Positions 1 to 64,000 of a DNA stretch of 64,000 bases are shown piece by piece; within the stretch, counting starts at the first letter, position 1, and each line of letters starts with the position of its first letter. Below the pieces are notes generated by a model. That model worked only from the letters and a program-made list of their open reading frames with translations. It was not told the DNA's origin and made no database searches. Where the stretch lies: positions 1-64,000 of the forward strand of contig NZ_AULW01000052.1 in assembly GCF_000422485.1 (NCBI RefSeq). Reading direction: 5' to 3'. Made by a program: the position numbers and the translations under genes. The stretch comes from Paenibacillus pasadenensis DSM 19293 (GTDB taxonomy: Bacteria; Bacillota; Bacilli; Paenibacillales; Paenibacillaceae).

Positions 1-228
1 TTCGTGGGCAGGAACTCGGCGCAGCTGCTTAACGAGGGAGTCGAGAGTACCTTCGCGGCCTGGAATCCGGCAAAGGGGCTCGACGAGGGAGTCGAGAGTG
101 CCCTGGCGGGCAGGAATCCGGCGCAGAGGCTTAACGAGGGAGTCGAAAGTACCTCCGCGGGCAGGAAATCGGTGCGGCTTCTCGACGAGGGAGTCGAAAG
201 TTCCTTCGTGGGCAGGAACTCGGCTTAG
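1..228. repeat. 51-bp tandem repeat array, at least 4.4 units, cut by the left edge
   Basis: The core GAGGGAGTCGA recurs at 34, 85, 136 and 187, exactly 51 bp apart, with a partial fifth unit ending near 226. The triplet before the core alternates: units 1 and 3 carry TTAAC, units 2 and 4 carry CTCGAC, so the real period may be a 102-bp dimer. Because 51 is divisible by three, a frame on the plus strand stays open (17-residue units with the invariant string EGVES) and ends in TAG at 226-228. A minus-strand frame is open too. I cannot tell whether this is the end of a repeat protein or a non-coding intergenic array, and lean to the latter. A short hairpin GGCTGC-CGG-GCAGCC follows at 230-244. 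Confidence 0.85.
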
Positions 229-300
229 CGGCTGCCGGGCAGCCCCTAATTGAGCCGCCTTCCGTTCAATAGAATGAAGATCGGCTCATCCCTTTGGAAT

Positions 301-633
301 CTATTTCCCAAAAGCACCACGGTTCTGCAGCCGATAGACGACTCCATCCTCCACGACGGCGATCGCTTCCTGCGGGTCTATGTCACGGATGGAGTAGACC
401 TCCGCTCCGGTCCGGAACCGATTGGAGCCGAAATTGCCGGACTCGGCTGCTTCGTGATCGGAGTAGGCTTTGATCCGGCCCAGCTTCTCCTGCAATTGAT
501 CGGCGGGGATCGAGTCCTTCAGTTCGTAGATATGATCCCTGTAGATGACGAAATGAAACGCCCAGTCAGAGCTTGAAACCGAGCAGCCGCAAAGCAGAAG
601 CAACACCAACATGCAGCTGGCCCATCTTTTCAA
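301..633 (-). CDS. Small lipoprotein of unknown function
   Basis: About 110 residues. I place the start at TTG 633-631 because AAGGAG lies nine bases upstream; an in-frame ATG at 663 has no comparable site. The N-terminus is Lys-Arg, a hydrophobic stretch, then a lipobox LCGC with the acylated Cys at residue 17, so the mature protein should be anchored to the outer face of the membrane. The remaining ~93 residues are polar and mixed, with no motif I recognise. It is the only gene between the 51-bp repeat array and an AT-rich gap. Export and lipidation are well supported; the role is unknown. Confidence 0.75.
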   Translation of the reverse strand: MKRWASCMLVLLLLCGCSVSSSDWAFHFVIYRDHIYELKDSIPADQLQEKLGRIKAYSDHEAAESGNFGSNRFRTGAEVYSIRDIDPQEAIAVVEDGVVYRLQNRGAFGK

Positions 634-1193
634 TGGTATCAGCTCCTTCGGACTTTCCTCCATTGTCGGATCAATTCCCTACCTTTTCAAGAACAGATGG
701 GATACTACGAACTCGACTACTATTTTGTATGAAACGTCGTACAAATCCTCTATGAAATAGGTTGATTCCGACCCATTTGTACGATAAAACACACAAAATC
801 CCCAACGGGATTTCCAAGACGGTCGAATTTGTAAGAGAAATCACACAAAACGCTCTGAATGCTCTCCATGAGATCAAAGTTTGTGTGATTAATCACACAA
901 GCAGCTTCATTCTTTTTCGTCATGCGTCGCCAAGAGCCCTGATCCCCTTGCGCGACAGGCCCTCGACATGATTCCGGCGCTTCAACAAGTTGCTAGCCTT
1001 CACCGCTCTGCGAAGCATGCGGCGGTCAGACCGCCCTGCTTGCAGGCACGGCACCGGAGATTGCCCGGAGCCGCGCCCTCCTCTCTCCCAACTGGAGGTG
1101 GGGGAGGCGGCATGCCGGGAACGTGGAGCGGAGGGGCTGCCCGCGCAGCGGGGTTCGCTCTCGGCTGCCCGCGCAGCCGGCGGCCCTCCCAAC
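634..1193. other. Gene-poor AT-rich gap with repeated TTGTGTGAT motifs
   Basis: No ORF here resembles a known protein. Roughly 664-940 is visibly AT-richer than its surroundings. It contains a perfect 20-bp palindrome at 881-900 and two further copies of the half-site TTTTGTGTG on the minus strand near 788-795 and 842-849. Around 722-750 there is also an inverted TTTGTA...TACAAA. From about 990 onward the base composition returns to the high-GC background. Confidence 0.5.
881..900. promoter_or_regulatory. Perfect 20-bp palindrome, operator-like
   Basis: TTGTGTGATTAATCACACAA reads the same on both strands. It resembles a dimeric helix-turn-helix operator (TGTGA-N4-TCACA), but the spacer is two bases shorter than the CRP/FNR-type TGTGA-N6-TCACA. 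No adjacent gene start makes its target clear. Confidence 0.5.
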
Positions 1194-1227
1194 AAAAAAG
1201 GCCCAGGCGCCATTCCGCGCCCAAGCC
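1194..1227 (-). terminator. Rho-independent terminator of the thioesterase-HAD operon
   Basis: On the minus strand an 11-bp stem (with three G-T pairs) of GGCTTGGGCGC and GCGCCTGGGCC is followed by a run of T. It lies about 40 bp after the HAD stop codon. Confidence 0.7.
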
Positions 1228-1235
1228 CGATCCCC

Positions 1236-1290
1236 ATCCTTTACAGCAGCCCCGCCAACTCCCAATCTTTACAGCAGCCCCACCAGCTCC
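1236..1290. repeat. 28-bp tandem duplication spanning the 3' end of the HAD gene
   Basis: The last ~8 codons plus stop of the HAD gene (1265-1290) are nearly repeated 28 bp further on (1236-1263), with two or three substitutions. Because 28 is not divisible by three the copy lies outside the reading frame, after the stop. Confidence 0.65.
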
Positions 1291-2048
1291 AGCCCATGCC
1301 GGATGCCGTCCTCGGCCACATCCTTCGTCACATGCTTCGCCGCCTTCTGCACGCTCTCGACCGCGTTGCCCATGGCGACGCTGTTGTGCACCGTCTGCAG
1401 CATCTCGATATCGTTCAGCCCGTCGCCGAATGCATACACATCCTCCGGGCGCACGCCGGCGAGCTTGCGGTACGTCTCGATGCCCTGCGCCTTGGAGCCG
1501 CCGAGCGGCAGCACGTCCATCGAGAACTGATGCCAGCGGATGAACCCGAGCTCCGGGAACTCCTCGCGGTACTTCATCTCGTCGCCGATCGTGCAAAACA
1601 GCAGGCACTGGTAGATCTCGCGGCCGATATGGTAGTCCTTGTCCCAAGCCATCGTCTTGTCGACGAGCTCGAGCGAGGCCATGCTCTCCTCGATGTAGTC
1701 GTGGCGCTCAATGTTCGCCTTCATCGCCTCGTCGTTCATGTAGACGATCGGATGGTCGAGCTCCAGCGCGCGCTCGGTGATCTTCTGCACAAGATCAGGA
1801 CGGATCGGATTGCGCAGGATGACCTCTCCCCGACGCACCGCGAATTGGCCGTTGTAGCTGATGTACGAGTCGATGCCGAGCTCCTCGCGGATCTCCCGGA
1901 ACATGAACGGGCCGCGGCCCGTGGCGATCGCCACCTCGTGTCCGGCGTCCTGCAGCTCGCGCACGGCCTGCTTGGCCGAAGCCGGGATGCGCTTGTCATG
2001 ATCGAGCAGCGTTCCGTCCACGTCGAAAAAAATCAGTTTGCCTGTCAT
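1269..2048 (-). CDS. HAD-superfamily (Cof/YkrA-type) phosphatase
   Basis: 259 residues, normal for the Cof-type subfamily (cap class C2). Motif I is DVDGT at residues 9-13 (nucleophile Asp9, acid/base Asp11), a Thr in ATGRG serves as motif II, and the C-terminal GDGLNDIEM provides the metal-binding aspartates. The family dephosphorylates sugar phosphates, nucleotides or cofactors such as FMN and PLP in the cytoplasm; the substrate cannot be read from sequence. A GGGGG ribosome site precedes ATG 2048, only 23 bp after the thioesterase stop, so the two form an operon ending at the hairpin 1194-1227. Confidence 0.9.
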   Translation of the reverse strand: MTGKLIFFDVDGTLLDHDKRIPASAKQAVRELQDAGHEVAIATGRGPFMFREIREELGIDSYISYNGQFAVRRGEVILRNPIRPDLVQKITERALELDHPIVYMNDEAMKANIERHDYIEESMASLELVDKTMAWDKDYHIGREIYQCLLFCTIGDEMKYREEFPELGFIRWHQFSMDVLPLGGSKAQGIETYRKLAGVRPEDVYAFGDGLNDIEMLQTVHNSVAMGNAVESVQKAAKHVTKDVAEDGIRHGLELVGLL

Positions 2049-2071
2049 CGATAGTCCCCCTTGAATGTCTC

Positions 2072-2485
2072 TTAAGCCATGACCGCCCCGTCCGCCGCCA
2101 GCGCCGCGCGCAGCCGCTCCGGCAGCTCCCGGCTCCGGCGCTCGGCCGCGTCCAGGCAGACGCTCGTCACCTCGGCATCAGCGCGCGCCGCGCCGCCGGC
2201 ATCAAGCAGCTCCTGACGGAGCGCGTAGCTCGTGCGTCCGATCCGCAGCGCGGACGTGCGAACGACGAGCTTTTCCCCCTGCACGCACTCGCGGCGGTAG
2301 TTGATGTTCACGTTGACCGTCACCGTCTGGATGCCCAGCTCCAGAAAAGCCGCGTAATCCAGCCCGGCGCGCTCATACCAGTCCTCCCGGCCCCACTCCA
2401 GATACTCCAGATACTTCGCGTTGTTCACATGCCCGTTGACGTCGATCTCCGTCGAGCGGACGACCAGCTCCAGCTCCGATGGCAT
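2072..2485 (-). CDS. Hot-dog fold acyl-CoA thioesterase (4HBT family)
   Basis: 137 residues from ATG 2485, chosen for the GGGAGGAGG site ten bases upstream; the ORF is open further upstream but family members begin here. The N-terminal TEIDVNGHVNNAKYL string is the classic 4HBT motif with the catalytic Asp and the central-helix start, followed by the alternating beta pattern VTVNVNINYRRE. Such enzymes hydrolyse acyl-CoA or act as FatA/YbgC-like thioesterases. First gene of a two-gene operon with the HAD phosphatase. The acyl preference is unknown. Confidence 0.88.
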   Translation of the reverse strand: MPSELELVVRSTEIDVNGHVNNAKYLEYLEWGREDWYERAGLDYAAFLELGIQTVTVNVNINYRRECVQGEKLVVRTSALRIGRTSYALRQELLDAGGAARADAEVTSVCLDAAERRSRELPERLRAALAADGAVMA

Positions 2486-2740
2486 CCCGAGCCCTCCTCC
2501 CCGCCACTCCGCCGGATACGGCAAAAAATCCGCCGACGGCGGATGGATCATGAAAGCGTTGCCGCCCAGCGGGCCAATCACAGACAGGATAACACAGGTT
2601 CCGGACAGGGGCAAAGCGCCTCCCCGGGCGCTCTTCGAGGCCGGGCATCGAGAGCAGGCTCTTTCCCGCATCGGGACGGGCCTGTATACTTACTTTTGCG
2701 AGCGGTTTTGGAAGTTCATGCCTTTGAAGGGGATGCTTGA
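2486..2740. other. Divergent intergenic region, thioesterase operon versus TIR-like operon
   Basis: High-GC sequence without a gene. On the plus strand TGTATACT near 2680 is a plausible -10 for the TIR-like gene, but I see no good -35. No operator-like palindrome is apparent. Confidence 0.3.
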
Positions 2741-3757
2741 ATGACGATATCGAGGAGGCCGAGGGCGTTCATCGGCAGCTCCGCCGAAGCGATCCCGATC
2801 GCGCGGGCGGTCGCCGAAGCGATCGAAAGGCAGGTCGAGGTGAACGCCTGGTACGCCAATACGTTCCAAGCGAACGATTATACGATGGAGGCGCTCGAGC
2901 GCGAGCTGGATGCGAACGACTTCGGCATCTTCGTCTTTGCCGCCGAGGACGTCGCCACCATCCGCAATGAAACGCACTTCATCACCCGCGACAACACCTT
3001 GTATGAAATGGGGCTGTTCTGGGGGCGGCTCGGACGCAGGCGCGTCTTTTGCCTCGTGCCCAGCGTCGTGCCGCAGCCGAAGGAGGCCGGCCCGGCCTCG
3101 ATCCATCTGCCGTCCGATCTGGACGGCCTCACCCTGCTCCGCTATGACGCCGCTCATTCGCGAGGTCCGCACAGCGGGGTATCCACGGCATGCGGGCGGA
3201 TCCTGACGGCGATGCGCAGCGAAGGCCCGTTCAAGCAGCGCCATGAGATTCTCGCCGAGAGCGAGACGCTCGTCCAGCGCAAGGACAGCGTGCTGCATTT
3301 TTTCTGGGAGTTCCTCAAAAACGTCGACATCGCGGATGCGGAGCAGCGCTATGCCGCCTACGCCGAGGCGATCCGCAATTCCATCCTCCCTCCGGCCGGC
3401 TACCGCACGACAGGCGCCGCGCTCTGGAAGCTCACGGACGACGGGCATATCCGCCAGGTCGGCGGCAACGTAGGCCGCGGCCGGACGTTCCCGATCCGCG
3501 CCGACGAGGGGAGATCCGCGGAGGACGAGCCGATCATCGTCGTCAGGGTCCATCTGGACGGACGCTGGAGCTTCTTCAGCCGCAGGGCGATTGCTGACGT
3601 GCATGTCCTGTGTTATCCTTTGGGTAGTGAACATGTTCTGTCGGTCCATTTTTCGGGCAGCCGGCCTCTGGCCGCCGCCCGATTGAAGGAGATTGTCGAG
3701 ATGAACGACGATCTTCTGGCGACCGTCCGCAGCCTGATCGGAGGCGATTCGAGATGA
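2741..3757 (+). CDS. TIR-like (Cap12/PCTIR-type) protein with a GAF-like C-terminal domain
   Basis: 338 residues. Residues 8-135 match the predicted nucleotide-binding TIR-like family (PF10137): FIGSSAE at 10-16, a central FGIFVFAAED strand, then DNTLYEMGLFWGRLG with Glu89 at the position of the NADase glutamate. In CBASS and Pycsar effectors this domain destroys NAD+ when a ligand binds the partner domain. Residues ~200-335 look like a GAF/PAS-type sensor fold by pattern (LWKLTDDG, VLCYPLGSEHVLSVHF, terminal helix), a weaker call. AGGGGA precedes the ATG. The stop overlaps the next gene by 4 bp. No cyclase gene lies nearby, so it may sense its signal directly. NADase activity and a defence role are inference. 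Confidence 0.75.
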   Translation: MTISRRPRAFIGSSAEAIPIARAVAEAIERQVEVNAWYANTFQANDYTMEALERELDANDFGIFVFAAEDVATIRNETHFITRDNTLYEMGLFWGRLGRRRVFCLVPSVVPQPKEAGPASIHLPSDLDGLTLLRYDAAHSRGPHSGVSTACGRILTAMRSEGPFKQRHEILAESETLVQRKDSVLHFFWEFLKNVDIADAEQRYAAYAEAIRNSILPPAGYRTTGAALWKLTDDGHIRQVGGNVGRGRTFPIRADEGRSAEDEPIIVVRVHLDGRWSFFSRRAIADVHVLCYPLGSEHVLSVHFSGSRPLAAARLKEIVEMNDDLLATVRSLIGGDSR

Positions 3758-4005
3758 AGCGTACCGGCAAGTCGAATAGTCGTGGATTCGGATCCATCAA
3801 CGGCCGCAGCCGCGCCGGCCAGGCAGGAGCTCGGGCCGCAGCCGCCCGTCGGCTCCGACCGATGATGGGCAGCCTGGCGGAGGACCCTGCAGCGGTCGTC
3901 GGCAGCCGGGTGTTTGTCGGGCCTTCCGTCGAGGGCGCCGATGTGGAGTTTATCGAGATCGTACGGGGCCCGGTTTCCGAACGGAAGCCGTCCTTCGCCC
4001 GCTAA
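3754..4005 (+). CDS. Small basic protein coupled to the TIR-like gene
   Basis: 83 residues. Its ATG overlaps the TGA of the TIR-like gene (ATGA), implying translational coupling and a shared function. The N-terminal 40 residues are rich in Arg, Gly, Ala and Ser with no stable hydrophobic core; the C-terminal half carries GSRVFVGPSVEGADVEFIEIVRG, a likely beta-hairpin. I recognise no family. It could be a cofactor, an inhibitor or a short structural partner. The alternative is a chance ORF, but the coupled start and the terminator right after its stop argue for a real gene. Confidence 0.5.
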   Translation: MKRTGKSNSRGFGSINGRSRAGQAGARAAAARRLRPMMGSLAEDPAAVVGSRVFVGPSVEGADVEFIEIVRGPVSERKPSFAR

Positions 4006-4013
4006 CGAAATGC

Positions 4014-4045
4014 AAGAGCGCATGGCCTCGGCCACGCGCTCTTTT
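4014..4045 (+). terminator. Terminator of the TIR-like operon
   Basis: AAGAGCGCATGGCC pairs with GGCCACGCGCTCTT (one mismatch) and ends in TTTT. It lies eight bases after the small ORF and faces the convergent MFS gene. Confidence 0.75.
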
Positions 4046-4060
4046 CGTTTGGCGGACAGA

Positions 4061-5368
4061 TCAGCCGGACACGGCAGTCGAGCCCGCAGCGGCGGCGGCA
4101 GGAGCAGCGGCGACCGCGGAGGCCGCCTCCCGCTCCTCCTCGCGGACGAAGCGGGGCAGCGTCGCCAAATAGATGGCGGCGGCGACCAGCAGCAGCGCGC
4201 CGATGAACAGATGCAGCCCCTCGACCGAGAACAGGCTCGGGAACAGCCAGGCGATCAGGCCGAGCATCAGCGTCTGGCCGGCCATCATGATCGGGTCGAT
4301 CCAGGCGTTGACCCGCCCCATCTTCTCCGGCGCGACGAGCTTCGGCAGCCAGCCGCCGATCGCGATGTTGAACGGAGCGAGGAACAGCGCCGCGACAAAG
4401 GTGAAAGCGAGGTAAGCCCAGGGCGAGGTCGACCAGCCGAGGCCGAACACGCAGACCGCCGCAGCGGACATGCAGGCGATGATGACTTTGTGCAGGGCGA
4501 ACTTGCCGACGAGCACCGAGCCGATCGTGCTTCCGACCAGGAAGCCGACGCCCATGAACACCGAGAACATCGAGACGTAGAACGGATAGTTCTCTCCGGC
4601 GAGCTTGTATTTCATCGTCAGCATGGGCAGCATGGCGAAGCAGCCGTTGATGAGGCCGAACAGGATGAAGCCGGCGAGCAGCGAGGCGAGCAGCTTGCGG
4701 CTCAGAATGTAGCGGAGGCCTTCGCGAAAATCGCCCCATACCGACGGCAGGCGCAGCGAGGAAAGGCGGCTGCGGCCGTTCGGCAGGCGGACCGCCTCCG
4801 GCACGCGCAGTCCCCGCAGCAGCAGCGCGCCGATCAGGAAGCCGATCAGATCGACCGTCACGGCGCCGAGCACGCCGACCGAGTGGTAGACGAGCGCGCC
4901 GAGTCCCGTGCCGAACAGCATGAACACGCCCATGATCGACTGGTTGAGGCCGGCCGCCCTGACGTACTGGCTGTCATGCAGGATGCCCTGCAGCATGGCG
5001 CTTTCCGCCGGATAGTAGAACTTCGTCACCGCGCTGCGGAGAAAAAGGAGCAGGAAGATCATCGGGATCCAGACGTCGGAGGCGATGGCTCCGACGATGA
5101 GCGCCGACAGGCCGGCGCGGATCCAGAGCGAGTTCTCGGCGATCCGCTTGCGGTCGAAGCGGTCGGCGAACACGCCGACGAACAGGAAGACGAGCAGCGT
5201 CGGCGCGGAGTACATCATCTCGGCGACCGTCGCGTAGGCGGGCTGGCTGGAGAAGCGGTCGAGCAGGTAGAACGCGAACGCCATCATGCCGATCGTCGCG
5301 GCCAGCTGCGAGCAGACCGTGGCGAAGAACAAGCGGGCGAACGTGCGGTTGCGGAACAATTCGATCAT
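4061..5368 (-). CDS. MFS transporter (MFS_3 / EntS-like family)
   Basis: About 435 residues with some 11-12 hydrophobic segments. I prefer ATG 5368 (MIELFRNRTF) because AAAGGA lies about ten bases upstream; ATG 5380 and 5404 are in frame. The start RNRTFARLFFATVCSQLA and the loop FADRFDRKRI (motif A-like between helices 2 and 3) are typical of PF05977 proton-driven exporters, which include enterobactin and macrolide-type efflux proteins. The C-terminus is Ala-rich low complexity. Substrate unknown. It follows the 52-bp repeat array and is apparently monocistronic. Confidence 0.85.
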   Translation of the reverse strand: MIELFRNRTFARLFFATVCSQLAATIGMMAFAFYLLDRFSSQPAYATVAEMMYSAPTLLVFLFVGVFADRFDRKRIAENSLWIRAGLSALIVGAIASDVWIPMIFLLLFLRSAVTKFYYPAESAMLQGILHDSQYVRAAGLNQSIMGVFMLFGTGLGALVYHSVGVLGAVTVDLIGFLIGALLLRGLRVPEAVRLPNGRSRLSSLRLPSVWGDFREGLRYILSRKLLASLLAGFILFGLINGCFAMLPMLTMKYKLAGENYPFYVSMFSVFMGVGFLVGSTIGSVLVGKFALHKVIIACMSAAAVCVFGLGWSTSPWAYLAFTFVAALFLAPFNIAIGGWLPKLVAPEKMGRVNAWIDPIMMAGQTLMLGLIAWLFPSLFSVEGLHLFIGALLLVAAAIYLATLPRFVREEEREAASAVAAAPAAAAAGSTAVSG

Positions 5369-5769
5369 GGCGGATCCCATCCTTTTTCCGGGGAAGTCGT
5401 TCATCTGCTTCCAAGTATAGGATGGGAGGCCGTGTCCGATGAAGCGGCGCGGGGATGAATCCGCGCTCGTTCCCTGGCCTGCGAAGGGACTCGGTCCCGA
5501 GGCGGAGGCGGGGACGGGGACGGGGACGGGGCAAAAAACGTGAAGGCACCTGTTCGAGCCTAGTTGCCCGATTTTTCCGCGTAACTCCGCCGTGAAGGCA
5601 CCTGTTCGAGCCTAGTTGCTCGGTTTTTCCGCGCAACTCCGCCGTGAAGGCACCTGTTCGAGCCCAGTTGCTCGGTTTTTCCGCGTATCTCCGCCGTGAA
5701 GGCACCTATTCGAGCCTAGTTGCTCGGTTTTTCCGCGTATCTCCGCCGTGAAGGCGGTGGAATCACCGC
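5369..5769. other. Intergenic gap between two MFS genes
   Basis: It holds the 52-bp repeat array (5539-5757) and, at about 5508-5531, a short run of GGCGGAG and GACGGG hexamers. No convincing ORF; the long open frames here follow the repeat and have no ribosome site. Confidence 0.6.
5539..5757. repeat. 52-bp tandem repeat array, four full copies plus a fragment
   Basis: Units begin at 5539, 5591, 5643 and 5695, with a partial at 5747, every 52 bp. The conserved pieces are CGTGAAGGCACCTGTTCGAG, CCTAGTTGCTCGG and TTTTTCCGCG, with one to three substitutions per copy. It sits 3' of the Bcr-type gene and 5' of the MFS_3 gene on the minus strand. Fifty-two is not divisible by three, so it does not encode a periodic peptide. 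Confidence 0.93.
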
Positions 5770-7008
5770 TCAGGCCGCCCGTCGGCAGCCGAGCAACGCC
5801 GCCATCGCCAGCAGCGCGAGCGCCTGGGCGCCTGCGATGACGAGCGCGAGCGGCAGCGCGCTCGATACGCCGCCGAGTCCGGACAGCGGCGAGGCGAGCG
5901 CGCCGGTCAGAAACTGCAGCATGCCGAGCAGCGCCGAGGCGCTGCCGGCGGCTTGGCCGGCGTTTTCCATGGCGAGCGACGAAGCGCAGGTGCCGACGAT
6001 GCCGACGCTCGAGACGACGACGAACAACGAGGCGAGCACCGCCCACAGCCCCAGGTCCAGCAGCGCCGACAGCAGCAGGCTGGCTCCGCCGGCCATCGCG
6101 AACCAGACGCCGGTCCGCAGCAGCCGCTCCGTGCTGTAGCGCAGCACGAGCCGGCCGGTCAGCTGCGAGGCGAGGATGATGCCGATCCCGTTGGCCGCGA
6201 AGATGAAGCCGTACGCGGACGAGCTGACGCCGTACACGCCCTGCAGCACGAACGTCGAGCCGGAGATGTAGGCGAACATCGCGCCGGACACGAGGCTCAT
6301 CGTCAGCACGACGCCCATGAAGGAGCGGTCCCGGAGGAAATGGCCGAAGTTGCCGAGCGTCTGCCCCAGCCCGCCGGTCGTACGCCGCTCCCGCGGCAGC
6401 GTCTCCGGCAGCGCTAGCGCCGCCGAGACGAGCAGCAGCACGCCGAGGACCGTCAGGAAGTAGAACGTGCCGCGCCAGTCGGTGAAGCGCAGCAGCTGGG
6501 CGCCGAAGATCGGCGCGAGGATCGGGGCCGCTCCGTTGATGAGCATGAGGCGCGAGAAGAAGCGCGTCATCTCCCGGCCGGAATACAGGTCGCGCACGAC
6601 GGCGCGCGCGATGACGATGCCGGCCGCTCCCGACAGCCCCTGCACGAGCCGGCAGAGCAGCAGCATGCCGATCGTCGGGCTCAGCGCGCAAAGCAGCGAG
6701 GCGGCCGCGTAGATGCCGAGCGCCAGCAGCAGCGGACGCCTGCGGCCGAGCGCGTCGCTGAGCGGTCCCGCCAGTAGCTGGCCGGCGGCGAGGCCGACCA
6801 GGCAGGCGGTCAGGCTGAGCTGGCCGAGCGACTCGGAGGCGCCGAGATCGCGGGTGAGCTCCGGGAGCGCCGGCAAGTACATGTCGAGCGAGAAAGGGCC
6901 GATCGCCGTCAGCAATCCGAGCATGACGGCCAGCCCCCAGTTGCGCGAGGCGGGCGCCGATGCCGCGACGGACGCTTCAGCTGGATTCGGCGGGTTTGAT
7001 GGATTCAA
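5770..7008 (-). CDS. Bcr/CflA-type multidrug efflux MFS transporter
   Basis: About 412 residues. The start is taken as TTG 7008 because GAAGGA stands seven bases upstream; longer in-frame versions would run into the adjacent toxin remnant. Signature features of the Bcr/CflA family are GPFSLDMYLPALPEL in the first helix, then GPLSDALGRRRPLL (motif A), and RAVVRDLYSG in the middle; about 12 hydrophobic helices follow. The family exports bicyclomycin, chloramphenicol or related compounds by proton antiport. The N-terminal 25 residues are Pro/Ala-rich. The start lies 38 bp after the PIN remnant, so its promoter may have been affected by that rearrangement. Confidence 0.85.
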   Translation of the reverse strand: MNPSNPPNPAEASVAASAPASRNWGLAVMLGLLTAIGPFSLDMYLPALPELTRDLGASESLGQLSLTACLVGLAAGQLLAGPLSDALGRRRPLLLALGIYAAASLLCALSPTIGMLLLCRLVQGLSGAAGIVIARAVVRDLYSGREMTRFFSRLMLINGAAPILAPIFGAQLLRFTDWRGTFYFLTVLGVLLLVSAALALPETLPRERRTTGGLGQTLGNFGHFLRDRSFMGVVLTMSLVSGAMFAYISGSTFVLQGVYGVSSSAYGFIFAANGIGIILASQLTGRLVLRYSTERLLRTGVWFAMAGGASLLLSALLDLGLWAVLASLFVVVSSVGIVGTCASSLAMENAGQAAGSASALLGMLQFLTGALASPLSGLGGVSSALPLALVIAGAQALALLAMAALLGCRRAA

Positions 7009-7046
7009 GTCAAGTTCCTTCTTTCGGATTGTCGATGCTTTTTGGA

Positions 7047-7442
7047 TTACTTGTTTATCCATGGGTTGAAAACGGAAGCCTTGCAACGCTCCAAGCCATG
7101 CACATTGCGGGTTACAACCGTTAAATGATGGGCAATGGCTGTAGCTGCAATCAGGCTGTCCATGACCGGCAGCGGCGTTCCGTTTCTTTCCGCTTGTCCC
7201 TGGATGCTGCCCCACGCAAGCAGGGTATCCAGATCAAGGGGGAGAACTCGCCCGTCAAACCGGCTTCTCAAGTCCTGGTCGATCCAGGCTTGCAATCGTT
7301 CGGCACGGTTTTTGTCGCTTAATTTGGAAATCCCTTTTTGTAATTCTCCAAACGTGATGACGCTTAAGAATAGTGTGGATTCGTCTCGTTCATCAATCCA
7401 GCGTAGGACGCCTGAATCGGGTTCCTTCTTTGCTTCAATCCA
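7047..7442 (-). pseudogene. PIN-domain (VapC/FitB-like) toxin lacking its N-terminus
   Basis: Reading in frame from about 7442: GVLRWIDERDESTLFLSVIT, then FGELQKGISKL, PVMDSLIAATAIAHHLTVVT and RNVHGLE are clear PIN-domain segments retaining the acidic residues of the middle and C-terminal part. The usual N-terminus (hydrophobic strand plus LLDTN with the first catalytic Asp) is absent: upstream codons read a different sequence to an in-frame stop, with no ATG, GTG or TTG at a suitable place. The first usable TTG (7295) would delete another 47 residues. The antitoxin frame runs straight into this one, consistent with one small deletion. A functional RNase is unlikely. Confidence 0.8.
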
Positions 7443-7644
7443 AATCGAGATCGTACAGAGGAGAGTCCTTGAAAAAATCCGTCAGACGCGTTTTCGGTTT
7501 CGTTAAACGTTGATATTCTTCCATCGACAGAACGACTGCTGCGGGCATTCCCCGTACCGTTATCATTTGCGGGCCTTCATCGGCTGCTTTCTTCACGACG
7601 GAGCTTAATTGATTCTTAGCGTCTTGAAGCTGCCACTGCATCAT
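7435..7644 (-). CDS. Phd/YefM-type antitoxin, C-terminally truncated
   Basis: 69 residues (or 68 from the second ATG). MQWQLQDAKNQLSSVVKKA is the Phd/YefM DNA-binding fold, followed by the conserved ITVRGMPAAVVLSMEEYQRL. Family members usually run about 80-85 residues with a toxin-binding tail; here it stops at LYDLDLD, just where the toxin remnant begins. A good GGGGAG ribosome site precedes the start. The region is AT-richer than its neighbours, as expected of an acquired cassette. It may still bind DNA, but its toxin-neutralising tail is shortened. Confidence 0.85.
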   Translation of the reverse strand: MMQWQLQDAKNQLSSVVKKAADEGPQMITVRGMPAAVVLSMEEYQRLTKPKTRLTDFFKDSPLYDLDLD

Positions 7645-7792
7645 GAAAATCTCCCCAATCGAAATTGGCTAGACTGTCTAACTATAATTAGCATAGCACA
7701 TCGTAACGTTTCATTCGCCCAAAATGGAAGCTACGCTGGCCCCATGAGATGCCGTTTCTGCGAGCTCCATAAGCTTGTCCCATGAGGAAGCA
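7645..7792 (-). promoter_or_regulatory. Putative promoter and operator of the antitoxin gene
   Basis: Upstream of the antitoxin the minus strand reads GCTAATTATAGTTAGACAGTCTA. It has a TATAGT-like -10 and an 11-bp inverted repeat TAGAC-A-GTCTA near 7669-7679, the kind of site Phd-type antitoxins use for autorepression. The exact promoter is not resolved. Confidence 0.4.
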
Positions 7793-7836
7793 AAGGGCCG
7801 GTTGAAGTCTCCACCAGGAGAGTTCAACCGGCCCTT
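7793..7836 (-). terminator. Strong hairpin downstream of the beta-propeller gene
   Basis: A perfect 14-bp stem, AAGGGCCGGTTGAA pairing with TTCAACCGGCCCTT, around a 16-base loop. On the minus strand it ends CCCTTTGC, a weak T tract. It lies 17 bp after the stop at 7853. Confidence 0.65.
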
Positions 7837-7852
7837 ATCCATGGAACTTCCT

Positions 7853-9208
7853 CTAGCGAGGCAGCTTCACCGCGATCAGCCTGCCCTTCGTCTGCACGAT
7901 CAGCACATCGCCTGTCTTGAGCGTCGGCCCGTACTCGCGCGAGCCTGTCGCCACCTTGAGCAGCGGCTCCGTCGTCTGCAGGTCGAAGCCGTACAGATAC
8001 CCGTCCGACTGCGCGCTGAAGATGCGGTTCCCGTAAATCTCGCTGCGCACGACCGGGTTGTCGGCCAGCCACGTCACCGGATGGCCGTTGGCCGTCTTGA
8101 TTCCATACAAGCCGCCGTTATCCTGGCTGACCAGCAAAATGCGCCCTCCCTGCGGCGGCCCGGCCAGCTGCATCCGCTCATTCCGCTTGAAGTAGGTCTC
8201 GACGGGCTTGGCGCCTGCCGCATAAGACTTGAAATCAAACTTGAACAGCTTCGCGCCGCCCCCGTCCACGTACAGGTCGTTTTTATCCAGCGCCAGGATC
8301 GGGCTGCGGATCGGATAAGGCGGCGAGCCTTCCACTTCATAGTCGTAGAGGCGGGTTCCCTTGACGGCTCCGCTCCTCAGGCTCAGCACCGGCATCTCAA
8401 TCTGCCGCTCGGGCGTACGATCCATGTCCGCGAGCATCCACATCTCTTTCACCGTATAAACGAGCCCGTCCCGGACGAGCAGAGGCGCGCCTGTTCGGTT
8501 CGCCGTCCACAGCAGCTTGCCCGTCGCCGCGTCGACCGCATTGAGCTGGGTCGAGGTGATCGCTCCGGATACGACATACGTCAAAAGCAGCACTCCATCA
8601 TGCTCGGACAAGCTGTACGGTCCCATGCCCATCGGCTCCTTGACGTCCGCCCACAACCGCTTCCCGTCGGAGGCGCGCAGCGCGGTCAGGCCATCGTCGT
8701 TGAGCGCATAGATACGGTCCTTTCCGATGAACGGAGTTCGGCCGTCCGCCTGCATGCCGGCCTCGGAGATCCATTTCCTCTTGCCGGTGGCAGCCGACAG
8801 CGCCGCGATGCGGCCGTCCTTATGGACGACGACCGCCAGATCCGAGGCCAGCTTGACGAAAGGCCTCAGGTCCTTTCCGTAAGAAAAAAGCACCTTGCCG
8901 TCAGCCGCGCTGCGGGCGACGAGCTTCGAGCCGGAGATCGCGTACACGATGCCGTTCTCTGCCGCCGCGTTGCCTTCATAGAAAAAGCCGTCCGCTCCCG
9001 GTACATCGATGGAAGCCGTCCATAGGGGCTTCGCCAATGGAGCGGTCCGCTCCGCCGGGGCATAGCCCGAAACCGACAGCGACGGCGTTTCCGCTCGCAC
9101 CGGCGCAGCAGACAGGACAGGGACGAGCAGCAGCGCGGCGCCGAGGATGGCGCAGCCGGCTCGACGAGAAGCTTTCGAGGCCATTTTCTTCCTGCGAAAA
9201 TCAATCAT
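7853..9208 (-). CDS. Secreted PQQ-like beta-propeller repeat protein
   Basis: 451 residues. A signal peptide (basic RRKK, hydrophobic core, cleavage near PVRAETPS around residue 40) directs export. The rest is a series of ~40-residue propeller blades with the pattern of PQQ_2 repeats: IVYAISGSKLVARSAADGKV, IAALSAATGKRKW, LTALRASDGKRLW, LNAVDAATGKLLW, LYGIKTANG. No PQQ-binding residues or enzyme motif are evident, so it may act as a scaffold or BamB-like binding protein on the cell surface. GAGAGGAG precedes ATG 9208. Single gene. Confidence 0.82.
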   Translation of the reverse strand: MIDFRRKKMASKASRRAGCAILGAALLLVPVLSAAPVRAETPSLSVSGYAPAERTAPLAKPLWTASIDVPGADGFFYEGNAAAENGIVYAISGSKLVARSAADGKVLFSYGKDLRPFVKLASDLAVVVHKDGRIAALSAATGKRKWISEAGMQADGRTPFIGKDRIYALNDDGLTALRASDGKRLWADVKEPMGMGPYSLSEHDGVLLLTYVVSGAITSTQLNAVDAATGKLLWTANRTGAPLLVRDGLVYTVKEMWMLADMDRTPERQIEMPVLSLRSGAVKGTRLYDYEVEGSPPYPIRSPILALDKNDLYVDGGGAKLFKFDFKSYAAGAKPVETYFKRNERMQLAGPPQGGRILLVSQDNGGLYGIKTANGHPVTWLADNPVVRSEIYGNRIFSAQSDGYLYGFDLQTTEPLLKVATGSREYGPTLKTGDVLIVQTKGRLIAVKLPR

Positions 9209-9415
9209 TTAAAATGACTCCTCTCCACGACCGGCCGAAGAAGAAGCCTTTCGAACGGCCTGATCGGTCTAATAGGGCGACTCCCATTTCCAGTTGCACC
9301 CATATCTAGACGAGCCATCCGGCAAAAGGTTGCGCGTCGTGGAAGGAGCCTGATCGCAAATGAAATCGCTTTTGCTGTACACTCCGATCTCGCCTCGCCG
9401 CCTCACCGCTGACCG

Positions 9416-10669
9416 TCACGACTTCTCCGCCCGCTCCCGCCGCTGCTGCCGCCCGTACCCGGCCGCCAGCGCGGCGGCGATCGCCATGAAGACGGCGCTG
9501 GACGCGACCCCGGCCTGCAGCCCGTATCGCTCGACCGCCGCGCCGCCGACGAGCGGGCCGATGATCTGGCCCGAGGCGAAAAAAGCCGTCGCCAGGCTCA
9601 GGCAGGCCGCATACGCATGAGGCGGGACTTGCCGGCGAAGCAGCGCCGTCGTCATGAGCGGCGGCGTAATGAACGACACGAGCCCGACCCCTGCCGCTCC
9701 CATCACGGTGACCCACATCTCGTCGAAAATCGCTCCGCCCGCGCCGAGCGTCCCCAGCGCCAATCCGATCGCAAGCGTATGCCCGCTCGGCCACCGGTCG
9801 ATCGCTTTGCCTCCGATCCATCCGTTGAACAAGCCGGCGAAGCCGATTCCCGACCAGACCAGCCCCGCATAGAGGGGCGGAACGCCTTTGCTCGTCACAT
9901 AGGGAATCAGATACGTGAAGTAGATGATGTAGCCCCAGCCGAAAAAGAAATACGAAGCGACCAGCAGCAGATGCTTTTTCGGGCTCAACAGAAGGCGAAA
10001 GGCCGTTTCGCTTCCATGATGCCGCTGCGGCTCCAGCCGGGAGCCCGCGGATATGGCTGCGGCTTTTCTCGCGGCAAGCTCGAATCCGCAGGCGGCCACG
10101 ATGCCGAATGCGCCCATGAGCATCCAGGCATGGCGCCATCCCTGCAAGCGCGAGGGATCGATGGCGAAGGGGGCGAGAAATCCCGTCAGCAGAATGCCGG
10201 CGGAGCCGCCGAGCCAGATGAGGCCCGATGCCGTCCCTCTTTCCTCCGGCCGGACGGCATCCAGCGCGATCGACAGCACCAGCACGGTCGCGAACGCCGA
10301 CAGCCAGCCGATCGCCAGCCGCCACAGCCCGAGCTGCACGAGCCGTTCGCTGAACGCCGAGCCGATCAGCGTCAGCCCGAGCAGCAGGCAGGACGCCCGG
10401 TTCATCGCCGCCCTCCGGCCGGGGAACCGCGCGAGCAGCAGAGGAAGGCTCAAGGTCCCGGCCAAATACCCGATGAAATTGACGGTGCCCAGCGTCCCCA
10501 GCTGGCCGTAGCTTCCCCCGATCGCCCTCTGGATGCCCGGCAGGAGCATGCCGTAGGACAGCCGGGAAAAGCCGAGGATGACGGCAAACAACAGCGACGC
10601 CCAGAGCGTGAGCGGATTCAACGCGGAGCGCATCTCCAGGACGGCCCCCTGCTCCGCCGCAGCCGTCAT
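9416..10669 (-). CDS. YbfB/YjiJ-family MFS transporter
   Basis: 417 residues, start ATG 10669 overlapping the deacetylase stop by 4 bp (ATGA). About 12 hydrophobic helices. The first helix FSRLSYGMLLPGIQRAIG and the loop GTVNFIGYLAGTL match the YbfB/YjiJ group (PF06779), a poorly characterised MFS branch. Translational coupling to the deacetylase/acyltransferase-like gene suggests that it exports or imports that enzyme's substrate or product. A LysR gene lies divergently upstream of the operon. Confidence 0.83.
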   Translation of the reverse strand: MTAAAEQGAVLEMRSALNPLTLWASLLFAVILGFSRLSYGMLLPGIQRAIGGSYGQLGTLGTVNFIGYLAGTLSLPLLLARFPGRRAAMNRASCLLLGLTLIGSAFSERLVQLGLWRLAIGWLSAFATVLVLSIALDAVRPEERGTASGLIWLGGSAGILLTGFLAPFAIDPSRLQGWRHAWMLMGAFGIVAACGFELAARKAAAISAGSRLEPQRHHGSETAFRLLLSPKKHLLLVASYFFFGWGYIIYFTYLIPYVTSKGVPPLYAGLVWSGIGFAGLFNGWIGGKAIDRWPSGHTLAIGLALGTLGAGGAIFDEMWVTVMGAAGVGLVSFITPPLMTTALLRRQVPPHAYAACLSLATAFFASGQIIGPLVGGAAVERYGLQAGVASSAVFMAIAAALAAGYGRQQRRERAEKS

Positions 10670-11751
10670 CCGTTCAACCGGACGATCTCCGCTTCGATGC
10701 CCATCTGCTCGCAAAGCTTGCGGATGCGGCGCATGTCCAGCGCGGTCGAGATCCATTCGCAGCCTGCGGCGGACGCCTCATGAGCCGCCCATTGCAGCAC
10801 ATGGACCAAGGCATCGGCATGCGCTTCCTTCGTCGCGAAGTCCTCCAGCACGAACGTGCCGCCCTTGACCGAAGCATGCGCGTACGCCCAATGCTGGCCG
10901 GCGAAGCTGCGGGCGGCGAACCGCGTCTCCCCCTCCGCTTGGACGGCGGCGGAGAGCATCTCCAGCCATTTCCCATAAGCGCCGGCTCCCGTCGGAGCTT
11001 TCGGATTTCCCCATTCCAGCGAATCGGCGGCCAGCCTGCGCAGCTCCTCGCCCTCCTCCACCCGTCTCCACTGCTCGCCCAGGAACGCGCTCGAAGGAGC
11101 CGCCTTGAAGCGGACCTGCCAGGCGCGCTCGCGGATCGGGATGCCGTCCGCCTGCAGCAGCTCGGAGACGGGAACGGAGGCCAGGCCTTCGGCTTGGGCA
11201 TGGCTGACGAGCGAGCGGACCGCCTGCGGCGTCTCTTTGGCGTTTTCGTTGGCATGGAACACCAGGATCGCCCCCGGGACCAGCGCCGGAATCGCCCGCT
11301 CCTCGAGCTGGGCGCTCGGCGGTCCCGACCAGTCGACCGTATCCTCCCCTTCGACGAGCAGATAGTCCCACTCCCGCAGCCATTCCAGGTTCTCTTCCCG
11401 ATAAGAGGCGTAAGGAAACCGCAAGAGCGCCGGAGCCGCCCGGCCCGTCGCTTCCTGATAAGCGAGCTCGGCCAGCTGCAGCTCCTCGAAAAAGACGTCC
11501 TGGCTCACCTCCGCCATCCGGCGGTGATGGTACGTATGCATGGCGAGCTCATGGCCTCTGGCCAGCAGCTCCCTTGCCTTCTGCGGATGGCGGTCGAACC
11601 ACTCGCCCGTCAGGAAAAACGTCCCTCGCGCGCCCCCCTGCTCGAGCGCCTCGAGCCAGGCGTCGATCGAGATCCGCATCGGACCGTCATCGAACGTAAA
11701 GGCGCATAGAGCCGCCTCCGGATTGCCGCGAGTTATTGTTGCCGCTGTCAT
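10666..11751 (-). CDS. Polysaccharide deacetylase (NodB) fused to an uncharacterised C-terminal domain
   Basis: 361 residues. Residues 14-200 form a NodB/CE4 domain: TFDDGP (Asp21, Asp22), the metal-binding HTYHH (His72, His76), RFPYASYR and a terminal VFHANE. Such enzymes remove N- or O-acetyl groups from glycans or related amides. There is no signal peptide, so it should act in the cytoplasm, unusual for cell-wall deacetylases. Residues ~205-361 have a pattern reminiscent of a GNAT fold (GGTFVLEDFATKE, then AAHEASAAGCEWIST) but lack a clear acetyl-CoA loop. First gene of an operon with the YbfB-type transporter, divergent from a LysR regulator. Confidence 0.8.
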   Translation of the reverse strand: MTAATITRGNPEAALCAFTFDDGPMRISIDAWLEALEQGGARGTFFLTGEWFDRHPQKARELLARGHELAMHTYHHRRMAEVSQDVFFEELQLAELAYQEATGRAAPALLRFPYASYREENLEWLREWDYLLVEGEDTVDWSGPPSAQLEERAIPALVPGAILVFHANENAKETPQAVRSLVSHAQAEGLASVPVSELLQADGIPIRERAWQVRFKAAPSSAFLGEQWRRVEEGEELRRLAADSLEWGNPKAPTGAGAYGKWLEMLSAAVQAEGETRFAARSFAGQHWAYAHASVKGGTFVLEDFATKEAHADALVHVLQWAAHEASAAGCEWISTALDMRRIRKLCEQMGIEAEIVRLNG

Positions 11752-11840
11752 GGTGCATCCCCCTTTGGAGGCATCGCTTCCATGCGGATGCCGTCGGCCC
11801 TATTGTAAAAGGCGAGGAATGTTTTGTAAAATTGAATAAT

Positions 11841-11853
11841 ATGAACGATTCAT
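11841..11853. promoter_or_regulatory. Candidate LysR box between the divergent genes
   Basis: ATGAA-CGA-TTCAT is a 13-bp inverted repeat within an AT-rich stretch, 28 bp before the LysR start. LysR proteins bind such T-N11-A type repeats between themselves and their target. The assignment rests on position only. Confidence 0.4.
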
Positions 11854-11881
11854 TCGATAAACGCAAACAAAGGAGAGAGCC

Positions 11882-12778
11882 ATGGATCTTCGTGCCTTAA
11901 AAACCTTCGAGGCCTGCGCGCGTCTCGGACATTTCCTGAAAGCCGCCGAGGAGCTCCAATACGCTCCCTCTACGGTCACCTTGCAGATCCAGCGCCTTGA
12001 AGCGGATCTCGGCGCTTCCTTGTTCCTGCGCGACGGCAAGCGCATGATCGTGACCGAGGCCGGACGCTGGCTGCAGCAGGAGGCCGCGGCGCTGCTGAAG
12101 TCGATCGGGACGATGAGGCAGACCGTTTCGGATATTGCGGCGGGAGAGAGCGGCTCGGTGCGCTTCGCCGCGATCGAGCCGGTCGCCAGCCAGCAGCTCG
12201 CGGCCGTCGTCGCGGATTTTTGCATGAAGCGGCCGGACGTGGACGTGTCGATGGAAGTAAGCGGCAGCCGGTCGATCGCGGAGCGGGTTCGGGACGGCGA
12301 GTTGGACTTCGGCGTCTGCTCGGCCCCGCCGGCCGCGCTCCTGCTGGAGTTCGAGCCGCTGATCGAGGAGAGGCTGGGGGTCATGCTGCGCAAGAGCCAT
12401 CCGCTGGCCGGCCGGGACCGCATCGAGGCCCGCGATCTGGCGGGCCATGCCGTGCTCGTCAAGGAGCCGACCTGCATCTATCGGGAGCTCTGGGACAAGG
12501 CGATCGGTGCTAGGGGACGCGACCGGATCGCCTGCCGGGAGGTCGGAAGCTTCTACGTCATCCAGCAAATGGTCAAGGCCGGCTTCGGCATCGGCATCGT
12601 CCCGATGTACAGCGGGCTGGAGCAGGACGGCTCCTTGTCCATCCGGCCGCTGGCCGATCTGGAGCCCGTCGTGCAGGTCGGCCTCGCTTCCCGAACCAAG
12701 CCTTTGCTCGGCAAGGCGGCCCTGTCGTTGATGGAGGCGGTCCGAGGCATCGGAGAGCCGGTCCCGAACGCCGGGTAA
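11882..12778 (+). CDS. LysR-family transcriptional regulator
   Basis: 298 residues. Residues 1-60 are the winged helix-turn-helix (MDLRALKTFEACARLGHFLKAAEEL then APSTVTLQIQRLEADLGASLF). Residues 90-290 form the periplasmic-binding-like effector domain. AAAGGAGAGAG precedes the ATG. It is transcribed away from the deacetylase-MFS operon with a 130-bp shared control region, so that operon is its most likely target. The effector is unknown, perhaps the substrate of the deacetylase. Confidence 0.92.
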   Translation: MDLRALKTFEACARLGHFLKAAEELQYAPSTVTLQIQRLEADLGASLFLRDGKRMIVTEAGRWLQQEAAALLKSIGTMRQTVSDIAAGESGSVRFAAIEPVASQQLAAVVADFCMKRPDVDVSMEVSGSRSIAERVRDGELDFGVCSAPPAALLLEFEPLIEERLGVMLRKSHPLAGRDRIEARDLAGHAVLVKEPTCIYRELWDKAIGARGRDRIACREVGSFYVIQQMVKAGFGIGIVPMYSGLEQDGSLSIRPLADLEPVVQVGLASRTKPLLGKAALSLMEAVRGIGEPVPNAG

Positions 12779-12805
12779 GCTCCGGGCTCTCGCCTCCGGA
12801 TGCCA

Positions 12806-12851
12806 AAAAAGCCGTTCCGATCCATGTCTCCATGGCTCGAAACGGCTTTCC
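12806..12851 (-). terminator. Terminator of the opuA-type operon
   Basis: A 19-bp stem with two mismatches (AAAGCCGTTTCGAGCCATG with its partner) ends on the minus strand in TTTTTT. It lies between the convergent LysR and substrate-binding genes and may serve both. Confidence 0.82.
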
Positions 12852-12866
12852 TGCCGCCGAGGCTCC

Positions 12867-13778
12867 TCAGTCGGCCAGATCCTCAATGGACGAGACGTCC
12901 ATGTACGACGGCACGACCAGGCCGAGCTTCGTGCCCTTGAGGTTCGCGCCGAGGTCCTCGTACTTGCCCTCGTACTGCTCCGCATAGTCCTTGTGCGTGA
13001 CCGGCAGCCAGGCCGCGACCATCGCGTCGGCGTCGCCGCCGGCTACGCCTGCCCACATCGGGCCGGCCTCGACCTGCATCAGCTCGGTCTTGTAGCCGAG
13101 CCGGTGCTCGAGCACCCAGCCGACGACATTCGTGCTGGCGATCTCGGAATCCCAGGCGACGTAGGCGAGCTTGATCGTCTCGCCGGCGCCCGGCTCGATG
13201 CCGTCGACCCAGCCGTCGATCAGGGCGGCGTTGTCCTCCGCCCAGGCGGCGGCAGCCTCGGCCGGCTCCTGGCCGTCCTGCACGGCAGCCATCACCTTCG
13301 CCATGTCGGCGTCGGTCCACTCGAAGCGGTCGAGGAAGGCATAGGCCGACGGAGCGTCTTCCTTGAGGCCGAGGCGGGCGACCGTGCGGATCTCCTCGTC
13401 CTCGCCGAACGACTTCTTCGGATCTTCCAGATACTTGAGGTCATACTTGGCGAACATCCAGTGCGGCGTCCAGCCGGTGACGATGATCGGGTCCTCGTTC
13501 TTGACCGCCTTGTCGAGCGCGACGGCCATCGCCGCCGAGGAGCCTTCGACGAGCGTCCAGTCCGTCAGGCCGTAGTCCGTGACGGCGCGGTCCGCCGCAG
13601 CCATCAGGCCGGCGCCGGGGTCGATGCCGATGATCTTGTGGCTCACCGCTGCGCCGACAGAGCCGCCGCTACCGGACTCCGCATCCGCGTTCCCGGTGCC
13701 GTTCGACGAGCATCCCGCCACGACGAGCGCCGCCGCGACCGCAGCGCTTCCCAGCGTTTTCATCCAGTTCTTGTTCAA
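12867..13778 (-). CDS. opuAC: Glycine betaine/proline-type ABC substrate-binding lipoprotein (OpuAC-like)
   Basis: 303 residues. Lipobox VAGC with Cys23 and a Gly/Ser linker tether it to the outside of the membrane. The body is an OpuAC family type II binding fold: IIGIDPGAGLMAAADRAV, VTGWTPHWMFAKYDLKYLEDP, then VAWDSEIASTNVVGWVLE. The conserved Trp residues (WTPHW, MWAG, AAWLP) likely form the aromatic cage for a quaternary amine. Third gene of the ATPase-permease-binding protein operon, four bases after the permease. Confidence 0.9.
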   Translation of the reverse strand: MNKNWMKTLGSAAVAAALVVAGCSSNGTGNADAESGSGGSVGAAVSHKIIGIDPGAGLMAAADRAVTDYGLTDWTLVEGSSAAMAVALDKAVKNEDPIIVTGWTPHWMFAKYDLKYLEDPKKSFGEDEEIRTVARLGLKEDAPSAYAFLDRFEWTDADMAKVMAAVQDGQEPAEAAAAWAEDNAALIDGWVDGIEPGAGETIKLAYVAWDSEIASTNVVGWVLEHRLGYKTELMQVEAGPMWAGVAGGDADAMVAAWLPVTHKDYAEQYEGKYEDLGANLKGTKLGLVVPSYMDVSSIEDLAD

Positions 13779-13781
13779 GAT

Positions 13782-14627
13782 TTACCCTCTCCTGTCTGCT
13801 TGTCTTTTTCCTTTGACCAGATGCTGCGTCAGACGATCGAGGAAGATCGCCAGAATGACGATCGCGAGGCCCGCCTCGAAGCCCTTGCCGGTCTTGATCT
13901 GGCTGACCGCCCGATAGACGTCCGCTCCGATGCCCTGCGCGCCGATCAGCGACGCGATGACGACCATCGACAGCGCCAGCATGATCGTCTGGTTGATGCC
14001 CGCCATGATGGACGGCACGGCCAGCGGCAGCTGCACCTTGACCAGCTTCTGCGCCGGCGTCGAGCCGAACGAGTCGGCCGCCTCCACGAGATCGGCGGGC
14101 ACCTGGCGGATGCCGAGGTTCGTCAGCCGGATCGTCGGCGGCACGGCAAAGATGACCGAGGCGATGACGCCGGGCACGACGCCCAGGTTGAAGAACGTCA
14201 CCGCCGGGATCAGATAGACGAAGGCCGGCATCGTCTGCATGAAGTCGAGGATCGGCGTGACGATCTGCTGCGTCCGCTTGCTGCGGGCGCAGGCGATGCC
14301 GATCGGGATGCCGATGACGATGCTTACGATCGCCGACGTCAGCACGAGCGCGAGCGTATCCATCGTATGGTCCCAGTACCCGAGGTTGTCGATCAGGAAC
14401 AGTCCGACGAGCGTGAACAGCGCCATCTTCCAGCGCATGAACCGCCAGGCGAGAGCGGCCAGCAGCACGATCATCGCCAGCGCGGGCAGCAGATGCAGCA
14501 CGTAGGAAATGCCCTCGACCGCGCCTTCGATGCCGGCCGCGATCGGATCGAGCACGAACCCGAGGCTGCTCTCGATCCAGTCGACCGCCGCGTCGACCCA
14601 TTTATCCAGCGGTAGTTTCGGAAGCAT
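13782..14627 (-). CDS. opuAB: Glycine betaine/proline-type ABC permease (OpuAB-like)
   Basis: 281 residues from ATG 14627, preceded by GGAGG. It overlaps the ATPase gene by 26 bp. About six to seven helices; the EAA loop reads EAADSFGSTPAQKLVKVQLPLA, where it contacts the ATPase. The N-terminal segment before the core is short compared with the E. coli ProW tail. It forms the membrane channel of the osmoprotectant importer. Confidence 0.9.
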   Translation of the reverse strand: MLPKLPLDKWVDAAVDWIESSLGFVLDPIAAGIEGAVEGISYVLHLLPALAMIVLLAALAWRFMRWKMALFTLVGLFLIDNLGYWDHTMDTLALVLTSAIVSIVIGIPIGIACARSKRTQQIVTPILDFMQTMPAFVYLIPAVTFFNLGVVPGVIASVIFAVPPTIRLTNLGIRQVPADLVEAADSFGSTPAQKLVKVQLPLAVPSIMAGINQTIMLALSMVVIASLIGAQGIGADVYRAVSQIKTGKGFEAGLAIVILAIFLDRLTQHLVKGKRQADRRG

Positions 14628-15822
14628 CTCCGTCCACCTCCCGTCCCGGCACATGTCCGGCCAGCGCGCCGAGCACCGCTCCGCGCACGATGACGCCGAC
14701 GATGCGGCCGGTCTCGTTCACGACGGCGACCGGCACCTTGCTGCTGCCGACGAGCTCGAACAGCTCGTTCAGCAGCACGCCGGGAGCGACCGTCGGCGCG
14801 TCGCGGATGACGATGTCCTCGAGCGGCAAGCCGCGGCGCGCCGCCTCCGAGGCGTCCTCCGCCGTCAGCACGCCGATCAGCCGGCGGCTGCGGTCGGTGA
14901 CGAACAGATTGGAGATGCCGCTCTCCCGCATGAGCTGCAGCGCGACCCGCGCGCCGCGGTCGATGCCGATCGTCTCCGGCCGGCGCATCACATGCGCCGC
15001 CGTCAGCACCTTGGACAGATCGACATCCTCGACGAAGCGCTCGACGTATTCGCTCGCCGGATTGACCATGATCTCCTCCGGCGTGCCGATCTGCACGATC
15101 GCGCCGTCCTTCATGAGGGCGATCCGGTCGCCGATGCGCAGCGCCTCGTCGAGGTCATGCGTGATGAAGACGATCGTCTTTTTCATCGTGTCCTGCAGAT
15201 CGAGCAGCTCATCCTGCATGTCCTTGCGGATCAGCGGATCGAGCGCGCTGAACGCCTCGTCCATGAGCAGGATGTCGGGATCGTTCGCCAGCGCGCGGGC
15301 CAGCCCGACGCGCTGCTGCATGCCGCCGCTCAGCTCGTCGGGATAGCTGTCCGCCCGCGTTTCCAAGCCGACCAGCTTCAGCGCCTCGCGGGCTTTCGGC
15401 TCCCGCTCGGCCTTCGGCGCCTTTTGCACCTCGAGCCCGTACTCCACGTTCTCGAGCAGCGTGCGATGCGGGAACAGGGCGAACTTCTGGAACACCATGC
15501 TGATCTTTTTCTGCCGCACGGTCCTCAGCTGATCCGCCCCGAGCCGCGTAATCTCCTGCCCGTCGATCTCGATCATGCCCGATGTCGGCTCGATCAGCCG
15601 GTTGAGCAGCCGGACGAGCGTCGACTTGCCGCTGCCGGACAGCCCCATGATGACGAAGATCTCGCCCGGCTCCACCGAAAAGGACACCCGATTGACCCCT
15701 ACCGTATGTTTCGTCTCGTTGAAAATGCGGTCCTTCGACCAGCCCTGACCGAGCAGGGCGGAAATCCGTTTCGGATCCTCGCCGAATACCTTGGTCAGGT
15801 CCTTGACTTCAATGATGGGCAA
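14602..15822 (-). CDS. opuAA: Glycine betaine/proline-type ABC ATPase with CBS tail (OpuAA-like)
   Basis: 406 residues from TTG 15822, set by AAGGAGGT eight bases upstream (an ATG at 15864 lacks one). Walker A GLSGSGKST is at ~60-68, signature LSGGMQQR, Walker B ILLMDEAFSALD, switch His in FITHDLDEA. The C-terminal ~120 residues form a tandem CBS pair, which in OpuA senses ionic strength or nucleotides such as c-di-AMP. First gene of the operon, controlled by the divergent GbsR/OpcR-type repressor through the palindrome at 15929-15948. Confidence 0.92.
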   Translation of the reverse strand: MPIIEVKDLTKVFGEDPKRISALLGQGWSKDRIFNETKHTVGVNRVSFSVEPGEIFVIMGLSGSGKSTLVRLLNRLIEPTSGMIEIDGQEITRLGADQLRTVRQKKISMVFQKFALFPHRTLLENVEYGLEVQKAPKAEREPKAREALKLVGLETRADSYPDELSGGMQQRVGLARALANDPDILLMDEAFSALDPLIRKDMQDELLDLQDTMKKTIVFITHDLDEALRIGDRIALMKDGAIVQIGTPEEIMVNPASEYVERFVEDVDLSKVLTAAHVMRRPETIGIDRGARVALQLMRESGISNLFVTDRSRRLIGVLTAEDASEAARRGLPLEDIVIRDAPTVAPGVLLNELFELVGSSKVPVAVVNETGRIVGVIVRGAVLGALAGHVPGREVDGDASETTAG

Positions 15823-15919
15823 ATGCCTGCACCTCCTTGCGCCGCGGCCCCATCGGCCGGGCATTCACTCGAACCAGTCTAGCGAATGAAACCCGAAATC
15901 GTCAACCGTTAATTCCGTA

Positions 15920-15950
15920 TATTTAGTATGTACGGTTTTTACTGTACAAT
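15920..15950. promoter_or_regulatory. Divergent promoters sharing one palindromic operator
   Basis: The operator TGTACGGTTTTTACTGTACA (15929-15948) is an 8+4+8 inverted repeat with one mismatch. On the plus strand TTTAGT (15922-15927), 17 bp, then TACAAT (15945-15950) fit a promoter for the regulator. On the minus strand TTGTAC (15949-15944), 18 bp, then TAAATA (15925-15920) fit one for opuAA. One bound dimer could therefore block both. Confidence 0.65.
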
Positions 15951-16070
15951 GATTATCTCCCAAATACTCCCGTTTCCTTACCGATCCTCCCCATCGCGTC
16001 GCTTTACTTTGGGGAATTTGTCTCATACAATTATTTTGTCAGCCGAGAAGGCGATGAAGGAGCGGACAAG

Positions 16071-16646
16071 ATGAACGACAAATTTGCCGGACTGGAGCCA
16101 GATCAGGAGCAGGCGATCCATAAAGCCCGCAAGCGGGTGATCGAGTCCATCGGCAAGAACATGGATCTGTACGGGATCACGCAATCGACCGGGCTGCTGT
16201 ACGGCCTCATGTTTTTCCAGGACAAACCGATGAATCTCGACGAGATGGGACAGGCGATGGAGATGAGCAAGACCAGCATGAGCACGGGCATCCGGACGCT
16301 GGTCGATTTGAATATGGTCAACAAGGTGTGGGAAAAGGGCTCGCGCAAGGACCTGTACGAGGTCGAGCGGGACTGGCATCAGACGTTCGCGGACTTTTTC
16401 GTCTTGAAATGGCGAAAAGCGGTGGAGATGAACCTGACGGCGCTGCGGCGCTCGCAGAACGAGCTCGTCAAGCTTGCCGAAGGAGCGTCCGCGGAGACCG
16501 CCGAGCCGGTGCGGGCGGCCGTGGCCGGCGATCTGGACAAGATCGGCCAGGCGATCGCCTATTACTTGTGGCTGGACCGGGTCATCGACTTGCTGGAATC
16601 CGGCGGCATCTACGAGCATGTGCCCAAGGAGCCGGACTCCGACTGA
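16071..16646 (+). CDS. GbsR/OpcR-family (MarR-type) repressor of osmoprotectant genes
   Basis: 191 residues. The winged-helix region MNLDEMGQAMEMSKTSMSTG and the following GIRTLVDLNMVNKVWEKGSRKDLYEVE are characteristic of GbsR/OpcR; the conserved N-terminal helix and aromatic residues (YGLMFF, YYLWLDRV) could line a choline or betaine pocket. In Bacillus these proteins repress gbsAB and opuB/opuC. It is divergent from the opuA-like operon with a palindrome between them. Either gbsR or opcR could be its ortholog. Confidence 0.88.
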   Translation: MNDKFAGLEPDQEQAIHKARKRVIESIGKNMDLYGITQSTGLLYGLMFFQDKPMNLDEMGQAMEMSKTSMSTGIRTLVDLNMVNKVWEKGSRKDLYEVERDWHQTFADFFVLKWRKAVEMNLTALRRSQNELVKLAEGASAETAEPVRAAVAGDLDKIGQAIAYYLWLDRVIDLLESGGIYEHVPKEPDSD

Positions 16647-16716
16647 GGCATGGCGCGGACGGACGAGCCCCGCGCGGGCAGCGGCTCGTCCCGAGCCTTG
16701 AGCCTGCGCGAACGAG

Positions 16717-16752
16717 AGCGGGAACGGAAGGAAGCTTCCGTCCCCGCTTTTC
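16717..16752 (+). terminator. Terminator of the GbsR/OpcR gene
   Basis: AGCGGGAACGGAAG pairs with CTTCCGTCCCCGCT (one mismatch) over a GAAG loop and is followed by TTTT. Confidence 0.78.
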
Positions 16753-16860
16753 GGCATGCCTTTTTGCGCCTTCCGACCTCTAATTTAAATGGGATTTTTC
16801 GTCTATTTTTGCGGGTATTTCCTGTTCCTTCCTTCATGCTAAAATGCAGATGCGCCTTTA

Positions 16861-16874
16861 TGACAGCGCTTCCA
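16861..16874 (+). promoter_or_regulatory. CcpA catabolite-response element (cre) for the GH12 gene
   Basis: TGACAGCGCTTCCA matches the cre consensus TGWAARCGYTWNCW at all but one position. It lies about 16 bp after the TAAAAT -10, where a bound CcpA would block transcription in glucose. Confidence 0.65.
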
Positions 16875-16979
16875 AATGAAGGCGACGCGCGCCATTCCAT
16901 GGGAAGGGAGGACAGCCGACCGCCGCTTCCGGCCTTGCAAGCCCGCTCAAACGACCTATTATCAAAGGAGATGAACGTA

Positions 16980-17699
16980 ATGAAAACCAAAACGCGCCTG
17001 ACCGCCTTCCTCACCCTGCTGATCGGCTCGCTGCTGCTGTCCGCCACCGCCTTCGCCGCCGTCTGGACAAGCTCGGCCCAATGGGGCAACTGGTCGAACG
17101 GCGGCTACACCGTCTACAACAACATCTGGGGCAGCGGCGCCGGCACGCAGACGATCTGGGCCGACTCGTACAGCAAATGGGGCGTGACCGCCAACCATCC
17201 GAACACGGGCGGCATCAAATCGTACCCGAACAGCACTCGGCCGATCAACACGCAGCTGGCGGCGCTGTCCAGCCTCAAGAGCTCCTTCAATATCACCGTG
17301 CCTTCGAGCGGCTCGAGCTTCGTCGCCGCCTACGACATCTGGAGCGGCAACAACGCGCATGAGATCATGCTGTGGATGAACAAGCAGGGCGCCGTCGGTC
17401 CGATCGCCGGCTCCTGGGATTCAAACGGCAATCCGGTCGCGAACTTCACGAACGTGAGCGTCGGCGGCCATACGTGGAACGTGTACAAGGGCAGCAACGG
17501 CTCCAATGACGTGTTCTCCTTCGTCCGCACGAGCAATACGAGCTCCGGCACGGTCGACGTGCTCGCCATCCTGAACTGGTGCAAGTCCAAGGGCTGGATG
17601 GGCAACGAGATCGTCAACAGCGTGCAGTTCGGCTACGAGATCACCTCCGCGCCGAACGCCACGTTCACGACGAACAGCTACTCCGTCAGCTTCTCGTAA
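16980..17699 (+). CDS. Secreted GH12 endoglucanase/xyloglucanase
   Basis: 239 residues. A signal peptide (MKTKTRLTAF..., cleavage after SATAFA at about 26) leads to a single GH12 jelly-roll domain. Glu128 in HEIMLW is the expected nucleophile and Glu220 in VQFGYEI the acid/base. Many Trp and Asn residues line the cleft (WSNGGYTVYNNIWG). The family cleaves beta-1,4-glucan or xyloglucan, retaining mechanism. No carbohydrate-binding module. AAAGGAG sits nine bases before the ATG, and a cre site indicates carbon catabolite repression. Single gene. Confidence 0.93.
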   Translation: MKTKTRLTAFLTLLIGSLLLSATAFAAVWTSSAQWGNWSNGGYTVYNNIWGSGAGTQTIWADSYSKWGVTANHPNTGGIKSYPNSTRPINTQLAALSSLKSSFNITVPSSGSSFVAAYDIWSGNNAHEIMLWMNKQGAVGPIAGSWDSNGNPVANFTNVSVGGHTWNVYKGSNGSNDVFSFVRTSNTSSGTVDVLAILNWCKSKGWMGNEIVNSVQFGYEITSAPNATFTTNSYSVSFS

Positions 17700-17775
17700 G
17701 CCGCAGCCGACGAGCACGGCGGAGCTGAGCCGCTCTCCGCGCCGCCGCCTCTGCACTGTCATCCGCTCCCAAGCC

Positions 17776-17832
17776 AAAAAGGGGCTGTCCCGCGAGGCCG
17801 AATCGAATCGGCCTTGCGGACAGCCCCTTTTT
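17776..17832. terminator. Bidirectional terminator, GH12 gene and potD
   Basis: AAAAAGGGGCTGTCC pairs with GGACAGCCCCTTTTT, with an inner GGCCGA hairpin; there are T runs on both strands between two convergent stops. Confidence 0.9.
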
Positions 17833-17875
17833 CCATGCCGCTTCCCCGGCAAGGGAAGCGGCGGCTTCGGGCGGT

Positions 17876-18952
17876 TCATTTGCGATGCATCTTGAACTCG
17901 AGGAACAGCTCGTTGTAATGCGACAGCATGCGCTTGCCGAGGTTATCGTACACCTCGAGCCGGCTCGTCAGCTGCGGCGGCGGATAAAAGCGCTCGTCGG
18001 AGCGGATCTCCTCCGGCAGCAGCGGCACCGCGTCCTTGTTCGGCGTCGAGTAGCCGACGTACTCCGCGTTGCGCGCGGCATGCTCGGGCTCGAGCATGAA
18101 GTCCATGAACCGGTACGCGCCGTCCAGGTTGCGGGCCGTGCGCGGGATGACCATGTTGTCGAACCAGACGTTGGAGCCTTCCTTCGGAATCACGTAGTCC
18201 AGCTTGTCGTTCTCGTCCATGATCTCGGCCGCGTCGCCCGACCAGACGACGCCGGCAGTAGCTTCCTCGTTCGCCAGCAGCATCTTGATCTCGTCGCCGA
18301 CGATCGCCTTGACGTTGGGCGTCAGCTTCTGCAGCTTGGCCAGCGCCTCTTGCAGATGGGCTTCGTTCGTATCGTTGAGCGAGTAGCCGAGGCTGTTGAG
18401 GCCGAAGCCGATCACCTCGCGCGCGCCGTCGACGAGCATGAGCCCGTTGCCCAGGCGCGGGTCCCACAGATCGTCCCAGCTGTCGAACACGAGCCCGTCC
18501 GGCACGAGCTCCGGATTGTAGACGATGCCGACCGTGCCCCAGAAGTACGGGACGGAATAGCCGTTGCCCGGATCGAAGCGCAGGTCGAGGAAGCGCTCGT
18601 CGATATGCTTCAGGTTCGGCAGTCTGGCGTGGTCGATCGGCAGCAGCAGCCCCTCCTGCTTCATCTTGTCGATCGCGTACTCCGAAGGCATCGCCACGTC
18701 GTACGTCGTGCCGCCCTGCTGGATCTTGGTCATCATCGCCTCGTTGGAGTCGAACGTCTGGTAGATGACGGTGATGCCCGTCTCCTCCTGGAACTCCTCG
18801 AGCAGCTCGGGGTCGATATAGTCGCCCCAGTTGTAGATGGTCAGCGTATTGGCGCCCGAGTAGCCCTGGCTGGAGTTCAGCCAGGACGTGAGGTACAGGC
18901 AGCCGAGCGCGACGACGAGGATCGCCGCGAACGAGCGGATCAGGCTTTTCAT
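17876..18952 (-). CDS. potD: Spermidine/putrescine-binding lipoprotein PotD
   Basis: 358 residues. Lipobox ALGC with Cys18. Features of PotD: LTIYNWGDYIDPELLEEF, TYDVAMPSEYAIDKM, VPYFWGTVGIVYN, and VVWSGDAAEIMDEN, where acidic and aromatic residues bind the polyamine. Its ATG overlaps the potC TGA by 4 bp, so it is the last gene of potABCD. In the cell it delivers polyamines to PotBC on the outer face. Confidence 0.95.
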   Translation of the reverse strand: MKSLIRSFAAILVVALGCLYLTSWLNSSQGYSGANTLTIYNWGDYIDPELLEEFQEETGITVIYQTFDSNEAMMTKIQQGGTTYDVAMPSEYAIDKMKQEGLLLPIDHARLPNLKHIDERFLDLRFDPGNGYSVPYFWGTVGIVYNPELVPDGLVFDSWDDLWDPRLGNGLMLVDGAREVIGFGLNSLGYSLNDTNEAHLQEALAKLQKLTPNVKAIVGDEIKMLLANEEATAGVVWSGDAAEIMDENDKLDYVIPKEGSNVWFDNMVIPRTARNLDGAYRFMDFMLEPEHAARNAEYVGYSTPNKDAVPLLPEEIRSDERFYPPPQLTSRLEVYDNLGKRMLSHYNELFLEFKMHRK

Positions 18953-19797
18953 GGCGTTCCCTCCTTGGCCGCTCCGCGCGCCGCGCCGCCGCGGCCGGCC
19001 GCCGCCTGCGCGCCCGTGCCGCTGCGCCGCGTGAGGAAGTAGTATCCCGCCACCAGTAGCATCGTGAACAGGAAGATGAGCGTCGACAAGGCGTTGATCG
19101 ACAGCGAGATGCCCTGCCGCGCCCGCGAGTAGATCTCCACCGACAGCGTGGAGAAGCCGTTGCCCGTCACGAAGAACGTGACGGCGAAGTCGTCGAGCGA
19201 ATACGTCAGCGCCATGAAGAAGCCGGCGAAGATGCCGGGCTTGATGAACGGCAGCACGACGCCGGTCAGCACCTGCCAGCGGCTTGCGCCGAGGTCGCGC
19301 GCCGCGTCGATGAGCGTCGGGCTCATCTCCTGCAGCTTGGGCAGCACCATCAGCACGACGATCGGCACGCTGAAGGCGATGTGCGCGAGCAGCACCGACA
19401 CGAAGCCGAGGCGGATGCCGATCATCGTGAACAGGATCAGGAACGACGCGCCGATGATGACGTCGGGACTGACGATCAGCACGTTGTTGAAGCTGAGCAA
19501 AGCGTTTTTCGTCCGGCGGCGGCGCGCCTCGTGGATCGCCAGCGCGCCGAGCACGCCGAGCACGGTCGACAGCAGCCCGGACAGCAGGGCGATGACGAGC
19601 GTGTTCAGCACGATGATGAGCAGCCGCGTATCGGCGAACACCTCGCGGTACCAGTCGAGCGTGAAGCCGTCGTAGCCGTGCATCGTGCCGCCGCTGTTGA
19701 ACGAATAGGCCATCAGATAGAAGATCGGCGCGTACATGATCGCGAATACCGCAATCAGATACAGGTTGGACCAGCGCCAGCGCCTGCTCTCGCTCAT
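18949..19797 (-). CDS. potC: Spermidine/putrescine ABC permease PotC
   Basis: 282 residues from ATG 19797, which overlaps the potB stop by 4 bp. Six helices; EAA motif DAARDLGASRWQVLTGVVLPFIKPG. The C-terminus is an Ala/Gly-rich tail without homology. Pairs with PotB as the transmembrane heterodimer. Confidence 0.93.
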   Translation of the reverse strand: MSESRRWRWSNLYLIAVFAIMYAPIFYLMAYSFNSGGTMHGYDGFTLDWYREVFADTRLLIIVLNTLVIALLSGLLSTVLGVLGALAIHEARRRRTKNALLSFNNVLIVSPDVIIGASFLILFTMIGIRLGFVSVLLAHIAFSVPIVVLMVLPKLQEMSPTLIDAARDLGASRWQVLTGVVLPFIKPGIFAGFFMALTYSLDDFAVTFFVTGNGFSTLSVEIYSRARQGISLSINALSTLIFLFTMLLVAGYYFLTRRSGTGAQAAAGRGGAARGAAKEGTP

Positions 19798-20597
19798 CGG
19801 ATCACCCCCTTGCGCTGTCCGGCCGCGAACATGATCGCGACCATGACGAGGATGAGGAACACCGCGATCGTCGAGCCCATGCCCCAGTCCTGGGTGACGA
19901 GGAAATGCTGCTCGATCGCCGTGCCGAGCGTGATGACGCGGTTGCCGGCGACGAGGCGCGTGATCATGAACAGCGACAGCGCCGGGATGAACACCGCCTG
20001 GCAGCCGGCCTTCACCCCGTCGATCGTCAGCGGGAACACGACCTTGGCGAACGTCGTCCACGCCGAGGCGCCGAGATCGCGCGCAGCGAACACGAGCGAC
20101 GGATTGAGCTCCTCGAGCGCGTTGAAGATCGGCAGGATCATGAACGGGATGAAGATGTACACCGACACGAACACGAAGCTGAAGTCGGTGAACAGAATCT
20201 GCTGCGTGCCGATGCCGACGAGCTCGAGCAGCTGGTTGACCGAGCCGTACGTGCCGAAGATGCCGAGGAACGCATACACCTTGAGCAGCAGGTTGATCCA
20301 TGTCGGCAGGATGATGAGCAGTAGCCACAGCTGCTTGTGCTTGGCGCGCGTCAGCGCCCATGCCGCCGGATAGGCGACGAGCAGCGAGAACAGCGTGATC
20401 AGCAGCGCGTACCAGAACGAGCTGACCGTCATCCGCAAGTACACCGGAGTGAAGAAGCGCGCGTAGTTGTCGAGCGTCAGCGCGCCCTCCACGTCGAACA
20501 GCGAGCGGTACGCGATGAGCGCGATCGGCGCCGCCACGAACAGCACGATCCACAGCGTGTACGGCACGAGGAAAAGATTGCGGCTGCGGGCGGACAC
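19794..20597 (-). CDS. potB: Spermidine/putrescine ABC permease PotB
   Basis: 267 residues. The start is GTG 20597, sharing one base with the potA TAG. Six helices; EAA loop FAARDLGASAWTTFAKVVFPLTIDG. PotB and PotC form the polyamine channel driven by PotA. Confidence 0.93.
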   Translation of the reverse strand: MSARSRNLFLVPYTLWIVLFVAAPIALIAYRSLFDVEGALTLDNYARFFTPVYLRMTVSSFWYALLITLFSLLVAYPAAWALTRAKHKQLWLLLIILPTWINLLLKVYAFLGIFGTYGSVNQLLELVGIGTQQILFTDFSFVFVSVYIFIPFMILPIFNALEELNPSLVFAARDLGASAWTTFAKVVFPLTIDGVKAGCQAVFIPALSLFMITRLVAGNRVITLGTAIEQHFLVTQDWGMGSTIAVFLILVMVAIMFAAGQRKGVIR

Positions 20598-21775
20598 TAG
20601 CTGTTCCCTCCCGGGCGGCCGGTCTCGACGATCGGCGGCCCTTCGCCAAGCTCGCGCCGCTTTGCGGCTTCCTCGGCAATTTCCGCTTCCTCATAGCCCT
20701 CGAGGCGGCGGTCGAAGTCCTCCTCCGACTCGCCGAAGCGCATGACGTGGATCGCCTCCGGGTCGAAGTCCAGCCCGATCGCCTCGCCGACGACCGCCTT
20801 GCGGGTCGAGTGGACCATCCACTCGTTGCCGGAGTCGTCCATGCAGATGATCTCGTAGTGCACGCCGCGGAACAGCTGCGTGTCGACGGTCGCGGCCAGC
20901 TTGCCCGCTCCCGCCGCCGTCATCTCCAGATCCTCCGGGCGGATGACGATCTCGACCGGCTCGCCGCGCCGCAGGCCGCGGTCGACGCATTCGAACTCCT
21001 TGCCGGCGAACTCGACGCGGTAGTCGTCGAGCATGCGCCCCGGCACGATGTTGGACTCGCCGATGAAGTCCGCGACGAAGCGGTTGATCGGCTCGTCGTA
21101 GATGTCGGTCGGCGTGCCGCTCTGCTCGATGATGCCTTTGTTGAGCACGAAGATCTCGTCCGACATCGCCAGCGCCTCCTCCTGGTCATGCGTGACGAAG
21201 ATGAACGTGATGCCGAGGCGGCGCTGCAGCTCGCGCAGCTCGTACTGCATCTCCGTGCGCAGCTTGAGGTCGAGCGCCGACAGCGGCTCGTCGAGCAGCA
21301 GCAGCTTCGGCTCGTTGACGATCGCGCGGGCGATCGCCACGCGCTGGCGCTGGCCGCCGGACATCTCGCGGATCTCCCGCTTGCCGTAGCCCTCCAGGTT
21401 GACGAAGCGCAGCGCCTCCTCGACCTTGCGCTCGATCTCGTCCTTCTTGAGCTTGCGGATGCGCAGGCCGAAGGCGACGTTGTCGAACACGTTCAGATGA
21501 GGAAACAGCGCGTAGTCCTGAAACACCGTATTGACCTGCCGCTTGTTCGCGGGCAGGTCGTTGATGAGCTTGCCGTCCATGCGGATCTCGCCGCTCGTCG
21601 GCTCCATGAAGCCCGCGATGAGGCGGAGGATCGTCGTCTTGCCGCAGCCCGACGGGCCGAGCAGGGTGTAGAACTTGCCCCTCTCGATGTCGAAGGATAC
21701 GTCGTTCAGCACGGGAACGCCGTCCTCGTATTGCTTGGTTACTCCCCGGAACGAAATGACCGGTACCTGCTCCAT
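20597..21775 (-). CDS. potA: Spermidine/putrescine ABC ATPase PotA
   Basis: 392 residues. Walker A GPSGCGKT at 40-47, signature [15 protein letters not shown], Walker [13 protein letters not shown], switch [10 protein letters not shown], then a TOBE domain from about 240. The C-terminal ~40 residues are an acidic extension ([20 protein letters not shown]) longer than in E. coli PotA. First gene of potABCD, all four overlapping. TATAAT on the minus strand at 21866-21861 is a plausible -10. Confidence 0.95.
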
Positions 21776-22106
21776 GCCGCAGCTTCCCTCCTGTTCAGCG
21801 CCTGTGCGTCTGTCCGCCCGGCTTTGCGAGCCGCTGCGGGACAGGCTTGATCATGCCCCCATTATACCCCAAACGGCGCGCTCTGGGACGTTTTTCCGCC
21901 AGATGCGGCTCCTCCGGCGGGACGCCGGAGCCGACCGGAGCCTTACGCCGCAGGCCGCAAGGCCCAGCCCGGACCGTCCGGCGTTTGATTTTTTGCCGTC
22001 GCCGGCCCTCTCGGCCCCGATCTATCGGGATAAGAAGAGCGGACAGGGACTTTCGAAGGGGATAGATGAAAATCGAAATGACGCAACTATCGTGACGCAA
22101 GTCCGA

Positions 22107-22134
22107 TTAACAGAATTCGACATCCTGTTATAAT
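22107..22134 (+). promoter_or_regulatory. Sigma-A-type promoter of the NlpC/P60-like gene
   Basis: TTAACA (22107-22112), 16 bp, TATAAT (22129-22134). It lies ~60 bp before the AGGAGTG ribosome site. Confidence 0.65.
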
Positions 22135-22192
22135 TCAGGTTGATCCGGCCCTTTTGGCCCCCTTACATCATGACGAGACCAGGAGTGAGTTC

Positions 22193-23947
22193 ATGCGACG
22201 TTTGATCCAGACCGGCACCGCCTTTGCCCTGCTCGCAGCGGCAGGAGCGGGAGCCGCAGCACCCGCCGGAGCCAGCCTCCCATCCCCATCCGGCTCCCCT
22301 TACGGCAGCCCTTATGCCGATGCCGCCTCCGCTCGAGTGCTCGCCGGCATGGCCGGCGCAGGCGCGCCCTCTTCCCTGTCCGCCGAAGCCGACGCGCCTT
22401 TCTCGGAGCGGGGAACCCCTCAGGCGCTCGGCGGCGCGATCGCCGACTATGCGCTCGACTACGTCGGCACCCCCTACCAGTACGGCGGCGCTTCGCCCGC
22501 CGGCTTCGACGCTTCCGGCTTCCTGCAGTACATCTATCGCTTCTCCGCCGCCGAGGTCCAGCTGCCCCGCACGATCGCCGCGCAGTTCGAGAACGGCGCG
22601 CCGGTAGGCGGGCAAAGCCTGCTGCTGCCCGGGGACGCCGTCTTTTTCCGCAGCGGGTCGGCCGTTTCCTTCGCCGGCATCTACATCGGCAACAAGGAAT
22701 TCGTCTCCGCCACCGTCGACGGCGTCAAGCGCTCGTCGCTCGCCTCCGCCTACTGGCAGGAGCGGTATGCCGGCGCACGCCGCATGACGGAGAAGGCGCC
22801 ATCCGCAGGAGGCGGGTCGGGCACGAGCGCAGGCTCAGGCACAGGCTCGGGGACGAGCGCAGGCAGCGGCTCCGGCTCCAGCAACGGGCTGGCCGGCCCC
22901 GATCAGACGCGCGCCGCGATGCGGGAGAACGTCTATTTCGCCTCCGTCTCCCGGTTCCTGGACAAGGCCAAGCCCGTTCTGGACGCCTCCGCCTACAACC
23001 GGCTGGCGGACAAGGCGGAGCTCGCCTTCCAGCAATACGAGCAAGGCCTGTACCCGGCGATGCTCGCCGCGCATGAGGAAATCATCGACGAGGTCGAGTC
23101 GCTCCCTGCCGACGCGCGGAGCCGGATCGGCATCAAGGGCAGCGAGCTGTACGGCTCCTCCATCCCCGCCGGCCTGTACACGGTCGCGGACAACGGAGAG
23201 CTGAAGCTGAAGAACGAGAGCGGCTACTCCGTCACGCTTTCCCAGCGCGCCGCCGCGGAGCAGCTGTGGAAGCAGGTGCAGGCCGCGTATCCGAAGGCTT
23301 ATCTCGCTCTCGTCAAGGAGCTGCGGCTGGACGTCCATCGCGGCGGCCTGTCCCGGGTGGAGACGCTTGCCAAAGGAAGCGTGCGGCTCGTGCTCGACCC
23401 GTCGGATCTGACTCCGGGAGCGGTGCAGAAGACGCGCTGGTCGCTCGCTCGCGAGCTCGGCAAGCTCGTCACGCAGCAAGGTCCCGCCGGCTCGCAGCTC
23501 GATCATCTCGGCGGCGCCTCATCCGCGCTCGGCGGCGCGGGCGGCCTGGTCGGAGGCGCCTTCGCCGGTCCCACCGCCGGCAGCAGCCAGTGGCTCTATG
23601 CTCGCAAGGACTCGCTCCTGACGGCCTACTACGGCAAGTTCTGGCCGGCCGAGGTCGCCTCCGCGGCGCGCGCCGGCAAGCCGATGACGACGCTCTATAC
23701 GAAGCTGTTCTTCCGCGACGCGAGCGCCTATCAGGCGCAGGAGGACATCGCCGACGCCTGGGCCGCGTTCCTGCTGTACGACAAGCCGGCCAAGCCCGCC
23801 GATCGCCGCGACGAGAAGATCCTCTTCTTCTACGCCAAGCCGGAGCTGGTCTCCGTGCGCGCCCAATACCGCAGCGGCGTCGGCCTCTCCAAGTCGTATC
23901 CGAAAACGACCACCTTCGCCGACCTGATCGGTCCGCGCACCTGGTAG
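22193..23947 (+). CDS. Secreted protein with inactive NlpC/P60-like and zincin-like domains
   Basis: 584 residues from ATG 22193 (AGGAG upstream). Signal peptide to about 27. Residues 80-200 match NlpC/P60: the usual GFDCSGF reads GFDASGF (Ala107 for the Cys), the SHVGIYIGN His is Phe160, and the FIHA His is Ser172. A Gly/Ser-Thr linker (205-232) follows. The C-terminal part resembles a secreted zincin: LARELGKLV at 418-426 where HELGH would be (Arg420, Lys424), and later a degenerate EDIADAWAAFLL helix that in active relatives supplies a metal ligand. Every expected catalytic residue is missing in both domains, so it is probably a cell-wall binding or regulatory pseudoenzyme. The zincin comparison is less certain than the NlpC one. 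Confidence 0.8.
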   Translation: MRRLIQTGTAFALLAAAGAGAAAPAGASLPSPSGSPYGSPYADAASARVLAGMAGAGAPSSLSAEADAPFSERGTPQALGGAIADYALDYVGTPYQYGGASPAGFDASGFLQYIYRFSAAEVQLPRTIAAQFENGAPVGGQSLLLPGDAVFFRSGSAVSFAGIYIGNKEFVSATVDGVKRSSLASAYWQERYAGARRMTEKAPSAGGGSGTSAGSGTGSGTSAGSGSGSSNGLAGPDQTRAAMRENVYFASVSRFLDKAKPVLDASAYNRLADKAELAFQQYEQGLYPAMLAAHEEIIDEVESLPADARSRIGIKGSELYGSSIPAGLYTVADNGELKLKNESGYSVTLSQRAAAEQLWKQVQAAYPKAYLALVKELRLDVHRGGLSRVETLAKGSVRLVLDPSDLTPGAVQKTRWSLARELGKLVTQQGPAGSQLDHLGGASSALGGAGGLVGGAFAGPTAGSSQWLYARKDSLLTAYYGKFWPAEVASAARAGKPMTTLYTKLFFRDASAYQAQEDIADAWAAFLLYDKPAKPADRRDEKILFFYAKPELVSVRAQYRSGVGLSKSYPKTTTFADLIGPRTW

Positions 23948-24074
23948 CGGCTGGCGCCGGCTCGCCGGCGAAGCGACGATAGCCGACGCCGTGGGCGGCT
24001 CGGGCGGCAGTTGGCGCAGCTGGCGGCCGGCGGCCCCCTGGCGAGGCGCCGGCTGCCGATGCCTTGATAGACGA

Positions 24075-24116
24075 ACGAGACGCAGCGGAGCGAGGCTCCG
24101 ACTCGGCTCGTTTTTT
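24075..24116 (+). terminator. Terminator of the NlpC/P60-like gene
   Basis: ACGAG...CTCGT enclosing GGAGC-GAG-GCTCC, followed by six T. Confidence 0.65.
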
Positions 24117-24131
24117 CATTTTCCCTTCATG

Positions 24132-24154
24132 GAGCAAGGGAGCTTTTTCCCTTG
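24132..24154 (+). repeat. Dispersed 23-nt hairpin, copy 1
   Basis: GAGCAAGGGAGC then TTTTTCCCTTG; the arms CAAGGGA and TCCCTTG pair. A second copy with one base changed lies at 44420-44442, same strand, also 3' of a gene. Confidence 0.6.
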
Positions 24155-24422
24155 TTCGCGGTCATCCAGCATGTTTCGCGCAATCCTCGCTATTCCTAAC
24201 CCGCCATCCTCATCATTTCGCCGCAATCGCCCCATTCGCTTCATCCTCCCAAGCCAAAGAAAGATGCCGAGCCGGCCTTGACCTCTTTCCTTTTAGACGC
24301 TCGCGCGCAGCCGCCCCTGCAAGTCCGAATTTTTCCGCGCTCCCCCCGCCTGTTGTCCCTTTCCAACTGCCGCGGCCGTTCATATGGTAAGAGATAGAGC
24401 GGAAGGAGTGGAAGATCGGCAC

Positions 24423-25865
24423 ATGAACGGATCGGACGTCGTCATGACCATATGGGCGGAAAAAGGGCTGCGTCAGATCTACTGCGACCGCGCGTCGGAC
24501 TCATCCTTCGTCCGCGAGCTGGCCGGGGCTGGCCGGCGGGCAGGCTTGTCCGTCCACGGCTGCTCCAGCCTGGCAGCCGCGCTGAGCGCTGCGGAAGGCT
24601 ATGCGCTCGCCTCCGGCTCCCCGGCGGCTGCGATCGGGACAAGCGCAGAGCTGTCCCGCGCCGAGGCGGCCTCGATCCGGGCGCTGTCGGCCGCGAGCGT
24701 GCCGCTGCTGCTGCTGCTGCCCGGCTGCGCGGGCAGGCCGTCGCGGTCCGGCTCAGGCTTCAAGTCGAGCGCGCTGCTGCGGCACGAGGACGACTGCCGC
24801 AGCACGCTGGAAAAAGCTTATTTCCTCGCGGCGCGGCACGGCCGGAAGGGTCCTGCGCTCGTGCGGCTGGCTCCTTCCTTCGCCGGCGGGCGCTCGCGCC
24901 GCCCTCCCTTCTCCATGCCCGCCTACGAGGACAGCGAGGACTATATGGAACGGCTCGTCTCCGAGCCGCCGATCCGCGACGGGCAGCTGGACCGGATCGC
25001 GGACGGACTCGCGCGCGCTCGGAGGCCCCTGATCGTCGTCGGCGGCGGCGTGCTTCATGCCGGAGCGGCGGCGGAGCTGGGCGAGCTCATCGCCCTGACC
25101 GGCATCCCTGCGGCAGCGACTCCCGGCGGCTGGAGCGCGCTGCCGGGGGGCGTTCCGACTGCACGCGAATTGCCGGCTCAAGTTCGGCAGGCGCCCGCCG
25201 ACTATGCGCTCGTGCTCGGCAGCGGCGAGCCGGCTCCGGCCGCATCCGGGGCGCGCATCGACATCGATCCGGCTGCGCTGGCGCGACCGGAGGAGGCCGC
25301 TCTCGAACGGCTGCAAAGCGACATCCGGCTGTTCCTGACCGCGCTCTCCGCGCGCTGGCTCGCACGCGGACTGCGGCGGCAGGCGGCTCCGCCCTCGCAG
25401 GCGCCGGAGACGGCACCCGGCTGCGAAGCTCCATGCGGTCCGAATCTCCCGGCCGCGGCGCTGCACCCGGCTACGGCGCGCCCTCCAGCCTCCGCGCTTC
25501 CTCCTGCCGCCCCGGCTCTAGCGTCCAGCCCCGTCGATCCGGCTATCCCGAACGGCGCGGAAAGCGGCAGCCTCCCCGGCTCCGTGCTGCTCGCCCGCCG
25601 CGGCTGGTCCGGCTTGCCCGAGCTGCAGCGCCTGCTGCTGCTCGCGCCGGGACAGCGGCTGCTGCTGCTCGCGGGGCCGGCGGGGCATGAGGCGGACGCC
25701 GCGCTCGGCGCGTCGCACGGCGCTCCGAGCGCGGACGTCACGCTGCTTTTGCCCTGCGCCGCGGGCAGGGGCGCGCAGCTGCTGCGTCCACTTGGCCGCG
25801 GCGCCCCATCGGCGCGGGTGGCGCGGCTGAGGCGCCCCGCCGCCCGGCCAAAGCCAAAGGCCTGA
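24423..25865 (+). CDS. Degenerate acetolactate-synthase-like (ThDP enzyme) protein
   Basis: About 480 residues. The start is unsure: ATG 24423 has GGAAGGAG but ~14 bases away; ATG 24384 and 24444 are alternatives. Residues 5-160 resemble the ThDP enzyme N-terminal domain (GLSVHGCSSLAAALSAAEGYA, compare the usual HExAAAxAAxGYA), but the catalytic Glu position is Leu. Residues 195-305 are a clearer TPP_enzyme_M domain (ARRPLIVVGGGVLHAGAAAEL, GIPAAATPGGWSAL). The C-terminal third is Ala/Pro-rich and lacks the GDG...NN ThDP-magnesium motif. Unlikely to make acetolactate; could be a pseudogene under decay or a regulatory-subunit-like protein. Confidence 0.6.
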   Translation: MNGSDVVMTIWAEKGLRQIYCDRASDSSFVRELAGAGRRAGLSVHGCSSLAAALSAAEGYALASGSPAAAIGTSAELSRAEAASIRALSAASVPLLLLLPGCAGRPSRSGSGFKSSALLRHEDDCRSTLEKAYFLAARHGRKGPALVRLAPSFAGGRSRRPPFSMPAYEDSEDYMERLVSEPPIRDGQLDRIADGLARARRPLIVVGGGVLHAGAAAELGELIALTGIPAAATPGGWSALPGGVPTARELPAQVRQAPADYALVLGSGEPAPAASGARIDIDPAALARPEEAALERLQSDIRLFLTALSARWLARGLRRQAAPPSQAPETAPGCEAPCGPNLPAAALHPATARPPASALPPAAPALASSPVDPAIPNGAESGSLPGSVLLARRGWSGLPELQRLLLLAPGQRLLLLAGPAGHEADAALGASHGAPSADVTLLLPCAAGRGAQLLRPLGRGAPSARVARLRRPAARPKPKA

Positions 25866-25894
25866 GCGGCTGCCGTCCGGCAGCCCTCAGGCCT
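25858..25894. terminator. Hairpin between convergent genes
   Basis: AGGCCTGA...GGCTGCC-GTCC-GGCAGCC...TCAGGCCT is a strong stem overlapping the stop of the ThDP-like gene. It lacks a T run, so termination is uncertain. Confidence 0.45.
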
Positions 25895-25901
25895 CGGGAT
25901 A

Positions 25902-25910
25902 TGCTATAAT
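25902..25910 (+). promoter_or_regulatory. Extended -10 element facing the 3' end of the next gene
   Basis: TGCTATAAT is a perfect extended -10. It points plus, into the 3' end of the minus-strand gene at 25933; no -35 is evident. It could start an antisense or small RNA, or be chance. Confidence 0.25.
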
Positions 25911-25932
25911 CGGGGGAACGGCCGGTCCGGCA

Positions 25933-26571
25933 TCAGCTGCCGGCCAATCGGTCCACGGCTTGCTGCACGCCGGCCTCGGCGATGCCGTTCAGCTGCGGAA
26001 AGCCCTTGTCCTCCAGGCTGACGGTGCGTCCGCCCTGAATCGGGTAGACGCCCTGCAGCAGCCCGAGCGGCACATAGCTGTCCGTGCCTTCGAGCTTGTG
26101 CAGGAACAGCAGGTAATCCGGTCCCGTCGCCCATGCGCCTGGATAGCGTTCGTTGGCCTCCAGCTGCGACGGCGGCGGCAGCGGCTCGATCCCGGTCGTG
26201 ACGACCGTCAGCTCGTTGCTGCCGCCGCCTTTGATCCAGCGCTTGACCGTGAACTTCTGCACGAAGTTGACCAGCCTGCCCTGAGGGGCGTTCTGGCCGG
26301 TCTGCACCATGCGGTCGCTCTCGCCGAAGCTCCCCACGGCGATGCCGTCCGCATGGCGGACAAGCTCCGACGCGCTCGCCTGGCTCTGCTCCGGCACGAC
26401 ATCCTGGTCGAGCCGAAATGGCGCCGCCTGCGCCGTGCCCGGAGCCGCCAGCGCGCCGGCCGCCGCGACCGCCAGCACCGCCGGCAGCGCCGCCAGCCGG
26501 CATGCCAGCAGCCCTCCCGGAGCCTTGCCTCGCAGCAGCTCCTGCAGCTTTTTCTTCAATCGGGAATACAT
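25933..26571 (-). CDS. Exported protein of unknown function
   Basis: About 212 residues from ATG 26571; GTG 26583 is also possible. The N-terminus is strongly basic (RLKKKLQELLRGK), followed by a long Ala/Leu stretch and AAPGTAQAAPF, a signal peptide cut near residue 50. The mature part contains FVQKFTVKRWIKG, ELTVVTTGIEP and YLLFLHKLEGTDSYVPLG, an all-beta look. I recognise no family. Convergent with the ThDP-like gene. Confidence 0.6.
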   Translation of the reverse strand: MYSRLKKKLQELLRGKAPGGLLACRLAALPAVLAVAAAGALAAPGTAQAAPFRLDQDVVPEQSQASASELVRHADGIAVGSFGESDRMVQTGQNAPQGRLVNFVQKFTVKRWIKGGGSNELTVVTTGIEPLPPPSQLEANERYPGAWATGPDYLLFLHKLEGTDSYVPLGLLQGVYPIQGGRTVSLEDKGFPQLNGIAEAGVQQAVDRLAGS

Positions 26572-26666
26572 CGCTCGCTTCACCCTTCCAGTCGTTTCCT
26601 AGCGGTAGTATGCATAGGAGGCTGGAAAATCATCCATCACCTCGAATCAGGAGGAGGAACGTTCCC

Positions 26667-27644
26667 ATGACCATGACGTACCGCAAGCTCGGCGCGAGCG
26701 GCCTGACCGTCTCCGCGCTCGGCCTCGGCACGAACGCCTTCGGCAAGCGGACCGGCGAGGAGGAGAGCATCCGCATCGTCCACGCCGCGCTCGACGCCGG
26801 CATCACCTTCCTCGATACGGCCAACATCTACGCGGGCACGCTCAGCGAGACGATCATCGGGAAGGCGCTCGCCGGCCGCCGCGCGGATGCCGTACTGACG
26901 ACCAAGGCCGGCCTGCCGCGCGGCGAAGGGCCGGGGAAGCGCGGAGCGTCGAGGTCGCATCTGACGGCCGAGCTGGAGGGCAGCCTGCGCCGGCTCGGCA
27001 CCGATTACGTCGACCTGTACCAGATCCATACGTTCGATCCCGAGACGCCGCTGGAGGAGACGCTGCGCACGCTCGAGGACATGGTCCGCTCCGGCAAGGT
27101 CCGCTACATCGGCGCGTCCAACTATCAGGCGTGGGAGCTGATGAAAGCGCTCGGCATCAGCGACCGGCTGCAGCTGGAGCGCTACGTCTCCATCCAGACG
27201 AGCTACTCGCTCGCCGACCGCACGCCGGAGCTGGAGCTCGTGCCGCTCTGCCTCGACCAAGGCATCGGACTCATCCCTTACTTCCCGCTCGCGGGAGGCA
27301 TCCTCACGGGCAAATACGCCGCCGGAGCGGAAGCCCCGCCCGGCTCGCGGCTCGACAAGGACGGCTCGTTCGGCCGCTTCCTGAAAGGCGACGTCATCGG
27401 CCTCGGCCAGGATGTCGCCGAGCTGGCCGAAGAGGCGGGCTGCGAGCCGGCCGCGCTGTCGATCCGCTGGCTGATGGACAAGCCGGCCGTCTCGACCGTC
27501 ATCGCCGGCGCGACGAGCGTCGAGCAGCTGACGGCCAATCTGCGCAGCCTCGAGCTCGCGCTCGAGCCGTCCATCCAGGACGAGCTGGAGCGCATCAGCC
27601 GGCCGTTCCGCTACGGCGAGCCGTTCGCCCGCTACCGGATCTGA
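26667..27644 (+). CDS. Aldo/keto reductase
   Basis: 325 residues. TIM-barrel AKR with the catalytic tetrad visible: Asp50 and Tyr55 (FLDTANIYAG), Lys80 (TTKAG), His121 (QIHTFD). Coenzyme-binding loop near the C-terminus (VIAGATSVEQLTANL) prefers NADPH. The class resembles YajO/Tas-type reductases of unknown natural substrate. GAGGAGGAAC precedes ATG 26667. The DoxX-like gene follows after 30 bp, suggesting an operon. Confidence 0.93.
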   Translation: MTMTYRKLGASGLTVSALGLGTNAFGKRTGEEESIRIVHAALDAGITFLDTANIYAGTLSETIIGKALAGRRADAVLTTKAGLPRGEGPGKRGASRSHLTAELEGSLRRLGTDYVDLYQIHTFDPETPLEETLRTLEDMVRSGKVRYIGASNYQAWELMKALGISDRLQLERYVSIQTSYSLADRTPELELVPLCLDQGIGLIPYFPLAGGILTGKYAAGAEAPPGSRLDKDGSFGRFLKGDVIGLGQDVAELAEEAGCEPAALSIRWLMDKPAVSTVIAGATSVEQLTANLRSLELALEPSIQDELERISRPFRYGEPFARYRI

Positions 27645-27674
27645 CGCGCCACCGATGAGGAGGAATCGAAGCTC

Positions 27675-28127
27675 ATGACATCCGCTTCCGACCTGCGCTA
27701 TTTCCAGACGACCTGGCCGCGGCTGATCGGCCTGCTGCTGTTCGCCGCGCTGATGGTCGCGGCCTGCCTGTACCACTTCCGCGAGCCGGACGGCTTCGCG
27801 GCGATGCTGCCGGACTGGGTGCCGCTGCGGCTGCCGATCGTCTACGCGACCGCCATTCTCGAGCTGGCCATCGCCGCGCTGGTCCTCGTGCCGGCGACGC
27901 GCGGCTGGACCGGCCTGTTCGCCGCGCTTTACCTGGTCGTGATCGTCGTCGCCAACGTCTACGCCGCCGCGCGCGGCATTCCCGCTCCGGGCAGCGACAG
28001 CGCCTCCAAGACGGCGCTCTGGCTGCGCGTCGCCGCCCAGCCGCTGCTCGTCTGGTGGGCGCTCTGGTGCACCCGCTACCCTTCCCGCGACACGTCGCTC
28101 AAAGGCCCGCCGCGCAAAGCCCGCTGA
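27675..28127 (+). CDS. DoxX-like membrane protein
   Basis: 150 residues with four hydrophobic helices. The segment EPDGFAAMLPDWVPLRLPIVYATAILELAIAALVL is typical of DoxX-like proteins (thin four-helix bundle, function mostly unknown, sometimes linked to redox balance). GGAGGAAT site near 27658. Ends at a C-terminal basic tail. Likely cotranscribed with the aldo/keto reductase. Confidence 0.8.
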   Translation: MTSASDLRYFQTTWPRLIGLLLFAALMVAACLYHFREPDGFAAMLPDWVPLRLPIVYATAILELAIAALVLVPATRGWTGLFAALYLVVIVVANVYAAARGIPAPGSDSASKTALWLRVAAQPLLVWWALWCTRYPSRDTSLKGPPRKAR

Positions 28128-28197
28128 CCGCCCTGCGGCCGCTGGCCATGAGCGCGCCCCGGTCCGCCTGACGACCGCATGCGGGCCCTGCTCCGCC

Positions 28198-28242
28198 AAA
28201 AAGGCGCTTCGCTCCCCGCAAGGGGACGCGAAGCGCCTTTTT
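28198..28242. terminator. Bidirectional terminator, DoxX-like and DHA2 genes
   Basis: AAAAAGGCGCTTCGC pairs with GCGAAGCGCCTTTTT, with CCCC/GGGG inside; T runs on both strands. Confidence 0.9.
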
Positions 28243-28278
28243 GCTGCTGCGGACCTGCTTCATGGACGAAGCGAAGCG

Positions 28279-29754
28279 TCAGTGCCCGCCCATCATCATG
28301 CTCGGCTCGGAAGAAGACGCGGCGCCTTCCTGCGGCCTCGGACGGCTCAGCAGGAAGCCAAGCACGACGCCGGTCGCCGCGATCCAGATGAGCAGCGCGA
28401 ACGTGTCGCCGTACGAGGCGCTGAGCAGCTCGGCGGGCTGCGCGCCCAGCTCCGGACCGTTGTCCTTGATGCGGCCGGTCAGGTAGGTCGAGAGGCCGGC
28501 GATGGCGAACGAGCTGACGACCTGCTGCGCCGCCGCCGTCAGCGAGGTGACGCGGCCGACCAGCTGGGCCGGAGCCGACTGGATGATATGCGTGTTGAGC
28601 GGCATCATCGACAGGCCCATGCCGGCGCCGATCAGCGCGAGCGGCAGGATGAGCGAGCCGACGCCCGTGTCCGCCTCGATGCCGGAGAGCAGGAACGCCG
28701 CCACGCTCACGAGCGCCATGCCCGTCATGACGAGCGGACGCGCTCCGACCTTGTCGTACAGCCTGCCGCCAATCGGCATGAACAGGCCGGCGGCGAGCGC
28801 CTGCGGCAGCAGGATGAGGCCGGTGTCCAGCGCCCCGTAGCCTTTGGCCGTCTGCAGGAACAGCGGCAGCAGGAAGATCGTGCCGAACAGCGCCGCCTGG
28901 GAGATCCACTGCACGAGGATGCCCTTGGTGAAGTTCGGCGAGCGGAATACGCGCAGCTCGAGCAGCGGGTTCGAGCGGCGGAGCTCCGCGAGGATGAAGA
29001 CGACGAGCGCGACGCCGCCGACGATGAGGCCCGTCAGCGTGCGCGCCGACGTCCAGTCCGTGCCGCCCTCGGAGACGCCGTAGGCGAGCGCGGCGAACGC
29101 CAGCGGGCCGAACACGATGCCCATCATGTCGAGCACGGGCACCGTCTGGCGCTGGATGACCGGCAGCGTGCGCAGCGCGACGATGACGGCGATGACGCCG
29201 ATCGGCAGGTTGATGAGGAAGATCCAGTGCCACGACACGTACTCCACGAGCCAGCCCGAGACGACCGGACCGAGCGCCGGAGCGAGCAGCATCGGGATGC
29301 CGATCATGCCCATCACCGCGCCGACCTTGCCCGGAGGCGCGATCCGGTACGTGAACGCCATCGCGATCGGCGCGACCATGCCCCCGCCGAGCCCCTGCAG
29401 CACGCGGAACGCGATCAGCTGCTCCGCGCTGCCGGCCATCGCGCACAGCGCGGAGCCGAGCGTGAACAGCACGACGGACAGGATGAAGATCGTCTTGGCT
29501 CCGAACCGGTCCGACAGCCAGCCGGCCAGCGGGATGACCGCGGCCTGCGCGAGCGCGTAGCCGGTGATCGTCCACTGGATGAGCGACAGCGACGCGCCTC
29601 CGAAGTCCTGCTGCAGCTTCGGCACGGCGACGTTCATCGCCGTCCCGTCCAGAATGACCATGAACATTCCGATGATGATCGCCACCAGCGGCGCCAGTAT
29701 GGCCCGCATCGACAGCTCCGGTCCGGCCGGGCCGCCCCCTGCGACTTGCGACAT
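28279..29754 (-). CDS. DHA2 (EmrB/QacA) family drug efflux MFS transporter
   Basis: 491 residues from ATG 29754, AAGGAG eight bases before it. Fourteen hydrophobic helices. Family marks: FMVILDGTAMNVAVPKLQQDF in helix 1, AGWLSDRFGAKTIFI (motif A), RVLQGLGGGMVAPIA (motif C area). The C-terminus is a short Ser/Met-rich tail. It should export hydrophobic cations or antibiotics. Its promoter contains palindromic operators of the divergent TetR regulator. Confidence 0.93.
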   Translation of the reverse strand: MSQVAGGGPAGPELSMRAILAPLVAIIIGMFMVILDGTAMNVAVPKLQQDFGGASLSLIQWTITGYALAQAAVIPLAGWLSDRFGAKTIFILSVVLFTLGSALCAMAGSAEQLIAFRVLQGLGGGMVAPIAMAFTYRIAPPGKVGAVMGMIGIPMLLAPALGPVVSGWLVEYVSWHWIFLINLPIGVIAVIVALRTLPVIQRQTVPVLDMMGIVFGPLAFAALAYGVSEGGTDWTSARTLTGLIVGGVALVVFILAELRRSNPLLELRVFRSPNFTKGILVQWISQAALFGTIFLLPLFLQTAKGYGALDTGLILLPQALAAGLFMPIGGRLYDKVGARPLVMTGMALVSVAAFLLSGIEADTGVGSLILPLALIGAGMGLSMMPLNTHIIQSAPAQLVGRVTSLTAAAQQVVSSFAIAGLSTYLTGRIKDNGPELGAQPAELLSASYGDTFALLIWIAATGVVLGFLLSRPRPQEGAASSSEPSMMMGGH

Positions 29755-29887
29755 GCTCTCCACTCCTTCATCTCTCTTTTCCTTCCCTCCGCCCGGAGGC
29801 GCCCGCCGCGGTCCGCCCTTCATTGACCCCTGCCCGCAGAAGGGATAAAATAAGGCAGCAAGCGGCTTCGAGCCGTCCGGTACGGCA

Positions 29888-29950
29888 AGCGGACAATTGT
29901 CCGCTTATGGGAAACGTTTTGACTATAGCGGACAATTGTCCGCCTGTCAA
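29888..29950 (-). promoter_or_regulatory. DHA2 promoter with two palindromic operators
   Basis: TTGACA (29950-29945), 17 bp, TATAGT (29927-29922) is a near-consensus minus-strand promoter. The 16-bp palindrome GCGGACAATTGTCCGC fills the spacer (29928-29943) and a second identical copy lies downstream (29889-29904; 18 bp with flanks), 39 bp centre to centre. A bound TetR dimer would mask the promoter. Confidence 0.88.
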
Positions 29951-29995
29951 CGACGTTTTTTAGTTGTAAACTTTTCAGGAAAGAGATGAAAGCGC

Positions 29996-30619
29996 ATGCC
30001 GATTCCGGATAAACGAAAAGGATCCCGCGAGCTGAGCGCATCCATATTGGATACGGCGCGCAGCCTGTTCGCCGAGCATGGCGTCGATGCGGTCAGCATG
30101 CACCAGATCGCCAAGGCGGCCGGAGTCGGCCAGGGCACCTTGTACCGCCGGTACGCCCAGAAGGGCGACCTGTGCCTATGCCTGATGGAGGAGGAGTTCC
30201 ACAGGCTGCGGGAGTCGATCCTCGTCCGGCTGGAAGCGCTCGCCGGCGAGCCTCCATGCGTGCGTCTGGCGGCGTTGGCGACGCTCGTCGTCGAGCATCT
30301 GATCGCGGACAGCCGCATCGTCGAAGCGATGCACACGGCGATCTACAACGGGCGCAACACGTTCAAGGAGATCGAGCAGTTCTATGAGAGCCCTCCCTAC
30401 CGCTTCCTGTACGAGACGATCCAGACGCTGCTGGACGAGGCCCGGACCAAGGGACAGACGATCGAGGCGGTCGATCCGGCCGTGAGCGCCCATCTGCTCA
30501 TCTCGCTGTTCTCGCCGCAGTCGCTGCTTCATCTGCACGAAAAGCTGGAGGTCGATCCCGAGGAGATCGTCCGGCGCATCGTCTGCACCGCGATCCGGCC
30601 GCTGTTCCGCGAGGAGTAG
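29996..30619 (+). CDS. TetR-family repressor of the DHA2 pump
   Basis: 207 residues. HTH at ~12-58: ILDTARSLFAEHGVDAVSMH then IAKAAGVGQGTLYRRYAQKGDL. The C-terminal ligand domain has HLIADSRIVEAMHTAIYNGR and others. It is divergent from the DHA2 gene; the two palindromes between them identify it as their probable ligand-responsive repressor. GGAAAGAG lies just before ATG. Inducer unknown. Confidence 0.92.
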   Translation: MPIPDKRKGSRELSASILDTARSLFAEHGVDAVSMHQIAKAAGVGQGTLYRRYAQKGDLCLCLMEEEFHRLRESILVRLEALAGEPPCVRLAALATLVVEHLIADSRIVEAMHTAIYNGRNTFKEIEQFYESPPYRFLYETIQTLLDEARTKGQTIEAVDPAVSAHLLISLFSPQSLLHLHEKLEVDPEEIVRRIVCTAIRPLFREE

Positions 30620-30659
30620 CGCCGCGCCGTCCGCTTTTTTCACACGCGCGGCTTCCCCG

Positions 30660-30696
30660 ATCCGAGGCATCGCGCCCGCGATGCTTCGGATTTTTT
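30660..30696 (+). terminator. Terminator of the TetR gene
   Basis: ATCCGAGGCATCGCG pairs with CGCGATGCTTCGGAT (one mismatch), then TTTTTT. Confidence 0.87.
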
Positions 30697-30734
30697 CTGT
30701 CGGCGTCCTCCCGCATCGCCTTGGTCCGACGCGA

Positions 30735-30775
30735 AAAAGCCGCCCCGGCCGTTCGGAAGAACGGTCGGGGCGGCC
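30735..30775 (-). terminator. Terminator of the ribokinase gene
   Basis: GCCGCCCCGACCGTTC pairs with GAACGGCCGGGGCGGC and is followed by TTTTT on the minus strand. Confidence 0.87.
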
Positions 30776-30832
30776 GAAGCCAACCCTGCTGTCGCCAGGG
30801 CACAGCCGGCTGGCGCGAACGCGCCTCAAGCC

Positions 30833-31864
30833 TCAAGCCTGCTGCAGCGCCGCTTCGACCTCCTCGCGCGAGGGCAGGCCGTCCTGCGCGCCGAAGCGCG
30901 TCACCGCCAGCGAGGCCGCCTGCACGGCGAAGCGCAGCGCCTCCAGCAGCTCGGCGTCGCCCGCGGCGGCTCCCTGCGCGGCCAGCTCCGCGAGCTTGAC
31001 GCACAGCGCCGCGTTCAGCGTGTCGCCGGCTCCGGTCGTATCAACGACCTCGACGCGCGGCGCCGGCACCGTCACGAGGCGTCCGTCTTCGCCGAGGAAC
31101 GAGCAGCCGGCGGCGCCGCGCGTGACGATGACGCGGCCGCCGACGCTTGCCTGCCAGGCGGCGATCGCCTCGCGCAGCTCGTCCTCCGACTCGGCGGATG
31201 CCCCCGTCAAGGCGGCGAACTCGGTCTCGTTCGGCGTGATGTAGTCGGCGAGCTCGAGCAGCTCCCGGGGAAGCTGCTGCGCCGGCGCGGGATTGAGCAC
31301 CGTCGCGACGCCGGCCTCGCGGGCGATGCGCAGCGCCGCGCGCACGCCCTCCAGCGGGATCTCGAGCTGCACGAGCAGCGCCTGCGCGCGCTCGATCGAC
31401 TCGCGCCGGCTTTCCACCCACGCCTCGCCGCATTCCCCGTTCGCGCCGGCGACAATGACGATGCAGTTGTCCTCCGGCGTATGATAGATCGAGGCGACGC
31501 CGGTCGGCTCGCTCGGGTGGACGCCGATGCCGGAGGCGCCGACCCCCATCCGCCGCATCTGCTCCAGCAGCTGCTTGCCGAAGGCATCATCGCCCACGCG
31601 GCCGATCATCTCGGTCGCCGCTCCAAGCCGGGCGCAGCCGGCCGCCTGATTGGCGCCTTTGCCGCCGGGCAGCGTATGCAGCGCGCTGCCGCTGATCGTC
31701 TCTCCGGCCAGCGGCATCCGGCCCATGCTGATGACCAGATCCATATTGAGGCTGCCGGCCACGGCGACGCGCGGCGCTGCCGCCGCGCCTCCCTGAATGT
31801 CCCGCTCTTGCGCCGCCGCTTCCGGAGCCGCTCCGTTCCTCTCGTCCGCTCCTTGCTTCATCAT
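30833..31864 (-). CDS. rbsK: Ribokinase (PfkB family)
   Basis: About 343 residues from ATG 31864 (AAAGG ten bases before; GTG 31876 possible). The PfkB core begins near residue 31: VAVAGSLNMDLVISMGRMP, TLPGGKGANQA (substrate binding), and the C-terminal DTTGAGDT with the catalytic Asp. The first 30 residues are an extra Ala/Gly-rich extension. It phosphorylates ribose to ribose 5-phosphate. No rbs transporter is adjacent, so it is an orphan kinase. Confidence 0.9.
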   Translation of the reverse strand: MMKQGADERNGAAPEAAAQERDIQGGAAAAPRVAVAGSLNMDLVISMGRMPLAGETISGSALHTLPGGKGANQAAGCARLGAATEMIGRVGDDAFGKQLLEQMRRMGVGASGIGVHPSEPTGVASIYHTPEDNCIVIVAGANGECGEAWVESRRESIERAQALLVQLEIPLEGVRAALRIAREAGVATVLNPAPAQQLPRELLELADYITPNETEFAALTGASAESEDELREAIAAWQASVGGRVIVTRGAAGCSFLGEDGRLVTVPAPRVEVVDTTGAGDTLNAALCVKLAELAAQGAAAGDAELLEALRFAVQAASLAVTRFGAQDGLPSREEVEAALQQA

Positions 31865-32048
31865 GCCTACACGCACCTTTCCTTCATTTCAGCCTCTCTC
31901 ATTCTAGCTCATTTCAAGCTCCCTGCGCAGGGGAGCGATGGCGGGAAAGCACGGCTATAAGGAAATTCGCCTCCACCGGCCATCGCCGATTCGGTATAAT
32001 GGAGATTGTTTCCTGTAGACGACAACGATAATGAAAGAGGTGTCCCTC

Positions 32049-33746
32049 GTGTTGAAATTCAGCGAATACCGCTACGAACGGCCGGACCGCGCAGCGGCAG
32101 CCGATGCCTTCAAGGAAAAAATCGCCGCCATGCGCGCCGCCGCCAGCCTCGAGGAGCAGCTGGAGGCGATCTCCGCCGTGAACAAGCTGCGCAACGAGAT
32201 CGAGACGATGTTCCAGCTCGTCACCATCCGCCACTCCATCAACACCGAGGATGCCTTCTACAAAGCCGAGCAGGACTACGCCGACGAGACGTCCCCCATT
32301 CTGCAGGAGTACGTCACGGACTACTACCGTGCCCTGACCGATTCTCCGTTCCGCAGCGGGATCGAGGAGAAGTACGGCACGCAGTTGCTGCGCACGGCCG
32401 AGCTCGCGCTCAAGACGTTCAAGCCGGAGATCATCGAGGACCTCCAGCTGGAGAACAAGCTGTGCACCGAATACAACCAGCTGATCGCCTCCGCCCGGAT
32501 TCCGTTCGACGGCGAGGAGCGCACGCTGTCCCAGCTGACGCCGTATACCCAATCGACGGATCGCGCCACCCGCAAAAGCGCCAGCGAAGCGGCCTTCGGC
32601 TTCCTCGCCGGCAACGAGGCCGAGCTCGACCGCATCTATGAAGAGCTCGTCCAGGTGCGCACGCGCATCGCCCGCCAGCTCGGCTACGAGAACTACGTGC
32701 AGCTCGGCTACGACCGCCTCGGCCGCACCGACTACGACGCGGCGATGGTCGAGAACTTCCGCCGCCAGGTGCGCGAGCATATCGTGCCGGTAGCCTCCCG
32801 CCTGTACGAGCGCCAGCAAGCCCGCATCGGCGTAGACAAGCTCCATTACTACGACGAGGGCTTCCGCTTCAAGAGCGGCAACCCGACGCCCAAGGGCGAT
32901 CCCGACTGGATCCTCGAGCAGGGACGCCGCATGTACCGCGAGATGAGCCCCGAGCTCGACGAGTTCTTCACGTTCATGTCCGAGCGCGAGCTGCTCGACC
33001 TTCTGAGCAAGAAGGGCAAGGAAGGCGGCGGCTACTGCACCTATATCTTCGATTACGAGTCTCCGTTCATCTTCGCCAACTTCAACGGCACCTCCGGCGA
33101 CATCGACGTGCTGACGCATGAGGCGGGCCACGCGTTCCAGGTGTACATGAGCCGCGGCTTCGACGTGCCGGAGTACCTGTGGCCGACGATGGAGGCGGCG
33201 GAGATCCACTCCATGAGCATGGAGTTCCTCGCTTGGCCGTGGATGGAGCTGTTCTTCCAGGAGGATACGGACAAATACCGCTTCGACCATCTCGCCTCCG
33301 CGCTCAGCTTCATTCCGTATGGCGTGAGCGTCGACGAGTTCCAGCACTTCGTCTACGAGCATCCCGAGGCGACGCCGGCCGAGCGCAAGGCCAAGTGGCG
33401 GGAAATCGAGCGTCTCTACACGCCGCATCGCAGCTTCGACGGCAACGCCTACCTCGAAGGCGGCGGCCGCTGGCAGCGCCAGAGCCACATCTACCAGACG
33501 CCGTTTTACTATATCGACTACACGCTGGCCCAGCTGTGCGCCTTCCAGTTCTGGAAGCGCTCAAGGGAGGACTTCGACGCCGCCTGGCAGCACTACCTCG
33601 CGCTTTGCCGGCTCGGCGGCAGCAAGTCCTTCACCGCGCTCGCCGCTAGCGCGGGGCTGCTCTCTCCGTTCGAGGACGGCTCCGTGACGAGCGTCATCGG
33701 CGAGATCCGCAGCTGGCTCGACAACGTCGACGACAGCAGCTTCTAA
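32049..33746 (+). CDS. M3-family oligoendopeptidase
   Basis: 565 residues from GTG 32049; AAAGAGGTG is six bases upstream. ATG 32031 lies before that site. HEAGH at 357-361 provides the zinc histidines and the catalytic Glu, with the third ligand in EAAEIHSMSMEF. Length and the N-terminal helical half fit PepF/M3 oligopeptidases that degrade 5-20-residue peptides in the cytoplasm. TATAAT at 31995-32000 is a likely -10. Confidence 0.93.
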   Translation: MLKFSEYRYERPDRAAAADAFKEKIAAMRAAASLEEQLEAISAVNKLRNEIETMFQLVTIRHSINTEDAFYKAEQDYADETSPILQEYVTDYYRALTDSPFRSGIEEKYGTQLLRTAELALKTFKPEIIEDLQLENKLCTEYNQLIASARIPFDGEERTLSQLTPYTQSTDRATRKSASEAAFGFLAGNEAELDRIYEELVQVRTRIARQLGYENYVQLGYDRLGRTDYDAAMVENFRRQVREHIVPVASRLYERQQARIGVDKLHYYDEGFRFKSGNPTPKGDPDWILEQGRRMYREMSPELDEFFTFMSERELLDLLSKKGKEGGGYCTYIFDYESPFIFANFNGTSGDIDVLTHEAGHAFQVYMSRGFDVPEYLWPTMEAAEIHSMSMEFLAWPWMELFFQEDTDKYRFDHLASALSFIPYGVSVDEFQHFVYEHPEATPAERKAKWREIERLYTPHRSFDGNAYLEGGGRWQRQSHIYQTPFYYIDYTLAQLCAFQFWKRSREDFDAAWQHYLALCRLGGSKSFTALAASAGLLSPFEDGSVTSVIGEIRSWLDNVDDSSF

Positions 33747-33759
33747 GCCCTTTTTCCCG

Positions 33760-33799
33760 CAGCCCTGTCCTTGAATTTCAAGGAAAAGGGCTGTTTTTT
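33760..33799 (+). terminator. Terminator of the M3 peptidase gene
   Basis: CAGCCC...CCTTGAA-TTTCAAGG...GGGCTG followed by TTTTTT. Confidence 0.85.
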
Positions 33800-33822
33800 G
33801 CCACCAAATCGCTTTTATTCCG

Positions 33823-33828
33823 TATAAT
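33823..33828 (+). promoter_or_regulatory. -10 element of the gene at 33864
   Basis: TATAAT with a weak TTGCCA 19 bp upstream; 36 bp before the start codon. Confidence 0.45.
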
Positions 33829-33863
33829 AAGGGTAATTAGCTAACAAAAAGGGGGGAAAGGTC

Positions 33864-34265
33864 ATGATGAATCGCTCGGGCTCGCCCGCACGCTGGCTTA
33901 CGCTGCTGCTGGTCGCCCTGATCCTGATCTGCTCCACCCCCACCCCTCCGATCCTGCTGCCGGAAGCGGCCTCCGCCGGGACGGCCGCCGAAAGCGCCAT
34001 GTCCCGTTCGTTCGACACCGGCGTGCCCGTGACGGCCCGCTCCTATGCGGCCGAACGGGAGCAGTCGGGTCCGCTCCATCGTCCCGATCCTCCGTCGCAA
34101 GCTCCGTCCGCGCTCGCGCCGCCCTTGGCCGCCGCGATTTTGATGCTGGCCGCGGTATTCGCCGCTCCCGCCTGGTCGCGCAAGCTGCGCACCGCGCCAT
34201 CCGTCTCCCGCCGGCTCATCCGCTGCCTGCTCGCTCCTGTCCGCAGCGCCTCTTATGCCGCCTGA
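33864..34265 (+). CDS. Small membrane-associated protein of unknown function
   Basis: 133 residues. GGGGGGAAAGG precedes ATG-ATG. The N-terminal WLTLLLVALILICS looks like a signal anchor, then a Pro/Ala/Ser-rich middle, a second hydrophobic segment APPLAAAILMLAAVFAAPAW and a basic tail (RKLR, RRLIR). Promoter and ribosome site argue for a real gene; no family is recognised. It precedes khtTU in the slot khtS takes in Bacillus, but does not resemble KhtS by eye. Confidence 0.5.
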   Translation: MMNRSGSPARWLTLLLVALILICSTPTPPILLPEAASAGTAAESAMSRSFDTGVPVTARSYAAEREQSGPLHRPDPPSQAPSALAPPLAAAILMLAAVFAAPAWSRKLRTAPSVSRRLIRCLLAPVRSASYAA

Positions 34266-34310
34266 CGCAAGGCTCGACCTCCGCCCGCCCGGCCTGTCGC
34301 CGCGCGGTGC

Positions 34311-34345
34311 GGACGCTCTCCGCTTTTTCGGCGGGGAGCGATAGG
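34311..34345 (+). terminator. Possible terminator hairpin after the small membrane protein
   Basis: CGCTCTCCGC pairs imperfectly with GCGGGGAGCG around TTTTTC; a T run comes only ~15 bases later. A weak call. Confidence 0.35.
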
Positions 34346-34407
34346 ATTCGGCTTTTTTCGGCAAGCTAACGCACTAGAGGAGAGAACCCACTACAGGAGG
34401 TAGATGT

Positions 34408-34902
34408 ATGGACATCAGAGAGACGTACCTGCCGGGAATCGGCAAAAAGTTCCAGATCAAATCGCGCGGGGGCGACGTGCTGATCGTCGTCGTGCATGAC
34501 GACGGCCGCCGCGAGTGCTATATGGAAGCGGATCGGGACAACGACTTCAAGCCCGTCTTCTCGCTCGACGACGACGAGGCGCGCATGCTCGCCTCCATCG
34601 TCGGCGGCATGCAATACAAGCCGCGCGCGCTGGAAAACATCGAGATGGTGCTCGACGATCTCATCATCGAATGGTATCGCGTGGAGCCGACCTACAAGAG
34701 CGTCGGCAGCTCCATCGGGCAGCTCGGCGTCCGCAACCGGTCCGGCGCCAGCGTGCTCGCCGTCGTCGAGAAAGGCGGAGCGACGAAGCACATCAACCCG
34801 GGACCCGATCTGGTCCTCACCGAGGAGGCACTGTTGATCGTAGCCGGCGAACGCAGCCAGCAAAAGGCGTTCCGCGACATCCTGAAGAACGGATGTGAGT
34901 GA
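34408..34902 (+). CDS. khtT: KhtT, regulatory subunit of the K+/H+ antiporter
   Basis: 164 residues, preceded by AGGAGG. The start MDIRETYLPGIGKKFQI and VVVHDDGRRE mark KhtT/YhaT; residues ~80-160 form an RCK_C domain (VGSSIGQLGVRNRSGASVLAVV, then PGPDLVLTEEALLIVAG) that in Bacillus binds c-di-AMP and gates KhtU. Its stop overlaps the KhtU start. Confidence 0.92.
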   Translation: MDIRETYLPGIGKKFQIKSRGGDVLIVVVHDDGRRECYMEADRDNDFKPVFSLDDDEARMLASIVGGMQYKPRALENIEMVLDDLIIEWYRVEPTYKSVGSSIGQLGVRNRSGASVLAVVEKGGATKHINPGPDLVLTEEALLIVAGERSQQKAFRDILKNGCE

Positions 34903-36137
34903 CGATGGACCATCTCGTCATGGAAATCGGCCTCGCCATCGGCCTCGTCGCGCTTGCCGGCATCCTGTCCGCCAAGCTCAAGTTTTCCGTCATCCCGTTC
35001 TACATCATTGTCGGCATGCTCGTCGGCCCGCATGCGTTCAAGATCGGACACTTCGACTTCCGCTTCGTCGAAAGCGCCGAGCTCATCCACTTCTTCGGCC
35101 GCATCGGCGTGCTGTTCCTGCTGCTGTACCTCGGCCTTGAATTCTCCGTCGGCCGGCTCATCAAGTCGGGCAAGTCGATCGTCGTCGGAGGCAGCATCTA
35201 CATCGGCATCAACTTCACGCTCGGCCTGCTCTACGGCTTCCTGACCGGCCTGCCGCTGTCCGAGGTGCTGATCATCGCCGGCATCACGACGATCTCCTCC
35301 AGCGCCATCGTCGCCAAGGTGCTCGTCGACCTGAAGCGGACCGCCAACCAGGAGACCGAGATGATCCTCGGCATCATCATGTTCGAGGACGTCTTCCTGG
35401 CCCTCTACATCTCCATCGTATCCGGCCTCGTGCTCAGCTCGTCCTCGAGCCTCGGCGGCGTGCTGCTGTCGGCGCTGATCGCGCTCGTGTTCATGCTCGG
35501 CGTGCTCATCGTCGGACGCAAGCTCGTCCCTCAGCTGAACCGCTGGCTCGACATCCGCTCCAACGAGCTGTTCCTGCTCATCGTATTCGGCTCGCTGTTC
35601 CTGATCGCAGGCTTCGCCGAGACGATCCACGTCGCCGAGGCGATCGGCGCGCTGCTCGTCGGGCTCGTCCTGGCCGAGACCCAGCATGCCCACCGCATCG
35701 AAAAGCTCATTCTTCCGTTCCGCGATTTCTTCGGAGCGATGTTCTTCTTCAGCTTCGGCCTCACGATCGATCCGACCGCCCTTGGCGGAGCCGTATGGAT
35801 GGCGCTCGGCGCTGTCGCGATCACGCTGGTAGGCAACTTCGCCGCAGGCATGCTCGCGGGCCGCAGCGCGGGCATTCCGCCGTACGCCTCCGCCAAGATC
35901 GGCCTGACGATCGTCGCGCGCGGCGAGTTCTCGATCATCATGGCCAATTTGGCGATGGCCGGCGGACTGGCCGCCATCATCCAGCCGTTCGCCGCGCTGT
36001 ACGTGCTGATCCTCGCGATCCTCGGACCGCTGCTGACCAAGGAGAGCAAGTGGGTGTTCCGGGTGCTCGATCCGATCTTCAAGTTCAACGCTCGCTACGA
36101 TCGCCGGCAGCAGCAGGCTCCGGAGACGAGCAGCTGA
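34899..36137 (+). CDS. khtU: KhtU, CPA2-type K+/H+ antiporter
   Basis: 412 residues from GTG 34899, which overlaps the khtT TGA by 4 bp; ATG 34905 is an alternative. About 12-13 helices; LFLLLYLGLEFSVGRLIKSG and TTISSSAIVAKVLVDL are typical of CPA2 antiporters. It exports potassium in exchange for protons when KhtT is bound by its signal. No third subunit of KhtS type is obvious next to it. Confidence 0.92.
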   Translation: MTMDHLVMEIGLAIGLVALAGILSAKLKFSVIPFYIIVGMLVGPHAFKIGHFDFRFVESAELIHFFGRIGVLFLLLYLGLEFSVGRLIKSGKSIVVGGSIYIGINFTLGLLYGFLTGLPLSEVLIIAGITTISSSAIVAKVLVDLKRTANQETEMILGIIMFEDVFLALYISIVSGLVLSSSSSLGGVLLSALIALVFMLGVLIVGRKLVPQLNRWLDIRSNELFLLIVFGSLFLIAGFAETIHVAEAIGALLVGLVLAETQHAHRIEKLILPFRDFFGAMFFFSFGLTIDPTALGGAVWMALGAVAITLVGNFAAGMLAGRSAGIPPYASAKIGLTIVARGEFSIIMANLAMAGGLAAIIQPFAALYVLILAILGPLLTKESKWVFRVLDPIFKFNARYDRRQQQAPETSS

Positions 36138-36186
36138 CGATTCGCCGGCCGGCGCCTTGCCGCCGCGCCGGTCCCTCCACTCGCCA

Positions 36187-36228
36187 AAAAGCGGTCAGAG
36201 CCCTAGGCTGCTGACCGCTTTCTTTTTT
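36187..36228. terminator. Bidirectional terminator, khtU and convergent gene
   Basis: AAAGCGGTCAG pairs with CTGACCGCTTT, plus inner GCC/GGC; TTTTTT follows on the plus strand. Confidence 0.83.
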
Positions 36229-36239
36229 GCCGGCTTGCC

Positions 36240-36671
36240 CTACGTGTCGGAGGAGCCGATGAAGTTGAAGCTTTCCGGTCCGACGCGCGTGGCGCCGAGA
36301 GCCGTGACCGAGGCGAATACCGTATAGGTCTGGACGGCGTTCGGAGCGAAGAAGTCGGAGCCGGCGATATTGATGAGCTGCGGTCCGAGCAGGCTGATGT
36401 CGAGCACCTGGGCAGCGGAGAAGACAAGCGTATCCGTCGGCAGCGTGCCGCGCACGACGCTGATCGTCACCGTCGTCGCCACCGGCAGCAAGCCGAGCTG
36501 GATGGCCATCATGCCGACGAAATCGACCCGCGTCTGACCGGAGACTCCGGTAGTCAGGTCGAGCGTCTGCTGGGCGATAAGCTGATTTTGGTTGATGATC
36601 GTGATCGGAATCGCGATCGAGTTCGCGAAGCTGGCGTTCTGGCTAGTCTTGAGATCAAGGAAGCGGGACAT
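36240..36671 (-). CDS. Small beta-sandwich protein, perhaps spore-surface (BclA C-terminal-like)
   Basis: 143 residues from ATG 36671, preceded by AAGGAGGG. No signal peptide. Alternating hydrophobic strands (SIAIPITIINQNQLI, VSGQTRVDFVGMMAIQ, VTISVVRGTLPTDTLVFSA, YTVFASVTALGATRVGPESFNFIG) suggest a C1q/TNF-like trimer, the fold of the BclA C-terminus and of short exosporium-type proteins of spore-formers. The collagen-like part is missing. The fold is inferred by eye; a spore role is a guess. Confidence 0.55.
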   Translation of the reverse strand: MSRFLDLKTSQNASFANSIAIPITIINQNQLIAQQTLDLTTGVSGQTRVDFVGMMAIQLGLLPVATTVTISVVRGTLPTDTLVFSAAQVLDISLLGPQLINIAGSDFFAPNAVQTYTVFASVTALGATRVGPESFNFIGSSDT

Positions 36672-36795
36672 AGGAACCCTCCTTTCCAACGAGGATAGGA
36701 TAGCATATGATAGGTTTCTAGATTTGGAATGGATGGAAGCCCGCCGCGCCATATTTCTCTCCATCCGCATCTTGCCGCCAAAGGAGTGAGTCCGC

Positions 36796-38181
36796 ATGAA
36801 GCAGCTGCGCAAGCGCCTGAACCGACAGGAGCTGAACGAGGCCGTCGCCCTCGCCGACCGGATTTTCCGCGAGGAAGGCGAGCCCTCGATGGGGACGAGC
36901 TTTCCCCGCATCTTCGATCCGGCGATCGGCTTGTCGATCGGCATCGCCGAGGAGGGCCGCCTCGTCTCGTTCATCGGGTTCGTGCCCCATCAGATCCGGA
37001 TCGGCCCCGCGCTGCTGAGCGTCTGCGCGCTCGGCTCCGTCTGCACGCATCCCGACTATCGGGGGCAGGGACATGCCAGCGTGCTGCTCCAGGAAGCTTT
37101 CCATCAGGCGGAGCGGATGGAAGCGGCGCTCATGCTCGTCTCCGGCACGCGCTCCCTCTACCGGCGGGGCGGCTGCCACGCCTTCGGCTCGGTGCGCCGC
37201 TACCGTCTCGCCGCCGCGACGGACATGGCGCAGACGCTGCCGCCGGGCATGCGCGTCCGGCCGATGGCGGCCGACGACTGGTTCCGGCTCAAGGAGCTTG
37301 CCGACGCCAAGCCGGCCGGCTATTTGCGCAGCATCCCCGACTTCGCGTCCGAGCTGGCGAGCGAAGCGGTCGCGGCGATGTACGGCTTCCATCACGAGGT
37401 GCTCGTCGCCGAGGCTGCCGGTCGGCTGCTCGCCTATGTCGTCATCGCCGCCGGACCGATCCCGGACGGCTCCGACCTGGAGCCGTTCGTCGTCGAATGG
37501 GGCGGCAAGGCCGCCGACGTCCTGCCGCTCGCGCGCGCAGGGATGGCGCAGCTGAAGCTGTCCTCCCTGCTGCTGTTCGCTTCCGCCCATGAGCGCCGCA
37601 TGATGCAGCTGCTGGAAGGGCATCCTTACACCGACAGCCACAACCAAGGCACCGTCCGCATCATGAACCTGCCGCTGCTCTGGCGGCAGCTGCAGCCTTA
37701 CTTCGAGGCGAAAGCGGCGGCAGCCGGCAGCCGGCTCCCGGACTGGACCGTCGAGCGGCTGGCCGAGGGCGAGCATGCCCTCGCGCTGGACGGGCGGCTC
37801 ATTCCGCTGAGCGCGCGCGACTGGACGCTGCTCCTGTTCGACGGACCCGACGCCGAGCCGGATGACGGTCCGGACGCCTTCGTCCGGCAGCAGGCCGCGG
37901 AGCGCGAACGCGATTCGGCGGATCTGCTGCCGGCGCTCGCCGGCGCCTCCGGCGGCAGCGCCGAGGCCGAATCGGCGGCCGCGAGCGAGGGCGGCGGCGC
38001 TTCGAGCCGGGCTCGGGCCATGGGCCGCACCGGCAATTCCGCCGCGGCGGAATGCCCGGCCGACCCCCGCCCCTCGAGCGGGACGAGCCGCCATTTGCCT
38101 TTGACCGATGCCGAAGCCCGGCTGCTGCGGACCTACTTCCCGCTCCCGTTTCCGTATACGGCCGGACTCAGCTATATTTGA
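36796..38181 (+). CDS. GNAT-family acetyltransferase with low-complexity insert
   Basis: 461 residues. The GNAT domain is at ~15-150 (YRGQGHA at 88-94, the acetyl-CoA loop). Residues 150-345 repeat a weaker GNAT-like/SCP2-like half, as in Eis-type two-domain enzymes. Between ~355 and 440 lies an Ala/Gly/Ser-rich insert before a final PLTDAEARLLRTYFPLPF. The substrate is unknown. GGAGTG precedes the ATG. Confidence 0.85.
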   Translation: MKQLRKRLNRQELNEAVALADRIFREEGEPSMGTSFPRIFDPAIGLSIGIAEEGRLVSFIGFVPHQIRIGPALLSVCALGSVCTHPDYRGQGHASVLLQEAFHQAERMEAALMLVSGTRSLYRRGGCHAFGSVRRYRLAAATDMAQTLPPGMRVRPMAADDWFRLKELADAKPAGYLRSIPDFASELASEAVAAMYGFHHEVLVAEAAGRLLAYVVIAAGPIPDGSDLEPFVVEWGGKAADVLPLARAGMAQLKLSSLLLFASAHERRMMQLLEGHPYTDSHNQGTVRIMNLPLLWRQLQPYFEAKAAAAGSRLPDWTVERLAEGEHALALDGRLIPLSARDWTLLLFDGPDAEPDDGPDAFVRQQAAERERDSADLLPALAGASGGSAEAESAAASEGGGASSRARAMGRTGNSAAAECPADPRPSSGTSRHLPLTDAEARLLRTYFPLPFPYTAGLSYI

Positions 38182-38190
38182 CCGGCTCCT

Positions 38191-38234
38191 GCGTCCTTCG
38201 CCCGTGCGCCTTGCTGCCCGCGAAGGACGCTTTC
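38191..38234 (+). terminator. Terminator of the GNAT gene
   Basis: GCGTCCTTCGC pairs with GCGAAGGACGC over a long loop and is followed by TTTCTGTTT. Confidence 0.65.
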
Positions 38235-38354
38235 TGTTTCGCGGCAGAGCATTAGCGCGAGCTTTTGACGGAAAGGCGGGGCGCATGGTAGAATCTGCCC
38301 GGCTTCACCCTCGGCTTGTACGAGAGAAGGATATGCAGAAGGGATGAATAGAAG

Positions 38355-39773
38355 ATGGCGTTTAGACTCGAGCATGACTTTCTTGGAGAAAAAGAAGTTC
38401 CGGAGAGCGCCTATTACGGCATCCAGACGCTCCGCGCCGTCGAAAACTTCCCGATCACCGGCGTGCCGATCCATCCGGAGCTGCTCGTCGCGCTGGCCCA
38501 TGTGAAAAAAGCCGCCGCACGCGCCAATATGGACGTCCATCTGCTGCAGTCGTCGATCGGCGAAGCGATCGTGAAGGCGTCCGAAGAGGTGATCGAGCAG
38601 CAGCTGCTCGACCAGTTCATCGTCGACAGCATTCAAGGCGGCGCCGGGACGTCCATCAATATGAACATGAACGAGGTGCTGGCCAACCGGGCGCTCGAGC
38701 TGCTCGGACGGGAAAAGGGCGACTACTTCCACTGCAGTCCGAACAACCATGTGAACATGTCGCAGTCGACGAACGACGCGATCCCGACCGCGCTGCGCAT
38801 CGCCGCCTATACGCTGACCCAGCATCTGCTCGAGGCGCTGCAGGCGCTGCAGGACGGCTTCCTCGCCAAGCGCGACGAGTTCGACGGCGTCATCAAGATG
38901 GGCCGCACGCATCTGCAGGATGCCGTGCCGATCCGCCTCGGCCAGGAATTCGGCGCCTACGCCGCCGTGCTCGGCCGCGACATCGGTCGCATCCGCAGCG
39001 CGGCCCTTCATGCGCTGACCGTCAACATGGGCGCGACGGCGGTCGGCACCGGCCTTAACGCCAAGCCGGAGTACATTTCCTCCGTCATCGCCCATCTGCA
39101 GGAGCAGACGGGGCTGCCGATCCGCGCCGCCGACGATCTCGTCGACGCCACGCAGAACAGCGACGCCTACACCGAGCTGTCGGCCGCCCTCAAGGTGTGC
39201 GCGGTCAACCTGTCCAAAATATGCAACGACATCCGCCTGATGGCTTCCGGTCCGCGCGTCGGCCTGGCCGAGCTGTCGCTGCCGCCGCGCCAGCCGGGCT
39301 CGTCGATCATGCCGGGCAAGGTCAATCCCGTCATGGCCGAGGTCGTCAACCAGGTCGCCTTCCAGGTGATGGGCAACGACCATACGCTGTGCATGGCATG
39401 CGAGGCGGGACAGTTCGAGCTCAACGTCATGGGTCCGGTCATCGCCTTCAACCTGCTGCAGTCGCTCAAGATTCTGCGCAACGGCGTCGACGTGTTCCTC
39501 CGCCATGCCGTCGAGGGCATGCAGGCGAACCGCGAGCGCTGCGAGAGCTATGTGGCGAACTCGTTCGGCATCGTCACCGCGCTCAACCCGCATCTCGGGT
39601 ACGAGGTGGCGGCCCAGCTCGTCAAGGAGGCGCTCGCGACCGGCCTGACGATCCGCGAGCTGATCCTCGAGCGCGGCCTGCTCACGCCGGAGGAGATGAC
39701 CGAGATTCTCGATCCGTACGCGATGACCTCGCCCGGCATCGCCGGCGAGCATCTGCTGGAGGACGCGAAGTAA
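38355..39773 (+). CDS. aspA: Aspartate ammonia-lyase
   Basis: 472 residues, normal length. Fumarase/aspartase superfamily signature GSSIMPGKVNP at 315-325 with the catalytic Ser in the mobile loop; TSINMNMNEVLANRA and MSQSTNDAIPTALRIAA are the other two conserved blocks. It converts aspartate to fumarate and ammonia in the cytoplasm. Monocistronic; no ansA or aspartate transporter beside it. The start lies after GAATAGAAG, a weak ribosome site. Confidence 0.95.
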   Translation: MAFRLEHDFLGEKEVPESAYYGIQTLRAVENFPITGVPIHPELLVALAHVKKAAARANMDVHLLQSSIGEAIVKASEEVIEQQLLDQFIVDSIQGGAGTSINMNMNEVLANRALELLGREKGDYFHCSPNNHVNMSQSTNDAIPTALRIAAYTLTQHLLEALQALQDGFLAKRDEFDGVIKMGRTHLQDAVPIRLGQEFGAYAAVLGRDIGRIRSAALHALTVNMGATAVGTGLNAKPEYISSVIAHLQEQTGLPIRAADDLVDATQNSDAYTELSAALKVCAVNLSKICNDIRLMASGPRVGLAELSLPPRQPGSSIMPGKVNPVMAEVVNQVAFQVMGNDHTLCMACEAGQFELNVMGPVIAFNLLQSLKILRNGVDVFLRHAVEGMQANRERCESYVANSFGIVTALNPHLGYEVAAQLVKEALATGLTIRELILERGLLTPEEMTEILDPYAMTSPGIAGEHLLEDAK

Positions 39774-39901
39774 ATTCCGGTTCTAAAATAAATGTTGCCG
39801 CCCTGCCCGTCCGCCTTGTTTGCGCCGCTTGTCCCCTTGGTGATGTTCTGAGTAGCTCGAGCTGACAGAGAGGACATTCGACCAACCGAGGAGGAATCGA
39901 G

Positions 39902-40651
39902 ATGACGGCACCAGTGGTAGGGATATTCCGGACGGAGAAGGATGCGCTGCATGCGATGGAGGAGCTGAAGGCCGCCGGCTGGAGCAAGGAGCAGCTTTCG
40001 GTCATACGGCGGACCCGCGAGGAGGTTTGCCGGGTCGAGTCGCAGACGGGAACGAACGCTTCGGAGGGCATGGTGTCCGGGGGGCTGGCCGGGGCCGTGC
40101 TTGGCGGGGCGGCGGGCGTGCTGGCGACGGCGGGCTTGCTGTTCGTGCCCGGCATCGGGCCGCTGCTGGCGGCCGGCCCGATCGCTACGGTGCTGGCCGG
40201 AGCGGCGTTCGGCGGCAGCGCCGGCACGCTGGTCGGCGGCCTCGCCGGCCTCGGCATCCCGGATCATCAAGCGGAGCAGTATCGGACGCTCGTGGAGCAG
40301 GACCATGTGCTCGTCATCGCTACGGCCGACGCAGGCAATCAGGCGCTGGCGGAGCGGATCGTGACGGCATGCGGCTCGCTCGAAGGGGCTGCCGCCGAAT
40401 CGGCGGCAACGGAGGCGCTCGCGCTGGACAGGGGCCGGCTGCGAGACGAGGCCGCGGCACCCGGCTCGGCGGACCGCGCTGTCCGCCTGAACCGGGTGCG
40501 GGAGGAATCCGCCGCCGCGGCCGGAGCCGCATCGGGCGCAGCGGCCGAGGACGTGCGGGTGCTGATCGGTCCGCGGCCCGGCGAGAGCACGGTCGACGCT
40601 CCCGCTCCGGCGCAGGAGCTGATCGTGCCGATTCCTCCGGCGGGGGAGTAA
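39902..40651 (+). CDS. YflT/GSP17M-type general stress protein
   Basis: 249 residues. The N-terminal ~30 residues (VVGIFRTEKDALHAMEELKAAGWSKEQLSVI) are the GSP17M/YflT domain; a Gly/Ala-rich membrane-like segment follows (GGLAGAVLGGAAGVLATAGLLF), then HQAEQYRTLVEQDHVLVIA. The last ~90 residues are Ala-rich low complexity. GAGGAATCGAG precedes ATG. The DUF948 gene follows after 3 bp. A stress role follows from the family only. Confidence 0.8.
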   Translation: MTAPVVGIFRTEKDALHAMEELKAAGWSKEQLSVIRRTREEVCRVESQTGTNASEGMVSGGLAGAVLGGAAGVLATAGLLFVPGIGPLLAAGPIATVLAGAAFGGSAGTLVGGLAGLGIPDHQAEQYRTLVEQDHVLVIATADAGNQALAERIVTACGSLEGAAAESAATEALALDRGRLRDEAAAPGSADRAVRLNRVREESAAAAGAASGAAAEDVRVLIGPRPGESTVDAPAPAQELIVPIPPAGE

Positions 40652-40654
40652 GCG

Positions 40655-41077
40655 ATGACGCTCGCAGGAGCAAGCGCCGCGCTCGCCTCCCTTTCCCTGG
40701 CCGCAGTCGCCTGGTTCGGCATCCAGTCGCTGCGCAAGCTCCGCTCGACGCTCGACGAGGTGCAGCAGACCGTAGCCGAGCTGCGCGGCCGGATCGATCC
40801 GCTCGCGGGCGAAGCGACCTCCCTCGTCCGGACGGCGAACAGCACGATCCGCGAGGTGAAAGGCCGCATCACGACGGTCGATCCGCTGCTGGACAGCGCT
40901 CATGACGTCGGCGACGTCATCCATCAGGTCGCCGAATCGTTCAAGCAGGCAATGGCCGAAAAAAGCGGCGGCTCCCGTCCCGGCGCCGCACCGCGCCCGA
41001 GCCGCCCGCTCCCGGGCGAAGCCGTCTCGATCCGCATCGGCGGCCCTTCGGCAGCTCCAGGTCCGCGCAGCCGGTAG
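40655..41077 (+). CDS. DUF948 (YtxG-like) protein
   Basis: 140 residues. One N-terminal hydrophobic helix, then LRKLRSTLDEVQQTVAELRGRIDPLAGEATSLV and VDPLLDSAHDVGDVIHQVAESF, the DUF948 coiled coil. The C-terminal ~35 residues are Pro/Arg-rich and run into a 36-bp tandem repeat. It is cotranscribed with the YflT-type gene; in Bacillus DUF948 genes belong to the sigma-B regulon, but no sigma-B promoter is evident here. Confidence 0.82.
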   Translation: MTLAGASAALASLSLAAVAWFGIQSLRKLRSTLDEVQQTVAELRGRIDPLAGEATSLVRTANSTIREVKGRITTVDPLLDSAHDVGDVIHQVAESFKQAMAEKSGGSRPGAAPRPSRPLPGEAVSIRIGGPSAAPGPRSR

Positions 41078-41152
41078 CGGAAGGGCGGTTCGCGCTCCCG
41101 CCGTAGCCGGTAGCGGAAGGGCGGTTCGCGCTTCCGCCGCAGCCGGTAGCGG
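41066..41152. repeat. 36-bp tandem repeat, 2.4 units
   Basis: CGCAGCCGGTAGCGG recurs at 41066, 41102 and 41138 with one substitution, followed each time by AAGGGCGGTTCGCGCT. It begins inside the last codons of the DUF948 gene. Confidence 0.85.
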
Positions 41153-41227
41153 ATCGGCTCGCGAGGCCGAAGCGTCGGACGCAGACGGCAGCCCGAATGT
41201 CGCCGGCCGCGCTTCCGCCGACCGGCC

Positions 41228-41262
41228 AAAAGCCCCTCTCGCGATGCGAGAGGGGCTTTTTC
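41228..41262 (+). terminator. Terminator of the YflT-DUF948 operon
   Basis: AAAAGCCCCTCTCGC-GAT-GCGAGAGGGGCTTTTT, perfect 15-bp stem. Confidence 0.93.
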
Positions 41263-41401
41263 GGGCCGCTGGGGCGTGCAAGGAAACCACTGGCATGAGC
41301 CGAGGCGCTTTACGCTCCCCGACGCCGCCGTTCAGAGGAAGGGAGGACACATCCCATCCTGCTCCCGACGGACCTGCTGGACTCACATGCGGACGAGTCC
41401 G

Positions 41402-42514
41402 CTACACCAGCTCCAGCACCGGCTTATAGGTGTAGCCGAGGTCGCGGGCGACCGCCTCGTAGGTGATATGGCCGCCCATCGCGTTGACGCCCTCGCGGAT
41501 CGGCTGGGAGGCGCGGATCGCGGCCGCGGCGCCGAGCGAGGCGAGCTGCAGCGCGAACGGAAGCGTCGCGTTCGTGAGCGCCATCGTCGATGTGTACGGC
41601 ACCGCGCCGGGGATGTTGGCGACGGCGTAGTGCAGCACGCCATGCTTTTCGAATACCGGATCGTCATGCGTCGTGATGCGGTCGATCGTCTCGACGCTGC
41701 CGCCCTGGTCGATCGCCACGTCGACGATGACGGAGCCTTTCTCCATCGAGCGCACCATCTCCTCGGTGACGAGCTTCGGCGCCTTGCCGCCTGGGATGAG
41801 CACGGTCGAAATGACGAGATCCGACTCGCGCACCGACTCCGCCAGATTGTGCGTCGTCGACTGCAGCGTCTGCAGGCGGCTGCCGAAGACGAGCGCCAGC
41901 TCGCGCAGCCGGTTCGTGTTCGTGTCGAGCACGGTCACATCCGCGCCGAGGCCGACCGCCAGCTGCACCGAGCTCGTGCCGGCGATGCCCGCGCCGATGA
42001 CCGTCACCTTGCCGCGCTTCACGCCGGTCACGCCGGACAGCAGCTTGCCCTTGCCGCCGTAGGCCTTCTCCAGCATCTGCGCGCCGACCTGCACCGCCAT
42101 CCGGCCGGCCACCTCGCTCATCGGCGCGAGCAGCGGCAGCGCGCCGTTCACGCGGATCGTCTCGTAGGCGACCGCCGTCACGCCCGACGCGCGCAGCGCC
42201 TCCGCCAGCTCCGGCTCGGCCGCCAGATGCAGATAGGCGAACAGCAGCAGCCCTTCCCGGAAGAAGACGTATTCGGCCGGCAGCGGCTCCTTCACCTTCA
42301 TCACCATCTCGCTCCTGCCCCATACCTCCGCTGCTTCCGGCGCGATCGACGCGCCAGCCGCCTCGTACAGCGCGTCAGCGAATCCGCTTTCCTCGCCTGC
42401 GCCGCGCTCGATCAGCACGCTATGGCCGGCCCGGATCAGCTCGGCCGCTCCCATCGGGGTAAGGGCGACGCGGTTCTCGTTGTTTTTGATTTCCTTCGGA
42501 ATTCCGATTTTCAT
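41402..42514 (-). CDS. ald: Alanine dehydrogenase
   Basis: 370 residues from ATG 42514 (GAGGTG upstream). [20 protein letters not shown] is the N-terminal signature; the catalytic Lys lies in [10 protein letters not shown]; the NAD-binding Rossmann loop reads [11 protein letters not shown]. It deaminates alanine to pyruvate and ammonia. It is divergent from an AdeR-like activator, as in Bacillus. Confidence 0.95.
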
Positions 42515-42703
42515 GGGACAGGCACCTCGTCTATAATAGGGTTGTTTTCCTTTTTCTATGGTACGGCAGCGCGGGACGGGCGGCATCTTACACGTTGTCG
42601 AAGCTTTCGCCGCCGCGGGTCGACGTGTTGCCGATAGCTGACATGAACCGGAAGGCGTCTCCTTGCTTCAACTATATGCTCCACGGAAAGGTGTTGTCCC
42701 TCC
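42515..42703. promoter_or_regulatory. Divergent control region of ald and adeR
   Basis: TATTATAG on the minus strand near 42533 could be the ald -10. Between ~42590 and 42630 an imperfect inverted repeat ACACGTTGTCG...CGACGTGT lies upstream of it. This would suit an activator site, but the match is loose. Confidence 0.35.
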
Positions 42704-44398
42704 ATGAACGTGACGGACTTGCAAGTACGGGACATTCTGCAGCGCCCCTTGTTCGCAGGCGCCAGGCTGGCCGCGGGCGGCCGGGGGATCGGCCGTCCGG
42801 TCGGGTGGGTGCATGTGATCGAGATCGTGCGCAACGCGCCTTTCGTCAGCCGCCATGATCTTATTCTTACCACAGGACTGTGGCTCAAACAGTCGATCCA
42901 GGATCGGCTCGACTATGTCCGCCAGCTGATCGTGCAGGAAGCGGCCGGCCTCATCCTCGAGCTCGGCACGAGCATCGACGAAGTGCCGGAGGAAGTGCTG
43001 GAGCTGGCGGAGGAGCATGGCTTTCCCGTCATCGTCTTTGACCGGCCGGTCCGTTTCTCCGATATTACCCAGGATATCCACGCCCTCATCCTCGGCCGGC
43101 GGCGCGGGCAACAGGATGCGGCCGACCGCTTCGCGCGGCGGCTGCAGCAGCTGACGCTGCAGCACAGCGACATCGCCGCCGTGCTGCGCCTGCTGCATGC
43201 CGACACCGGCCGGCAGACGCTGTTCTACTCGCTGCTTGAGCCGGACCGGCATCATCCGCCGCTTGCCGCCGAGCCGGAGCAGCGCGAGCTGGCCGGGCTC
43301 GACGTGCGCGAGCTGGAGCAGGCGGGGCGCTTCGGCGACGGGCGCGGCCCGCTGCTGCTGCCGCTGGAGCAGGGCGGGCTGCTGCTGCTGCGCCCGGTGC
43401 TCGGCTACGGCCAGCTGCTGGCCGCCGTCGGGCTCGTCGTCGAGGACGCCGAGGAGGCGGAGCTGCGCTCGCCCTATCTGGAGGCGGCCGCCTCCGCCGC
43501 GGCCGCGCTGACGCTGCGCACGCAGTTCAGCCGCGAGCATGACGCGCGCCGCCAGGACCGCCTCATCCCCGAGCTGATGGAGGGAAAAGCCCGCAGCGAG
43601 GAGCAGGCCCGCTCGCTCGCCGGCCTGCCTGCCGGCGGCGCCGGCGCCGCGCTCGCGCTGCTGCTCGAGCTCGATGCCGACGACGGCGAGGATCGCGGCG
43701 ACCGGCTCGAGGGAGCGGCGCGCGACCTGCCCGTGCTGCTGCGCACGCTGCTGCGCAAGCATGGCCTGCGCGGCAGCCTGCACGCGGAGTCGGCCTCGCT
43801 GACGCGGCTGCTGCTGCTGGCGGACGGCTCGTTCGCCGCCGCCGAGCAGCGGCTGCTCGGCGGCGCGCGGCGCGTGCTCGAGGACGCGCTGCGCTACGCC
43901 GGCGAGCAGCTCGGCGGCATGCGGCTGCGCGCCGCCGCGGGCAAGGCCCGCGGAGCGCTGCTCGACGCGCCCGCCGCATTTCGCGAGGCCGGCCAGGCGC
44001 TCGAGATCGCGCGGCGCGTGCCGGAGCTTGGAGAGGCCGTCTTTTACCATGAGCTCGGCGCTTATCAGCTGCTGCAGGCGATACCGGACGCGCAGCTGCT
44101 GGGCGGCTACGTGCAGGACCATCTCGGCCCGATCCTGCAGCTGGAGAAGGAAGCCCGCCGGCAGCTGCTCGAGACGCTGGACATGTACCTCAAATGCTTC
44201 GGCTCCAAGCACGAGACGGCGCGGCGGCTGTTCATCCACCGGCAGACGCTCTACAACCGGATGGAGCGGCTGAACGAGCTTATCGGCGATCCGTTCCGCG
44301 AGCCTCATAAGCGGATCGGCCTGGAGATGGCGCTCATGGCGTACAAGCTCCGGAGCGGAGCCGCCATTGCCCGCGGCCCTGGCCCGGGCGAGGCGTAA
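42704..44398 (+). CDS. adeR: PucR-family activator, AdeR-like
   Basis: 564 residues. Residues 8-125 are the PucR N-terminal domain (VRDILQRPLFAGARLAAGG, GWVHVIEIVRNAPFVSRHDLILTTG), then a long middle region, and at ~505-555 the PucR C-terminal helix-turn-helix FGSKHETARRLFIHRQTLYN. B. subtilis AdeR, a PucR protein, activates ald; the identical divergent arrangement supports the name. The middle is unusually Ala/Leu/Gly-rich. Confidence 0.83.
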   Translation: MNVTDLQVRDILQRPLFAGARLAAGGRGIGRPVGWVHVIEIVRNAPFVSRHDLILTTGLWLKQSIQDRLDYVRQLIVQEAAGLILELGTSIDEVPEEVLELAEEHGFPVIVFDRPVRFSDITQDIHALILGRRRGQQDAADRFARRLQQLTLQHSDIAAVLRLLHADTGRQTLFYSLLEPDRHHPPLAAEPEQRELAGLDVRELEQAGRFGDGRGPLLLPLEQGGLLLLRPVLGYGQLLAAVGLVVEDAEEAELRSPYLEAAASAAAALTLRTQFSREHDARRQDRLIPELMEGKARSEEQARSLAGLPAGGAGAALALLLELDADDGEDRGDRLEGAARDLPVLLRTLLRKHGLRGSLHAESASLTRLLLLADGSFAAAEQRLLGGARRVLEDALRYAGEQLGGMRLRAAAGKARGALLDAPAAFREAGQALEIARRVPELGEAVFYHELGAYQLLQAIPDAQLLGGYVQDHLGPILQLEKEARRQLLETLDMYLKCFGSKHETARRLFIHRQTLYNRMERLNELIGDPFREPHKRIGLEMALMAYKLRSGAAIARGPGPGEA

Positions 44399-44419
44399 GC
44401 TCTCGCCGAGGGACGCGGC

Positions 44420-44442
44420 GAGCAAGGGAACTTTTTCCCTTG
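44420..44442 (+). repeat. Dispersed 23-nt hairpin, copy 2
   Basis: GAGCAAGGGAAC then TTTTTCCCTTG, one base different from the copy at 24132. GCAAGGGAA pairs with TTCCCTTGC here. It lies 22 bp after the adeR stop. Confidence 0.6.
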
Positions 44443-44505
44443 CGGGGCCACGAAGGCCGAGTAAACGCGGTTGGCGCGTCAGTCTCCTTCCCAATAAAAA
44501 GAACG

Positions 44506-44535
44506 TCCCCGCCAGGCTGGCGGGGACGTTCTTTG
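44506..44535. terminator. Bidirectional terminator, adeR and WsfD-like gene
   Basis: GAACGTCCCCGCCA pairs perfectly with TGGCGGGGACGTTC; AAAAA and TTT flank it. Confidence 0.87.
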
Positions 44536-44560
44536 GCATTCGCGCGCATGAGCGCCGAGC

Positions 44561-46009
44561 TTAATAGCGGTACGATCCGTAGCCGCTGCGGCCGCGCCGG
44601 CTGCGCAGCAGGCCGGCGATCCGGTGGACGAGCCATGCGGCGGCGGCGACGAGCATCATGTCGGAGGCCGCGTTGTAGAGGAACAGATGCTTCTCCAGGT
44701 CGGCCAGCCCGTCTCCGACGACGGGAATGACGAACGAGAAGACGCCGACAAACGCGACGAGCAGCATCAGCTCCGCCGTCATGCGGCCCGCCGTGCTGCG
44801 GGCGCGCAGCCATTCGACGACGCAGACGGCTGCGTAGAGCAGGTAGAACAGCGCTACGAACCACAGCGAGCGCGGCATGAACTCCGCCTTGAGCCGGCTC
44901 CAGCCGCTGTAGCGGTCGCTGAGCGCGAGCGCCGGCTTGCCCTCGCTCTTTTCGTAGTTGCCGAGATAGCTGATCTTCAGCTGCACGCCCCGCTCGGCCG
45001 CCCGGTCGAGCAGGCCGATCAGCCGCTGCGGATGCGTCGCGTAGAACAGCATCACCTTGCCGTGCGACATGCGGTCGTAAAAGTCCGCCTTCATCTCCGG
45101 CGCCTCCTGCTGGATCGGGGCGTCCGTCTGGAAGAAGTTCGTGCCCGCGTTGACCGCCAGCTTCTCCGGCAGGCCGAGATCGCGCAGGTCGCCCTTGACG
45201 TCCGGCGATTCGTTGAGGATGCCGAAAAAGACGGTCTGGTACAGGTTGATATGCTTGAGCCCGTCCGGCGCGAACGCGTAGAGCAGCGCGGACAGCAGGA
45301 ACAGCGTCGAGCAGCCCCACAGCACGCAGCGCCGCCACGCCCGGTCCCAGCGCAGCGGGAGCAGCCGCAGGCCGTACAGCGCCAGCACGATGCCGATCGG
45401 CGTATTCTGCAGCTTGGCCGTCGCGAGCATGAACGCGCAGACGAAGAAGAGCAGCGCCGCCCCGGTCGTCGGCTTGTCCTGCTGAGCCAGCCTCAGGCCG
45501 GACGCGGCCGTGAGCAGCAGGAAGAGCAGCGACACCGGCTCCGCGAAGAACGAGTTGAAATACGCGACATACCGGACGTCGAGGAATACGAACAGCAGCC
45601 CCGCCGCCAGCATGAGCGCCGCGGACAGGCTATGCCGCCTGCCGGAGCGGACGATCAGGAAGACGGCGGAGACGAGCAGCGCCGAGTAGACCGCGCCGAG
45701 AAAGCGCACGTTGAACAGCGTCTGGTCGTACAGCCAGCCGAGCGAGCGGGCGATGTAGACCGGAATCAGCTGGGAGGTGATGTAGGCGCCGCGAAGGCCT
45801 TCGTAGGCGAACACCGGGTTGGCCCAGCCGAAAAACCGGTCCTCGTAGCTGACGGCCGCCGGATTGTAGTCGAGCCCCGCCGTCATGAGCACGCGCAGGA
45901 AATCGCCGTTGTCGGCCATGCCGACGAACGGCGAGGCGAACAGCAGCCCGATCAGGATGCCGATCGCGGCCGCGGCCGCGGCATATTCGAGCTTAATGCG
46001 TTCGTTCAA
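44561..46009 (-). CDS. Polytopic membrane glycan transferase, WsfD-like
   Basis: 482 residues, about 10-12 helices. The early loop FVGMADNGDFLRVLMTAGLDY contains acidic residues in the place where GT-C enzymes hold the catalytic Asp; FNSFFAEPVSLLFLLL is another conserved block. This matches my recollection of WsfD, the hexose transferase of S-layer glycan clusters in Bacilli, and is a moderate call. It ends in a basic RSRRGRSGYGSYRY tail. The GT2 gene lies 12 bp upstream in the same operon, supplying the lipid-linked sugar. Confidence 0.68.
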   Translation of the reverse strand: MNERIKLEYAAAAAAIGILIGLLFASPFVGMADNGDFLRVLMTAGLDYNPAAVSYEDRFFGWANPVFAYEGLRGAYITSQLIPVYIARSLGWLYDQTLFNVRFLGAVYSALLVSAVFLIVRSGRRHSLSAALMLAAGLLFVFLDVRYVAYFNSFFAEPVSLLFLLLTAASGLRLAQQDKPTTGAALLFFVCAFMLATAKLQNTPIGIVLALYGLRLLPLRWDRAWRRCVLWGCSTLFLLSALLYAFAPDGLKHINLYQTVFFGILNESPDVKGDLRDLGLPEKLAVNAGTNFFQTDAPIQQEAPEMKADFYDRMSHGKVMLFYATHPQRLIGLLDRAAERGVQLKISYLGNYEKSEGKPALALSDRYSGWSRLKAEFMPRSLWFVALFYLLYAAVCVVEWLRARSTAGRMTAELMLLVAFVGVFSFVIPVVGDGLADLEKHLFLYNAASDMMLVAAAAWLVHRIAGLLRSRRGRSGYGSYRY

Positions 46010-46021
46010 TCGTAGTACCCC

Positions 46022-47071
46022 CTAGGAAAGAGCATGGGCAGGAGCGGCGGACGCCCCTTCCTGCTCTGCCTCGTCTTGCTCGCGGACCGCGCCAGCGCCC
46101 GCGCCGCTCCGTACGGCCGGAGGCAGCTCCCGCTCGACGATGTACAGCGGCCGCCGCTTCACCTCGCGGTAGATCTTGCCGATGTACTCGCCGATCAGGC
46201 CGATCGAGAGCAGCTGCACCCCGCCGATGAACCAGAGCGAGACGATGAGCGACGACCAGCCGCTGACCGCCCGGCCCGTCAGGTTGGAGACGATGCCGTA
46301 GATGGCCATGACGATGCTGACGGCGAACACGGCGAAGCCCGCCGCCGTCACCATCCGGATCGGCTTCACCGACAGCGAGGTGATGCCCTCCAGCGCGAAG
46401 CTGATCATCTTTTTGAGCGGATACTTGGACTCTCCCGCCGCCCGCTCGAGCCGCTCGTAATAGACGATGCCGGTCTGGTAGCCGAGCATCGGCACCATGC
46501 CGCGCAGGAAGATGTTGACCTCGGAGAAGCGGGACAGCTCGTCCAGCGCGCGGCGGCTCATGAGCCGGTAGTCGGCGTGGTTGTTCACGATGCGCAGGCC
46601 GAGGCCTTCCATCACCTTGTAAAAGCCTTCGGCGGTCGTGCGCTTGAACCAGGTGTCGCGCTGCCGGCTGCTGCGCACGCCGTAGACGATGTCGCAGCCT
46701 TCGCGGTAGCGCAGCACCATGTCGCGGATGACGCGGACGTCGTCCTGCAGGTCGGCGTCGATGCTGACGAGGCAGTCGGCATGGCGCCGCGCCGTCATGA
46801 GGCCGCCCAGCAAGGCGCTCTGATGGCCGACGTTGCCGGCCAGATTGAGGCCGGAGACGCGGCGGTAGCGCTCCTTGAGATCGGCGATGAGCGGCCAGGT
46901 GCGGTCCCGGCTGCCGTCGTTGACGAACAGGATGAAGCTCTCCGGAGACACGAGCCCTTCCTTTTCCAGGCCGGCCAGCACCGCGTCCAGCTCGACGACG
47001 GTCAGCTCCAGCACTTCCTCCTCGTTGTAGCACGGCACGACGATGCCGAGTATCGGCTGCTGCTTGAACAT
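46022..47071 (-). CDS. GT2 family glycosyltransferase (GtrB/DPM-like)
   Basis: 349 residues from ATG 47071, AGGAG eight bases upstream (GTG 47080 also in frame). GT-A fold: ILGIVVPCYNEEEVLEL, then SIDADLQDDVRVI (DXD-like metal site). Two C-terminal helices anchor it (VFAVSIVMAIYGIV, LIVSLWFIGGVQLLSIGLIGEYIGKIYREVKRRPLY). Such enzymes load a sugar onto polyprenyl phosphate. First gene of the two-gene glycan operon; TATAAT on the minus strand at 47119-47114. Confidence 0.92.
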   Translation of the reverse strand: MFKQQPILGIVVPCYNEEEVLELTVVELDAVLAGLEKEGLVSPESFILFVNDGSRDRTWPLIADLKERYRRVSGLNLAGNVGHQSALLGGLMTARRHADCLVSIDADLQDDVRVIRDMVLRYREGCDIVYGVRSSRQRDTWFKRTTAEGFYKVMEGLGLRIVNNHADYRLMSRRALDELSRFSEVNIFLRGMVPMLGYQTGIVYYERLERAAGESKYPLKKMISFALEGITSLSVKPIRMVTAAGFAVFAVSIVMAIYGIVSNLTGRAVSGWSSLIVSLWFIGGVQLLSIGLIGEYIGKIYREVKRRPLYIVERELPPAVRSGAGAGAVREQDEAEQEGASAAPAHALS

Positions 47072-47264
47072 AGCTTTCACTCCTACTCTGAGCCCGAGGC
47101 AAAATGATGCCTAATTATACCTCATCCTTCGGCAGAAATCCTTAATCATGCATGAACGGACGAAAACTTCCCCCATCGCATGCCGGAATCGTCTCCCTCG
47201 GCGCTTCTGCCGGGCGGCGCCGGCCCTCTCTGCTCAGCCTTGCCCGCAGCGCGTCGCTTCAATC

Positions 47265-47307
47265 AAAAAAAGCGTCCAGGCCGCCTGCGAGGGCGGGCCT
47301 GGACGCT
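47265..47307 (-). terminator. Terminator of the TrpXYZ-like operon
   Basis: AGCGTCCAGGCC pairs with GGCCTGGACGCT and is followed by TTTTTTT on the minus strand. Confidence 0.88.
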
Positions 47308-47341
47308 GCGATACGGCTCGTCTGGCGGCTCGGCCTGCCTG

Positions 47342-48136
47342 TCAGCCGAGCACGAGCCGGTCGTCGGCCAGCTTTTGGCCGCTGATCTGCTCGAACTCGC
47401 CGAGCAGCCGCTGGACGGTGAGGCCGTCCTTGCGGCTGGCCGGGATGTCGAGGATGATGCGGCCCTTGTCCATCATGATGAGGCGGTTGCCGAGGCGGAT
47501 CGCCTGCTCCATGTTGTGCGTGACCATGAGCGTCGTCAGGTTCATCTCGCGCACGAGCGTCTCGGTGAGCCGCGTGATCAGCTCGGCGCGGGCCGGGTCG
47601 AGCGCCGCCGTATGCTCGTCGAGCAGCAGGATGTCCGGCTCGGTGAACGTCGCCATCAGCAGGCTGAGCGCCTGGCGCTCGCCGCCCGACAGCAGGCCGA
47701 CCTTGGCGGTGAGCCGATTTTCCAGGCCGATGCCGAGCTTGGACAGCTGCTCGCGGAATACGGCGCGGCGGCGGCTCGTCACCGCCCAGCTGAGGCCGCG
47801 CTTGCGGCCCCGGTTGTACGCCATCGCGAGATTTTCCTCGATCGTCATGTTCGGCGCGGTGCCGGCCATCGGATCCTGGAACACGCGGCCGATCCAGCGG
47901 CTGCGCTGCGCTTCGGAGCGGACGGTGATGTCCGTGCCGCCGATCGACACCGAGCCGAGATCGGGCTTCATGACGCCGGAGATCAGGTTCATGAGCGTCG
48001 ACTTGCCGGCGCCGTTGCTGCCGATGACAGTGACGAAGTCGCCCTTGTCCAGATGCAGGTTGACGTCCATCAGAGCGACCTTCTCGTCGACGGTGCCGGG
48101 ATTGAACAGCTTGGAAGCGGATCGGATCGTCAGCAT
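47342..48136 (-). CDS. ABC ATPase of a TrpXYZ-like importer
   Basis: 264 residues. Walker A GSNGAGKST at 39-47, signature LSGGERQALSLLMA, Walker B ILLLDEHTAALD, switch MVTHNMEQAI. The third gene of the binding protein-permease-ATPase operon; GGGAGGG precedes its ATG two bases after the permease stop. Confidence 0.9.
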   Translation of the reverse strand: MLTIRSASKLFNPGTVDEKVALMDVNLHLDKGDFVTVIGSNGAGKSTLMNLISGVMKPDLGSVSIGGTDITVRSEAQRSRWIGRVFQDPMAGTAPNMTIEENLAMAYNRGRKRGLSWAVTSRRRAVFREQLSKLGIGLENRLTAKVGLLSGGERQALSLLMATFTEPDILLLDEHTAALDPARAELITRLTETLVREMNLTTLMVTHNMEQAIRLGNRLIMMDKGRIILDIPASRKDGLTVQRLLGEFEQISGQKLADDRLVLG

Positions 48137-48137
48137 G

Positions 48138-49097
48138 TCATTTCCCTCCCTTGGCCGAGGCGGAGGCGATCTCCGCCGTGCGGCGCCGCGCCTGGCGCCG
48201 CTGCTTGAGCGCGCGGTTGGCCGTCGGCACGACGAGCGCCACGATGACGATGGCCGCCGTAATGATCTTGAGGTCGGAGCTTTTGAGATGGAGCCAGTCC
48301 GCGTTCAGCGCGGCCGCGATGACGACGCGGTAGACGACCGCGCCGACGACGACGGCGAGCGTCGTGCCGAGCACGCCGCGAGCGCCGAAGATCGCCTCGC
48401 CGATGATGACCGACGCCAGGCCGATGACGATCATGCCGATGCCCATGCTGATGTCGGCGAAGCCGGCATCCTGGGCGATCAGCGCCCCGGAGAGCGCGAC
48501 GAGCCCGTTGGAGAGGCTGACGCCGATGATCGTCGTCCGGTCGGTGTTGCCGCCGAAGCTGCGGATCATGCGCTTGTTGTCGCCGGTCGCGCGCAGCGAC
48601 AGGCCCAGGTCGGTCTTGAGGAAGGCGAACAGCAGCAGCCAGACGAGGCCCGCGACGACGGCGAGCATCGCCAGATACAGCCACGAGATGCCGCCGATCG
48701 TCCAGGCATCGGACTTGATGAAGCCGCCGAACAGGCTGTCCTGGACCTTGACCGGCAGGTTCGGCTTGCCCATGATGCGCAGGTTGATGCTGTACAGGGC
48801 GATCATCATGAGGATGCCGGCCAGCAGGCCGTTGATCTTGCCCTTCGTATGAAGCAGGCCCGTGCAGGCGCCTGCCGCCATGCCCCCCGCCATGCCGGCG
48901 AGCGTCGCCAGCAGGGGCGATTGCCCGTGGCTGATCATCAGCACCGAGATGGCGGCTCCGGTCGTGAAGCTGCCGTCCACGGTCAGATCGGGAAAATCAA
49001 GGATGCGGTACGTGATGTAGACCCCGAGCGCCATCAAGGCATAGATGAGTCCGAGCTCAAGCGCTCCGTTGAAGGAGACGAGGGACATGATCGCCAC
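48138..49097 (-). CDS. ABC permease of a TrpXYZ-like importer (BPD_transp_2)
   Basis: 319 residues from GTG 49097 (AAGAGGTG upstream); ATG 49088 possible. About eight to nine helices with GVYITYRILDFPDLTVDGSF, typical of this clan together with PF04392 binding proteins. The C-terminus is basic (RRQARRRTAE). Confidence 0.9.
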   Translation of the reverse strand: MAIMSLVSFNGALELGLIYALMALGVYITYRILDFPDLTVDGSFTTGAAISVLMISHGQSPLLATLAGMAGGMAAGACTGLLHTKGKINGLLAGILMMIALYSINLRIMGKPNLPVKVQDSLFGGFIKSDAWTIGGISWLYLAMLAVVAGLVWLLLFAFLKTDLGLSLRATGDNKRMIRSFGGNTDRTTIIGVSLSNGLVALSGALIAQDAGFADISMGIGMIVIGLASVIIGEAIFGARGVLGTTLAVVVGAVVYRVVIAAALNADWLHLKSSDLKIITAAIVIVALVVPTANRALKQRRQARRRTAEIASASAKGGK

Positions 49098-49111
49098 GGC
49101 AGAAACACCTC

Positions 49112-50155
49112 TTATTGAATAATATTGGTTTCTTGATCCTTCACTTGGCCCTTCATCGCGTCGGTCACCGCGATGCCTTGGGCTTCGGCGGCTTTGAGGT
49201 TGAGGATCAGATCAAGCTTCTCTTGCATCTTGACCGGCATGTCGCCGGGATTTTTGCCGTCCTTGAGCACCTCGGCGGCCATTTGGCCGACCTGGTAGCC
49301 GTGGTCGTAGTATTTGAAGCCGACCGTGGCGAAGGCGCCCTTTTCGACCGTGTCGCGGTCGCTGGAGAAGAACGGAAGCTTGTTCGCGTTCGCCACCTCG
49401 ATGATGGAGTCCACGCCGCTGACGACCATGTTGTCGAGGGCGATGAACAGCGCGTCGGCCTTGCCGATGAGCGATTCGGCGGCCTGCTTCACCTCGGAGG
49501 TGTTCGTAACGGGCGCCTTGACCAGCTTGATGTCATGCTTGGCGAGCGCCTGCTCGGCGTTGTCGGCCATGATGACCGCGTTGGACTCGCCCTCGTTGAT
49601 GACCATGCCGACGCTCTTCACGTTCGGGAAGTCGGAGGCGATGAAGTCCATCAGCTGCACGACTGCCGCCGGATTCGTATCGGAGGCGCCGGTGACGTTG
49701 CCGCCCGGCTTGTCCAGGCTCGGCACGATCTCGGAGGCGACCGGATCGGTGACGGCGGCGAACAGCACCGGGATCGCGGTCACGTTCTCCACGAGCGCCT
49801 GCGCCGACGGCGTCGCGATGCCGAGCGCCAGATCCGCCTTGCTGCCGGCGATCTTCTGCGCGATCGAAAGGTTGTTGCTCTGGTCGCCCTGGGCCGAGTC
49901 GAAGTCGACCTTGAGGTTGTCGCCCTCGACGATGCCCGCGTCCTTGAGCGCGTCAAGGAAGCCTTGGCGCGTCGCGTCGAGCGACGGGTGCTCGACGATC
50001 TGCGAGATCGCGATCGTATAGGACTTGCCGTCGGCGTTTGCCGCCGCCGTCGGAGCCGGGCTCGCCGCGCCGCCCTCGTTGCTCGATTTGGCGCCGCAGC
50101 CGGAGGCGACGAGCGCGAGCGACACGAGTGCCGCCGCCAACATTCTCTTGTTCAT
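49112..50155 (-). CDS. TrpX/PF04392-type ABC substrate-binding lipoprotein
   Basis: 347 residues from ATG 50155 (AAAAGGGGATC upstream). Lipobox VASGC, Cys20. Body: ISQIVEHPSLDATRQGFLDAL, VLFAAVTDPVASEIVPSLDKPGGNVTGASD, LPFFSSDRDTVEKGAFATVGF, all typical of PF04392. In streptococci such systems import tryptophan; here the ligand is unproven. Confidence 0.9.
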   Translation of the reverse strand: MNKRMLAAALVSLALVASGCGAKSSNEGGAASPAPTAAANADGKSYTIAISQIVEHPSLDATRQGFLDALKDAGIVEGDNLKVDFDSAQGDQSNNLSIAQKIAGSKADLALGIATPSAQALVENVTAIPVLFAAVTDPVASEIVPSLDKPGGNVTGASDTNPAAVVQLMDFIASDFPNVKSVGMVINEGESNAVIMADNAEQALAKHDIKLVKAPVTNTSEVKQAAESLIGKADALFIALDNMVVSGVDSIIEVANANKLPFFSSDRDTVEKGAFATVGFKYYDHGYQVGQMAAEVLKDGKNPGDMPVKMQEKLDLILNLKAAEAQGIAVTDAMKGQVKDQETNIIQ

Positions 50156-50240
50156 TTCAGATCCCCTTTTCGTGTATGAAATGGAAAGGACAAGCATTTT
50201 TTCACCAATAACTTTACCAAATGTAAAACTCAGTACCACC

Positions 50241-50269
50241 AGTTTAAGTCCCTTTGTTCCATTCGTCAA
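50241..50269 (-). promoter_or_regulatory. Promoter of the TrpXYZ-like operon
   Basis: TTGACG (50269-50264), 17 bp, TAAACT (50246-50241). ~85 bp before the start codon. The leader contains GGTGGTACTGAG, reminiscent of a T-box antiterminator core, but is too short for a T-box. Confidence 0.65.
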
Positions 50270-50353
50270 TTAAAGCATGACTGCCCAAGCGGGTCGAAGC
50301 GTCGGTTCGGAGCAGGAGCAACGCCCTGTCCGGATGATCCGCCGGCGCGCGGC

Positions 50354-50390
50354 AAAAAAGCGGGAAGGCCGGCCCGGCCTTCCCGCTTCG
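50354..50390 (-). terminator. Terminator of gpmA
   Basis: AAGCGGGAAGGCCGG pairs with CCGGCCTTCCCGCTT on the minus strand, then TTTTTT. Confidence 0.9.
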
Positions 50391-50397
50391 CGGCCAA

Positions 50398-51150
50398 TCA
50401 TTCGGAGCGCACGTCCGGCGCTCCCTCTGCCGCCTCGGCGTCGCTGCGCACCTTGCGCTCGTTTTCCTCCAAATAATAATGGCGGATCGGCCGCAGGCTG
50501 TCATCCAGCTCGTAGACGAGCGGCGTGCCGGTCGGAATGTTGAGCGTCGCGATGCCGTCGCCCGGGATGTCGTCCAGGTAGCGGACGAGCGCGCGGATCG
50601 TATTGCCGTGCGCGACGAGCAGCACCCGCCGGTTCTCGTGCAGCGACGGCTCCACCTTTTCCCGCCAGTAGGCGAGCACCCGCTCTTCCGTGTCGTCGAG
50701 GTTCTCCGTCACCGGCACCCGGTCCGCGATCGCCTTGTACTTCGGATCCGTCCCCTCGTACCTCGGATCGGACTTGTCCAGCGCGGGAGGACGCACGCTC
50801 ACCGAGCGCCGCCACAGATGCACCTGCTCCTCCCCGTACTTGCGGGCCGTCTCCTCCTTGTTGAGCCCCTGCAGGGCGCCGTAATGGCGCTCGTTGAGCA
50901 TCCACGTCTTGTCGGTCGGAATCCACAGCAGCCCCATCTCGTCCTGCATGATCCAGAGCGTGCGGATCGCCCGCTTCAGCACCGACGTGCAGGCGATGTC
51001 GAAGACGAACTTGTTCTGGCGGAGGATCGCTCCCGCTCTCCTCGCCTCCTCCTTGCCCCGCTCGGTCAGATCGACGTCGGTCCAGCCGGTGAACCGGTTC
51101 TGCTCGTTGTACTCGCTTTGCCCATGGCGGACAAGCACGATTTTGATCAC
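50398..51150 (-). CDS. gpmA: 2,3-bisphosphoglycerate-dependent phosphoglycerate mutase
   Basis: 250 residues. The catalytic RHGQSEYN has His9; [12 protein letters not shown] and [26 protein letters not shown] are canonical, and the second catalytic His is in [12 protein letters not shown]. It interconverts 3- and 2-phosphoglycerate. Most Bacilli also use GpmI; this enzyme may be a second form. Single gene. Confidence 0.95.
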
Positions 51151-51292
51151 TTACAGGCCGCCTCCTTCCTTCTGTATCGGCTCTCTCTTTCAGTTTACCC
51201 GTCCCGGGCGGAATGAGACCAATCCCCGTCTACCCGGGGGATTTCCTTCATACGGTAGAAGCAGCGTCTCCACGCGAAAGGAGCCTGAAGCC

Positions 51293-51961
51293 ATGAAGGA
51301 AACCTGGACGCTGCACGAGCCCGATTTTGAGTTTGAAAGGCTCTCGCCCCTGTTCCGCAGCGAGTCCGCCTGGCGCGGCCATCTCGCCTTCGGCTACGAC
51401 CTCGTCGCCAACCTGCGCCCGGCCGCCGTCGTCGAGCTCGGCACCCATTACGGAGCATCCTTTTTCAGCTTTTGCCAGGCGGCCAAGGATCTCGGGCTCG
51501 CGGATACGGCGCTGCATGCCGTCGATACATGGGAAGGCGATGCCCATGCCGGCCGCTACGGCCACGGCGTCTATGAGCTCGCCAGCCGCGCCGCCGCCCT
51601 CTATCCGGGCGCCCGGCTCGTCCGCGCTTCGTTCGACGAGGCGTGCGGCCGGTTCGCCGACGACTCCATCGACATCCTGCATATCGACGGGCTCCACACG
51701 TACGAGGCCGTCCGCCACGACTGCGAGACGTGGCTGCCCAAGCTCGCTCCCGGCGGGCTGCTGCTGCTGCATGACATCGAGGTGAGGATCGGCGACTTCG
51801 GCGTGTGGAAATGGTGGGCGGAGCTGGCCGCGGGCTGCCCGTCCGTATCGTTCGGCCACTCGGCCGGACTCGGCGTCGCCGCTCCGAAAGGAGAGCATCC
51901 CGCGATCGGGCTGCTGCGCGGCCGGCTCGCGGAGCTGCAGGCGCATTATACCCGCGGCTGA
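51293..51961 (+). CDS. Class I SAM-dependent methyltransferase (Methyltransf_24)
   Basis: 222 residues from ATG 51293 with AAAGGAG upstream. AAVVELGTHYGASFFSFC is motif I (SAM glycine-rich loop); LHAVDTWEGD is motif II; DILHIDGLHTYEAVRHD and LAPGGLLLLHDIE follow as in Methyltransf_24, often next to glycosyltransferases. Substrate unknown. No metal-binding residues for COMT-type are fully conserved. Confidence 0.87.
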   Translation: MKETWTLHEPDFEFERLSPLFRSESAWRGHLAFGYDLVANLRPAAVVELGTHYGASFFSFCQAAKDLGLADTALHAVDTWEGDAHAGRYGHGVYELASRAAALYPGARLVRASFDEACGRFADDSIDILHIDGLHTYEAVRHDCETWLPKLAPGGLLLLHDIEVRIGDFGVWKWWAELAAGCPSVSFGHSAGLGVAAPKGEHPAIGLLRGRLAELQAHYTRG

Positions 51962-52029
51962 TGCCGGCATCCGGCATCAGCAAAAAAATCGCGTTTCCTC
52001 CGGTCCGGGACCGGAGGAAACGCGATTTT
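51957..52029. terminator. Two adjacent hairpins between convergent genes
   Basis: GCTGATGCCGG-CAT-CCGGCATCAGC (51957-51981) overlaps the methyltransferase stop. It is followed at 51985-52029 by AAAATCGCGTTTCCTCCGGTC with a perfect partner ending GATTTT: a bidirectional terminator. Confidence 0.88.
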
Positions 52030-52074
52030 GCCGCAAAAGGGCAGACGCGCGGCGCGCGGCAGGCTCCGAAACGC

Positions 52075-52857
52075 TCAGCCCTGCAGCCGCTCGCGGGCAT
52101 GCTCCCGCATCCATTCGTTGAGCTCCCACAGGTCGGCCACCGGCTGCCGGGTGAAAGGGAGCGTCGGCAAGTAGCCGGGCGGGCCGAACTCCGCCGTGAA
52201 CGTAAGCTGCGGGCTGTCGGCAGCTCTCCGGACGGCCGCGATGTCCCGCCACCAGCCCGTGAACAGCTCCAGCTCGCGGGCGTATTCCGGCGCGGCGGGA
52301 TGCGGCACCTGCGGGCCTTGGGGATGGCCGATCCGCCCATGGATATGGAAGGAGCGGGCGATCGCCTGCTCGAGATGGTCCTGCTGATTCTCCAGATGCG
52401 ACTCGCATACGGCCATCCAGTGGCTGAAGTCGGCCGCCAGCTTCAGCTCGGGAAACTTGCGCAGCAGCCGCGACGTCGTCCACGGCGTGAACATCGCGCG
52501 CCCGCGATGCGTCTCATGGCAGACGGCCGCTCCATGCCGCCGCTCGATCTCCAGCGCCGCGTCGAAAAAGCGGTCCTGCTCCTCCTCCGGCATGGCGTCG
52601 CGCGCGCTGTGCGACACGATCGCCGCCGGCCGGAACGCCGCCGCCCGCTCCATCTGCTGCCGGAACGAGGCGACATGATCGCCGTCCGTGAACAGCTGCA
52701 CGATCAGCTGCAGTCCGTGCCGCTCCAGCAGCGCCTCCTCTCCGACCGGCGGCAGAGGCATCTCGACCCCCGCATAGCCATGGGCGGCGGCACGGGACAG
52801 CTTGTCCTCCAGCGTCCCCTCCATCCCCCACAGCGCCTTGAAAAACAGCAGCTTCAT
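52075..52857 (-). CDS. Sugar phosphate isomerase/epimerase-like TIM barrel
   Basis: 260 residues, AP-endonuclease-2 family. YAGVEMPLPPVGEEALLERHGLQLIVQLFTDG, VCHETHRGRAMFTPW, KLAADFSHWM, and SFHIHGRIGHPQGPQV supply the Glu, Asp and His metal ligands of the barrel. It may act on a sugar or inositol intermediate. It lies 48 bp after the dioxygenase gene on the same strand, so the two are probably cotranscribed and controlled by the AraC-type regulator. Confidence 0.82.
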   Translation of the reverse strand: MKLLFFKALWGMEGTLEDKLSRAAAHGYAGVEMPLPPVGEEALLERHGLQLIVQLFTDGDHVASFRQQMERAAAFRPAAIVSHSARDAMPEEEQDRFFDAALEIERRHGAAVCHETHRGRAMFTPWTTSRLLRKFPELKLAADFSHWMAVCESHLENQQDHLEQAIARSFHIHGRIGHPQGPQVPHPAAPEYARELELFTGWWRDIAAVRRAADSPQLTFTAEFGPPGYLPTLPFTRQPVADLWELNEWMREHARERLQG

Positions 52858-52904
52858 CGGCTTTCCCCTTTCTACGCCTTTGAGTCCGGCTGCGGCCGGC
52901 TTGA

Positions 52905-53726
52905 TTACGGATACAAAATCGGGTTGAGCCGGCTCGCGGCGGCATCTCCCGGCGAGAGCTCGGGGAACCAGCGGGCCAGATCGCTCCGGCGCGCGCCGCT
53001 GTCCGGCTCGGCGATCGTCAGCCCGTCGGCGATGTAGATGACGGTCATGACCTCGCGCATGAGGCTCGTCGGGTTGCCCGGCGCGCTGTGCAGCGTCCAG
53101 CCGGCGTGGAACGTGGCGTCGCCTGCCGCCATCGCGCCGTAGTTGATCTGCGGCAGTCCTTTTTGCTCGATATAGGCCTTCAGCGTCCGATGCGACTCGT
53201 CCGATATCTCCTGCTTGGAAATGTAGCCGTTGTTGTGGGAGCCCGACACGAAGGTCATCGAGCCGACCTCCTCGGGCACCGGTACGAGCGGCATCCAGAG
53301 CGTGATCGTCTTGTCCGTATCGAGCGGCCAGTAGATCTGATCCTGATGCCAGGGCGTATGCCCGCCGCCCGGCTCCTTGAACAAGGCCTGGTCATGATAG
53401 ATGCGCACCGCAGGCACGCCCATCAGGTCGGCGGCGGCTTTGGCGAAGCGGCGGGCGAACACGAACCTTCGAGCCGCCTCGCTCAGCTCCCAGACGTTGC
53501 CGATCTGGATGAAGGCCTTGCCGTACGTATCGCGCTCCTCCAGCGGCTTGGTGTGATAGTTGTGCTCCCGCACGACCTCGCCGATCACCTCGCGGTAGGC
53601 GGCGATCTCGTCCGGCCGCGCCAGCTGCCGGATGATCGCATGACCGTCGCGAAGATAGCCTTCCCGCTCGGCGGCAGACAGCTCCACCGTGTCGTTCAGC
53701 TCCGGAAGTTGGTTCCCTATGCTCAT
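52905..53726 (-). CDS. Phytanoyl-CoA dioxygenase-family Fe(II)/2-oxoglutarate oxygenase
   Basis: 273 residues from ATG 53726 (AAGGAG ten bases away). The facial triad is visible: His127-X-Asp129 in TPWHQDQIYW and His213 in GWTLHSAPGN; the 2-oxoglutarate Arg is the one in LMREVMTVIYI. PhyH-family bacterial enzymes hydroxylate small metabolites. Operon partner of the TIM-barrel protein; divergent from AraC regulator. Confidence 0.92.
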   Translation of the reverse strand: MSIGNQLPELNDTVELSAAEREGYLRDGHAIIRQLARPDEIAAYREVIGEVVREHNYHTKPLEERDTYGKAFIQIGNVWELSEAARRFVFARRFAKAAADLMGVPAVRIYHDQALFKEPGGGHTPWHQDQIYWPLDTDKTITLWMPLVPVPEEVGSMTFVSGSHNNGYISKQEISDESHRTLKAYIEQKGLPQINYGAMAAGDATFHAGWTLHSAPGNPTSLMREVMTVIYIADGLTIAEPDSGARRSDLARWFPELSPGDAAASRLNPILYP

Positions 53727-53746
53727 GGCTTTCGCGCTCCTTATCG

Positions 53747-53785
53747 GTAAAATCGCTTTCATAAAGGAGTTTATCGCGATTTTAC
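53747..53785. promoter_or_regulatory. Inverted repeat between dioxygenase and AraC genes
   Basis: GTAAAATCGC (53747-53756) and GCGATTTTAC (53776-53785) form a perfect 10-bp inverted repeat with a 19-bp spacer: a likely pair of regulator half-sites or a looped operator in the divergent promoter. Confidence 0.55.
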
Positions 53786-53852
53786 TTTCCTGTATGTGCA
53801 TGGCATGATGATTGGAGTTGCCTAAAATGACTGACTTGCGAAAGGAGCCGCC

Positions 53853-54743
53853 ATGGACCTGCTTCCCGACTCCGCCGCCCTTCCGATCGTCCCCTACATC
53901 CGGGAAAGCGACTTCGCCGTCCGCCCGGCATATTATTTCCCCTTCCGCAAGCTGCTCGACTACCTGTTCATCTACATCCGCAAGGGCGAGCTCCATGTCG
54001 TGGCCGACGGGACGAGCCATCGGTTCGAGGAAGGCCAGTTCTGCCTGCTCCAGCCGGGCACGGTCCACGATCTGAGGGCGGACGGGGCCAACGAGACGCC
54101 TTTTGCGCATATGGATATCTTCTATGAGCCCCAACGGGAAAAAAGCTTTCCTACGCGGCCGGGCCAGCTGGACCTCGCTTCATTTGCCCACCTGATGCAG
54201 CCGAGGCTGAACGACTTCGACGGCATCGCCATCCCCGTCCTGCTGCAGCCGCAGAAGCCCCATCTCTACCGGCATCTCCTTCTCGAGATGGTGGAAAGCT
54301 GGCAGGACCGCGACCCGCTGTCCAAGCTGAAGGCGCAAGCGGCGGCCACCCGGCTCGTGCACCTCGTCTTGCAGGATCACGCGCATCCCGCCGCTTCCAA
54401 GCCGGGCCGCCCTCAGCTGGACTGGATTCCGTCCTACTTCTCCTTCCATCTGGCCGACCCGCTGGACATCGAGGAGCTGGCCCGGCGCGCCCATCTGTCG
54501 ACGTCCCGCTTCCGGGCCGTCTTCCGCGAGCGCTTCGGGCTTCCGCCCCATCGCTATCTGATGGAGCTGCGGCTCGAGCATGCGCGGGAGCTGCTCGCCG
54601 GCTCGGACCATACCGCGTCCCAAATCGCGGATTATTGCGGATTTTCGAGCCTCAGCCACTTCCATCATGCTTTCCGGGCGCGGATGGGCGCCTCGCCCGG
54701 CGCTTACCGCGAGCAGAGCCGAAAAGCCGGCCCGCCGGAATGA
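53853..54743 (+). CDS. AraC-family regulator with cupin-like sensor domain
   Basis: 296 residues. Residues 1-160 form the AraC N-terminal beta-barrel (LFIYIRKGELHVVADGTSHRFEEGQFCLLQPGTVHDL), a sugar-sensing cupin. Two HTH motifs at ~190-290: LDIEELARRAHLSTSRFRAVF and TASQIADYCGFSSLSHFHHAF. Divergent from the dioxygenase-isomerase operon with an inverted repeat between. AAAGGAG precedes ATG. Confidence 0.93.
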   Translation: MDLLPDSAALPIVPYIRESDFAVRPAYYFPFRKLLDYLFIYIRKGELHVVADGTSHRFEEGQFCLLQPGTVHDLRADGANETPFAHMDIFYEPQREKSFPTRPGQLDLASFAHLMQPRLNDFDGIAIPVLLQPQKPHLYRHLLLEMVESWQDRDPLSKLKAQAAATRLVHLVLQDHAHPAASKPGRPQLDWIPSYFSFHLADPLDIEELARRAHLSTSRFRAVFRERFGLPPHRYLMELRLEHARELLAGSDHTASQIADYCGFSSLSHFHHAFRARMGASPGAYREQSRKAGPPE

Positions 54744-54790
54744 GGAGCGCCGAGGGGCGCCAGCATACGGCCCGGACCGAGGCCGCGCGC

Positions 54791-56455
54791 TCAAGACGGC
54801 GAGCGGGCGGCTCCGTACCAGGACAGCGGCTTGGGCGCCCAATCGTACTCGTAGAGCACCGCCTCGATCCGATGCTGGACCACGATGTCGGCGCTGGCGC
54901 GCGCAGCCCATTCGTCATCCTCGCCGTAGCCGATGTCCAGGTACCGATGCCGCAGCGCCAGCTCCCGGCGGTAGGCCATCAGATGGTTGGGCTTGCGGGT
55001 ATACCCCTCCGCGTCGCTGCCATGATCCAGCTCGATTCCGTACCGGCATAGGCGGGAAGGCGATCCGTCCGCGTGCACCCGCACGTCGAACACGATGCAG
55101 TCCGCGTCCGGCTCGCTGCGGATCGCCGCGAGCAGCCGCTCGGCATAGCCGTCGGCGATCCGGTCGTCGTCGTCGACGAAGGCGACGAACTTCCCTTGGG
55201 CGAGCTCCAGCAGCGCGTTGCGCTTGGCTCCGGTCGTCCGCAGCCGGTTGTCCGTCAGCGCCAGCAGCTCCACCGGACGTCCGTGCGCCTGGGCCCGCAG
55301 CCGCTCCAGCAGGACGGACAGCGAGGCGCTCCGCTCCGGCAGCGAGGGAATCAGCACGGACAGCAGCGGCTGCTCCGAGCCGCCCCCGCTCATGCGCTCC
55401 GCCATCATCTCCCGATTGGCCTCGATGCTGCGCTGCCCCGGCGGCGCGTGGACCGCCGCCGCTTCGTTGCTGAGCCAGGCCAGCTCCGGCCGGCCGAGTC
55501 GGTCGTCGCAGACCGCCAGCTGAAGCCTCGGCAGCCAGCGCAGATCCGGATCCAGCCGTCTTCCGAGCTGGCGCTCGCAGGAGACGGCGAGCTCGGCGAG
55601 ACGGAGCCAGACCGACGCGCTCTCGTAGTCAAGCTCCTCCATCGCCTTCGCTCCGGCGCGGTAGCAGGCCAAGGCCGGGGCCGACAGGTCCAGCTCCGGC
55701 TCGGAGCTGCGCAGCGTGCGATGCCAGTAGCTGCCCCTCCTCCACGTAAGCCGCATGAAGCCCGATACGCGCATCCAGGCATCGACCCTTTTTTCGAACA
55801 GCTCTCCGCCGTAAGCCGGGTACCGCTCCGATGCCGGATGGCGCTCCCCGTAGATGCGCGCGCGAAAATCGAGCGTCCGCACGAGGTAGCACTGGTCGGA
55901 GAAGCCATAGCCGAGATGGAAGTCGCCGTCGGTCAGCAGCGCCTCCCGCGCCGCTTCGTCCATCCGCCCGTTCGGCACCGGATTCGCCGCGACGATCGAC
56001 CGCTGCAGCCGCATCCGCTCCAGGCACGGCCGCAGCCAGTCGGTCGGCTCCTCCAGCATGCAGTCGCCCGCATAATGGAGCAGATATTCCGTGCGGCAGC
56101 GATAAAGGGCGACCAGCTCGGCGATCGAGTAGCGATAGCCTCCCTGGAAGTCCTCCTCCGTCAGGCCGAAAAAGAGCAGCGCCTCCTCGCTATGCTCGTC
56201 GACGAGCACGCAGTCCGTCAGCACGCCTTCGTCGACGAGCCGCCGCGCATGGCGGAGGACGAGCTCGGGCCGTTCGACATTGTTGACGTACAGGATCCGC
56301 TCGGCAAACGGAAACCGATGCTGCGCGATCGCCCGGCTCAGGCGGTCGGTCAGCAGCAGCTCGCGCCAGTCCCGCTCGTAGCACTTCGTCTCAAAGGTGA
56401 CACCGGGCCGCAGCACCGGAGCCGGACCGCCGCCGGTCGGCCTCGCCAGCGTCAT
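54791..56455 (-). CDS. Two-domain glycosyltransferase (unusual N-terminal domain plus GT2)
   Basis: 554 residues from ATG 56455, overlapping the upstream GT stop by 4 bp. Residues ~340-540 are GT-A: LSVLIPSLPERSASLSVLLE, GAKRNALLELAQGKFVAFVD, DDDRIADGYAERLL (DXD), IGYGEDDEWAARA. Residues 1-300 form another globular part beginning FETKCYERDWRELLL and containing RILYVNNVERPELVLRHA and EYLLHYAGDCMLEEPTDWL, which also looks like a GT-A domain. Probably adds sugars or modifies glycan in concert with the upstream gene. Confidence 0.78.
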   Translation of the reverse strand: MTLARPTGGGPAPVLRPGVTFETKCYERDWRELLLTDRLSRAIAQHRFPFAERILYVNNVERPELVLRHARRLVDEGVLTDCVLVDEHSEEALLFFGLTEEDFQGGYRYSIAELVALYRCRTEYLLHYAGDCMLEEPTDWLRPCLERMRLQRSIVAANPVPNGRMDEAAREALLTDGDFHLGYGFSDQCYLVRTLDFRARIYGERHPASERYPAYGGELFEKRVDAWMRVSGFMRLTWRRGSYWHRTLRSSEPELDLSAPALACYRAGAKAMEELDYESASVWLRLAELAVSCERQLGRRLDPDLRWLPRLQLAVCDDRLGRPELAWLSNEAAAVHAPPGQRSIEANREMMAERMSGGGSEQPLLSVLIPSLPERSASLSVLLERLRAQAHGRPVELLALTDNRLRTTGAKRNALLELAQGKFVAFVDDDDRIADGYAERLLAAIRSEPDADCIVFDVRVHADGSPSRLCRYGIELDHGSDAEGYTRKPNHLMAYRRELALRHRYLDIGYGEDDEWAARASADIVVQHRIEAVLYEYDWAPKPLSWYGAARSPS

Positions 56456-57789
56456 GGCGCGCCTCCGCTCGCCAGCGGCGCGGCGTACCCGCCGGCGGCG
56501 GCGTCCCAGCGCGGACGCGCCGACGCGAGGACCAGGCGGCTGGCCGCCGCGTCCCGCAGCCGTGTCGGCTGGACCGCCTCGGCCGCCTCCGGCTGCGCCG
56601 CCAGTACCTGCATCCCCTCGCGCCCGGCCGCTCCCGTACGCTCCGCCGCGTCCCGCTGCTCCTCGCGCCCGGCCGCCCCCGGCTGCGCCGCCGGGACCCG
56701 CAGCCGCACCGGCTCGATCGCCGCCAGCGGCTCCTCCGGCCGCCGCAGCCGGGCCAGCAGCCGGCGCGCCTCCTCCGGCGCGAGCTCCTCGCCGGCGCGC
56801 AGCCACAGCGCATGCTCGCGCCCGGACTCCTCCAGCGCGGCCCTCGCTCCGGCCGGCTCGCCGAGCTCGGCGCGCACCGTCTTGAGGTCGCGCTCGCGGC
56901 CGAGCCGCGCCGTCCGTTCCCAGCCCTCGCGGCCGTGATGGACGAGCAGGATCTCGTCCGCCAGTCCGCGGATGGAGGCGAGCGTCGCGTCGAGCGCCGC
57001 CTCGTCCGCCTCGCCGCCGATGCCGATCGAGCAGCTGACGGCCGGCGTCCGCCGGTACAGCAGCTCGACCGGATCCTCTCCCCACTTGGCCCGCGCCACC
57101 CGGCGGCCCTGCTCCAGCAGCATGCTCAAGCCCTGATCCCCCAGCGCGTTCATCGTCACATGCCCGTAATGATGCACGAACGAATCGCAGGCGACGAGCA
57201 GCCGCCAGCCGTCGCGCCGCAGCCGCAGGCACAGATCGTCGTCCTCGTAGTTGCCGAGGCCGTAGCCTTCGTCGAAGCCTCCCATCTCCAGCGCCAGCCG
57301 GCGCCGCAGCAGCAGGCAGAACCCGACGAGCCGCGGCAGCTCCCAGCTGCGTCCGCGCCAGCCGGCCGCGCGCTGCGCCGCGAACGGCTCCAGGCCGTCG
57401 ATGCCCGGGCCGTACGGGGCGTCGACCCGCTGCGGGCCGCTGACGTAATTCGAGACCGGACCGACCATGCCGCATAGCGGCTCCCGCTCGAGCAGCCTTT
57501 CCATCGCCTCCAGCCAGCCGGCCGTGACGACGGTGTCGTTGTTGAGGAACAGCACGTTGTCGCCCTCGGCCAGCGCCAGCCCCTGGTTGCAGCCCTTGGC
57601 GAAGCCTTCGTTGCGGCGGTTGAGCTCTGTCTTGAAGCCGCTCTGCCGGAGCAGCTCCGCCGTGCCGTCCGTCGAGCCGTTGTCGACGACGATGAGCTCG
57701 TAGTCGGACGTATGCGCCTGCACGCTCTCCAGGCAGCGGAGCGTATAGTCCAGCTGGTTGTGCGTCAGTATGACGATGCTTGTCTTCAT
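56452..57789 (-). CDS. GT2 family glycosyltransferase with low-complexity tail
   Basis: 445 residues. GT-A domain 1-230: IVILTHNQLDYTLRCLESVQ, VVDNGSTDGTAELL, LFLNNDTVVTAGWLEAMERL (DXD), GGFDEGYGLGNYEDDDLCLR. Like rhamnosyltransferase WbbL-type enzymes. A second part (~250-345) resembles a further GT2 half; the C-terminus (350-445) is Ala/Arg/Gln-rich. GGAGGCGG upstream of ATG. First gene of the operon. Confidence 0.88.
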   Translation of the reverse strand: MKTSIVILTHNQLDYTLRCLESVQAHTSDYELIVVDNGSTDGTAELLRQSGFKTELNRRNEGFAKGCNQGLALAEGDNVLFLNNDTVVTAGWLEAMERLLEREPLCGMVGPVSNYVSGPQRVDAPYGPGIDGLEPFAAQRAAGWRGRSWELPRLVGFCLLLRRRLALEMGGFDEGYGLGNYEDDDLCLRLRRDGWRLLVACDSFVHHYGHVTMNALGDQGLSMLLEQGRRVARAKWGEDPVELLYRRTPAVSCSIGIGGEADEAALDATLASIRGLADEILLVHHGREGWERTARLGRERDLKTVRAELGEPAGARAALEESGREHALWLRAGEELAPEEARRLLARLRRPEEPLAAIEPVRLRVPAAQPGAAGREEQRDAAERTGAAGREGMQVLAAQPEAAEAVQPTRLRDAAASRLVLASARPRWDAAAGGYAAPLASGGAP

Positions 57790-57808
57790 AGCAAAAGCCG
57801 CCTCCTCT

Positions 57809-57826
57809 GCCTCATCTATATGAGGC
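57809..57826. promoter_or_regulatory. Inverted repeat upstream of the glycosyltransferase operon
   Basis: GCCTCAT-CTAT-ATGAGGC, ~20 bp upstream of the ATG 57789. It overlaps a CATATAG -10-like string on the minus strand and could be an operator or a leader hairpin. Confidence 0.35.
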
Positions 57827-57940
57827 TTGGAAAGGCGGCATGACGATCGATCTCCGCTCGTTCAGCAAGGCGGCCATTTGGCGGCCGAGCCGACCTTTTC
57901 GTGGGATTGGAGCTGACGGATCGTCCCTGACAACAGGCTG

Positions 57941-58774
57941 TCAGCTATTGCCGCAGCGTCCCAGCATCCAGTCGGCGGCGCAGGCGAGCACCTCCTGCCG
58001 GCCCGCCTCGGCATGCAGCTCATGCCGGAAGCCCGGCCATTCGCGGTAGGAGCAGCGCTCTCCCGCACGCTGCGCGAAGCGCCGGCTCGCCCGCGGCGAC
58101 GTGATGCGGTCGGACCCGCCGTGCATGAGCAGCAGCGGCACGCTCAGCTCCGGCGCGTGGCTCAGCGCCCAGCGGCCCGCCTGGCTGACGGCGGCGAACG
58201 TGCGCAGCGTGATCCGTCCGTGCCGCAGCGGATCCTCGTCATAGCGGCGCTGCATGTCCGGGTCGGAGGTGCCCCGGCGGTTCGCGCCGACCAGGCGATA
58301 GCCGGGCTGCATGCGCTCGCGGAGGCGGCCCCACAGCAGCTTTGCCGGCGGCGGCGCCGGAGCCAGCTTCAGCCACGGTCCCGCCACGACGGCTCCGGCG
58401 AGCGGCGGGCGGCGGCGCAGCATGAAGTTGAGCGCTACATTTCCGCCCATGCTGTGGCAGAACAGGAACCGCGGCAGCCCCGGCCAGCGGCGCTGCATGT
58501 CCTCGACGATCCGTTCCACGGGCTCCAGCAGCGCGTCGTAGCCGGGGCAGTCGCCGCGCCGGCCTTCTGTCCGGCCATGCCCCCGCTGGTCGAAGGCGAT
58601 CACCGCGAAGCCGCGCTCCGTGAAGAACGAAGCCACATGCGCGTAGGCGCCGCAATGCTCGCCCAGCCCGTGCACGATGCCGACAGCGGCGACCGGCTCG
58701 CCCTCCGGCATCCAGCGGCAGCCGTAGATGCTGACGCCGTCGCGGCTTTTCCAGCTCAGCTCCTCGTAGGACAT
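57941..58774 (-). CDS. Alpha/beta hydrolase, monoacylglycerol-lipase-like
   Basis: 277 residues from ATG 58774 (AAAGGAGG). Oxyanion loop IVHGLGEHCGAY; FDQRGHGRTEGRRG; nucleophile Ser108 in CHSMGGN (the usual GHSMGG has Gly where this has Cys106); Asp in MHGGSDRITS; His in FRHELHAE. Serine hydrolase_4 family. Likely hydrolyses monoacylglycerol or lysophospholipid esters. Confidence 0.9.
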   Translation of the reverse strand: MSYEELSWKSRDGVSIYGCRWMPEGEPVAAVGIVHGLGEHCGAYAHVASFFTERGFAVIAFDQRGHGRTEGRRGDCPGYDALLEPVERIVEDMQRRWPGLPRFLFCHSMGGNVALNFMLRRRPPLAGAVVAGPWLKLAPAPPPAKLLWGRLRERMQPGYRLVGANRRGTSDPDMQRRYDEDPLRHGRITLRTFAAVSQAGRWALSHAPELSVPLLLMHGGSDRITSPRASRRFAQRAGERCSYREWPGFRHELHAEAGRQEVLACAADWMLGRCGNS

Positions 58775-59141
58775 TGATCCTTCCTCCTTTGACGTTTCGG
58801 TTTGCCTTTTCTTCCTATTACCCTGTATGCAGGACGCTCTGTTGCCGTGCGGCGAAAAAAGGGCTTGGCCCCGGCCGGACAGGCATGAAATAATGGCGAG
58901 AGAAGATTCGTCGCCCATAGCCTGTGAAGCTAGGGCGTGTTTGCAAACCCGCTCAGGGGCATCTATCACCGCCTTTTTGCCCCCTGCTTCGTCACGCAGG
59001 CTCGACGTACCCCCGGTACGCCTTCGCCTACGTTCCTCGCAGGGATCAAAAATTCGGCAATATCGGCTTCCTTCGGAGGTGGCAAACACGCCCTAGAGAA
59101 CCTGCGGCTGCGGCCGCGAGCGAAAAGGAGCCTTTCCCTCC
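58775..59141. other. Intergenic gap holding a MITE
   Basis: Between the lipase and pcp; it contains the mobile element 58930-59096. Nothing else is recognisable. Confidence 0.7.
58930..59096. mobile_element. 167-bp MITE-like element with perfect 15-bp terminal inverted repeats
   Basis: The left end CTAGGGCGTGTTTGC and the right end GCAAACACGCCCTAG are exact complements. The CTAG at each end may be a 4-bp target duplication (as in IS5-type elements) or the TA of a Tc1-type element. The inside has no ORF but several small inverted repeats such as CGTACC-CCC-GGTACG. A non-autonomous element mobilised in trans is the simplest reading. It ends 45 bp before pcp, within its promoter region. Confidence 0.8.
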
Positions 59142-59786
59142 ATGAGAAACCTGCTTATTACCGGCTTCGAGCCCTTCGGGGGCAGCCGCATCAACCCGAC
59201 CGAGGCACTGATGGCGTCCATCCGCGAGGAATCGTTCCCCGGCGCCGCCATCCATACGCTGCTGCTGCCGGTCGTCTTCGGCGAGTGCGCCGAGCGGCTC
59301 AAGCGGGAAATCGACCGCCTGCAGCCGGACGCCGTCCTCTGCTGCGGCCTGGCCGCCGGACGCGCGGCCGTCACGCCGGAGCGGATCGCCGTCAACGCGA
59401 TGGACGTGCCCGCCGGCGCCGCTTTTGGCGACAACGACGGCAATCGCCCGCAGGACGAGCCGATCCGGGCGGGCGGGCCGGACGGCCTGTTCGCCACGCT
59501 GCCGATCCGCCGCATCGAGCTGGCGCTGCGAGCGGCGGGCATCCCCGCCTCCATCTCGGACACGGCGGGCCTGTTCATCTGCAACAATACGATGTACGCC
59601 GCTCTCGACCATGTCCGCGACAGCGGGTCGGGCGCCCTCGCCGGCTTCATCCATTTCCCCGCCTCGACGGAGCTGGCGCTGGACAAGCCCGGCCTGCCCT
59701 CGCTGCCCCAGTCCATGCTGCATGACGCGCTGCGCATCGCGATCGCCGAGACACTGGCGGAGCTGGACGAGCGGAGCGGAGCCTGA
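59142..59786 (+). CDS. pcp: Pyroglutamyl-peptidase I
   Basis: 214 residues. Catalytic triad of family C15: Glu80 (AVTPERIAVN), Cys147 (DTAGLFICNNTMY), His171 (GFIHFPAS). Start MRNLLITGFEPFGGSRINPT is canonical. It removes N-terminal pyroglutamate from peptides in the cytoplasm, complementing the M3 peptidase. AAAGGAG precedes ATG; a MITE lies just upstream. Confidence 0.95.
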   Translation: MRNLLITGFEPFGGSRINPTEALMASIREESFPGAAIHTLLLPVVFGECAERLKREIDRLQPDAVLCCGLAAGRAAVTPERIAVNAMDVPAGAAFGDNDGNRPQDEPIRAGGPDGLFATLPIRRIELALRAAGIPASISDTAGLFICNNTMYAALDHVRDSGSGALAGFIHFPASTELALDKPGLPSLPQSMLHDALRIAIAETLAELDERSGA

Positions 59787-59801
59787 ACAGCTTGACGCGC
59801 G

Positions 59802-59839
59802 AAAGGGGAGGCTCCGGAACGTTCCGGCGCCTCCCCTTT
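59802..59839. terminator. Bidirectional terminator, pcp and SDR genes
   Basis: AAAGGGGAGGC pairs with GCCTCCCCTTT, inner CGGAACGTTCCG. Confidence 0.85.
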
Positions 59840-59882
59840 GTCCATGGCGCTGCCGCTTGCCGGCTGCCATGGCCTTGCCGCG

Positions 59883-60623
59883 CTACACCGCCGTATATCC
59901 GCCATCGACGAGCAGGCTCGCTCCGGTGACGAAGGAAGCGTCGTCGCTGGCGAGGAACAGCACCGCCGCCGCGACCTCCTCCGGACGGCCGAGCCGCGCC
60001 ATCGGATGCAGCGATACGAGATGCTGCGTGATCGCCTCCGTGCGGCCGCCGATGAGCGGCGTGTCGATGTAGCCCGGGCAGACGGCGTTCACGCGGATGC
60101 CCCGGGCCGCGTAGTCGGCCGCCATCGACTGCGTCAGCAGCTTCACGCCGCCCTTGGCGGCCGCGTAGGCGCTGACCGAGCCTTTGCCGACATGGCTGTG
60201 GATGGAGCCGCAGTTGACGATGACGCCGCCGCCCTGCGCCAGCATCTGCTGGACGGCGTACTTGTCGCACAGGAAGACGCCCGTCAGGTTGATGTCGATC
60301 GTCCGCGCCCAAGCCTCATGGCTCAGCTGGTCGACCGGCGCGTCCTTGGCGATGCCCGCGTTGGCGAACAGGATGTCCAGCCGCCCGAACGTCCGCACCG
60401 TCTCTTCGACCATGCGCTTCACCTGCTCCTCGCTCGTCACGTCCGTCTTGACGAACAGCGCCTCGTGGCCCAGCCCCTTCAGACGCTCCGCCTCGGCCTG
60501 GCCTTGATCGGCGAAGTCCGCGATGACGACCTTGGCGCCCTCCTCCGCGAACTTCTGCACGGTAGCGGCTCCGATGCCGCTCGCGCCGCCGGTGACGACG
60601 GCGACCTTGTCCTTGAACCTCAT
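59883..60623 (-). CDS. Short-chain dehydrogenase/reductase
   Basis: 246 residues from ATG 60623 (GGGAGAG eight bases before; ATG 60638 also possible). TGGASGIG at 11-18 binds NAD(P); catalytic Ser140, Tyr153, Lys157 (GSIHSHVGKGSVSAYAAAKGG). DF at the end of beta-2 suggests NAD preference. FabG-like but substrate unknown. Confidence 0.93.
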   Translation of the reverse strand: MRFKDKVAVVTGGASGIGAATVQKFAEEGAKVVIADFADQGQAEAERLKGLGHEALFVKTDVTSEEQVKRMVEETVRTFGRLDILFANAGIAKDAPVDQLSHEAWARTIDINLTGVFLCDKYAVQQMLAQGGGVIVNCGSIHSHVGKGSVSAYAAAKGGVKLLTQSMAADYAARGIRVNAVCPGYIDTPLIGGRTEAITQHLVSLHPMARLGRPEEVAAAVLFLASDDASFVTGASLLVDGGYTAV

Positions 60624-60751
60624 GTCCATCTCTCCCATCCGGATCGGATCGCGGGAGCCGCAGCCCCCGTTCCACTCTCTAGATTGGTTCGGCTTTCCTT
60701 TTCCTATGCAGATTCACGGATGCCGCTCTGGAGATCGGACCGATGCGCCGG

Positions 60752-60790
60752 AAAAAGGAAAGGAGCTGCCTCAAGTCGAGGCAGCTCCTG
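60752..60790 (-). terminator. Terminator beyond the hairpin array
   Basis: GGAGCTGCCTC-GACTT-GAGGCAGCTCC followed by TTTCCTTTTT on the minus strand. It would end the transcript of 61047-61589 after the array. Confidence 0.85.
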
Positions 60791-60798
60791 GCTCGGGT

Positions 60799-61030
60799 CC
60801 AAGGCACAGGACTGCCTTGGATTGGCGAAGTCGGGCCGGATTTTTAATCCAAGGCACATTTCTGCCTTGGATTGAGGAATTCGGGCCCGAGAACGAATCC
60901 AAGGCACATTTCTGCCCTGGATTGAGGAATTCGGCCCCGAGAATCGAATCCAAGGCACATTTCTGCCCTGGATTGAGGAATTCGGCCCGATAATCGAATC
61001 CAAGGCACATTTCTGCCCTGGATTTCCCGC
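60799..61030 (-). repeat. 50-bp tandem array of hairpin units, five copies
   Basis: CCAAGGCACA recurs at 60801, 60851, 60901, 60952 and 61002. Each unit holds an inverted repeat AATCCAAGGCA...TGCCTTGGATT (6-base loop CATTTC or similar) and the tail GAGGAATTCGGGCC. In the three right-hand copies one base is changed to TGCCCTGG: on the plus strand this breaks an A-T pair, but in minus-strand RNA it gives a G-U pair, so pairing is kept only if transcribed leftward. Confidence 0.93.
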
Positions 61031-61046
61031 CTCGGGCCCGCCGCGC

Positions 61047-61589
61047 TCAGCGGATGCTGCGGCGCTTGCGCGAGCTCGGCTTGTTGACGGCCTTGCCGCC
61101 GCCGCCGACCGCGTCCTGCTGCCATGTGCCGGGGCTGCCGATCGCGGAGTTCGTGCCGCCCGTGCTGCTCCGGCCGGCTCCGCTGGCGATCTGCGTGGCG
61201 GAGGAGCTCTGCGTCCCCTTCGCCAGCTTGACGATCTGGTCATTGATGACGATGACCAGCTCCTTGCCGCCCGGCACGCGCAGCAGCGGCCGGGAGCCGC
61301 CGACGCGGCCGCCCTTCAGCCCGATGTTGCGCGCCGTGCCGCCGGCGCCGACGCTCTCCTGCTGGCGCGTCCACGGCGAGTCGATCGCCGCGTTGCTGCC
61401 GGATGCGCTGCTGCGCCCGGCTCCGCTGGCGATCTGGGTCGTGTTCGGGGCGTTCGTGTACTGGCGGTTGATGACGCAGACGATGCGGTCGATGCCGCCG
61501 AGCGGCGCTTTCGCGACGATTCTGCGGCGGTCTTTCTCGATGATGACGGTCACATGACCTGGGGTGCGGGGCAGAGGAATCAACTCCAT
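61047..61589 (-). CDS. Small protein with two ~75-residue internal repeats, basic tail
   Basis: About 180 residues from ATG 61589 (TTG 61595 after GGGAG is an alternative; the ORF is open 160 bp further). Two repeats are visible: a hydrophobic strand (RIVCVINRQYT and LVIVINDQIVKLAKG), then TQIASGAGRSS, then SGSNAAIDSPWTRQQESVGAGG or TGGTNSAIGSPGTWQQDAVGGGG. The tail KPSSRKRRSIR is strongly basic. No family is recognised. The gene precedes the hairpin repeat array as its probable 3'UTR. Confidence 0.6.
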   Translation of the reverse strand: MELIPLPRTPGHVTVIIEKDRRRIVAKAPLGGIDRIVCVINRQYTNAPNTTQIASGAGRSSASGSNAAIDSPWTRQQESVGAGGTARNIGLKGGRVGGSRPLLRVPGGKELVIVINDQIVKLAKGTQSSSATQIASGAGRSSTGGTNSAIGSPGTWQQDAVGGGGKAVNKPSSRKRRSIR

Positions 61590-61795
61590 GTTCAAAATGG
61601 CTTGCTGCTCCCATCCTATGCCTGCCCCCCGGATGCCCGTCAGGGATGTCCGCCTGCCCGGACGTCCCGTCGTCGCGCCGGCCCCGCCTTCCTGCCGCGT
61701 CTCCGCCCGCGCGCCGCCCCGCTTCCTGCCACGCCTCCGCACGCGCACCGGCCCCGCTTCCTGCCGAGCCTCCGCCCCCTTCGCCTCGGCCGCCG

Positions 61796-63091
61796 CTACT
61801 CCTTAACTCCAGCCGCTCCAGCCGCCCCGGCCGCTCCGGCCGCGCGCAGCTCCTGCGCATACTCATCGAGCCGCACGGGAGCGCCTCCGGAGAGGCGCGA
61901 TTTCTCCGCCGCGAACGCCATCAGATGGCTGCGCACGGAAGCGGCCGCGGACGTCAGGCTTTCCTGCCCGCCGTAGTTCCGCACTTCCTCGATGAAGCTG
62001 CGCACGATGCCGCTGTCGCCGCCGCCGTGGCCGGACCAGGTCACCGGCGGGTGGATGATCGTCTTTTGGCCGGTCAGAAAGTCGTACACGGTGATGAGGT
62101 CGTCCTCGCCGCGGATCTCGCCGCGCGTGCCCATGATCTGGATGCGCCGCTCCTGCTCATGCGTGAAGCCGCTCATGCTGAACATCGCCGTCGCGCCGCC
62201 GTCGAACTCCATCGCCACGACCTGATGGTCGACGACGTTGTTGTCGCTGCGGTAGACGCAGCGGCCGTAGTCGGTCGTGCGCAGCCCGTGCAGGATCGTC
62301 TCCCGCTCCAGATCGTCGCAAAAATGCCCCGCCCAGCCCATATACGGCTTGCTCAGGTAGAAGCGCGTCGCCGAGTAAGGGCAGTCCGGCTCGACGGCGC
62401 AGTCGAGGCAGCGGTCCGCCGAGCCCGGCGGCGCCTGCTCCTCGCGGAAATGCATCCGCGAGCCGAACGAGCTGACGCTCGTGCAGGGCTTGTCGATCAG
62501 CCAGCTCAGCACGTCCATGTCGTGGCAGGACTTGGCGAGGATCATCGGGCTCGCCTTGTCGGAGTTGTTCCAGTTGCCCCTCACGAAGCTGTGCGCGATA
62601 TGCCAGTAGCCGACGTTCTCGTTGAGCTGGATCGAGGCGACCTCGCCGATCGTCCCGTCCGCGATCAGCTTCTTGATCGCCGCCCAGAACGGCGTATACC
62701 GCAGCACATGGCAGATCGTCAGCAGCCGGCCGTGGTCGCGGGCCGCCTGCTCCATGTCGAGGCATTCCAGCGGATCGGGCGACATCGGCTTCTCCAGCAG
62801 CACGTGGTAGCCTGCCGCGAGCGCGCGCATCGTCGGTTCGTAGTGCATCCGGTCCTGCGTGCAGATGATGGCGATGTCCGCCTTCCGCGGTCCGTCCAGC
62901 AGCGGCTCCCAGCTGGCGTAGCGCTCCTCGGGAGGCACGCCGTGCTGCTCGGCGGTCCGCTCCAGCCGCACCGGGTCGAGCTCCGCGACCGCCGTCAGCT
63001 TCAGCTCATGCGGACGATCGAGCGCATAAGGAGCGTAGCCCTTGGCTCCGCGCGCCCCCGCGCCGATCAATACAGCCGTCAGTTGTGCCAT
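61796..63091 (-). CDS. Gfo/Idh/MocA-family oxidoreductase
   Basis: 431 residues. Rossmann start VLIGAGARGAKGYAPYAL (10-15 glycine loop), HVLLEKPMS with Glu100-Lys101-Pro102, and NENVGYWHIAHSFVRGNW in the substrate domain. Three cysteines in CLDCAVEPDC (228, 231, 237) might bind zinc. The tail is AAGAAGAAGAAG low complexity. AAGGAG precedes ATG. It may oxidise a sugar or inositol, matching the adjacent sugar-binding protein. Confidence 0.92.
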   Translation of the reverse strand: MAQLTAVLIGAGARGAKGYAPYALDRPHELKLTAVAELDPVRLERTAEQHGVPPEERYASWEPLLDGPRKADIAIICTQDRMHYEPTMRALAAGYHVLLEKPMSPDPLECLDMEQAARDHGRLLTICHVLRYTPFWAAIKKLIADGTIGEVASIQLNENVGYWHIAHSFVRGNWNNSDKASPMILAKSCHDMDVLSWLIDKPCTSVSSFGSRMHFREEQAPPGSADRCLDCAVEPDCPYSATRFYLSKPYMGWAGHFCDDLERETILHGLRTTDYGRCVYRSDNNVVDHQVVAMEFDGGATAMFSMSGFTHEQERRIQIMGTRGEIRGEDDLITVYDFLTGQKTIIHPPVTWSGHGGGDSGIVRSFIEEVRNYGGQESLTSAAASVRSHLMAFAAEKSRLSGGAPVRLDEYAQELRAAGAAGAAGAAGVKE

Positions 63092-63142
63092 GTTGTCTCT
63101 CCTTGCTTCTATAATATAGATGGCTCCGCCTGCGTCCGAAGC

Positions 63143-64000
63143 CTACCCGTTCGAGCCGATCGTGCGGTCGAGGGCGGACTGGTAGATCTCGATGTACCGC
63201 TTCAGCCCCATGCTCTCCAGCGTCGAGACATAAGCGTCCCACTCGCCGGTTCCATTCAGGATGAACTTGTCGCGCATCTCGTCGACGTACGTCTGGATGT
63301 CCGTGCCGAGCGTCCCCATCTCCTCCTGCTCCTCTTGGGCGAAGTTGAAGCCCGGCCAGACCTGATCCGCCTGCAGCGTGTACGGGTCGGCCTTTTTCGA
63401 GTTCTCGACCGAGGTCGGCAGCCCTTCGGCGCCTTTGAAGTACTTGTGCGTGACGAAGCCCGGATAGTAGCCGCCCGGCCAGATCAGATACTGGCTGACC
63501 GCCTGGTCGAGGCTGAGCCCGTCCTTGTTGTTCTTGATGTCCTCCGTGTAGTCGACGCTGCCGTCCGCGTTCTCCACGTACGTCTCGTCCTTCCAGCCCA
63601 TGAAGAAGTTGCGGATGCCCTCGTCCCCGTAAAAATAGTCCATCCAGCGGATCATCGCCTCGGGATGCTCCGCCTTGTCCGTCAAGGCGAACATGCCGAT
63701 GTTGCCGAGCGGCGCGCCGAGGTACGTGTACATCCGCTCGCCGTGCGGCCCTTCCAGCACGGGCAGGCCGACGTAGCCCTGCTGGTTGTAGATCGCCACC
63801 GGGTCGACGTTGTCGACGACGCCGAGCAGCCCTTCCGCGCCTTTCGCGTCGATCTCCTCCGCCTTGACCGAAGCGATGTCCTTCTCCAGCAAGCCGTCCT
63901 TGTACAGGCCGTGCACGAACTCCAGCAGCTCCTTGTAGCGCTCGGAGGAGGGCACGAAGCGGATCTTGCCGGCCGCCTCCGGATCCTCGTCTACGTACGG
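63143..64000 (-). CDS. Extracellular sugar ABC solute-binding protein, N-terminus beyond the edge
   Basis: 285 residues of the C-terminal part; the frame stays open to base 64000 (first codon CCG at 64000-63998), so the N-terminal part lies outside. Segments ERYKELLEFVHGLYKDGLLEKD, AEHPEAMIRWMDYFYGDEGI and LIWPGGYYPGFVTHKYFKG are typical of Paenibacillus LplA-like carbohydrate-binding proteins. The Gfo/Idh gene follows 51 bp downstream on the same strand. Confidence 0.87.
   Translation of the reverse strand, partial: PYVDEDPEAAGKIRFVPSSERYKELLEFVHGLYKDGLLEKDIASVKAEEIDAKGAEGLLGVVDNVDPVAIYNQQGYVGLPVLEGPHGERMYTYLGAPLGNIGMFALTDKAEHPEAMIRWMDYFYGDEGIRNFFMGWKDETYVENADGSVDYTEDIKNNKDGLSLDQAVSQYLIWPGGYYPGFVTHKYFKGAEGLPTSVENSKKADPYTLQADQVWPGFNFAQEEQEEMGTLGTDIQTYVDEMRDKFILNGTGEWDAYVSTLESMGLKRYIEIYQSALDRTIGSNG

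What the first reader, a model, noticed from the sequence alone, without database searches (positions are those of the whole stretch)
2741..4005. TIR-like/GAF-like protein with a coupled small basic protein: candidate defence operon
The first protein has a PF10137-type TIR-like domain with the conserved Glu (residue 89) and a C-terminal domain that looks like a GAF sensor, instead of the STING, SAVED or cyclic-nucleotide domains known in CBASS and Pycsar effectors. No cyclase gene is near, so the sensor may bind its signal directly. The 83-residue partner overlaps by four bases, and a terminator closes a compact two-gene unit. NADase and antiphage roles are inference.
Basis: partly seen in the sequence, partly recalled or inferred. 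Interest (0 to 1): 0.72.

Follow-up and report, generated by a model that had tools for sequence, protein, structure and literature searches.

The report
TIR-GAF effector with small antidote-like partner
Two overlapping bacterial genes, a probable NAD-destroying enzyme and a tiny partner protein, travel together across many genomes of one group of soil bacteria, and large viruses carry a copy of the partner's key stretch, which suggests that the partner is an antidote the viruses have borrowed to switch a suicide defence off.

Summary
Window 2741-3757 (+) encodes a 338-aa protein: an N-terminal PF10137 TIR domain with Glu89, and a C-terminal domain without GAF sequence signal that AlphaFold2 and structural alignment show to be a GAF fold. 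An 83-aa ORF overlaps it by ATGA (3754-4005) and is a real, selected gene. A partner candidate followed the effector at 124 of 124 loci tested (91 distinct effectors), mostly with a basic variable head and a ~30-aa conserved tail (GPS.EG.D.EY..k.SGKV..KPSFA).

(1) The partner seems to follow the GAF part, not the catalytic TIR: it is absent behind five TIRs lacking that part and, by eye, kept where the active TIR is a separate gene. (2) Loss is one-sided: intact partners stand beside dead effectors, under purifying selection; no intact effector without a partner was met. (3) Four viral contigs of 164-175 kb encode a mini-protein with the tail but no head.

Best reading: a TIR-GAF NADase held off by a translationally coupled antidote-like partner, with phages carrying a mimic. 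NADase activity, inhibition and phage defence are inferred. No recurrent defence-gene neighbour was found.

The parts
2741..3757 (+). effector gene, 338 aa TIR-GAF protein
2756..3232 (+). TIR domain (residues 6-164), PF10137 type, Glu89 at 3005-3007
3260..3754 (+). GAF-fold C-terminal domain (residues 174-338)
3754..4005 (+). small basic partner gene, 83 aa, ATGA overlap with the effector stop
3910..3999 (+). conserved tail of the partner (residues 53-82), the part shared with the phage mini-proteins
2685..2690 (+). -10-like TATACT; a TTTCCC at 2662-2667 stands 17 bases upstream in the place of a -35
   Evidence: TTTCC followed 17-19 bases on by a TATA-type hexamer in 7 of 43 non-redundant loci, TTGAC in 0 of 43; the sigma-70 scan found no site in 2500-4200
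4014..4043 (.). terminator-like hairpin between the partner and the convergent MFS gene (passes the scan on the minus strand only, not above chance for the region)

Best explanation
A two-gene suicide-type module. The first protein is a TIR NADase (inferred from fold and Glu89) whose activity is controlled by its GAF-fold domain. The second, made by translational coupling, is an antidote-like partner. Its conserved ~30-residue tail docks on the GAF-bearing protein and keeps the TIR domain inactive, while its mostly basic, variable head senses or is exposed to an infection-linked event (binding, displacement or degradation) that lifts the block and lets the TIR destroy NAD+. Large phages that also occur inside host chromosomes carry a tail-only mini-protein that would keep the effector silent. 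Shown here: gene pair, folds, conservation, one-sided loss, phage-borne tail; partly shown: linkage of the partner to the GAF part. Inferred: NADase activity, binding, direction of control (inhibition), trigger, antiphage effect.
Confidence: 0.48

Rival explanations
1. The partner is an obligatory activator or sensor subunit, not an antidote: its head recognises an infection product and its tail docks on the GAF domain to switch the TIR on. The phage mini-protein is then a tail-only decoy that blocks the docking site.
For: The phage version lacks the basic head, as a decoy would. Constant co-occurrence fits an obligatory subunit equally well. Known TIR effectors are switched on by a bound signal (PycTIR by cUMP, passages of PMC11224242).
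Against: Orphan partners stay intact and selected beside dead effectors, which an activator without its enzyme would not explain.
Confidence: 0.25
2. A chromosomal stress or developmental regulator rather than defence: the GAF domain reads a metabolic state and the TIR trims NAD+ in sporulating Paenibacillales.
For: In what was searched, full-length effectors lie in one order apart from a Terribacillus plasmid; frequent in genus g5; split variant beside genes that look like gpr and spoIIP; the most frequent neighbour families are ordinary.
Against: Patchy in the window's own genus (3 of 8 genomes), different chromosomal places, scattered over genera on the tree (37 label changes, least possible 19, shuffled mean 45), on a plasmid, and a tail copy in phages.
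Confidence: 0.2
3. One reading: the GAF domain binds a diffusible small molecule that activates the TIR, and the small protein is an accessory.
For: GAF domains are classical small-ligand sensors (recalled); fold shown.
Against: The partner was missing beside no intact effector examined and its tail tracks the GAF part, more than an accessory would need. No SMODS cyclase in the genome.
Confidence: 0.1

Closest known systems
Cap12 TIR-STING (CBASS effector; 7un8, 9lmq)
   Different: GAF fold instead of STING; no SMODS CD-NTase in the genome; a coupled small partner
PycTIR (Pycsar effector; 8jsj)
   Same: closest solved sequence to the TIR part (E 1.5e-19)
   Different: PycTIR has an N-terminal cyclic-nucleotide domain and a C-terminal TIR (PMC11224242, passages); here the order is reversed and the second domain is a GAF fold
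SpbK-Nip (Bacillus subtilis ICEBs1 TIR defence and the counter-defence of SPbeta-like phage phi3T)
   Same: TIR NADase and a phage-encoded inhibitor (PMC11984713, abstract and outline)
   Different: Nip binds the TIR domain of SpbK; here the phage protein copies the tail of the host's own partner and the link is to the GAF part
NatR-NatT (NAD-depleting toxin-antitoxin pair of Pseudomonas aeruginosa)
   Same: chromosomal NAD-depleting toxin-antitoxin pair (PMC11535050, abstract and outline)
   Different: NatT is an NAD+/NADP+ phosphorylase (section heading), not a TIR; no relation in sequence was tested

Membership tests
PF10137 CAP12/Pycsar TIR domain | match above the curated cut-off | tested here: met
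   84.6 bits against 24.7; 44 of 44 members match
CBASS Cap12 (TIR-STING) | STING domain behind the TIR | tested here: not met
   NCBIfam Cap12 models reach at most 88.6 of 450 bits, over residues 6-140; residues 174-338 align to GAF domains
CBASS | CD-NTase gene | tested here: not met
   one family only: PF18144 SMODS 0 of 1 in the own genome; none among the 25 most frequent Pfam families of 137 neighbours of relatives
[quoted passage not shown]
   TIR is N-terminal; no CNBD hit in Pfam
Pycsar PycTIR | adjacent pyrimidine cyclase | tested here: inconclusive
   the three flanking window genes tested are thioesterase, HAD hydrolase and MFS; none among the 25 most frequent neighbour families (capped); not searched genome-wide
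GAF domain | GAF fold | tested here: met
   (predicted structure)
GAF domain | sequence profile match | tested here: not met
   no GAF hit in 44 members; hhalign probability 0.2-0.4%
toxin-antitoxin pair | toxin and small partner overlap and are inherited together | tested here: met
toxin-antitoxin pair | loss is one-sided: orphan antidotes, no orphan toxins | tested here: met
   perhaps four independent events
toxin-antitoxin pair | partner neutralises the toxin | not testable with these tools
   needs expression assays
antiphage defence system | protects against phage | not testable with these tools
   indirect only: phage-borne tail
antiphage defence system | clusters with known defence genes | tested here: inconclusive
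   no PADLOC family in more than 2 of 137 neighbours, the top ones type I specificity subunits; 25 of 123 families shown, total number of neighbours hit not shown

The most novel reading that the evidence does not exclude
A previously undescribed TIR-GAF abortive-infection module whose off switch is a short tail peptide. Hosts keep orphan copies of the antidote after the effector has died, as protection against incoming copies, and large phages have taken the tail as a counter-defence, so host and phage carry the same inhibitory peptide.
Probability: 0.4. Interest if true: 0.86.

Novelty: new variant of a known kind. Interest (0 to 1): 0.75.

Why it matters
It would add a sensor fold (GAF) to the known TIR effectors, give a TIR NADase an own antidote, and show phages copying a host antidote tail of about 30 residues. 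The peptide gives a direct test of how TIR effectors are held off. No family in Pfam, PADLOC or NCBIfam matched the window's small partner, and only scattered chance-level Pfam hits appeared among its 44 relatives.

Tried and rejected
Internal stops in relatives looked like recoding; in the loci read (L065-L068) they are the ordinary ends of slightly shorter proteins.

Defence-island association: I took ORFs from my own crude gene picker, 193 within three genes and 100-900 aa; 148 fitted the size limit, I left out 11 of these by hand, and 137 were scanned. No defence family recurs; the lists are capped, so a lesser association is not excluded. One copy (L120) sits beside prophage-like genes.

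GAF by sequence: no support, so I relied on the predicted structure. Small partner against solved structures: no match. Effector in the phage collection: no match. Phage mini-proteins in the phage collection: no match. Window partner in viral contigs: 40 stretches matched a pattern, none confirmed. LexA-type box upstream: seen in L029 only, not pursued. Empty-site comparison in the genus: the two MFS genes stay together without the effector in L112-L114, but the thioesterase is not within the 1.5 kb held beside them, so no clean empty site.

Column-pair mutual information between tail and effector gave 61 of the top 100 pairs in the linker/GAF part where 51% is expected: weak, not used alone. 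The strongest single pair involves C104 of the TIR part.

Not done: complex prediction of effector plus partner; fold prediction of the split variant.

On checking, I lowered the defence-island test to inconclusive, described the split variant's likeness as by eye, and lowered two odds slightly (best explanation 0.50 to 0.48, novel case 0.42 to 0.40).

Full report
What is there. The genome's family probably is that of Paenibacillus typhae: locus L002 bears that name, and its contig has the same length as contig C49 of genome G252 of the family. Upstream on the minus strand lie a thioesterase and a HAD hydrolase, downstream on the minus strand an MFS transporter. Protein 1 matches PF10137 over residues 9-136 (E 7e-24), PADLOC TIR effectors and PycTIR over about 5-165, and solved PycTIR and TIR-STING chains by sequence. 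The genome has one copy at E <= 10.

The partner is a gene. Between the window and its 93%-identical relative L033 the small ORF has dS 0.295 and dN 0.051 (ratio 0.17); the two shadow frames give 1.7-1.8. Relatives at 29-66% identity keep a small ORF in the same place. In a script over the loci then held, 125 loci had a match covering at least 85% of a query effector; one was dropped by a length filter and not examined; the other 124 (some places fetched twice) all had a partner candidate of 45-139 aa near the effector's stop. They reduce to 91 distinct effectors, 67 with the four-base overlap. Partner length is 52-110 aa (median 75), median net charge +8 in the head and 0 in the last 32 residues. 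The head is variable; the tail has consensus VVYIGPSVEGGDKEYVKVLSGKVDYRKPSFA, with a second class ending in ..RKA.Y.KPSF. L054 and L080 keep little of the tail. No library names it.

Distribution. Effector: 182 of 394 genomes of the family at E <= 1e-5; 184 of 392 drawn from the order at 1e-30, the separate TIR genes of the split variant included; 7 of 398 drawn from the phylum at 1e-10, six of these in the same family, the own genome included, and the seventh matching only model positions 2-123. Partner model: 180 of 394 family genomes. Comparing the two listings by hand, 173 genomes have both. Nine have an effector match only: eight of these have only partial matches, and G377 has the partner on inspection. 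Seven have a partner match only. In the window's own genus 3 of 8 genomes have the effector. Outside the order, a Terribacillus plasmid carries a 29%-identical effector with a 52-aa overlapping partner, annotated as nucleotide-binding protein and hypothetical protein. On a tree of 66 effectors the genus label needs 37 changes against a minimum of 19 (shuffled mean 45); the window's clade of seven rows mixes four genera of two families (SH-aLRT 100). Neighbours differ from place to place while the partner stays. The pair therefore seems to move as a unit, although some genera keep it in many genomes (58 g5 genomes listed with a match; how many g5 genomes were searched is not shown).

Partner goes with the GAF part. 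Five TIR relatives whose match ends before the GAF part (L150-L154; two look like near-copies) have no partner. In six loci of genera g305 and g298 (L159-L164) the arrangement is split: a 157-160 aa TIR with RDNVILELGLFIG, then a ~325-331 aa protein whose N-terminal TIR-like part lacks that motif, then a 53-55 aa ORF (such as KLYNGPTVLNKTSGVTIVAKGSFDFGSVV). In L162 the second protein aligns to window residues 3-335 at 21% identity (E 1e-8); for the others, and for the small ORF, the likeness is by eye. In L164 the middle gene is broken while the small ORF is intact. Genes that look like gpr (upstream, five of six) and spoIIP (downstream, four of six) flank it in what the script printed, plus-strand ORFs only (names recalled). 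Tail distances correlate with GAF-part distances after removing the TIR part (partial r 0.57) more than the reverse (0.33), in 99% of 500 bootstraps over 63 sequences. In G847 an in-frame deletion joins the TIR domain to a partner tail, a single case, possibly decay.

One-sided loss. Partner-like loci without an effector match were fetched (20, more). Intact partners stand next to decayed effector remnants in L184, L188, L191-L195, L197 and L206, and next to frame-broken effectors in L055 and L204: 11 loci. Partner-like frames without any recognisable effector: L179, L180, L181, L185, L186, L198, L205, L207 (L179 and L186 show no ATG in the frame printed). L182 and L183 hold stops and L189 is short: here the partner itself decays. 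Eight g5 tails of 33 codons, seven from loci with dead effectors, have pooled dN/dS 0.14. No intact effector without a partner was met. That is what an antidote leaves behind. Eight of the 11 loci are of genus g5 and may share one ancestral loss, so I count about four independent events.

Phage copies. Three partner-only hits (L187, L190, L196) lay in a different setting: short ORFs with the tail but no basic head, behind a DHH-phosphoesterase-like gene. The mini-protein occurs in four IMG/VR contigs of 163,994-174,510 bases, one identical to the copy in genome G173. Of ten neighbouring or mini-proteins scanned, five match PHROGs, among them a RecJ-like ssDNA exonuclease (phrog_2484, E 1e-105) and an RNA ligase (phrog_968, E 7e-67); the two mini-proteins match none. 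The exonuclease's best relatives, at 30-37% identity in the 15 records listed of 152, are mostly in phages of 115-166 kb, such as Alicyclobacillus phage KKP_3916, Bacillus phages FADO and PJN02, and vB_BcoS-136, where it is annotated as SPBc2-prophage-derived. The mini-protein aligns to the partner of the G173 pair over 33 columns at 61% identity (A4). G173 and G250 hold both a pair and a mini-protein (in the G250 copy a stop stands before the first Met of the frame printed); G181 only the mini-protein. The four phage records show no effector, without positive control. A copy of the conserved tail in a phage region is best explained as counter-defence. It does not by itself say whether the tail inhibits or merely competes.

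How it most likely works. The TIR fold, Glu89 in 91 of 91 and PycTIR/TIR-STING kinship imply NAD+ cleavage after assembly (for those families: PMC11224242 passages; PMC13142454 passages). The GAF part would receive the partner's tail. With the partner bound, the TIR is off; infection removes or alters the partner. The best precedent for a phage protein that silences a TIR NADase is Nip against SpbK (PMC11984713, abstract and outline), and for a chromosomal NAD-depleting toxin with antidote NatR-NatT (PMC11535050, abstract and outline). I put 0.48 on this, 0.25 on the activator-plus-decoy version, 0.2 on a housekeeping role.

Known or not. Six searches of the open PMC library listed no paper whose title or shown start of abstract describes this pair; PF10137 is mentioned in two papers, one listed. 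Most subscription papers are not in that library. The thing is a variant of known kinds (TIR effectors, NAD-depleting toxin-antitoxin pairs). I do not file it under CBASS or Pycsar: the STING domain, the SMODS cyclase and the N-terminal cyclic-nucleotide domain were tested and not met, and a pyrimidine cyclase was not searched genome-wide.

Noticed in passing
L159-L164 (genera g305, g298): Split three-gene version of the module beside genes that look like gpr and spoIIP (recalled names): separate active TIR, TIR-like protein without the RDN..E motif and with a possible GAF part, small partner-like ORF.
   Followed up: partly
L149 / L165:3995-4540 (in the reverse complement): In-frame deletion fusing the TIR domain directly to a partner tail, GAF part lost; one genome only.
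   Followed up: partly
L080:6007-7169 (Terribacillus plasmid pDMT04): Distant plasmid-borne copy of the pair in Bacillaceae, annotated nucleotide-binding protein plus hypothetical protein.
   Followed up: partly
L199-L202, L187, L190: Phage mini-proteins with the partner tail and an added C-terminal stretch like SDEI.DTL.EFD; L196 has the tail without that stretch.
   Followed up: partly
window 2662-2690 and upstream of relatives: -10-like element in 34 of 43 loci but no TTGAC -35 in any; seven have TTTCC in its place, suggesting an activated or unusual promoter.
   Followed up: partly
window 7047-7644 (-): Two small minus-strand ORFs that look like a PIN-type toxin (7047-7295) and a Phd/YefM-type antitoxin (7435-7644) (names recalled).
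   Followed up: no
window 4-228 and 5612-5705: Short repeated peptide units in the ORF translations (EGVES..GRN; EQLGSNRCLHGG), probably intergenic repeats.
   Followed up: no
L165:4691-5291 (in the reverse complement): Repeated peptide units in overlapping ORFs just downstream of the fused TIR-tail gene.
   Followed up: no
L120: Copy of the pair at the edge of a predicted virus region beside what look like an XRE-type regulator and a peptidase gene (names recalled).
   Followed up: partly
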